Assembly: GCA_034687125.1 (NCBI GenBank)
Contig: JAQGBZ010000035.1
Location: forward strand, 124,001 to 188,000
Reading direction: 5' to 3'
From: Neelides folsomi
Taxonomy: Eukaryota > Arthropoda > Collembola > Neelipleona > Neelidae
Length of the DNA: 64,000 nucleotides
Positions 1 to 64,000 of this stretch are shown one piece after another. Positions within the stretch are counted from its first letter, which is position 1; each line of letters opens with the position of its first letter. The notes beneath the pieces are model-generated. The model was not told where the DNA came from, searched no databases, and was given only the letters and a program-made list of their open reading frames with translations. Both the position numbers and the translations under genes were made by a program.

Positions 1-2510
1 ATAATATTCGGTATGGGTATGTTTATTAAATAAGAAGGCTTTTCTCCAACCTTCCCGGCACGCGAAATTCTCTTCTTGAGCAAAAAGGGAGAGAAATTAT
101 CGTCTACAGGGTTTTATCTCGTCACTCATAGTCGGACTTTATGGTTTAATTGTATTCCGGGTTTTGATTCCGTTACCTCCCTTCAAATTGCATCAAATTA
201 CAGCTTCATTAAATTTTCCTTTTCAATGCAGAGCCACTAATGGATGGCCTTTGCTCAAGCGTCGACCTAAACCAATTTGATCCCAAACGAGGAGACTTCA
301 TGTTTGCGGACCAACTTAATTAACTTAATGAATTCAATTACAAAGCTAAAGTCCATTAATTCATTAAATTTAATTTTCTCTTTACCTACACGTCCATTGT
401 ATTAATATTACATTTAGGGAAGGTTCGCCAGCAAGCCAATTGTATTTTTATTATTGCATGCGATTAGAATAGACATTTCAATTTAACTTGCCACTCTCCT
501 AGTATATGCAATTGATGAATTGTAAAGTGATTGTAAAAACATTTTTTCTCATCGTGATAAACTTTAAGGTTTAGATATACTAATACAAATGCTACTTATA
601 TGAGCCCATGTCTCGTGAGATTTAATTCATCACAAGAAAAGGTTTTAAATGTAAATTTTGTGTGAGAGGAATTGACCTCATATGAAAGGTCTTTTTATAT
701 CGAGGGATTTCAATTTCCCATTCAGTCATGTTTTGGCCTTCAAACCTTTCGGCCTTCTTCACGCGCTCCAAAAATCTTACCCCGGAGTCATGTTATAAAT
801 ATAAGATTGGAGCTTGGGAAATAGTTTTATCCAAGAAAGGAGAATTTACATACTATTAAAGAAACTAGAGTAGATATTTACATTATGTATATATTACATA
901 ATATACAAAATTATAGGATATTACTATATATATATATATAATACCTGCCAATCAATTCGGGATATTTGATATGTTGTAACTAATTATATATACCAAGGTA
1001 TATGGTAGTTAAATATAATAATGCATAATTGGCTATAATTCATAATTTTAAATTGAATGAGTAATTAATTTCTAATTACATATAATAATATACGTATTTA
1101 GGATAAAAGTAAGAATATAGATAATAAACGTATACATCCTGTATATTGTGTAGTTCATTGCTATAAGGTAAACATATATTACATAATATACATACTTAAA
1201 CATGATTTCCCTTATTCTGTTTTAACAGGAGAGTTTTGTGAGAGTTTCTTCTTTAGTACCCTTAAAAGCAATCTGGATATTACTTTCATTTGGATATATC
1301 CACATTCTTTAAAATGAAGTACCTAATGTAACAATATGTAATGTATATTCAATTTGGAAAAAAACTAACCTACTTAAATATATTATAGGTACTATTGCTA
1401 CTCCTTACATGTACTACAGTAGATACTTATGTACAGATATGTAGTGTATCGGAATAAAAGTATATTTGAAAGATTTAAGCAAGATTAGCGAACGTGAAGA
1501 TGAATTTAATAAGGAAGAAGAAGTAGTGAAACCGAAATCGGAGTGTATCCCCCTCCGAGAGGTGCTCAAGCCCCGATTGAGATCTTTCGCAGGGGATTTA
1601 GTGGGAGTTAAGAATAGTCTCCGACTTTCAATCCCCAGTGGCTCTCGAATCCAAGGGAGACTCAGCACTTACGGAAAGCTCTCCACTTTCTCATAACACT
1701 ATCTTTTAGTACAAGAGCCAAATCCCATTTTCCACAAGGATTAAATTCTCCTTAAACCCGCCTTTGAAAATTTAGGGAGGAATATAAAGGTAAAACTATT
1801 AAATTCTTATAATTTATTCTCTCTATAAATATTTCTTCATTTTTATCAAGTAAGAATACCTCTAATTCAATTAGTATACATGTTGTACAAACAAATTAAT
1901 ATTCAATTACACGCATAAACTAATTAACTTCTATGTAGAAATTTAAATATTTAGGTTAGAAAACATGCCACCATCAAAATGTCCTGTACTATCGGTTGTG
2001 CACGATGCGTATAAGAATTCACCCATGCCATGGTTTTCTTTCATTTTTACTTATTGTAAATAAACAAACGATCCCTGAGATTCCTTCCGTTTCACAACAA
2101 ATAATTTTCCTATTAATTCCTATTAATACAAAATTGGGTCTTTTCATTTTCATGTTAACTATAAAATTCGCTTTGGATTTGCTATAATTTAAAACTTGTC
2201 TCTCGGGGAATTGTAGCTTAATTGTGTTTTTGTCTATTTTATCAACTAATCAGACAGAATATTTATTGGATAGATTGGCTGAGAATTAGTTTATTTACCC
2301 GCACTACATAGCTATGATTTTACTATTTATAAATATGTATTATTTGACAAGCCCGAATGTGCTAATACAAGTTACAAAATATGGATTGGAAAGTTTTAAA
2401 TTACACATTGGTTTATGTCTTGTGGCACGTGAGAAATGGACTATGAAAGATGTGTGATATTAAATACTTATTTTGCAAAAAGATCGAACTTCATCATGGA
2501 AATTTGATGT
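1..2510. other. AT-rich non-genic stretch
   Basis: No convincing coding exon is visible. Most of the stretch is AT-rich with a short TA microsatellite near 925-942. One block (about 1466-1696) is less AT-rich and open on both strands for 76 to 84 codons, but neither translation resembles a known family. It may be a regulatory element or a piece of an unseen gene. This flank lies upstream of MGAT4 and may hold the end of a neighbour outside the window. Confidence 0.5.
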
Positions 2511-2518
2511 GTAGTACT

Positions 2519-2821
2519 CAGTGGCGGTCCCAGGGGGGGGGGTCAACTGGGTCCATGGACCCCCCCCCCTTGACTTTGGTAAACAATGTAGATATAATCT
2601 AGTTATAACTGAAAAATAGGTGCAATTCGCACCTATTTTTGTCCCGTTGTAATTCGCATCAGGGTATAGAAAAAATTTCTCAGATCTATACTATTTCCAG
2701 TACTATTTATTAATATTTTACAGATACTGATTATATTAAGTACCTTTATGCTATTATAATGCATTATTTTATAACAAACAAATTTGGACCCCCCCTTCTA
2801 CAAATCCTGGGACCGCCCCTG
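2519..2821. mobile_element. hAT-type MITE, 303 bp
   Basis: The ends form terminal inverted repeats: CAGTGGCGGTCCCAGG at the left and the complement of CAGGGGCGGTCCCAGGAT at the right. The element is flanked by a perfect 8-bp target-site duplication GTAGTACT (2511-2518 and 2822-2829). An 8-bp duplication with CAG-initial ends is the hallmark of the hAT superfamily. There is no coding capacity, so it is non-autonomous. Runs of C and G lie just inside both ends, and a perfect hairpin (12-bp arms) sits at 2612-2640. Confidence 0.9.
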
Positions 2822-5008
2822 GTAGTACTTGTATGTAAAAGTTGTTATACGGATATACCTAAAGTAGTATCGAGTTCGGATTGATGATTCCTGCGTCGTG
2901 TGATCTTCACATTCGACTCGGCCTTTTAATACGATACGAAGATTTGTTTGAGTGTGGCATGTGCTTCTCAATCTTTTCTGCAAAGGTCTAATGTCATTTG
3001 TATAGGAAGTTATTGACTCTTGGGGCTTCCTCCCACTCTGACACTCCTGCGACAAATTAGCCTAATTGGCCCACCGTGTTCGCACCCATCCAATCCTATC
3101 AACATTCCCACTGCTTCTTCCCTCGTTCCTTTCCACTCATCCCGTCCAAATCACTCAAATTCACTCTTGGAATACCATCCCATTATATTTTTGCATTTCC
3201 CTCATCCTTTTCTTAATGGGAGGATATCCAGGAGATTTAAAAGGAATTTAATACAAACCCGCATGTATAATAACTATTGTACTATTTGTATTTAAGTACT
3301 TACCCTAACCTATTAGTTTTTTTCATTTTGATTTTCGACTACTACAATGTACATTAGAGTAAATTTCCTACTAATATATTTATTATCGGAGTAAATGGGC
3401 ATAGTAATTGTACTACACGTGATGTTAATAATTATGTATATAATTAGATTATATGAACATTCTAAAATTTACAAATTGTTTGTATTTTACATAGTTTAAA
3501 TATTTAGCAAAGTTAAATATTAAAGTTAAATATTTACTCATGTATTTTTCTTATTTTTCTCATCAGGAGCTGCAGCTAAGAAAATAAACAGAGTTTGAAC
3601 ATTAAAACGTCTCATACGAAGTTGTGCCTTCCTCCCTCTCTGATAGTCTCCAATTTCTCCAACATCCGCCTTGGTTTCCCGGTAAGGAAAGATGAGTTTT
3701 CTCTTTTCAATCTCAACCAGTCAGCATCTACTCAATGAGTGTATTGGTAAGTGATGCGAAAGCGTTTAAAAAGAGACGTTACGTAAAAGTTCATTTCACT
3801 TTGGAATCGATTCCATTATCCACCTCCTAGAGCGAAGCGGAAACGAGCGGATCATTCCACAATATATCCCAAAGTATACAATATATACCTATATTAAAAA
3901 AACATACATATGGGCACTAAATATGGGATGATTCCTTTTCAACTCACCCGCTCCTTATAAAGAACAATGAAAATTTAACAGTTTTTGTTCCTTTGTACGT
4001 TTTTCATATAATGTCCAAGTGAGTGGGATATTATGTATTAAATAAAGTCTATGTATACGTACATATGTATTAAATGTGTTTATTGTATACATTCATATAC
4101 TACTTATTGTTAGTAAACACATTTCATTTAATAGGATTTAACGGAATCCTATTAATATAAAAATACTCAAATGAGCTATAAACTTTAAAGTGTATTTGAG
4201 TATTTTATTCATGTATTCTTTAGTAACTATCTAGTTTGTACTATAATTATTTAACAGATAGGTATTTACTAACATAATAAATACCTAAAAGCAGTGTCTA
4301 CATAGTTATACTATATTTAATATAGGTAGTTTAGTAGCAGTTTAATACAAATCTTGATAAACATACCCATCTCTATATAAACTCAAGAATATTTTTCATA
4401 TGTTTAATACATCCATACATATGCTACCTATATTTAATAGATATGTATGACGTGATAGCTCTTGAGAGTTTTCATTCACGTCTGCCCAACTTGGTCCTTT
4501 GAGCCTCTTAAGAGAAAGTTGGCTCGTTGACGAAGAGACTTTTGATGTACTCACTATATTGAGTCATTATGACTCAACTCCGCTCCATTTGAGATCTTTT
4601 TAGCCTTTAAAATATTTTTTATCTTTTCACAAAAGACTAGAGTCACTGAATATTTTTATGAAAATACAGGGTGAGCATACGGATCGAATAGAGCTATTCT
4701 AAATAACAGTTTTTACATACTATTACTTATTACTTTTGCCCAATTTAAATATCCTAACTTCTAAATAAAATAGGAACCATTCTGCAAGTACAGTGATTGT
4801 TTCTACTAATGTAATGACAATTTTTATATATGTGTTTAAACAACTAAAGCCAATTCATTATTTATTTAATTTATTTTTGTAGGATTTTTTTCTATAATGG
4901 AGGAAGTTGTGAAGTTTATCTTGGCGAGCTGAGTCTCTTGGAACCATTGAAGTTGATCGAGTTTGGCTTGTGAGTAGTGCCGATGAGGGCGGCCGGGAGT
5001 GAGGAAGG
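2822..5008. other. AT-rich non-genic stretch upstream of MGAT4
   Basis: No supported coding exon. Around 3590-3850 the sequence is less AT-rich and could contain a promoter or untranslated exon; this is a guess. A perfect 13-bp-arm hairpin lies at 4160-4206. A possible acceptor near 4881 precedes a leader that runs into the MGAT4 start codon. Confidence 0.4.
4160..4206. repeat. perfect hairpin, 13-bp arms
   Basis: AAAATACTCAAAT (4160-4172) is matched exactly by its reverse complement at 4194-4206, with a 21-nt loop. It lies in non-genic AT-rich DNA. It may be a remnant of a palindromic MITE; no function can be assigned. Confidence 0.6.
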
Positions 5009-8000
5009 ATGCAGTTCTCGTATAGGATTGCTTTCCTCGCCGTCCTCATCTCCACCTTTCTTCTCCTTCACTTCATGAGCCGGACGAATCTCGAGGGTAA
5101 GAAATGATTGGGTTGATTATTTTGAAAAAATCATTTCCTTTGTAGCAGAGGAAGAAAAAGAATCTCGGCTCCTTCGGTTCCTGGCAACTCTCGAGACGGA
5201 CGTGAGAGAATACGAGTCATTGGTTCGTCATTTGAGAACGGAGATTCTTCAAATGAAGGACTTGCTCTTGCCGCGAGGAAAGCGGAAGAAGAAATTGACC
5301 ACTCTGAGCATTTACAACGCCTTGCCCCACCTTCTTGATTTTGAAGACCCGCTCGCCCCAGCTCTCAATATTGGGAAAAGAAGAGATGGAGGTAAATGAA
5401 AAAATGAAATTCAATTTGATAATTTTCATATTTTTCAGTCTCTATTGTGATTGGAATTCCGACGGTGAAGCGACCAACGCAGAGCTACTTGCTTCCGACT
5501 CTCCAGAATCTCATTAACTCCATGCTACCAGTAGAGAAAAACGACACTTTAATTGTCGTTTTCATCGCAGAGTCCGATCCAGTCTTTGTACAGAATACTG
5601 TTAACGCCATTACGAAACAGTAAAATTACTTTTTAGAACTATGATAAGTTTATCATTAAAAGATAGTAGATCAGTTTTTTAAATTTTAAATGGGAAGGAT
5701 TGGAACATTTTTGGAACATTGGAACATTTTTGTTTGATTTAGATTCAGGAGAGATGTCGATTCAGGGCTTGTGGAAATGTTTGCGCCTTCGTCCACATTT
5801 TATCCTGACTTTAAGAGATTGAAGGGAAGTTTGGGTGACTCCGAAGAAAGGACGAGATGGAGAACAAAGCAAAATCTGGATTATGCCTATTTAATGATGT
5901 ATGCCCAGAATCGGGGAAACTTTTACCTTCAACTTGAAGATGATGTTCTCACTAAAAAGGGCTTCGTCCAAACGATCAAGTCGTTTGCCATTCAAAACAC
6001 TATGAACAAGCAAGACTGGTTCATGTTAGACTTTTGTCAACTTGGTTTTATAGGTAAATAAAAGACGTCGGATTTAATTATTTAAATGAAATGTTATAAA
6101 ATGTTACTTATTAGAAGCTATGAAATATTGAATGGCGGGTTTTGGATTTTTCCAGGGAAGCTTTTCCGTGCATCTGACTTATGGCGGCTCATTGAATTCT
6201 TTTTACTCTTCTACGAGGACAAACCTGGCGATTGGCTCCTCTCCCAATTTTTCACCGTCAAGTATTGCAAGCTAGACTACTCACATGTAACTCCTCAATT
6301 TACATTCCTCATTTACTTCCATTTTATAAATTATCTGATTTATAAAATGACCGATTATGACCTTTCATTTCTCCATTTAGAAGCGCTGTGGAAAGGAGCT
6401 AGGTAAGCATTGGATTCACTTCCGCCCTTCACTCTTTCAACACATTGGAATGGTTTCTTCACTCAATGGGAAAGTTCAGAAACTTAAGGTAAATCAAAGT
6501 GATTTTTATTAATAATGTTTAAATCAATTATTATTTAATTCTTTTTATCATATTAGGATCGACAATTCGGGAAGCTTGAATTGTTTACTGGGCATGGAAA
6601 TCCCCAGGCCACAGTTTTCAGCACTATTAAACATTATGGAAAGTTCTCATTGGAAAAAGCTTATGTGGGGAAAAATTACTTTTGGGGCCTTGCCCCCGAA
6701 AATGGTGATATTCTCAAATTCACATTCACGCCGCCCATTTCTTTAAACAGGTTAATTCATATTTCTATTAATTCGCTCTGTGAATAAATCCCTCCTCCCT
6801 TGAGCATAAAACGCATTATGGAAAATGATAAGGAAGAGCTTTCGCTTATATTAAAAACTTAAAATTGGCCCAAGCTTTTCTTTGGCCCATACCTATATAT
6901 TTTCAGTAATGCGCTTTCAGCTCACTGGTATTCCGAGTGCGAATCTTAAAAGATAAATTTATTTATTTATAATATGAATAAAATGTAATTTTTCAAATAA
7001 AAATATAAAAACAAATTGTTTCTATTTTCCATACACTTTCCTCTTAAGAAAGTTTTAAATAAGGGACGAATAATTTTTCAACTCATTTTGCTAATGGCTT
7101 TGATTAACTTTCTAGATACCGTTTTATCAGTGGAAACGCTGAGCATCCGTCTGACAAGCTTTACAATGCTACATTAGAAGTAGAATCGGCCTTAAGTTCA
7201 ACACCTCAAACGTCGCCGTTCCTCACCACGAAGGACGGATTTTTCATAATCGGTAAATAAACAGATTTATAATTGGTGTGAGAGCTTTTGATTTCAATTC
7301 TACTCTTTTCCTTTAATGTTAGATGAATTTGATGAGCTTGGGGTGTTGGATGGCGAGGTGCCTTCTTTCCTCAACCCTATTTCAGCTGTGAGGATAACTC
7401 TCAAGCGCACGAGTGACAATTGGGTGATACTAAGTGAGGTATGTGGAGACTGGTGCTTAGGGACTGCCCATAAATGAGCTCACACTTTTTCCCGATTTTT
7501 GGACCTTTACCCCCCCTCATGTCACACTTTGTAACACTTTAGCATACCCCCACCCCCCATGTAAGCTCACACTTCGTATACGTAGTACATTTAAAAAATA
7601 TTTTAAACTATCCAGAAAAAAGCTCAGCGCTGAGTGCAGTGTAGAAAATAAGCAAATTTTGCTTATATTAAATTTCCAATAATTTCCGGATATGAAAAGT
7701 ATAAACAATTCATCACTTTGATTAGAGACAATTGTTGGAAAATGTTTAGAACACTTTGAGTTTTTCTTAAATTTTACTTTTTGCGTTAGGAAGATAAAAA
7801 TTTAATTTTTAATAGCTTTTAAATTAAAAAGTATAGAAATTTTGTGGATTTTGACCATTTTACAAATGTGAGCTCACACTTTGGCTAACCCCCATCCCCT
7901 CTATTGTAACACTTTGCCCTACCCCCCCCTCTTAGCGTAAGTTTATTTATGGACAGTCCCTTAACCAATGTCAATACTTAATTGGTTATTCTAAATTTTT

Positions 8001-8054
8001 TCTTTTTAGATTCTCTTGGAAAAGGCTGATGAAAGTCAAATGAAAATTATTTAA
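5009..8054 (+). CDS. MGAT4: alpha-1,3-mannosyl-glycoprotein 4-beta-N-acetylglucosaminyltransferase (GnT-IV, MGAT4 family)
   Basis: Ten coding exons: 5009-5096, 5146-5391, 5439-5619, 5743-6053, 6156-6286, 6381-6488, 6557-6750, 7116-7252, 7323-7438, 8010-8054. The 518-residue product is close to vertebrate MGAT4A/B (about 535-548). It starts with a short cytosolic tail and a signal-anchor near residues 6-22, as in type II Golgi enzymes. The block RTKQNLDYAYLMMYAQ and the LEDD motif (EDD at about 237-239, the presumed UDP-sugar/metal site) match human MGAT4 closely, as do IGIPTVKR and FRPSLFQHIG. By family it adds the beta-1,4 GlcNAc branch to the Man-alpha-1,3 arm of N-glycans in the Golgi. The ATG at 5009 is chosen because it opens the signal-anchor frame. 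Exon 2 has tandem acceptors (TAG at 5143-5145, CAG at 5146-5148) that would add or drop one residue. A MITE occupies most of the last intron. Confidence 0.93.
7460..7960. mobile_element. PIF/Harbinger-like MITE in the last MGAT4 intron, 501 bp
   Basis: The left end reads GGGACTGCCCATAAAT and the complement of the right end reads GGGACTGTCCATAAAT, forming imperfect terminal inverted repeats. Both sides carry TTA (7457-7459 and 7961-7963), a 3-bp duplication of the TWA type used by PIF/Harbinger elements. There is no transposase frame. Just inside each end are stretches rich in CACACTTT and C-runs. The insertion begins 21 bp past the splice donor, so most of intron 9 (7439-8009) is transposon. 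Confidence 0.8.
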
Positions 8055-8061
8055 CGAAGAT

Positions 8062-8067
8062 AATAAA
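8062..8067 (+). promoter_or_regulatory. polyadenylation signal of MGAT4
   Basis: AATAAA lies 8 nt after the MGAT4 stop codon, followed by T-rich sequence. This implies a very short 3' UTR. Confidence 0.5.
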
Positions 8068-9041
8068 ATCTTTTTTAACTCTTAAAAGTTACATTTTTAT
8101 TATTCTACACTATACATATTTATCTAATATACCTAATGTCGTTTTTAATATATTATTCTAATAATCTTGATTTTTAATTAATTTCATCCCATACAATTTT
8201 AAAGAATAATGGCATGATGTGTAGTATGTAATATATACTATATGCGTACATAATGTGCACATGCATTGTATTATATTTATATTTCATAAATGATCCATGA
8301 ATCCATGATAATTAAGAGTTAAAAACCTTTCTAAAAAGGATCCAATATAAGGATAAGGAACAAGTAGGCAAATATGTTATGATGTTATCAGTTATCAATA
8401 ATGAAACAGGTTTAATATTAAATAAGGTAGATTTTATAAACTTTATTATAATGTTTCAACTATAGAATTACAGTACATCACATTAAAGCTCCGTTTTCAC
8501 TTCATGAAAAACATATGGAGATAATATCTAGAATTGTATATATTTATTACATAGGAAATTATTCCGATTGACCACACTAATAATAATAATATATTTATTT
8601 AATATGCCTACATGCTACGTCTAACGATAAGAAAGGATATCAGAGTAATAACAAATTAATTGAATATGATAATAAGTATTCTGCATCTTAGCATTTAAAA
8701 ACTTAATATTTTAACAAATGCATATACTCTATATTCATTCATAATAATAAGAGAAATAACTTAACTCTATAAAAATTTAATTTAGGAAAAGATATGTAGG
8801 ATTGATTTGCAATTAAACGCTATACAGAATACTAACATGATGTTCATTTATCAACTCAATTCCCTATGTAAGCATAGCTATCAAACGCCCCCAGAATGTG
8901 AGTTAACAAATGAGCATCATTTTTACAGTATATTATATCATTCAAAGATACAATAGTGTATTTAGTCAGTATAAATATATTTGGAATTTTTGGAATAACA
9001 AAAGTACCAAAGAAAAGAATGAGAGCTGCGGATTAATTAAT
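8068..9041. other. intergenic region between two convergent genes
   Basis: AT-rich sequence with no convincing coding exon. It should contain the 3' UTR and polyadenylation site of the minus-strand SH3 gene; complements of AATAAA occur near 8588-8600. Confidence 0.5.
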
Positions 9042-11079
9042 TTATGGATATGGAGGAGCGAGAATTGGCAAATTCTCAGGAACAGGTTCAACAAAGTTTT
9101 GGGGGAATTGACCACGCTTCCCGTCCAATTCTCCATACAGCCAATCTTCATTAATTCTTCCCATTATAATGACAAACCCTCCAGCCTATTGAAAAATTCA
9201 AAATTAATCACACTTCTTAAACTGCTATTAAATATATTATTAAAATAAATAAAAATTAAGTAATCGTTGACTTGACCTACATTGAGATTTAGATCCCCTT
9301 CAGCTTCCGCAGTGAAATCGAATAACACTGTCGCTATATGGTATTGAATTTCATTCTCTGACTTGTTTGGTCCCGCAACTTCCGGAATGAAAGGGACGGT
9401 ATCATATACGCTCTCATTGTCGCATAGTGGAACAACAATGTTAACATAATTAGATGGGAACATTCCTTCTAATCCTCCACAAGTTCCGATTGTCCAGCTA
9501 TCATCAACTTGCCGAATCAGATAAACTAGATCCCCCGCCTTAAAAGAAAAGAAATTTAACAAACCTCCTATTCTCATTATATTACTGCTAAAGAAAATGA
9601 TGGAATTTAATAGAATGTATTAAAAATAATGTAGAAACTACAACTAATTAAAAAAGGTGGATATTGATTGTTACCTGAAGGGGTAAATCTCCTTCTGCTT
9701 CAGGTGCATAATCGTATAGAGCAATAGCGCAGGCTCTATCTGCTTCAGCTCCACTCTAACAATTGCAAATAAAAATATAATTTATTAATTTAATTCACCC
9801 ACATTGATCTTAAATACACTTAAATACATCATTTCCATTTTATAGTTTTAGAAACTGGAGAACATATAAGAAATAGTTATATAAAGAATAATAACGGGAT
9901 TTTGCCTTACTTGCTGATAAGGTTCTGAGTAAATTTCGTCCAATGGAGGATTCGGCAAATCCAAATGATCGTTAACATCATCATCATCCTCAATGAAATC
10001 CTGCGGTGGAGGGGGCGGCGGAATGTCTGGCATTGGAGGAGACCCATTGTTGTCATACTTGGAATCCTCAAAGTCTTCTCCTGGGGGCTCATCGTAGTAG
10101 TCTTGCTCGGGAGGCACATCGTAGTAGAGGCTACTTGAATCATTCAGAGCTTTCTGGATCGCCGCAGCATTGTGACTAAGAGGCTTTCCGATCGGGGCGG
10201 GCTGAATCGGCTGCGGAAGTTTAACTGGCGGTTCGTCCCATTCTAGAGGGAAATTACTATAACGAGGTTGTTGAGGCTGAGTGCCGGATTTGACAAGAAC
10301 CGGCTTGGTCGCAACAACTGGTTTCAGAATTGTCGGCTTTCGTTGAGCATCAGGACGAATAATTGTGGGATTGGTCTTGACAGTTATTGGGGTCATTGGT
10401 CCCTGGCTCTGTTGCACCTTTGAAAGCATCGTTGAATTGTTGAGAGACTCAGGGGAAGGTCGCGGAGGACTGAAAGGATTTCCGGACGGCGCTCGGTTGC
10501 TGCTTTTCAGCTCTGACTTGACATAGAAAATTGATGCTCCGACGCGATACATAAACTCCGGTGGACCACTCTGGAATTAATAATAATCATCATTTAATCA
10601 AAAACAACATTTGGTCATTATATAAATGTTCTATACAATTTGAAAATTCCATCTATAATAAATCTTTCATTTTAAATTATATTTAAAATTTGGTACTGGT
10701 TAACTTTTAAACTCACTTGGATTGTCACTTGAGCAGACTTGTTGGGGGATGAAAAATCGATCAGATCCGATCCAACAACAATTTGATTTTCTTTCAAACT
10801 TTGACTCCGCTCAAATTTATTTTTAATTTCTTGAGACGAGTGAAAACTTTGAGAATTCTGTTTAAAATTTTTATTGTCATTAATGGCTTTTAATATTAAT
10901 TTGATTGATATCATTGTTTATTTTGGCGCAATTTGCCAAAACGTTATTTGATTAGTATTTGGACTTACTTTTAGCTTTGTTGTGTTTGGCTGTGGCGGTC
11001 TCGGTGGGGCGGCTTTCTTTCCTTTCGACATCCCTGAAGATCCCGATGAGGAGTAGCTTTGAGTTCCAAGTGAGTTCAT
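9042..11079 (-). CDS. proline-rich adaptor with two C-terminal SH3 domains (SH3D19-like?)
   Basis: Six coding exons in gene order: 11079-10969, 10857-10717, 10570-9911, 9755-9675, 9538-9281, 9185-9042. The product is 464 residues. The N-terminal 300 residues are low complexity with proline-rich stretches (KKAAPPRPPQP near residue 20, SPPRPSP, IPPPPPPQ) and repeated YDxPP/YxEP tyrosine motifs (YYDVPPEQDYYDEPP, EIYSEPY), which suggest SH3- and SH2-binding sites. SH3-1 spans about 312-366 (ALYDY, GDLPLQAGD, DDSW, GMFPSNYV). SH3-2 spans about 397-452 (VLFDF, EDWLYGEL, GQFPQNFVEPV) and ends 12 residues before the stop. The sequence around NFVEPV recalls SH3D19/EVE1 of vertebrates, but that family has five SH3 domains, so the assignment is tentative. 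A signalling, endocytic or actin adaptor role is likely. The gene is head-to-head with fry. Confidence 0.85.
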
Positions 11080-12830
11080 TTTACAAACACAGTTTTGTAG
11101 TATTCGCCTTATTACCCACCATAAATTAATTAACTAGTGAACTCTTTATCTAGTTTAAATTTTAACATAATATAACTATCTTATTTTCCCAGCATTGTTA
11201 TATTTAACGATTTCAAAAATACATAAATAGGAATTATTATTTATGATTCGTTATAAAATAATTTTAATTTAAGTTGTACATTTGTTTTAAGCTTCTTTGA
11301 AAAATTATTATTCATTGATGTTTGAAACTTTTTTAAGTTAAAAATTCTTGACGTTGATCAAAGCTGTAAACAAATATATTATTTTAGAAATACGTTTTAT
11401 AATAAAAATATTTTCATTTGTCAAAATTTACTTTTAAATTATAGATACACAGATAATATGTACCTATACTGTTATAAATATAAATAATAAATAAAATAAA
11501 AGGTTCAACTCACATTATTAGTCATTAACAGGGAAAAGTTGTCTTGTTCAATTTGATTCAATCGTAGAAAGGAACAAAAAATAATAAGCAGAAGTATTAA
11601 TTTCCGATTATGGTGTAATACGACGGCATATATCGAATATACTCACGATTCCATGACTAATACGCCTATTTATCCATTTGTTTTTTTCCTTCACACATTT
11701 ATGCTCATAAAACTTAATATATTGTTTTTATGTATTAATTAAATGGTTCAATGGTTTAAACGCCCAAAGCAATTCTTTCTCAAGTCTTCAACTTAAAGGA
11801 ATTTTATAACATATAATTAATTTATCAATCTTATCACTTGCTTATCACCATTGGCCTAATTATTAAATCTACTCACTCAGGAGCCCTATATCTTAAATTT
11901 TTCTAAGCCAACTAAAAATCTTTCTTGGCTCTCAACGTATTTTCTTTGATTTTCTCTGAAGGAACTCCCTGTGGATTCCAAATGTTTTCCAGATGGATTA
12001 ACAAGTTTATTATTAGTCGAGGAAGTGGGAGAAACTAAATAACCTCAAGAGATTCCCCAGAAGTCAGAATAATAACTTAAATCTCTGTAGTTGAAGACTC
12101 AATTGGTTATTTTCTCTTACTCCTAAATTCCTAGCTACAAGTGTTTTAAAAAACAGGGTTTTTTGCCCTTGTCCAACTTCCTATTTTATTTCCTCTGTTA
12201 ATGATAATGAAAAGGAATAATAGGTCGTGAACGAGATCTGTGACTGTCGAGTTCACTGTGAGATTGACAAGTTCATCTTTGGATGGGAGGGTGAAGAAGA
12301 GACATCATTGCCATATCACAACCGATCCTCTTCATTGGTTTAAACACCCTTGCCGTCATCACTCGAATGAAGGTAAGCTCAGAAATTGAATTTTATTAAA
12401 TCACCTCATTCTATTTAATTAAAACATCACACACAGACTTTCTTCTTTATTTCATAAAGGACTATTTCAAACATTTGACAGAGGTATTTAACATCATGTT
12501 ATAACGATTTATCCTTTACTGTTTCCTAATTTGGCCTATTAATTTCTGACTTCATTTTTATTTTAATTTGCTTTCGATTTACACATTTATTATAAAACTA
12601 AGGAATTAAATATGTTCATTTATTTAGTGTTGTTGTAGTTAGAACACTATGTGTTCGATTGTGTGAATAGTTTCTTATGTTATAAAAAATAATCAACCCG
12701 GTTTTAATTTCTGTCTTATTAATTTTTAGAATAAGCAAGTGCAGTTAAGCTGAATGGAAGAAGAACTGGAGTTTGAGACATAATATTTAATTTTTATTTT
12801 TGCTGAGAATGATTCTCATCATGAAGTGAA
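11080..12830. other. divergent upstream region of the SH3 gene and fry
   Basis: No coding exon is seen. Promoters for both genes must lie here or be reached through untranslated exons. A good donor (AAG|gtaagc at about 12372) and an acceptor (tttttag at about 12729) suggest a non-coding first fry exon spliced to the leader directly upstream of the fry ATG. Confidence 0.45.
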
Positions 12831-22687
<9,857 letters not shown>

Positions 22688-22792
22688 CCCATTCGTTTTA
22701 TGGGAATTTTTCAATTGGAATATTTTATATATGTTAAACCAATATGTTTAAAGGAACATTCTTGTCATCGTCTTGAACCATTAATTCTCGAA

Positions 22793-22798
22793 AATAAA
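22793..22798 (+). promoter_or_regulatory. polyadenylation signal of fry
   Basis: AATAAA lies 105 nt after the fry stop codon in AT-rich DNA, before the convergent trc 3' end. Confidence 0.5.
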
Positions 22799-23014
22799 AG
22801 TAATACTTATAATCTCATAATAAATAGTTTGACTAATCATTTTATATAATTTAGTTCATGATATTTCTATAATATTAAATTGGATCATTCCGTCATGCCA
22901 TGTTTACATAATCATGGGATTACATGATTCCCTAACATTTGATGACAAATGCACAAATATGGTGATAAAAAAGGAATATTGATTGAGTTAAAATGATGTG
23001 CAATATATTGTATG

Positions 23015-23020
23015 TTTATT
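23015..23020 (-). promoter_or_regulatory. polyadenylation signal of trc
   Basis: The complement of AATAAA lies 28-33 nt past the trc stop codon. With the fry signal it leaves about 215 bp between the two 3' signals, so the transcripts may abut or slightly overlap. Confidence 0.5.
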
Positions 23021-23047
23021 TTGTTACGTTGAAATCGATGAAACTTG

Positions 23048-27360
<4,313 letters not shown>

Positions 27361-30300
27361 TTAAATAGGTCTGTGTCTGGTTTTTTTATGGATTTTCGGA
27401 GTTTCCATTTCAAGCGTCTCCTCCTCATTTTCCTCCTTTTCCGGAGAGAACACAAGAGGTCGAATTGGATGAATAAGCTGCGGTTCATCGTCAGGGAATC
27501 GAGTTCCTGGAGGATACACGGGCTTCACCACCCGTCTCATCTTCTTATTCTTTGGGCTGATTGCTGGAGCTGAAATTCCGATCATTTCTGGGGTCTTCGC
27601 TTCTGGGTATTTAGGCTCGTTCTCATTCGAACACTCTTCAACGACAAGGAAAAAATTCTTTTTTCTAATTTCCATGTGTTCTTTGTACATATTGTTCATT
27701 GTGAGCTGAAGGATGATTTCTTCGAAACTTAATTTGCTGTATTTTTTATCGGAAAAACAGGCCACATCGAAGAATTGGAAAGCTTGGTGAAAAGTGGAAG
27801 TAATATGATATGTGTCATAGCCTGGAGTATTTTCCATTTGAGAATCGAGGATTTTGAGACCTGAATAAAAGAATAAAAATAAATATTTGATTTAGATGTT
27901 TAATTTAAATATTTTTCAAATAATAATTATTCTTATAATAACCAATTCTGGTGAATTTTGGTAGAAAATGTTGTTCAAAGATGATGTCACAATTTTTGAC
28001 TAGTTCTTCCGGAGTAAATTCATCCATTGTAGAATATTTGAAAATTGATTTGAGAAGCATTTTAACGTAAAAGATCTTGGCTTGCTCAAATAGAACAAGT
28101 CCTGCAAGCATTTTGCCTCCGTTTACAGCATAACGAGACTAAAAACAATAATAATAATATTTCATTATTTAATTTTTAATCGTGATTATGAATGACTACT
28201 AATGACTACCAATTGTGTTTATGTGACTTTTGGGATCTTAAAATGAATCTCCGTACATTAACTGTATAGGTCTCAATTAAGAAATCTGCCAATCTTGGAT
28301 TGAGACAAAAGAAGCACCGGCAGTGAAACGGATGAGAAAGGATTGGAGAAATTGTGAATCTCTTATTTGGGAAAGTTGGTGAACAATCTCTGGTCGCTTC
28401 ATCTTTTCCGCCTTTCATTGGATAATACGGATCAGGTAAAAAGAGAGTTTTAAGAGTCCAGCGAAGCTTATGCAGACGATTGATTATCTGTAACCAAAAC
28501 ATGTTATGGAAAATGGGTACCTATTTCAACATTTTATTATAATAATTAAACATTAATATTTATGTATGAAACTTATGGTTAGTTAATAAGATTATTGTAA
28601 ATGAACCTTAATTTCTTGGTTGGTAAATTCAAGTAGTTTAAATTCTTTTGACACGAGATCCAAAGTGCATGATTCTTGATTCCCGTAAATCGGCGCGTCC
28701 ACTTTAGTTAACATTTGAATTGCCTCGATTTTGACTTCACAACTCTCAACGGAATTGGCAAGCAAATCAATTTTTGAAAGGCGAGAGAGAATTTCCAAAG
28801 TTCTAATTAAATTAATCCTTTCAATTCTCCAAATACAAAAATGAATGCCTTGGAATAGGAATATTTGAACCATTCTTAATAATAATATAATAATATAAAA
28901 GGTCTTACCGCAAAGCAAAGCCGCTGTTTTGAAATATGCATATTAACTCTCCAAAATAGCAATTATACAAATTGCACTTCTCAGACTCTTCAATCTGATC
29001 GAGAAAATAAGGGACGAGGTTGAAAAGAGAATTGAGGAGATCACAATTGAACAAAATGTCGTGCCATCCTAATGAATAGAAAAATTGAGATGAATATTCA
29101 TATATTTAAGATAGTAAATTGTAATATAAATAAAATCTTTTTTCATTTGTCAACCTTGTTCTAAAACTTTTTCCGGATTTTGGAATACTCTCACAGAATG
29201 TGTAATATTCTTGAATGCCTTGCTCAAAAGTCCAAAAGAACTCATCGGATGGTAAAAATCTTGTACTTCGGATATGAAGTTTTTATATTTGGGATAATTC
29301 TCTTTGTATAAATGTAGAAGGACGCAGGCATCGCCAATCAAGTGGAGAATGACATCATAATTTTCCCCTTGCTTCACATAATCAAAAATGATCACCAATT
29401 CCTTCATTCCCCTTTCGTACTGTTAATGATAAAGAAAAACAATTATTAACTTTAATAATTTCATTTAACCAACAGATATCAAATAAAATTCTTTTACGTA
29501 CTTCCTTTTTCCAGTAAAAGTAATGAGCCATTGCGAGATTCCTTCTAAGTAAAATCCCTTTCGAATTTCCAGCCACTTTACTCGTAGCCAGATAATTTAA
29601 ATCATCGAAAACGTCCTTGTCGACATGATGTAAAAGACGAATAAGTTCGTAGCAGCCTTTTAAACCATACAAATTTAAAAGGGTTAAATTAAATATACAT
29701 ATTTGATCTAACAACAGATATTTATATTCAATTCACTTGTCATGATGAGATAGTTTGAAGTTGTGAGTTTTCCAATTCGACGAGCCACCGCCCATACTTT
29801 AATAATTGTTTCAAAATCTCCAACGGCGGTTGCAAGATGGGCCAAAAGTCGAATCGTAACTTCGACAAATGCAATTGATATATTGTTTATAACTAACTTC
29901 AATATGTCGTCCTTCATAATTATATTAAAATGGGTTATAATTTTTCATATTAATTATTAAGTAAAATAAAGATTAAATTCTTACATCTAATTCAAGTAAA
30001 TAAGTGAGTTCGTTGACGGCTTCAATCACTTGCTTGGAAATTCGGTAGTCGTCGTGTAAATTCAAAGATGAGACGAAGGGATAAGATTTATTTGGGTTGG
30101 GAACTTCATTGTTAAGATTTAAAGTTGGATCATTCAGCATTGCTGTAATTACTTGCGTCTTCAATTCTTCAGCTTCTTCCTAAATAAAAAATCTTATGTA
30201 AAAAAGAATTGTAAGAGTTATTTAAACTAAACATTGAAAAATTCTCACATTGACAATTATTTGGTATCTTCTCAAGTAATGAAGAGCCAACCATGTTTTG

Positions 30301-32084
30301 GCCAATGGAGTAATAAAGAATAATTCAATATCGTCCTGAAAAAATTAAGAATAAATTCCATAAAATAGTTAAAAAATATTAAAAAGTTAATTTACAGTAT
30401 TATAGGATTAAAATTGTAAATTACAAGTTAAGATAAAATTAACACAATTTACTTTTTCAACAGTTTCAATGAACGAAATCGTTCTTTTGCAGATGTTCAA
30501 TCCAATTTGACTTTCCGTATCTATTGACCACCAATAGCCAACTGCCTCGACTATATATCCCAAAACAAAATCTGAGTCCGAATTCATGAATTTCCTTATA
30601 TTTTGTCCTAGTTTAACGATGGTGTGAGGACGCACGCCCCTAAGATAAAATTCCAGTTAAGCCAAAGTAAAATTAAAGGTTAAACTACAAGAATATCTTT
30701 AAATGTTACAAATTAACATACCGACAAGCAAAGTAGGCATTGAGCTCAAATCGGCAAACTTGTTGGCACTTCAAACTTTGATCTTTCAAGTCGGGTCCAC
30801 ATTTAATGTAGTCCATCACATTCATTTGATTGGATTGGCTGTGTCTCTGGTCGGTCCATTTCAATTCCCAGGAGACACTTGTAGGGATGTCCAAGTAGTC
30901 AAAGTGCCCCAATTGAGAAATGGTATCAGTGTGGTCGTCCCAGAGAGTCTTTGACAAAAGTAATTGAGAATAGAAAGGTTCTTCGGATGACATCAGTGCT
31001 TCGACGATAAGCATTGCGATGGAACGACGTAATCGTACAATACTATCATCCAGAACTATCCCATAGCCAGACAATGATTGCTAAATTCAAAACAAATAAT
31101 TACAATTAGTATAAAGCAACTATAAACAAAATTTAAATATTATAAAATTTATATATTGTTAAATTATTTATATGGAATTGTGAGAAATTAATTTACCCGT
31201 TCCAAAGCTGTGGCAATTGCTTCCTCGAGCAATATAAATTGTTCAACGACAAATGACTTGTCATCCAGTTGAGACGCGAGGGCGTGCAATTGATTAATTT
31301 TGCCCAAAATCATTTCTGTGCTTCTCGTTCCAAGACACGAGAGCCATCGAAGGGACAAGGTCGCCAAATAGAGAGCATTGGAGGGATCGCTCTTGGTTTG
31401 ACTTTCTCGCATGTGGTTCCAAACTTGGGCATAAATGGATGAAATGGCCCGAACTAATGGACTCACGGTGGAGAAACATAAACTGTTCATTTTGATGAGA
31501 TCATAAAGAGTCTCATATTCCGTAAATTCAACGTCCGGCTGAAAAATCATTCCAATAAATGTAAATTGTTCCTTAATTATATATGCACATGTGAATGAAA
31601 TGAAATGTCGACCAATCTTATTTATCTTTCTTTAACGATTAATTAATTAAGAATCTACTAGCTTTTATATATACCTTTACTGAAGTTAGGTATCTTTTAA
31701 TCATCGTGATATGAGTGAAGGAACTTTCTATGTCGATTGGCCACAAATGAAGATTATTTGCCATAATTAAAACAATAGATTGTACAGCATTGAGTTCTTC
31801 AGGACAAAGAGCTTCTGTTTTGTTATAGAAAGCTTCAGCCATTTTTCTACCCAAATGCTTCACAAATTGCTGTTCCAATTTGTCTCTATATTTCTAAATA
31901 AAAATAAAAAATTGAAAAGTTAATGGAATTCGCAAAATCAAAATCAAAATTTAATTCATCAACCCGTCAATAATACCTCAAGTTCTTGAAAGAGTTTTTG
32001 AAATTGCTTGGCAATGATTAGAGAAAAAGCATCTGATAAATCTAATTTCTCTATAGATTTTTCCATGATTCTGCTAGTTGGCAT
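27361..32084 (-). CDS. separase N-terminal-like helical protein, Three rows type
   Basis: Fifteen coding exons in gene order: 32084-31977, 31893-31675, 31538-31197, 31080-30722, 30639-30453, 30335-30249, 30179-29985, 29911-29737, 29656-29502, 29419-29155, 29068-28909, 28874-28607, 28487-28257, 28138-27943, 27860-27361. All phases agree, giving 1148 residues, mostly predicted helical. The telling segment is LSHPFHCRCFFCLNPRL (about 890-906; cysteines 896, 898, 901), which lines up with recalled human separase LSHSPTCDCSLCASPVL; the helices that follow also align. No caspase-like protease domain follows: a stop ends the frame after a basic KKTRHRP tail. Drosophila splits separase into Three rows (about 1209 residues, no protease) and Sse, and this protein matches the former in size and content. 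It would act in releasing sister chromatids at anaphase. The exon 13 donor is GTACGG (gene 3' side at 28257), chosen for phase. Alternative: an unrelated helical-repeat protein. Confidence 0.6.
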
Positions 32085-35000
32085 TGCCTAAAATGTACAT
32101 AAATTAGTTAAATGATGAATTTAAATATATATCAAATGTTTTACTGATTTATTTCTCAAGCCTGAGAATTAAAAATGTTAGGTTGCAAATAACATCAACT
32201 CATGGTTAACATTTAAACCAAATCTTCTCAAATGGGTTCTGAAAACTCATTAGTCCAAAATTCTTGCCTCGCACTAGCGACCATAAGTCCTTGTGTGACG
32301 TTTCTCAAACAATTTTTACATAATTACCATACAACAATACAATATATTTAAGGTTCCGACAATGATAGGTTAAAAATTTCCTAATTTTATCATAGAAAGA
32401 TTTTACATTTTTACCATCCAATATTTAAATTCTCAGGATGTGGATGGCTTGGAAAATGAATCAGTAAGTAAATTCGTAATCGATTATGTAAATAAAAACA
32501 AATGTGTTGTTTGACTTACAATCGCCTCTTAAAATGAGTAGTTAGTGGCTTGCAATTCAATTACATGATTGATAAAATAATGCAGGGACAAGGAAAAGAA
32601 ACTGTTTTAAACGAAGGAAACCAACGGATTTGATAAATAATAAAAGGAATGTAAAAGGTGAAAAAGCTCGTATATTCTGTCCGACTCCGACTCCGACTAA
32701 AGGACTGAACCAGTCGTGTTCAGTCGTGTTCGGTTCAGTTCAGTAATCAGTATCAGTATTCTGTCAAGCAAGTCAACCCTTTCCCGCTCCATAAATATTT
32801 AACATATTGTATTTGTATAAAAGATAAGAAATAGATATGCACAAAATAATTCCTTCCTTTGGGTAGTAGATGACACCTAAAGAGCAAATAATGTTTTACG
32901 CTCTTTCTTTCTTCTCTCGCTCACTCGCTCTCTATAAATCTCTGAAAGCAATTAAAAGTTAATTGTTAAACAAAGAAAATAAAATTGATGGACCATATCA
33001 TCCATCAATTTTGTGTAATATGTAGCGTATTTTTTATAATTATTTATTTAAAAATATAATTAGTAATATATGTAATGATGGAAATATTTATATTGTCTAT
33101 CTATAGCTATTCTTTATTACTCTTGTGCAAATTACCATGTAAGCCCCATCATGAGCATTTTCAACAAGGCAAACTTTTCTTCAAGATGTAAGAAAGTGTT
33201 ATTTAATATTTCTTAATTAATATTCGGTTAAAAGACTAATCAAAATCATGAATTTTAAGCTCATTTGTTCTTTGACATAAACGCAAGAACATTTACAATC
33301 TGGATAATAGTCAGATTAAAGTTACAATAACGATTATTTCTAGAATGGGCATTCCTATTATGGTTTGCAATATTTAATTTCGAGTGTAATTTTGGTAATG
33401 AAAGGATTTAAAGGAATTACGGAATTGTAATAGCTGTGATTAGTGGTTTTAATAGCGCTATGATATCGAATTCTAATATGTGAATAGTTGTAAAGGGGCG
33501 CTTATGACCCTTCAAATCCCTTGTCACGACGATCAAAGGAGTTTTGAAGAATGAAATCCTCTGACTGCTCACTCCCTGCCTTCAAATGGCCATCGTTGGA
33601 AAAGTAATCCATTATTACCTTTTTGATTAAACTTTCTAGGAACATCAAATGCGCTGAATTGTCCTATTTAATCTCGTCTGATTCCCAAACAATACATAAT
33701 TCTCCTTTTACTCTTCATATCAGTCAGATAACATCAATGTGAACAGCATGAAGTTAATATCGAAATCTCTCCAAATTCAGCGTAAAATTAATCTTATTCT
33801 TAATTTTCACTCCATTAGATTATCATCTCTCTTGCATAAAATCGTATTGGAGTATTTTATGCCAAGATTGATTAAGAATATTTTTAGTAAGCAAAAGTAT
33901 TTGTATACTATACATTACTTGACTATATAGTACATTATATTAATTATCTATTAATAAACTTATAGATTTCCAATTTAGGCTGGATCTCAAATTGTTGAAA
34001 AATAAGGCATTCCATATGTTAAGACTTATCTAGACATTTGATATTGTGAGTTGAAAAGACTTTCACAAGAAATTTGATCGTAATTCCAAACAGGTGAAGG
34101 TCTTTGGATGGAAATTTTCATGTATTGAACTTAAGGTCTCAAGTTTTAATACTTGACTCATTAACTTTGTACGGGGTACTTTTTACTAATACTTCCACTC
34201 TTGCATGAGTCCTTTTACCTTATGAATGGCTAAACGATCTTATACCATAGATCTAATGAATTCATTTTCAGATATCATATCGACGACGGTGGTTCATTAT
34301 TGGCATAAAGGATACTGCTTGAATTGCAAGATTAAACATTAAAGATCTGTTCAGAATTGACTATTTCCTCACCTGTATCATTGGTTCATTGAGATTGATG
34401 AAGAGATGAAAAGTGAGTCAATACAGGTGGGAGATGGCGAGATAATAAGAGATTCAGACTGAGCTAAGCACCCGGGCACCCGTCCGGGTCTATTGACTTT
34501 ACGGCTCATCTCTTGTTGGATGGCTGGGGAAGTTGAATCTTGGTTTATTAGCCTAATTACTCATATGGTTCATAGATTCATACAAATTCACCACCAATTT
34601 CACCCCTCTCTATTTGACATCATCAATTGAGGCGAAAAGTTAAAAATGGAAAATGTTTCACTCCTATTGTTTCAAACATCTCCATCAATTTGCCTCAAAA
34701 AATCTAATCTAGTTTAAAAGCTAGTCTAAAGGGTAAATTAGTTTTAGTAGTAAAGTTGAGTAATCTTAATAAATTGGAACATTGTTGTTGCCGACTTGAA
34801 TTAAATGTAAGGCAACGCCAAAACCACTACAAAACAATTATTAATGATGAATGGTATAATATTATGCATTTTAAAAACAAACCTTTGGGTAAAATGTATT
34901 GTACAATTGTACCTGTATATGTGATGTTGTATTTAAGTAACAGTTCGTAAGTATAGATATGTCAAGTGTAATTGAAAGGTAAGAATAAAAGTAGGTACCT

Positions 35001-36208
35001 ACATTTCATAAAAGCATATATTATATCGAACTGTATAGGATATTTAGATCAAACTAGAATGGCGAACGGTGTTAAAGTGGAAGCATGTGTTGAGGGTTCG
35101 TGGAGAGGGAGAAGTTGATCCTATTAACAACGCCCGGGTAAAGGCTGTAAATGTTGGGTTATAATGTTGCATACACTGTTCCAAGTCGTAAGATAAAACC
35201 CCTAAAAGCGGCTTTCATCTCCAAACCATGTAATGTCAGAGGTAGAAATCATCATTGTCTCGGTCGACCCATTCATTCACCTGTCCGGTTCTCGGAGCAC
35301 AACATACGGCCTGCCAACTTCTCCACTTCAAACTTTCAACTTCATTTTTTAACGCAAGAAAAATTGAAGAAAGAAAAGATCTTCTTGTTCCTTTAAGGTA
35401 TGAAATTAAAATCTTAGGTATAGTAAATTCATATCTATTTAATTGAGAAATTAATTATACTTATAATAAGTACAGGTATATAGTATAATTACTCTATGTA
35501 TACATAGGTATATTGGCTATCTATTAGTAAATGGTTTCAAATTAAGGGAATCATTCAAAAGGCCATATACATACTATAAATATGTAAGTACGTACAAGGA
35601 ATTTTGCTTAATTTTTGACTTGAATTACTATTTTGATTTTCCTTCGACGATAAAAGTAATAAATGTAATTATGTTCTTATCACTCTTTCATTTAGTTAGC
35701 TCGAATTATATAAGAATATTACAAATTACATAATATAAAAGCAATCTTCATATACAGTACATACGTAGATATATAACGTATACGTAGGTATTTATTTTAA
35801 GGCAAAAAAGTCATCAAAATTGACTACAATCCTGATGACTTTTTTAAAAATTTAAAATATTGAGATCACGAATCTGATGACAAAGAATGCAAAATTATAA
35901 AAGTTACTTATTTAATTCAAAACTCTTTTTGTACACATTCTTTTTTATTCCGTATACCTATACATAAAAGTATTCTAATTTGCGAATAGAATGCACGGTA
36001 ATACTATAACATGCACTTTTTTCGTTCATTTCACTAACAGAAAAGTAAGAGAGAAAATAGGAGTTGTGCTTAAAACTTTGTAATTTTTTTTATTCTTTTA
36101 TTTATTTGTTGCTGATTTATTGTATTTACTAGGTTAAGTTGGGTTAATTTAGTTTTGCATTACTAACGAACTTGAGATTCGCAACCAGTGCGCAGTGAGT
36201 ATTGAATT
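32085..36208. other. intergenic region upstream of the Three rows-like gene and of glass
   Basis: No supported coding exon. Near 32680-32760 there are short tandem repeats (TCCGAC copies, then two copies of CAGTCGTGTT, then several TCAGT motifs, the arthropod initiator core), perhaps a promoter. Less AT-rich islands at about 33490-33640, 34430-34560 and 35050-35390 stand out from the background and are candidate regulatory DNA for glass. The last is open for 81 codons on the plus strand but looks non-coding. Confidence 0.4.
35804..35845. repeat. perfect hairpin, 13-bp arms
   Basis: AAAAAAGTCATCA (35804-35816) is followed by its exact reverse complement at 35833-35845 with a 16-nt loop. It lies about 360 bp upstream of the glass start codon. 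The T-run after the second arm resembles a terminator but no upstream small-RNA gene is seen. Confidence 0.6.
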
Positions 36209-39200
36209 ATGTCTGATCCTGAGCTTCCTGGGTAAGAAATACAAAAATACATAGTAAAGAATTAATATTTATTATATTTTTTATATCATAGTTATTTTAG
36301 TATATTTTACTGGTAGACATTTCATAGATTATATTTTTGGCATATTTAAATATTCAATTTGTAATTCTTTTTACCATACATATGTACCATGATATCACGT
36401 TCTTCCGAAAAATGGAAAAGGATTGAAATCTTGTTACTTGTAGGACTTTATTCAATTGTACGTTTTCTTTTGATATTGATACGTATGATGTTGAAAAACC
36501 AATTTAAATTGTAAATATTTAACATTATTAACTTATATCGATTGTTGATATGCCAGGGGAATCAAAGGCATTTGTTTTTGGTTAGAAGAAAGTTCCAATA
36601 TTCTCCCCTTTTCCTCGTGATGTATCAAATCATATTATTAATATGGTAGTATATATGTATGGTACGTGGTTGTAGCGGATTAAGATTGGAAGATCTCTGC
36701 ATACGTAATAGTTGTATTTGAAGAGAGGTGTGTGGATGGGAGGATTGGGGTGTTGCCCGGTGAAGTTGGAGTTCCTCGAATGGGATGTGAGGGGAGGGTC
36801 TTCTTTATTAATCCAATGGCTCCAACGGGTCAATCGGCCTTTTCTAAGGTCTCTTCGACATTTAATTAACTTCCTCCCCTCGTCTTCCGTTTCTTCACTC
36901 CCTTTCCTATTGAAATCCGAGAACTTCCGAAGACCCACAAACACCACGTTTATAATTGACTAGAAAGACATAAATATCCCTTTTATTGCTAGCTCTTTCT
37001 AATGATTTTACAACAAATGTACCTATCCTACGTATTTACGTATCTCTATTAGATTTACATATTACCTAGATATACATAATATGTATATACAATATTAGAA
37101 TGTTAGATCACTTTCTCTATGTACCAATATTTATAAAATGCATATATAAGTAACCAAAAAAATCATATGGATATTTAGATGATGCTCTAGATGTCTTCAA
37201 TTCTGTTCCGAGGCGTGATTCAACTCTTCTTGGTAGATTGTTAAATACAGTTAGTAACATCGCTGGAGTTAAAGAAGAATGGAATTTTTATACTAGCTAC
37301 AGAATTGAAGACATTTAGAGCTTCTTGATTTTTTTCTTTCGCTCATTTTCTTTTCTATCGGCTGAAGAAAAAATAATTTAGCGATAATGATCCAATAAAT
37401 GACCCAACCCTTACTAGTATCTGTATATACAGTTACAATTTATTTCTAATCGTTTCTTAAATCTTACCTTTACTGCATCCGTATCTTTCACACATATGTA
37501 ATATGCTTAGTATTTATACTATATAGGTAGTATGGGTAAAATATGACAATATGTGAAAAACAACTAATTGTAAATGTAACTTTCGCAATTGAACGATTCT
37601 TTACAATTTTATTCAAACTCATTTTGTGTGCAAAAAAGCAAAAACTCATTGGAATATAAATACTTTTCTTATTCAATATCTAATTCATGGTTTAACTGGG
37701 TTTGTTCAAAGAAATATCTGTTTAGATTTTTTTACCTGCACAAAAGACATGTACGTCACACTTTGAACCACAAGAGGTAATTTTTATGTAGAATGTATTT
37801 AACTATAATATATAATTATATTACATATAGTATCCTATGTTATACCTATAGTATTATAAAAAGTAAAGCACCTACATTATTGGTGCTTTACTTTCATACC
37901 TAAATAAGAATCTTTGATTTAAGAATTCAGGTATAATATTACAATATTAGTAGAGTATAGTGTATATTAATAGGATATACACTATACTAATACACTATGT
38001 ATACTAAAATGCATTACACCATTTGATAGTCAAATCATACATACATACTTATACAATAATTAATTTTAATAAAATCGTTCACTAAATACAACGGAAACTG
38101 TTTAATGTTCACATTTGTTTGATCAGAGTTGGGACAAGATTATTATATATATGAGTTTAATTGTAATAAGGAATTAAAAGGAAATGTGAACATTATTTTG
38201 TTAGCATGCATTACATTGTGACAATGCGCAGGGATTTCGCTGAAATGGAGATGGATTCTCTTTTTACTCCCTCGAGTCCCATTTGGGCGTGCGGAGATGT
38301 AAAGTCTCCGCTTTTGGAAGAAATGTTCAGCTCGAATCCAACGGTTGGGACATTGGGGCTTTCTCCATTTGATCTCGAAGCCCAAAGGTAACGCAAACCC
38401 AAATCTCCCTTTCACCCCATTTCCCTCTTTGATTCAGAGAACTCAAAGCTGAAGCATTCAAGACGTCTCCCCAACTTGAAGGGTCTTTTGGGTCCGATTG
38501 CGAAATCTCTCCAATGCCCTTCACTGGCACTTACCCTCACTGTCAATCACAACAGGTAAACTTGGCAATTTTGAACATTTCCCCGTTACTTTTTCAAGTG
38601 AATGTGGTTTTATAGTTTTTCTCTCAAAACTGCTACTCGCCTAATTATGGGCTCGATTCTCCCTTCGTGGCTCCTGGGAACTGCGGGTCTTCGGCTCACA
38701 CCTTGAGTCACTCCACATTCCCATCCATGAGTGTCAATGTGTCAATGAACATGACAATGGGTTATTTGGCAGCCGACTCAGGTCAAGTTTCTCCACAGAG
38801 CTCCTCGAACCACGCGAGGAATTTCAACTGTTGCGTGGGCCATTGGCCGAGTCATTCCGGTCATCATCAGGGGAATTGTTCTTATGGGCCTTCTACCCCA
38901 CCTCCCAACTTTCCTCATCAGCCCTACAGCACCACATACAGTTTTGCAGCAGATTTCCGTTCAGAACCTACTTTAGAAACTATTCGATCACAATGGATTC
39001 CGTCTCTTCATGGCGCCGCGACAACTTCGCCAAACTCACGTTCATATTGTCAATCCAAAAGAAAATGGCCAGGTTAGTTTTGAAAAGAGCCATAATTATA
39101 TTATTAGAATTACTCTATATATTTTCATTATGAGTTAACTGTCATAAACGAACGTATCTATTATTTAGTACGTGAGTTTTCAAAATGGTAAACTCGATCA

Positions 39201-39724
39201 TAGGCTTGAATTTAATTTTGAAATGTTTACAATAAGTATAATTGCGGAATTGTATCCAAGGGTCGGTGGAGTTGGAAAGCGAGCGGGGAGATCCAAAGGA
39301 GAATCTTTGTCGGATTTGTGGGAAGAGCTACGCTCGTCCTTCGACTCTTAAAACCCATCTCCGGACCCATTCGGGTGAGAAGCCATTTCGTTGCATGGAG
39401 TGCCAGAAGTCATTTAGCCAAGCTGCAAACTTGACCGCTCACGTGAGGACGCATTCGGGAGAAAAGCCGTTTGGATGTCCGATCTGCGACAGGAGGTTTT
39501 CCCAATCCTCTTCTGTAACAACGCACATGCGAACTCATTCAGGGGAACGGCCTTACCGGTGCAGGTTATGTAAGAAGGCGTTTTCAGACTCCTCCACCCT
39601 CACCAAGCACCTCCGCATCCACTCAGGAGAGAAGCCCTATGAATGCAAACTCTGTCTTCTCCGATTCTCCCAGTCGGGAAACCTCAACCGACACATGAGA
39701 GTTCACTCCGGGACCAACCAATGA
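36209..39724 (+). CDS. gl: Glass, five-C2H2-zinc-finger transcription factor of photoreceptor development
   Basis: Five coding exons: 36209-36231, 38232-38387, 38438-38555, 38616-39072, 39261-39724, giving 405 residues. The last exon encodes five C2H2 fingers about 28 residues apart (about 268-400) with TGEKP-like linkers (HSGEKPF). [36 protein letters not shown] and [18 protein letters not shown] are nearly identical to Drosophila Glass fingers. The N-terminal part is low complexity and serine/proline-rich, as in the fly protein (about 600 residues). Exon 1 is only 23 nt (MSDPELP plus two bases) and joins in phase across a 2-kb intron to [16 protein letters not shown]; its donor GG|gtaaga is strong. 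By family it binds DNA and drives photoreceptor differentiation and opsin expression. An ATG inside exon 2 (38206 frame or MEMDSLF) is an alternative start. Confidence 0.93.
36650..36965. promoter_or_regulatory. candidate cis-regulatory island in glass intron 1
   Basis: About 300 bp of mixed-composition DNA stands out in the AT-rich 2-kb first intron of glass. It has open frames on both strands but no recognisable protein and no good splice context. It contains GGATTA and TTAATCC, which match the K50 homeodomain (Otx-type) site. The regulatory reading is inference from composition and position only. Confidence 0.3.
37183..37321. repeat. inverted repeat, 23-bp arms
   Basis: A 23-bp arm at 37183-37205 (containing ATGTCTTCAATTCTGT) is matched with one mismatch by the reverse complement at 37299-37321. 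The 93-bp interior is not strongly paired. It lies in glass intron 1 and may be a small MITE or a structured RNA element. Confidence 0.55.
37861..37893. repeat. perfect hairpin, 12-bp arms
   Basis: AAGTAAAGCACC (37861-37872), loop TACATTATT, then the exact reverse complement (37882-37893). It sits in glass intron 1. Confidence 0.6.
37954..37988. repeat. perfect hairpin, 14-bp arms
   Basis: AGTATAGTGTATAT (37954-37967), loop TAATAGG, then the exact reverse complement (37975-37988). It lies 60 bp after another perfect hairpin in glass intron 1. Confidence 0.6.
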
Positions 39725-39751
39725 AAATTTACTCCACAAATCATCTTCTAA

Positions 39752-39757
39752 AATAAA
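39752..39757 (+). promoter_or_regulatory. polyadenylation signal of glass
   Basis: AATAAA lies 28 nt after the glass stop codon. If used, it gives a very short 3' UTR that ends before the first downstream MITE. Confidence 0.5.
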
Positions 39758-39802
39758 TATAAATTCTCTTATAATATATCTTATACTTGTGTAACATACT
39801 GA

Positions 39803-40384
39803 TGGTGGGTTGTACCAACGATGGATAAATTCTTTCTATCCACTGGATAGCTATCCAAAAGATTATGCTAACCGGTGGTTAGTTAACCTTCGGATAAATT
39901 TTTGCGTTGCACCAAGGTTGGATAAAAATTATTAGATGTTGGTTAACTATCTAAACTTTATCCATTGATGCGGAGTTGAATCTTAATGTCTACGTTTGTT
40001 TTTTGAAAATTAAAACCTGCTAATCAAGATATTCACATTTCTCTATAATTCATTATTTCATTCTACGATAAAAGTAATTTTGTATTACATTTGGACTGAA
40101 TATTATCACTTTTTAATTAACTGCAAAATAATAATTAATGATTACCTCTTATGTGAATGCCGTTAGAGTAAATTTGTATTATTTTAATCTCAAGTAACTA
40201 ATTATTATGCTTTTAATTGTCAAAAATTAGGATAATTCATATATTTATCCACGGATTTTTGGCCGGATAAATTATCCACTGATTTGTGCTATCCATGCTT
40301 GGTGCAATACATTTTCCTTATCCAGTGGATAAAGTCTCGACTTATCCACTGGTTAGCGCTATCCACCGTTGGTACAACCCACCA
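39803..40384. mobile_element. MITE with long inverted repeats, about 580 bp, superfamily unresolved
   Basis: The left end TGGTGGGTTGTACCAACG is matched by the complement of the right end (TTGGTACAACCCACCA). Pairing continues imperfectly for over 100 bp inward through repeats of the type TATCCACTGGATA and GGTTAG. The flanks offer TGA on both sides as a 3-bp duplication, or AT if the end is taken one base further in. It has no coding capacity. A Harbinger-type origin is possible but not shown. Confidence 0.75.
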
Positions 40385-40601
40385 TGAATCTATCAATACC
40401 TATGTACATAGGTATTTTATATAATATGTATCCCTTATCTCTAACGTCGCATCAGCACCAACCTCCGTTTTCATTCACTCAATTTTCAATTATTTTCACG
40501 TGGTAATTTTCTACATATTAAAAAATATAACCTAAAAAATTTGTGTAAACTACAAATGTATTTTATTAATGCTATTATAAAATTGTAATGACCATTACAA
40601 T

Positions 40602-40939
40602 ACAACGTGACCAAAGTAATAGGAAAATGGTGTAAGGTATAGGTGGAATATTTAAAAAAAAATTGTATGGATTTATAATATATTTCATTACTTATTTTTA
40701 ATTTTAATTTACAAAATACATCTTATGTAAAATGTTTTTATAATAATTTATGAGGTCTCTCAGCACTCTGATAATGAGTGTGAATATTGGCATATGTGTA
40801 ATAACCACAGAAAGAGAATATTTTTTTGGTTCTTCAATGTTTTTTGACATTACTATAAATCCATACATTTTTTAAAAATATTTCCTTATGATTAATACAT
40901 TACACGCTTTCCCTGTGTCCCATTACTTTGGTCACGCTG
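40602..40939. mobile_element. Tc1/mariner-like MITE, about 340 bp
   Basis: The left end CAACGTGACCAAAGTAAT is matched by the complement of the right end, CAGCGTGACCAAAGTAAT. The inverted repeats extend imperfectly for about 100 bp each, to a shared TGTATGGATTTATA. The left flank is TA; the right flank reads GAATA, so the TA duplication is unclear. The palindromic build and lack of a transposase make it a foldback MITE. Confidence 0.65.
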
Positions 40940-41145
40940 GAATACTAATGTACAATAGAAGGTCTTTTTCTTAATAACCCTCTATTGTAATTAATACGAA
41001 TCCTAATTTTTTGAAAATATTTGTGAATTTACACAAAATCTCAGCATACATATATCTTATCTAATACATATTTATATTTGATTAACTACAGATATGTATT
41101 TGTGTACTATAAAGTAAATTTAGGGTATATAAGTATTGTAATGAG

Positions 41146-42158
41146 CAGGGCTGTGAAGTTTAGGTGCCAAATTTGAGAAAATAGGTAGATAAATAGGTAT
41201 GGATTTCGAGAAAATAGGTATGAAAATAGGTGCGAGTTTTTGTGTGAAAATTGCGTTAATTTATTGATTAAACACATGCTCTTATGAGTTCTTAATTGTA
41301 AACAACCAATAACTTTTAATTTTCAACCGTAAATGATATCAGCTAACACAGATTTATGCATAAAAAAACTACCTTTCCACCTCAACCACTATCAACGGTG
41401 CAAACTTAAAATGTGAATCTATAATGAATTCGAAATGCTACTACCAGTGAGTTTATAGCGCATTACTGAAAATGCTCAAGAGGGACATGCATTTTCAATA
41501 ACGAGCTTTAATAATTTTACATTTTTAATCTTTAAATAAAGTTCTAGTATTTTTATCTGCAAAAAAGGTTTGAGCTAAGGTAGCGACCACACTTAAAATT
41601 TCGAATTATTAATTAAAATTTATCAAAATATTGAAAATATGAAAAATTTAATGTAAAAATAGTTTCGATATTGAAAATTTTAGGGAATTTTTGATAATCA
41701 AAACTTCAACTTAAAAGTGCATTTAGATATATTGTGAAAATATAAAAAGACATTTATCTGCGTTATCGGCCATTTCATAATGTTGGACTTTTGTAAGAAT
41801 TAGTTTGGAGCCTTTAACGCCGAATTCATTTTTTCCCAGCTAGTGAACCTCAAAGAATTAGCCTTTATGCTATATATATATATCTTTACAATTATGTCAA
41901 CATTGTCATTTAGAGGAACCATTTTAAGTGCTTTTATTGTTTTTGAGAAACATATTGGCAAAAACTTGGGAGATAGGTTTTCAATAGTTAAAATAGGTAT
42001 GAATAGGTGAAAAAGGTGCCGATTCTCAAATAGGTAAAATAGGTGTGAATTTTAGTGCATAATCGGGGTCTATTTTATATGAAACATGCCTAGCCAAAAG
42101 TTTTTTGAACATTTCTGACCAATAAAGAAAAGGTGTACACGTAAACTTCACAGCCCTG
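41146..42158. mobile_element. hAT-type non-autonomous element, 1013 bp
   Basis: Terminal inverted repeats CAGGGCTGTGAAGTTTA (left) and the complement of TAAACTTCACAGCCCTG (right, with a short unpaired stretch) are flanked by a perfect 8-bp duplication GTAATGAG (41138-41145 and 42159-42166). Both sub-terminal regions carry many copies of AATAGGT, which may be transposase-binding motifs. No transposase frame is present. It is the third MITE within 2.4 kb. Confidence 0.9.
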
Positions 42159-43092
42159 GTAATGAGTTAATGTTTGATAATTGATAATATGCCGTATAGA
42201 AATTTCGTGCGAATTTCAATAAATGTTGAAATAAATTATGATTATTCCATTTGTAACTTTATTTATTAATTTGAATGATTAGCACTAGATATATAAAGAA
42301 CTTGAGTAATTTCTGAATAAAATTGTTGAATTAAAGAAACCTTTTCTATTTTACTGAATGAAAAAAAACTATTTAAAAGAAAAATATCACTCTTAGATCT
42401 TCCTGCTCCAAAAGTGTAGGAAATCTCAAACGTTGAATCTCTACGTGTAATGAAAACAAGTAAAATTTTCAACTAGAATGTCGGTTATGTACACAAGACA
42501 TTTAAAATACACAAAGTTAGAGCAAATTACATTACACCTATTAAGTATTAACAATATAACATTATTTTACATGTATTGTATGTTGTATTATTATTTAGTT
42601 ATATAATGAAACATGTTCGGGACGCACACGGAGCTTAACTAATTCATAATATATATGTTATACTTATATAAAGTATTAGCTGAGAACAATTGATTCAAAT
42701 TCTCCTATCGATTATTTCGCCTCCTCTGTTACAACAATGCAAAATTTTTTGGCACATCTTTTGTATCATAATTTCATTCCTCCAAATTAAATACAACTAA
42801 CACGTTTACATGGACAACATAGAACACCAACAAATATTAATCCAATAATAAAATCGATTTAATTAAAATCAATTTTAGCTTTAAAACATATTTATTAACT
42901 GGACTTATAAATATAATATGTATAAGTCTGTATCTTATCAACATTAACATACTAAAAAGAGTTAACAATAAAGCCATGGAGTATTATTGAGTGTTGTCTA
43001 ATTGATTAAATAAATACACACCTATTTCATATAGTATGTATTGTGAGTATAATAATATAAGATTAATATAATACATAAATATTATTTATTTG

Positions 43093-43130
43093 TTAATTAA
43101 TGTTGGCCGCCATCAGAGCCATCAAAGGGT
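43093..43130 (-). CDS. candidate alternative last exon of NfI
   Basis: A GC-rich 38-bp island in AT-rich DNA. On the minus strand, with an AG acceptor just upstream, it continues the phase of the NfI exon ending at 51592 and reads PLMALMAANIN before a TAA. The acceptor lacks a clear pyrimidine tract. On the plus strand it could instead read ATG plus 12 codons to a GTATGT donor. Either reading is unproven. Confidence 0.2.
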
Positions 43131-46100
43131 CTTTCACGTATGTAATTATAGTTATTATTATTGATTCGTATGAGAATCATATTAAGTCTATTTATTATAA
43201 TTTTTAGCACTTCTCATGCAAGAGTCTACAAGTTAATTAATAACATTATTGAAGTAGGTTTATAAGTAATAGAGTTGTATAGAGTCCTATAAAATATTTA
43301 CACAGATTTACACGATACTGACAATGAGATACATTCAACATTTAAATTTACCATTTAAATTGTATAACTTTTCTTAATGTCTTTCCTTTGTTTCAAAATT
43401 CGAAGTTTCCTTCGCCATTGAGTGAGTCAAAGTAATTATTAGTAATGTCATTCTTACATTTAAAATTAACCATTCAAGACTTGCAATATTAATATAAAGT
43501 AGTTAAATGGTGCTGATTAAGTTTTACAACAATATACCTGTACATTTTAACTTTAAATATTATTCTTGTACCGATTTTTTCATTAATTTCCAAAGTTTAA
43601 CAGATTTAGGCCAATCATACAAACACAATTAACATTATAAATGTGATATTGACACATGTGTATGAACATATACACAAATAGAATAGATTAAATGACACTA
43701 TTGGGTTTGCAAGAGGGTTAACAATAAAAGGGATAAAACAAGAGTGATTAAAATATCTTATATGGTATTATGAATGACTATTTGATTAATTGTACCTATA
43801 GGATCTAGACTTGTTTTTTTTGCTTTAATCCACTAATGTCAGCAAAATTTTAGTAACTGAATTGATGAGTTGGATTTATAATCTCAAGATGCATGTTTTG
43901 ACAAGTAATGCCTTATTCGAATGAATCATCAAAACTTAGAAAATTGTTTAAATTGAAATGGCTAATAAGACTAATACTATAATAATGATTATACGTTACA
44001 AACGGCAACGAACGGACACGTAATATTACATAATACATAAAAAGGCTAATTCTAAGCTCCACGTGCATTTTTCAATAAAAGTGTAACATCTAATTTACTT
44101 AATATTTTATAGATATAAGTATGTATAATTATTACAAACTTTTAATTTTTGACATTTAAGACGCAAAAGACTCGGTCATATTTTGGCACGAAAAATCTTT
44201 TACCTCTATATAACACTTATTTAAATTTAATTCAAGGCCGCATTTCTACTCGTTTTTTTGTAAGTTAATAATTAGATAACGGTTTAACAATTACAATGTC
44301 CTAATATTGTATTTCTAATTTTTAATTGGCACTCATTTACCTTAAACATTTAGTTATATTTTGAGAGACGGAAAAAATGGATCGTGTGGGCAATTCGAGC
44401 CCAAGTTGTTTTCAAATTATTGCTATTTAATTATTCCATGTTAAGTCTTTTGTCTTCTTGTCATCAATAATTGCATTTATTATATATATATACAATTACC
44501 ACAAAAACGCTCTCGTCAAATACCTGTAATGATTTCTAAACCTTAAATACTTGCACACGTATTTATGTAATTTATGTTATGTATACAGTTCGACGTGTAT
44601 TATATTCTTATTGAAATTGTACTCTTACTCATCGGTTATCTTTTTACCTTTAAGTTTATTGGCATTACAACTCTATATTAGAATCATTTAATTTACATCC
44701 ACCATGACACTTCTCAACAAAACGTTCAATTTCGTGGGTGTTGAATTTAAGTAGGCTGTTAACACTCGTGAGGGTTTTAACACGAGGGTTTTTAGAGCGA
44801 ACATTTAATGGACAACGATGTAATTAATGAATTTAATATATTATATTCTCAATTGCTACAAATATTACTCAAGTTGGCATATCTTCATTTGGCACATTTG
44901 GATTTGGATGGCAGACAAAATCATTTTTCAACTACTTTAACAACAATCAATCATGATTTCATGATGTGCGAACATGTCAACCACTCAAATGCTCCATTAA
45001 AATTCTATTGGTAAATTTAAAATTTGTCTATTCGATATTTAGTTAGTTAAAATGGGCATGTCATGTATAGGCACTTTTGGCTTGTTTCCATCATGCTTCA
45101 CTTCCACTATACTTTAAGACGCTGAAATCAAGGGAAGAACCGTTCAACTTTCTCAAAAAATTATTTACTTCATTTGGGTGGATTTTCCATCTTTTAAATA
45201 TTAGCTAAAATGATCTATGATTTTAATCTAAGGGTAAGTTTGGCAACCATTTTGTTAAATAAAAATAATTTGTTTGATTTATAATCTAAGCAAAACAAAA
45301 ATTGGAGGACTTCAAATCATAACTTAATTACTAACATTAAGTATATATCTGTTGAATTACAACTCCAAACTTGTTAAGAAAGAAAAAAAGAAAAGGTTTC
45401 CTTTTGCATTATAAGCACTACTCTATATTCTAGAATTCTAGTTTTAGAAGTATTTCGTATGAAATTAATAAGTAAAGAATGTATGAATGCTTTTGTAATT
45501 TATGTAACAAAATATGAAAAAAAAAGAAATGAGCAAAACAAAGAAAATTTTTTTTGATTCTATTCTGAAGAAACATAATAAATAATATATGAATAATTAA
45601 GTAATATTTGAATGAAAGTTAACAAATATTGAAATCTAACAAGTATAATATATAAGTACACATCTACCATATGCATTTATAAATATTAGAATCACCTATA
45701 AATTACGACTATCAGTAAAGAAGAAACAAACAGACTTTTAAGTAAAAGTATCAATATTAGAAGTAACCTTCATTAATTGAAACACATAACGCAGATCTCT
45801 AATTCTCATCTCTATCCTACAAATTATAATCTGTGCATCTGGGCATTCGAACTCTTGTGGCTCATTTGATAACCAAAGTTAGGCGTAACATTTAACAGTT
45901 GTTAATTAACTACAAATTTAACTATAATTTTATTTTAATTTTATTCCATAAAATATAACATTATAGGTTTCATTAAGTGAAAATCTTGCAAAATAATGCA
46001 AATGTAAAAGTTGTAATCAATGCCAAATTAAAGCTAATCAATCGACGTATTTAACTGTATAACATAATTTATAGCCATTTTAATAATATAATAATAATGT

Positions 46101-49100
46101 GTATAATACCATTGAAAAAATCGGGCAAAGTTACTCTTTTGTTAAGTGTAAAAATGTTTAGCGGATAATTCATATATGTTTTATAGCAAGTTAATAGATA
46201 ACGTTACTGAAACTAATTAACATGTAAATAAGTATTCATAATTAGAAAATACAAGTTATTGCTAGAAATCCATAATTTAAGGATTAAATATATATGAGTA
46301 AACAGTTCATGAGTATTATAATTGTGAATTGTGAATTAACTTAACGAAACGGACAATTAAATATAATTAATTTCTTAATATAATTGAAATACCTACATAT
46401 GTAAATTATATATATGTAAGTGTATGTATGGGTGATGGTACTGGTGTATTTTACAAAGGTGTCAATTTGACATTATAAATTTTATAATATGTTATATATA
46501 AAAGAAACAAGCTGCAAATTTTGAGAAATCAATAACAATTAAAAAGCTAATATAAATATATAATTGTAGTATATAATGGACAACATAATTAAGAATGTTA
46601 GATCATATTCATTACAAATAACAAATAAACTACTTTTAATTCCACATATAGTGCTAAGCAACTTAACGTTAGCTTGGCTAAATGTTTTTTAAATGTTGGA
46701 GTGAACAACCGCATAGTAAAATACTTACATACAATACACACAAATCTTTTACGCGGAGAAAATGTCTTTTGTTTCAATATAATAATAATATATTTATTTT
46801 AAAGTAATAAGAGAGATATTAAGACCACTTGTTGACGAATTTTGAGCAGACTCGAGAGTTCATAAGTTACAAAACATTAATTTCCTATGTCCTTACAATT
46901 ACTCTATTTAAATCTGGTTCTATATCTAATTATTCAATGACATTGGTAGGGCAAGAAGTGTAAAAAGAAAGTCAAAAGGTTGCCGTTGGTCTAACGATAA
47001 TAATATAAGCAGATAAACATAGAAATGTAATTGGTGATTGTATTTCAACTCAATATAAGATATAACTACATAAATAAATCAGTATAACTCAGGTTTGGCT
47101 TCTCCGGTTTATTAATATTAAAATGATTTTTTTTAAATATTCATTTATATTGAACCAATTGTTTAAAATTTGAATTTACTTATAATAAGGACTCTTGGCA
47201 CGATCTTTGAGCCGCAATGTGATTTGAGCATTTTTAATTTCTTTACATCTGTCTTAACTTTCACTTTTAACTCAATTTAAGCATTATAAGATGTTGAATA
47301 AGAGTTTGCAGTAAGTCATTACTTTTACAGGCAAGACTGGTGAAAGAGAAGAAGAAATGAGTGGTTACTTAAATGAGCGTTGACATATTGTAAATGCCAT
47401 TGAGAGAAGTTTTGAGGGCCTTTATGTTGAAATTCATTTTTTGCTAAAAAAGTAGATTGCTATTTAATTTAGAACATTTGAGAGATTTCCAAGATAGGTT
47501 TACCTTAAGAAATTCCATTTATTGTTAGGTTTGTCTAAAAATTGAGTATGTACTATAATAGAATAATATCAAATGTCAATTAAAGTAACGACAAACCTAT
47601 GTATTATAATATAATATAATTAAACAACTTATTTGTCAGCTACCTAAAAAATAAAAAAAATCTAAATAAATAAAAACAATATATGCATTATTTAAGTATA
47701 AAAAACTCTGCTGCTTGTGTCAATTTCCTATCAACTAATTTGTGTTACAGCACAGCAAATATTAAAATTATATGAGTGTTTTAAGCAAAATGTCCTCCAA
47801 CAGATATTTTAAAACATATTCTGAATTCAATATGTATTCATATGTACTATACTTTCATACATATTGATATAATCATACTATAAGTTGTACCCATAATATA
47901 ACTTTCAATACTCACGACAGTTTACTTTCTCTCAGTTGGGTATCTTAAAGTTGAGAACTGGCTTTGAGTTCGTAAAAAAGAAATTACTTAAAATGGGACA
48001 AAGTTTAATTGTGTATATTATTGTATGTATATTATATTAAGTATAAAAATACTATTATTGCAAAAACAAAGATTAAGTTTTAAAAGTCCTAAAGAATATG
48101 TGTAGAGCTACAAGTTAAAAATTAAAACATAATTAGTCTAAGTACTTAAAGCTTAAAATAAACACATGCGTATATTATCAATCAGTTGAAGTTGAACACC
48201 ATCGTATCCAAAGCCAAAATATTTAAACCTTCCAGAAATGGTCAATTCTAAACGTGATGTTGCAAACCCTTGTTCAAATAATGAATTCTTCTCACAAGCC
48301 CTTTCGCATCCTTCATATCCAGAAATTGGGAGAAAATTCTACGTTTATAAGTAATTAATTAACCTAAATGGTATTACAAGTAATAGATTTAAGTAGGTTC
48401 AAGTACAAGAGGAGTGAGTTGACTGTCTCCCTACAAAAATGAAAGAGTTAACTAATCGTAAATACATACAATATTAAATAATATTAATATAATCAAAATT
48501 TTAAATCGTGATTGGGTGAAACGTGAAGTCACTCAAGAGGACTTTTTAGTATTTTATGGAAACATTTTTGATTGTACCTTTTGGGAACGATTAAAGCGAT
48601 TAGCGGCACGAATCAAAGCACAATTTGACCTTCAGACTCCATCAAACACCTCTTGTAAATATTTAAATATTTCCTACCGGTTGTGTGTCATTTGAAAGGA
48701 TTTGAAATAAAGTCTGCTAGCCATTTTTTTCGTCCATCAAAAATAAGTAAGTCAATTACGAGAGCGCAACGTAACAATGTAAGTAATAAACATCACTATT
48801 ACCTAATTATTACCAATTGGATAACCACATTGTTGTATAATGTAACATTGTAAGTACTTGCACCATTTGTCATATCCACGCGAATAAGATTATTTTAGTA
48901 ATTAATGAGAGTTGCACCTAAACAATACATTAACAAATAACAATTAATTACAAAGTACATACACTCACTTCGTTAGAACATACATTCTTGTACATACATA
49001 TATCTCTACGCAAATTATATATACCTTACCTATGTAGAGTTAAATATATACTTATACACATACAAATATGCATATATATGAGCATATCGACTTAATATAC

Positions 49101-49444
49101 ATCTAAATTAAGCAATATTTATATATATGCATGTATATATTGCATGTACAGCCTATCATACAGTTTATTAATGTAACGATAAAAGAAAAAACATTATGTT
49201 AATACCTTATTCATGTATATTTAAATAATAAATAAATAATAATAATCATTTAATAAATAAGTATCATATAACTAGATTCTATCACATACGGTTTCCTGTG
49301 ATACCAACCAAGATTATCTCAACTCTACGTCACTCTCTATTAGTATTACAACGAAGAAATTCGTTCAAGACTTTTCCAATAACTATCTAGTTCCAGTAAT
49401 TAGCATTTCCAAAACGTGTCATTCTAATATATGCATTTTGAGTA

Positions 49445-49533
49445 TTATGCATCCTCCCGTGTGTGTTCTCGCAGTTGAGATGATTCCACTTCTTTGGTCA
49501 ACACGCCAATCCCTAAACTGTCTTCGTAAGTTT
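49445..49533 (-). CDS. candidate alternative last exon of NfI
   Basis: On the minus strand an acceptor (aatttag) precedes 89 bp that continue the phase of the NfI exon ending at 51592 and read TYEDSLGIGVLTKEVESSQL and a few more residues to a TAA. The composition is coding-like against an AT-rich background. It would replace the tail encoded at 50680-50846. No transcript evidence is available. Confidence 0.35.
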
Positions 49534-50679
49534 CTAAATTATTCAATTAACAAAGAAATCTCTTAAATTCCGTTTGTGCAAAGAGTAAATCCTAATTATT
49601 AATATTACCAAATGTTAAACATTACACGTGGTAATGAAATAATGTATGTATTATTAATTTATATAACAAGTTATTGTAGTGTGGTACAATTAAGCTGATG
49701 TAAATAGTAAACACTACCATAACAAAACAATTACATATTGGATAAAGATTGTGGGGGTAAGGTCTGTGTATTTTATAACTATTGTAATCCTTCTCCAATT
49801 GTTATTTTCATAGCTTAACTCAGAAGCTGTCGAGGAAGCTCGAAAACAAAATTTTTCATGCATCATCTTGGGTAATTTTCCGACCATACAAGAAATTATT
49901 AAAAGGATCCTCAGAATTTAAAGTCATCATAATAAAACACATTTTGTTCATTATAACAAGTACTGAATATCCTCATTAACAATTCATCAAAAAATGGCAT
50001 CGTGAATTGCAACTGGCCTTCATTCTAACAGTTTTAAGAGTTTCAATGAGACGGTTTGACTTTCCCCTATCTACTTTTATTCCTCCCACAACTACGACAA
50101 AAACGAATTGAATTATAAGGTACTTATGTGAGTTTCCATCTCTGCTCTTTTTGTACCAAAGAAATTCTTCGTCTCGCTGAGCCTTTCAATTTTCGAGCCG
50201 ATGATTCAAAAATGTATTTTAATTGTATCATTATTATTGCTTCAACTTCCACTTTTGCCTCATTTGAAAGTGTCTTTGGTTAGTAAATTTAAAATTGAGC
50301 TATATTGTGTTCAAGTATTTCGTCTCCAACCGAACCCTTAATAAGTCTACGTAAAATTCCAACACGACGATTTACACCCTAACAGTAAACTTAAGGCCAA
50401 AAGAGCCTAATTATTCAATTTCACTCTTCGTCCACAAATACAGAGAGATAGTACACAATATATTTAGTATAAGTACCTACTTAAATAAATAGTAAGTAGG
50501 TATAAGTTGTATTTAGTAGGGCATATAGGCCGGTAGATTTTAGATAGAGTTAGGTAATTTAATTTACAAGTGTCTTCGACTACAAAATTCTTCACTTGTG
50601 TGGCTCTGAGAATTCAATGGTGACTTGTCCAAATTGTCCCTCACACAAAAAACTCCTCCGACACGCTGGTGAATTTCAC

Positions 50680-53600
50680 TTATGACTTCGAAGACGGTGT
50701 GTTATTTCCGGGATTCCCATTTGGAGTTGACGTCATCCTGGGTGGTGTCGATGGTTGATGAACGGGCGAGGACGAGGAAGTGCCGACGCCGGTCCCGCCG
50801 CTCTCAAGCCCTTCATTCCCATGAACAACCACACTGAAGTACCTCTCTGGAAATAGGAAAAAGACATTGGTTAGGTCAATTTCCGCTTTCTTAATAATTG
50901 GTCTAAAATGTACATTTGTGGTCGAACTACAAATATTTACAAGGATCCAACTGTATTATTTAAATACAAGTATACGCACTACTAAATGTAAATACTTACT
51001 CTAGTTTTAAATAAAATAAGGAGGTGTACTTAATATATTATGACTAACACATAGTAGTATATACATTACTGATTGATAATAATCAATACAAGTGAGTCAT
51101 GTAAGGTGATTATAAAATCAGATACTCGTGTTGTGACAAATTTCTAAAGAGGGACGACTCAAATATTACAAAGGGCAGTGAAAGCAGAATTTACAGGCTT
51201 GGTTGCCAATACTTTGAACTGTGAGGAAAGAAAAGTGTCAAAATGAAATTGAACAAATGAAAAAAGGATTTAAGGTTATTTAATTAAAGAGCGGTGAGAA
51301 TCCCAGTGTGGAATGATCAACTTACAATTTTGTTTTAAGAGAAGGTCGTACAGTTACAGCTGCTGAAATAATTTGAACTCTTAATTAGAAATCAAAAGCA
51401 AAGTGTTGAAACAACTACAACGCTTCATCTCTCAAGACGTATTGTAAGTAATGAGGGGCCTGGGCTCTCATTTCTTAACTCGACAAAAAGAGACACACAT
51501 GTGAAAGAGTATCATATATACGTATCATATAAAGTATGTAGTTGAGTAATAGTTAGATGTGGGCATATTGGGTCAAGGCATTCGTTTTTACCATCATCGA
51601 TGAGAGTGGCAGTGTTGGGCTCAGAAGGGCCGGGCATAAGTGGGGAGACCATCGTGTAGTCAATGTTCTCGTCGAGGCTGATAAACGGAGCGTTCCATCT
51701 CGGCAAGGGAGTTGATCGGGAACCTCCCGGGTTCCGCGACCCAGAATTGCTGCTCGATGGAAACAAACTGAGATTCGTTGGGCTGATAACTCCTGACATC
51801 CCACTCACTGGATTGATATTGCTGTAGCTGAACAACTGCAACCATTCAACATATTTTCTCAATCCTCTCAACATTCAACATCTTCCCCCATTGGAGATCC
51901 CATTGAATACACATGCAAAATGTGGATATAGAATACATATACTACATATGGTAGTATACTCTTTACAAGTTTTTCCATATAACTAATATTGTATTAGTAC
52001 TCTCATAAATTATTACAGTGGTATATTTATAAAGTGATTGTATTTGTATTCAATGTGTTGGAATTGGTTTAGAGGTAATTCTCACCTGCCCAGAGTTCTG
52101 GGAATGGAGATGGCTGAGTGAGTAATCTCTCGAGACCGGGAAGGGGGAACGTTGGGACGGCCCGGTCTCGCTCCCCACCGAGTTGGGGCTCAGAGACCCG
52201 CGTTGGTCCCGACTCCCACCGTTCCCCTCACCGCTGCTCAAGGGCGGTGTGTTCGAGGCGGGCGGCGAAGGTCCGAGCCCCGAATTTCCCATTTCCGTTG
52301 ACCGAATGATTGTGACGGGCCGTGCCATGGGGGCCGTTGGTGGTGGCGGCGGGGGAAGCATTGAACTGCTGTAATACGCCGACAGCTTGCTGCTCACTCT
52401 CGAATTCCCACCCTGAAATCCCTTCTGATCAGACTCGCCCAGTTAATATATTTTCCTCACTTGGCTCCCCGTGCTTTGGGCCTCTTGGCACACCAGGGTG
52501 ACAAAATCCGAGAACGTGTCGTGTCCATTTGAGTCGTGATACTTGGCTGGATGGTCGTGAGAAGTGTCGGGGTGATAGTAGGAAGCGCCGCCTCCGCTCA
52601 AACTGCTCGACCCCAAAGTTGTCACACTTGTGTGCTGGCTCAGCCCTATTCCACACAATCATGTCATTCCATTTCTCACATTTCCTAATCATTCTGACTT
52701 CCTTGGACTAACAAACTCTCAAGGATCAAAACTAGTAATTATTCCGTTCAAAATATTCATTCTCCTACTACTAATATAAGATTGAGTATCAAATCCATTC
52801 ATGTGCATTTAGGTACTTGTAATTGAAAAGACCGAGCAATTGTTAATGTCAAACAGGAATGGAATCGTGGTGTGAAAACATTCGTTGTTAATTGAGGTGC
52901 CGACATTAAAAGTGGAAGTCTCCCGTGAAGTGAATATGTAGTGGAATGGAAATGGCTGAGGACGGAGACCAGAACAACGTTTCGGGATTAATGAGGGAGG
53001 GAAGAAAAAACGCGGACCTACCGGGCTGTCTAATGGTGAGACCCAGAGGCGAAGGACTGGAAGGACATTGGTCCGACTCAACATTGGAGTTATTAGAGAC
53101 TCTATTGGGTTTCATGACCAAATCAGAGCAACTGTTATTCTTGTGATGATGATGGCTGTTGTGGTTGTGGTGGCGAGAGAGATGCCCTGGAAAGTCAACT
53201 TGGGTCAAGGGGAGAAGGCGGCATCCCACATCCACCGAAATATTAATGCGGCCCCCCATCTCCGAACCCGAAAGCCATGCACGAGAAAACAAAAGGTCTA
53301 TAACCATCAACCACCATAAAATATTGTATTAACGGTCCCATTCTCAACAACTCGAACATGCTGTCGCAACCCATTTCCTTACGCACTACGACTAAAAAGC
53401 TCATCCAGCTCAATGGTAAATGATCCAACACTAACACAATGAATCTCTACATTTGACACATTGGGCAGGAAAGCGAGAGCGGACCCATTACCATGATCAA
53501 CTTCGGAGTGCCAGGTCGGTTGGGACGAGAGCGAGGCGGGGCTCTGGCCGTAATACGTCACCTCGTTCCCTTTGTCTCTCCCGCCGCCGACGTCGAGGGG

Positions 53601-56600
53601 GTCTTCTTCGGAGCTCAGTCTGCGTCGCTTGGTCCGGTGCTCGGTCGTCGGACTAGGTAGATTCCGGGGCAGCGACAAGGGACCTGCAAGAAGGGATGAG
53701 GCCGCGGTTTCTCCCTCGTTCCACTTACTGAACGTGCCGGAGCCCATGAGGACTGAGTGGTCCGGCCCGGGCGGCGTGTAGCTGTTGCAATAGTAGCTCC
53801 CGGGGTTCTCCAACTTGATGGTCGGCTGGAGCCCGTTCGGCCCTTGGATGATGGAAGCTGAGGAGTAGAGAGAGACAAATCCTATGTACATACATATGCA
53901 CATACACTCACAGAGGAGCGTATGTACATATGTAAGTGGGTTTTTGCCACGGAGCCGGAGAGCCAGTTATTTTGGAAGCTAGAGATCTCTCTGGATGGGG
54001 ATCTGGTTACGTGTCTCTGCCAGAGGAATGGGAATGGGTGGAAATGGAGAGTGCGAGGTGAGCACGTTGCTCGTCCTCTCAAACAATGGGGCTGTCGACG
54101 TCACTCGCGTCAATCTCCGCTCGATCATCTGCCCCATTCGGCCGGTTGATGGAGAGGAAGAGACGATGAATGTGATTAGGAGAGGGTGGCCCGCCCCATT
54201 TCCATAGGAGACCCATAAAAGCCTCTCTGCATCTCTGCACAGGAGGAGATCTACGACGTTATGTATATGAGTCGGGCCGAGGCGGGAGCAACAAATCTTC
54301 CCCCTCTCGCCGACTCCTAATCCAGTTACACTTTCTGTCTTTTCACATGATGACCTGGGATTAGGAGCGGATGTGGGCACTGGGAATCGATGGTGGGTCA
54401 GAGTTATGACCCCGCTATGGTACCAACTGCTCACATACCTCCCGGAGCGGTGGAAACCGCAGTGACAAAGCTCTGCTCCGAAACTGCTTAGTTAAATGGC
54501 TAGTAAAGGAGACGCCATTTGTCATCAATTCCCGCACGAAACATTTAGCCTCCCGATGCATATACAAGAGACCATAAAAGCTTCTGATGATGATATCATG
54601 AAATTACAAGGAAGGGGGGAGCCCCCGCAAGGGCCGCTGACTCTCCAGGGCTTCCGAGGGCAAGGAGTAGCTTAAACAAGACGTTTCACCTTTGGAGAGC
54701 CGCCAGAGCTCTTTGGAAGAAAAAACTCCCGTGGCCAAAATAGTGTCATTGCAAATTACACCGTTGTACGGATTGTGAGCATACCCTAGAAGAGAACAGA
54801 AGATTCATTAGTTGGTTGAGGTGGGAGAAGGTGAGGATGAGGAAGGAGGAACTGCCGACTAAGGACCCCTTATCTCCCCGGTTTTATATGTTGACAAGGG
54901 TGGTTTTTTCCTGGCTGTGGAAGTGAATTGATGACAAGTTCTATCCTCCGATATGGGTTGAAACAAACCGACGTTCCCCGAGATGCGCCCGATCCCCATT
55001 CCCAAGACATACGACCACTATCGTTTGTCATACGAGGACCCGTATCCGCCAGCTCCCTTGAACCCAGTCTCCTTCTTCCTTTACCAAACTAAATTTACGG
55101 CGGCCCGAGCCACCATCGGGCTCTGCCCCTCTCTTTTCACTCCCCGGGTAATATCACCTATAAATCCCAAATCTCGAATAGATGGCTCATCCATACTCAT
55201 CTCTCCCATTCACGGGGTCATGTCTTACAAGCACTTACTACCGCCAGAGTTATGACCCGCCCTCCCCACAAATCTCTCAATGATGTTCTTCAGGTGAAAG
55301 AGGAGGCCCGCCTTTGACAGCCAAACCTCGGCCGCGATCCATCACGCTCCGAATGAAATGTTTTCCGACTCAGAGGACCTCAATGTGGCCTCTCGATGCG
55401 AGATGGGGGATAAGCCCCGGGTTTCCCACTCACCCCATTCCCTCCCCGTTATTGAGGAAGAGGGTAATCATAAGGGAGCGGAGAGAATGGCCACTGCTCC
55501 GCATCACTTCCACGGACGCCCCAGGAAAACCGGAGGGCCCGGATCATTGGACACGGAATTTATGCACGGCGGAATGTGCCCGGATTCCGACTTCCCCGCC
55601 GTTAATCCGATCTGTGTAGAAGAGGCCATTGGAGACTCATACATAGTAATGAGGCGCCGGCCATCCGCCCCCGCCAAACAACGGCGTAATTGGGTCCCCA
55701 CACGAGCCAATTACTCGGCCTCTTAGGGAAATTCCACTAATGACTTGCAAACTGCCTGCATACAAATCGGGCCTTGCGGAGGGAGGGTTCAAAAAGAGGT
55801 GGAGCTGGACATTAAATCATTGTGGGCGGCCGCGAGGAGCTCCGGATATTATTGAGGGCTCCCCGGGCTCAACTTTATGAATCATGTAGTATATATGAGG
55901 GCTTTTCATTTTCATGGCCCCTGCCAAATGTATTCATGGCCTGACCAATATTGACGGCGGGGACCAGATGCCAGTCAAGTGGGTGAGCAATAATGGAACC
56001 TCCGGGTGGGGGTAGTGGGGCAATAAAGGCAGCGGCCAGAGGAAATCCAGGATCATCGGGCGCAATACATGGGCCGCCAATATCCTCTCCATCTGGGCTC
56101 CCTCATGATTAGGCGTTGAGGAAGACGTGATCAGAAAGGGTGTGGTAATCTCTCAAGATCTGATGACATAAATTTGGAGGTCTTAGTTGCTGGCTGCACA
56201 TGACGACATTCGAGCACTTTTCCATGCAAATTCTTCACACACTCATTTGCATGAGATGCTCGGGTGGGATGAAGGAAGGAGGCCGAAGGATCCCTAGCTC
56301 GTTAGGCGGCGGATTGCCCATTTCTTCCCCACCAGAAATTTGCTTCTTCATCTCCTTATGAGCCATTACAGCGATTAGAAGAGGCCGTGGGGATGAGACC
56401 CTCCCGGGAGATCCCTCAATCCCCCCTCCTATTACTCCAGCAGTGGGTGGCGAGGAAGGAGAGATTTACGAACCAATACATCAGCTGTAATGTCAGTGCG
56501 GGTTGCTGAGCTTTGAGTCTCCCCATTCCAACAGCTACTGGCGACTCAATGGACTGATACTAAAGAACTATTATCTATCGACAACTCCTCGGGATCCGGC

Positions 56601-59600
56601 CGTTACCATTATCGCCCCACACCTCACTATCGCCCAATTTACGGACCCCTCGTCAGCACTCCGGTTTCCCGCCGCGGCCCCCGCCGCCGCCCCATTTAAC
56701 AAATTGTTTCTCCTCATTTAATTAGCCCGCGTCTCGGCCTGCCAAACCTCCCCGTGAAAACATTGATTTTAATCTCCAGAATTGAGCGAATGGGGATAAT
56801 TGGGGCTGTTTCGAAATAATTGGCTTCCTCGACTCGACAATTTAATTAGCTAAGTAGGACCGACGGAATCTTACAATAATCCAAAACTCCTCTTCTGCAT
56901 TTGTTAATTTCTTATGTCTAATCACCAATAAGCCCTACTCTAATCAGGAAGGAAAACAAGGGGAGATTTGTTCAAGGAGGGAAAGGACAACTCTCGGGGC
57001 ACCCAGAAGTCGAACCCAATCTTGGTTAATGAGGAGAAAGGAACTTACCCTTCAATCCTCGATCTTCCTCCTTTTCATTATTATTGTCGCACATTCCGCT
57101 GAGGATATCTGGAAGATAATGGAATTAGGTAGGAACAAAGGCACCCCGTAGATCAAAAATCTCTTTAAATCAACCTCTGTGAGTGAGCGATCATAAATAA
57201 GCCCCACATATAAATATCCCACATCTCTTCCCGCTTCCGGCCGCTCTCTTTTCCATGGGCCTTTTACGCTGAGAGGAACACGCGAAAACTCATCCTTCCG
57301 AAACCCTCTTCATCTCCAATTATCCTCATTTGACAATGTCACGAAACCCCCGTCGCGGGCTCCATTTCCAATTCGCCAGGAAGCCGGTGTGTGAGGGAGT
57401 CGGACCGTGAATAAAGAACAACCCAAACCTCCACCACACCACTCAACGCGGAGAAAACTCCTTTTATTTTACCCAAACTGAGAGACAATAAACGTGTCGG
57501 CTTAAATACACTCCACCATAGAACAAATCTCAAAAATCCCCCTTTCATAGGAGACAGTTGAATTCAAACAAAAGAACATTTATTCAACCTTGGCATGCAA
57601 CTAGGAATATTTACAAAGAATTCCCTCAATATTCCTTTTATTGTACCTATAGCTAAGTATATGTTTTGGCTTATCATGACCAACTCACTCATTTGCTTAT
57701 TTCCAATCTCCACAACTATTTTGTGTAATAATTAGTAGTAATATCATAAGTATTGTATTAATTAATTACAAGTATTTGGAAGTGTTGAAAGGATTCTTAC
57801 CATGACTGTTGATGAAATTGGCCAAGTAAAGATCCAGTTCTCGGACGGATACGTTTATGTGGTACGGGTTGACGCAAAGGCCAGGATGGAGACATTCAGG
57901 CGACTTTTCTAACCTTTCTCCATCCGTACTTTCTAAAGGTATCGCTTTGAACAATATGACCATCACGAGGTCCAGCCGCCATACCTGGAATCAACACATC
58001 GGGATGGATACGTGTGAGCAGAGGGTGGTAATTGGAGGGTCCGAGGGAGGGAGAGAGGACGTGATGAGAAAGTGGGAGCGTGTCGAAAGACGTTTCTGCC
58101 TTTTATTCATACGCTCTTCTAGATGAAGTAGCAGGGGGAATTAGGTAAATAAGCCTTTGAGCTCCCGTAAGGAGTTGTTTCAAGGGAGCGGGAGATGAAT
58201 CACTGCATTGCTTTGTTCCGGCTAACTTGAGAGAACATAAAGATGCTCCATGTCAGAGGGAGATGAATTCTCCGTTTACGAGGCGAAGCATAAAGAGCTC
58301 TCAGCCTCACGAGGTGATTTTGACTCTCAACTCAATCGTAAGAATGACATAATACCCTACTCTAAGAGAATAAATGACTGAAGACGAGCCCCCCGAGTTT
58401 TCCACATTTCCATTGGAATCACAAATACTGTCGTCCGAATTCAGGGCTTTTCGCATGCAGGCAGCTAGGTCAGCACTCCTCGGCGCCATAAGCAGAGACT
58501 CTCCGTCTCGGGAGGAAAAAAAGAACAGCAACGGAGTGAAATGAGCGTGAATTTTTTGCAATCCTCTCCACCCTATACCCTCCGAGTATAAGTAGGCATT
58601 CATGGAATGTGAGCGGCTTAACTCCGCCTCGGAGTCGGTCCGAGGGCTTCTAACAAAATTAAGAGATTGGGCTGTGGGCGAGTGGGCCATGGCCGGCGTC
58701 TCGCCCGGAAAGGGCGGAGAGGTGAGAGGGGAAGCTCACCTTGTCCGCTTGTCGGAGACAGTCGATCCGTCTCATCTTCCCCTTTTGATCGGGGTTGGAG
58801 AGGACACACATGGCGGGCTTCTTCCCGGTAATGGAGAGAACGAAATCTTCCCGACACTCTTGGGTGATGTCTTTTCGGAGTTTGCCGAGGAGCCTCGACG
58901 CCCACTTCTGCTTCACTTCCACCTTCTCATTCTGTAAAGGAGAGAAAAGAGGGTGAGTTACGGCTTTCGGACTAATGAACGCGGGAATGATGATCTATCG
59001 GAGCCATTGGCCATTGTGGTGGCACGGAGATAAAGGCCTATAACAATAATGAGGAGCTTCTCCATGGCTTCCTTCAAATTGCATTTTAATTACGGGCCCA
59101 ATCCAGTTTTTCACATCTCAACGACTCGGGCGGTGAATGGAGGCTCCAGCCGAGTTTATTGAGAGCCTTTTGAGACCAGAGACCGGGATATTGGGGGCGA
59201 ATAAAGGATTCATGAACGGAAGATGGGCGGCACGGGTGCTGGTGCTGTTCCTGACAGGCCATTTTTTACCATTTCTCTCCTACAATTATCGGTTGGGAAG
59301 AAGTTGGGCCCTTATTGAAATATCCTCAAGACGTTAATCATGGGACAAAGGGGGCGATAATTCCGCGCGTGAATGAGGTTCCGGTGGGGCGGGGAGGGAA
59401 TGAGATCGAGCCCAATGACTTTGGTCACCGAGAGGCGTGTCAATGGTCCGATTCTCGGGCAATTGGTGCTGATTAAGGTAGGGAGTTGAGGTGATTTACG
59501 GACTCTCCAAATTCCCCACTCAGCTACATTAGCCTCTCTCGGGGTCGGTTCGGTGGGGAATCCCTCCTCATTCTCATTCCGGTGGCTGTCAGACCTTTGT

Positions 59601-62600
59601 TCGCGCGTCCAAGAGACATGGCCGGCCGATTGAGGCCCAAACTCCCCATCTCACCCTTCACTCAGGCCGTAATTTAGGGGCAATCAAATCAAGGAGTCCG
59701 GCCGCGGCCCACAAATCTCGGCCTCCTGCCCGACAATTAAACGTCAAGGGGGGGAGGGCCCTCCCCGCCCGACTTGCTAATAAGATAATGGTGAGGGATG
59801 AGAGCGGCGCGCTCTCCGCTTCGCCGGCTCCCCCTCAAATCATACATGCATACATGGCGGGTATTAAGGAAGGGAATTGAGTTAGGTTGAATAAAGTAAA
59901 CGTAAGTGTATTATAAATCGTAGTGACAAGATTGGAATCAAAGATAAAACTTTGTCTTTTCCGGCCTTGTAGTTACAAACAGGGAGAAGAATGCAATAAG
60001 TCGACCGGAATCTTCTCCTCAAAGAGATCATAAATAGGGAAGGATTTCTCGGGCCGCCTATACAAATCCATGTGAATTGGTTCAATTTACTAGGCTGGAG
60101 CATAGAGCATAAAGCAGAGTATAGGGGTGGGATCCTTGAGGAATCGTTTGTGGGGGAACGACGTACCTCCCTCGCTTCTTCCTAACTATTATTATGTACC
60201 GTATCGAAATGACATTCTTTCCCCGTATTATTTGAGCATTTGAGCGGGCGGCGAAACCGGCCGAGAAAACATGAATCAAGGAACAATGTAGCCGCGGCTC
60301 CGTCAGCCAAACTATCTCCTCCCATACACGAACACTAAATGCCATCATGGGCCTTATCGCAGGCTGTTATGTTATTGGAAAAGTAATATGCTGTTAATTC
60401 TCCCGACCAACATGATTTTCTTTACGCTTCCTCTCCTCCATTTCAATAATTCCATGGGCGATAGGAGGCGGCTCATCAGCACTCATTGTCTCTTTTCCCG
60501 AGCCAGCCACCCCAATTAATGGCCCACAAATTCCGAGGCGCAAAAACTGATCTCCCGTCCCGTTCGCGGATATGGCCTCCACCCAAATCATCCCCGAGAT
60601 TGAAGGAAAGCGGTTACCTGCAGCTCCTCTTTGCATCTCCTCTCCTCCTCCAGCGACATTCGCTTCTCATGCTTCTTGAAGTACTTCCGTTTGGCGGCTT
60701 GGAGGTTGAACCAGGTATACGAGAACGACTTCACGTATGGTAACAATGCTTCAATAAATGGATGGAATTCATCCTGAAAAGAGAAATTAATTATTTCGGA
60801 GGGTCGGAAGCGGGAGTCGTTGGGGGACCTTGGGATGAGAGTTCATCTCTCAACCTGTTTCCTCCGGAGGTCCTGGTTAACGACGCCCCAACCATCCCCG
60901 TCTTTATCATAAGGAACCCAATATCTCCCAAAGACAATCGTGACGTGGCAAAAGACCTTCATCCCTATTATTTACCGCGTACGGGGAATGCGAGAGGCTG
61001 TGCAATAAACTCTGCAGATTTGAGTACAACACTCCTTGCTAAATTTAGCTCACATCCGAATGGGTCGGACGTCAGGATTCATGGGAGGACCGGAATTTAT
61101 ACATTCGTGCTCGAAGGTCGTTGGGAGCTTACCATGATGAGGGAATGGACCAAGTCGAAACCGTGAGGAATGTCCGTCTTCGGTGGCCCAAGTTTGGTAT
61201 GCGGGTAGCGGACCTTTGTTTGTGTCCCACTTCTCACTCTTGATGAAGGGACGTAGGGGGGAAGGGAAGTGTGAAAAATGCCATGTGATGGGGACGTCTC
61301 TCGTCTCCTCTCTGCGGAGAGGAAGTCAGGAGGAGAGGCGAGAGGCTTCGGACTTTATCATACAAGTTGTACGTTCTCATCCCTCCGCATCTCACCCGCT
61401 CATCTCAGACCGGACCGCGCGCAGTCGTAGCCATTATTAACCCCTCATTCAGACCCGTAATTTATTCCCACACAATAATATTCCGCAATTAGTCCCACAC
61501 TCCCATGGACACTCTGATTGAGCAGCGTCTCAAACCATGAAATCTATTTCTGATTTCCTCAAAATTGCCTTCTTATCGCCGAACTTCCTATCCTCATTTA
61601 AACCCTCATCATCTCCACCCTCCAAGACGGTCTTAATGACCGTAAAACCTCACCTTTCTCCTCTGCGGAAAGTGAAAGATCATTTTCCCTCATTCACCCC
61701 TGCTCAATTAATTCCTCCTTAGCTCTCCATGAGAAAGGCTCATCGAGGGTTATCGCTCTTCACATCTCGGGTTATCTACCATCCCTTATCTCCATCCTCG
61801 CTAGAAAAAACCCATCTTCAATGGAAAGAATTAGAGGGGAGTGATATGATGAGAGAGATGATGTTCTACCCTCACTCGAAATAATTGCAACTTCATCAAT
61901 CTCTCATTTTAATAATAATCTTTCAGCCTCAATTCCCTTTAATGGCCAAGGAAATGAGCTTTATCTTCCCAATAACAGTGTGGACTCCATCCTATAAACG
62001 ATCTCCAACTGTAAGATATATCAATGGATCTCCAAATTGTATTTTGCCCTCCTTCGCCATTAAAATCATTAACAAATAATATGGGGATTCCGAGCGTGGA
62101 GGATCTACTAATATTCTAAATAAGATCAAGTGTTTACAAGAGATCCAAACAAATCCTAGCTGTGTAAACGTACGTGGAGGGAGGTGGATGTAAGCAGATA
62201 GGACATGGATGAGGAGCGATGAAGAGGATGTGGAGCCTGTTTTTCCCTACAACTCGTGAACAAAGAGATTATCATAATTGAGAGTAGTGAAACTGGACTG
62301 AGGACGGAGATGGAGAGTAGTGAGGCTGTCGGAATGCGGATGAACAGAAAAAGGTCACGATGAGGAGAAGGGGGTAAAGAAAACATTTTTCCTCTCCACT
62401 AACTTTTCATACACACAGAGAGTCCTCGGGTACGCTTGTAAGTATCGGAGATATACATATGTATACATATGGATCCGCCTCAACAAGGAGAGATAAATGG
62501 GAGAAGGAGTCGAGTAACTCTTGAGGGGAACGGGAACTTTCCCTGCTTTCCCCATACTTCCTTTCACCATAAACCAAGGGAGAACAATTGGGGGAAGTTA

Positions 62601-63414
62601 CAAGTTGGTTAAGTGGCCGAAGAGTGATTTCCTAATGAAAGGCGAGGGTGGTTCGAGTAATGAATGCGGGACTCATGAGTGACGGCCACGCGGTTCAATA
62701 GGAACCACCAACATCCTCCAAGGGGAGATTCAATGTAATATACGTCCAGCCTGTCCATATATGTATACATATACACATATTTATTGTATGTGTGCACTCG
62801 GTACATATTGGCTATATCCTATGGTACTTCCGTGAAAAACATTCCAGAGTTTGATGAATCAGGATTTTTTCCCTCAATGATCTCGATATTAGTGTGGGCC
62901 TAATCAAGTTTGAACAGGCTTCTTTGGGGGAAAAAACAGGTAGTGGATATGGAGGGCTGAATGTCGGAGTCGGGGAGGAGGACGGACAGTCATAAAATGA
63001 CCATCCTTCTTTCGCTCTGACATAGGACATGGACAGAGGAGTTTGCCGTGTTCATCTCCAGTTCCTCCTGATTTACGGGATGGACAGGGGCCATTGATTA
63101 AAATTACGGCTTTTAATATCTCACCCGAATTGGCTCGTGAATAAGAGAGGCCAACCCCTTGGATCTAGTAAATTGAAGCCCGATTGGGAGCGGAGGACCC
63201 TTTGGAGTTAGTGGGAGAGAGCCAATGACCTGATGAGTGAGTCACGGAGCGGGTTAATTTGCATACGCCCTTGCCCACAACTCTTGGAGGACGAAGAATA
63301 AAATGGCACACTCACCGAAGGGATGTGGTTTCGGTTCATGAGGGGAACCTTGGAGGGCCGGCGGAAGGAGAAGTCGAGTCCGGGCTTGAAGTCGAGGCTC
63401 TCGGCCTCCCACAT
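50680..63414 (-). CDS. NfI: Nuclear factor I transcription factor
   Basis: Twelve coding exons in gene order: 63414-63316, 60773-60618, 58931-58740, 57984-57801, 57108-57049, 54785-54690, 53857-53492, 53186-53022, 52645-52461, 52412-52086, 51835-51592, 50846-50680. Phases all agree, giving 746 residues. The N-terminal DNA-binding domain (about 34-210) is near-identical to vertebrate [101 protein letters not shown], then [23 protein letters not shown] with the cysteine/histidine residues of the MH1-like zinc site. Later blocks also match: [50 protein letters not shown] (about 519-533), [18 protein letters not shown] (about 650-667). It binds TTGGC(N5)GCCAA as a dimer. A short first exon spliced before DEFHPF is as in vertebrates. 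The first-exon start (MWEAESLDF or inner MNRNHIPS) is less certain. Confidence 0.95.
53858..63315. other. GC-richer non-coding block in the NfI introns
   Basis: The long NfI introns (main spans 53858-54689, 54786-57048, 58932-60617 and 60774-63315) are visibly GC-richer than the rest of the window and break up into many chance open frames on both strands. Those frames do not resemble proteins. Many homeodomain-type cores (TAATTA, TAATCC, ATTTAATTAG) are embedded, for example near 56710-56850. The region probably holds enhancers, inferred from the gene type and composition. Confidence 0.4.
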
Positions 63415-64000
63415 CTTCCTCTCGTCTCACCTCTGAGGTGCGGTGGTCGCCATTTCATTAGGAGGCTCCTCCGTAATGAAGGGGAACAGGATTATTGGAG
63501 AGCGTACGAGTGCCAGCCGAGCTCGCCTCGCTCTGACCACCGGCTCAGCTCCTACCCTTCCATTTAGGACTACGCCGAGTTCCCCACTCACCATCCACCA
63601 CTAACCTTTTACGAGGGTTTAATTTCCAGTTACTTTCTTCAAATGGGGTCACATTCCTTCCACTCGCCTCCATAATCTCCGCCATTCCTCGAAAATGAAA
63701 GATCCCCATCCAGAACAACTCCTTACGCCACGCGACAGTTCTCCGGCGACTTCCGTGTCTTCGTCATTGGAATTCCGTACGAAAGGAAGCCAAATCATGG
63801 TGACCCTGACCTCCTCTTTTTATTATTTACTCACCTACATACCCACCCTCGATCCCCCACACTCCTGAGACAATTAAAAGAAGTGTCGTAAAAAGCAAAC
63901 ATCCTCAATGTCCATCCGCCTCAGCTTGGGAAGGAGCAGACGTTGGTGGCCAAACTCTCAGCCCTCCATAAAACACGGGGAATAATGCGGTCAAGCCCAA
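63415..64000. other. upstream flank of NfI
   Basis: GC-richer sequence without a recognised exon. It probably includes NfI 5' UTR or promoter DNA continuing beyond the window. Confidence 0.35.

Follow-up and report, generated by a model that had tools for sequence, protein, structure and literature searches.

Results

Genes in the window

The stretch of DNA analysed here (64,000 nucleotides; the window) carries a separase-like gene on its minus strand between 32084 and 27361, together with recognisable pieces of several other genes (Table 1). Rebuilt from the sequence, the separase-like gene consists of 15 exons, which when spliced give 1148 codons followed by a stop; an earlier reading of the letters alone (the sequence-only reading) had arrived at the same number of exons and the same length. 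All 14 introns have GT-AG borders, and 13 of the 14 are 69–136 nt long. GC content is 0.38 in the exons and 0.19 in the introns, and the reading frame of the joined exons is free of stops up to the terminal one, whereas the other two frames contain 61 and 80. Given the GT-AG introns, the GC contrast and the stop-free frame, the 15-exon model is a real gene in outline, whose exact length depends on the choice of introns. The gene looks animal.

The choice of length concerns intron 11, which was set by hand in the 1148-residue model and is there 34 nt long. From the same donor (28908), introns of 82, 91, 106 or 166 nt are alternatives, and with the 106-nt intron the protein would lose 24 residues and be 1124 long. 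At 34 nt, intron 11 would be shorter than every other intron of the gene. Intron 8 has a weak acceptor, and alternative splice choices exist there as well; none of the alternatives at either intron affects the motif or the C-terminal tail described below.

Among the neighbouring genes, Furry is represented by six open pieces and adjoins a protein-kinase piece in convergent orientation. The N-terminus of the kinase piece resembles NDR/Tricornered, the kinase that works with Furry in flies; two partners of one pathway would thus presumably lie side by side here. The array of C2H2 zinc fingers resembles the Glass transcription factor, and the open piece at 38616-39074, which has no Pfam match, may be the N-terminal part of this Glass-like gene. 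The MH1 piece resembles the part of Nuclear Factor I that binds DNA. The neighbouring proteins indicate an animal, and the Glass-like zinc-finger array, Furry and the NDR-like kinase would point to an arthropod; an Rfam search gave no match.

Table 1 Features of the window, with positions counted from its first letter.
Feature	Position	Strand	Basis or remark
Separase-like gene, exon 1	32084-31977	-	splice model
Exon 2	31893-31675	-	splice model
Exon 3	31538-31197	-	splice model
Exon 4	31080-30722	-	splice model
Exon 5	30639-30453	-	splice model
Exon 6	30335-30249	-	splice model
Exon 7	30179-29985	-	splice model
Exon 8	29911-29737	-	splice model
Exon 9	29656-29502	-	splice model
Exon 10	29419-29155	-	splice model
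Exon 11	29068-28909	-	splice model
Exon 12	28874-28607	-	splice model
Exon 13	28487-28257	-	splice model
Exon 14	28138-27943	-	splice model
Exon 15	27860-27361	-	splice model
Intron 11 as modelled (34 nt)	28875..28908	-	106-nt intron 28908-28803, same donor, fits equally
HxxxCxCxxC motif (HPFHCRCFFC, aa 892-901)	28305..28334	-	exon 13; motif as described in PMC5921967
C-terminal tail (aa 1101-1148), rich in charge and probably disordered	27364..27507	-	composition; disorder presumed
Protein-kinase open piece	23727..24962	-	Pfam PF00069, E 6e-56
Furry gene, six open pieces	13267-21958	+	Pfam MOR2-PAG1 N, mid and C, and Fry_C
Five C2H2 zinc fingers in array	39242-39721	+	open piece
Open piece with MH1 match	57769-57990	-	Pfam MH1, E 9e-6
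MGAT4-type N-acetylglucosaminyltransferase pieces	5738-6403	+	Pfam MGAT4_cons, E 2e-39 and 2e-14

A block shared with human separase

Residues 890–906 of the 1148-residue model (LSHPFHCRCFFCLNPRL) follow the pattern LSHxxxCxCxxCxxPxL, which the sequence-only reading had picked out as a separase motif, and the pattern is identical in the matching block of human separase (LSHSPTCDCSLCASPVL). The His sits four residues ahead of the first Cys. This fits the arrangement, CxCxxC with a His 4–6 residues upstream, to which Melesse, Bembenek and Zhulin (2018, PMC5921967) give first place in conservation within the regulatory domain of metazoan separases. Around the motif, ~60 residues align without gaps within positions 1105–1278 of human separase, numbered as in the chain of PDB 7nj1. 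With BLOSUM62 the score against this segment was 57 (shuffles: mean 34.9, maximum 54, n = 300) and with BLOSUM45 it was 87 (mean 46.4, maximum 75, n = 300); no shuffle reached the score with either matrix. When a longer joined human query was used (720 to 1278, including a linker of provisional sequence), the BLOSUM45 score was 87 against a shuffle maximum of 80, whereas the BLOSUM62 score of 62 fell below the shuffle maximum of 64 (n = 300). Single-sequence hhalign of the motif block against human separase scored 29.6 (E 0.003), the best of 60 shuffles scoring 25.6. The sequence-only reading had extended the likeness to the helices that follow the motif; the alignment of the motif block does exceed its shuffles, and the helices enter this comparison as part of a local alignment alone.

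The protein stops before the protease

Human separase continues into the C50 protease, whereas the protein encoded here stops before it. That the gene ends without a catalytic domain, as first read, is borne out by its terminal stop and by the searches: a C50 catalytic His/Cys domain was found neither in the separase-like gene nor elsewhere in the 64-kb window. The 558-residue C-terminal part of human separase was compared with 2727 stop-to-stop pieces (at least 15 aa, both strands of the window) and showed no C50 similarity, the one phmmer match having an E of 18; tblastn of the same query on the window gave nothing below E 0.9, and the 94-residue active-site block of human separase gave nothing below E 0.65. 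The C-terminal tail (40% charged, 23% hydrophobic) has a composition that would suit a truncated disordered linker, and it appears to end where single-gene separases continue into linker and protease.

The sequence-only reading had named a transcript running on into protease exons as evidence that would count against it, and the search of the 64-kb window found no exons of this kind. The protein-kinase piece lies on the same strand as the separase-like gene, ~2.4 kb downstream of its stop, so a transcript reaching protease exons would cross another gene; with this kinase downstream and no C50 similarity in the window, we reject such a continuation. An ordinary one-gene separase, in which the protease exons have been displaced by an assembly join, a recent rearrangement or a very long intron, is very unlikely on the same evidence: it draws on the fact that the data are a single 64-kb genomic window, but it has to contend with a last exon whose charged tail is closed by a stop codon, with the lack of C50 similarity on either strand of the window and with the position of the kinase.

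Extent of the similarity

Beyond the motif block, no similarity to separase was found by Pfam-A, phmmer against PDB, alignments or hhalign. Pfam-A returned no family for the whole 1148-residue protein, phmmer against PDB chains returned no match up to E 10 although the human and worm separases were included, and human residues 720–1066 showed no similarity to the protein (z 0.2 and −0.6; hhalign E 0.68).

Individual residues were also compared. Further universal residues are given in PMC5921967 as W93/W754, W584/W1294, L158/L827 and R685/R1629 (worm/human). The late universal Trp (W584/W1294) has no counterpart in the 1148-residue protein and must be absent or replaced, because there is no Trp after residue 850; for the early one (W93/W754), hhalign placement scores W606 above W539. 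The missing late Trp and the unplaced early Trp would weaken the assignment to separase, though they would not break it. Five sites fit the separase consensus [E/D]xxR in a non-overlapping scan (starting at residues 36, 477, 561, 609 and 870), none of them in the C-terminal tail. A peptide-pattern search of viral contigs matched three stretches, and none of the three was a relative.

Could the protein be an unrelated helical-repeat protein with a chance CxCxxC knuckle? The lack of a Pfam or PDB sequence match and the restriction of the similarity to ~60 residues would both fit, and CxCxxC occurs by chance in three other open pieces of the window. We nevertheless regard this as very unlikely, since composition predicts only ~1e-8 matches to the 17-residue pattern LSHxxxCxCxxCxxPxL with its eight fixed letters (a pattern chosen after the match had been seen) and the alignment around the motif outscores every one of 300 shuffles under BLOSUM62 and BLOSUM45 alike. 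For HxxxCxCxxC alone, ~3e-4 matches are expected by composition in a protein of this kind.

Discussion

Separase frees sister chromosomes at cell division. In Drosophila the SSE-THR-PIM complex is held inactive by securin until anaphase, and its subunit Three rows (THR), at ~1209 residues, is similar in length to the present model. Two genes supply Drosophila separase, one for the protease SSE and one for THR, and their products form a complex with PIM (PMC4847790, PMC7529252, PMC4626109). PMC4626109 and PMC4847790, both citing Jager et al. 2004, regard THR as a homologue of the separase N-terminus or as having split off from it. By contrast, PMC5921967 sees no evidence of homology between fly THR and the separase N-terminus, and it describes the Cys motif as missing in brachyceran flies. 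The same study (Melesse et al. 2018, PMC5921967) reports that Drosophila is not alone among arthropods, some others also having a two-gene separase, and that conservation of an N-terminal protein with the Cys motif extends across Crustacea, Merostomata, Scorpiones and all major insect families. PMC2680839 lists a separase homologue of Daphnia pulex, and PMC3407033 gives one separase gene for Tetranychus urticae. Our literature search found no paper treating separase, three rows and arthropod together, and no copepod separase paper was among the matches listed.

Against this background, the protein would be like Drosophila THR in role, as a regulatory half encoded apart from its protease, and to that extent the label "Three rows-like" given by the sequence-only reading holds. 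It does not clearly hold for the sequence: PMC5921967 describes THR as lacking the Cys motif, whereas the motif block is present here. If, as PMC5921967 has it, THR shows no homology to separase, then the protein is closer to canonical separase than to Three rows. Set beside the N-terminal separase proteins of non-fly arthropods, by their description in PMC5921967, it would share the same two-gene arrangement, with no difference shown.

At this locus there is an open 15-exon gene with a Cys-motif block, and the window holds no similarity to the protease. Most likely it codes for the regulatory, N-terminal half of a separase divided between two genes, with the partner protease encoded elsewhere. 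Its fold, partner gene, complex and control we infer from Drosophila and from single-gene separases. By analogy with these, the protein would be an alpha-solenoid (TPR-like) regulatory subunit wrapped around a protease that another gene encodes; the C50 caspase-like protease would be part of a short protein of its own, encoded at another place in the genome. Together, the halves may form a complex like SSE-THR-PIM in Drosophila; securin, bound by this complex, would hold separase inactive until anaphase, when release would lead to the cutting of cohesin. The two genes are probably divided within the disordered linker by which single-gene separases connect solenoid and protease, a position at which both halves could still fold. 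That the gene is instead a truncated separase paralogue, a decoy or a decaying copy with a full-length separase elsewhere, is highly improbable, as nothing in the 64-kb window speaks for it, the 15 joined exons are open to the end, and PMC5921967, in the parts covered here, describes split genes and not such paralogues for arthropods.

Read as the regulatory subunit of a two-gene separase, the gene most likely adds a further case to an arrangement already known, because two-gene separase has already been reported for several arthropods. The suggestion of the sequence-only reading that the split is older than the flies or has happened more than once is accordingly not new, being already implied by PMC5921967 for crustaceans, other arthropods and insects. 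A more far-reaching version, in which the species lies outside the reported split-separase groups or among single-gene relatives and separase has been cut independently and repeatedly at the same solenoid-protease linker, seems to us very doubtful.

As an evolutionary claim, the gene would add one more example within the published pattern. If the assignment is true, a subunit that retains the canonical Cys motif would model the regulation of human separase better than the diverged fly THR does, and it would provide a naturally occurring system for expressing the regulatory half separately from the catalytic one.
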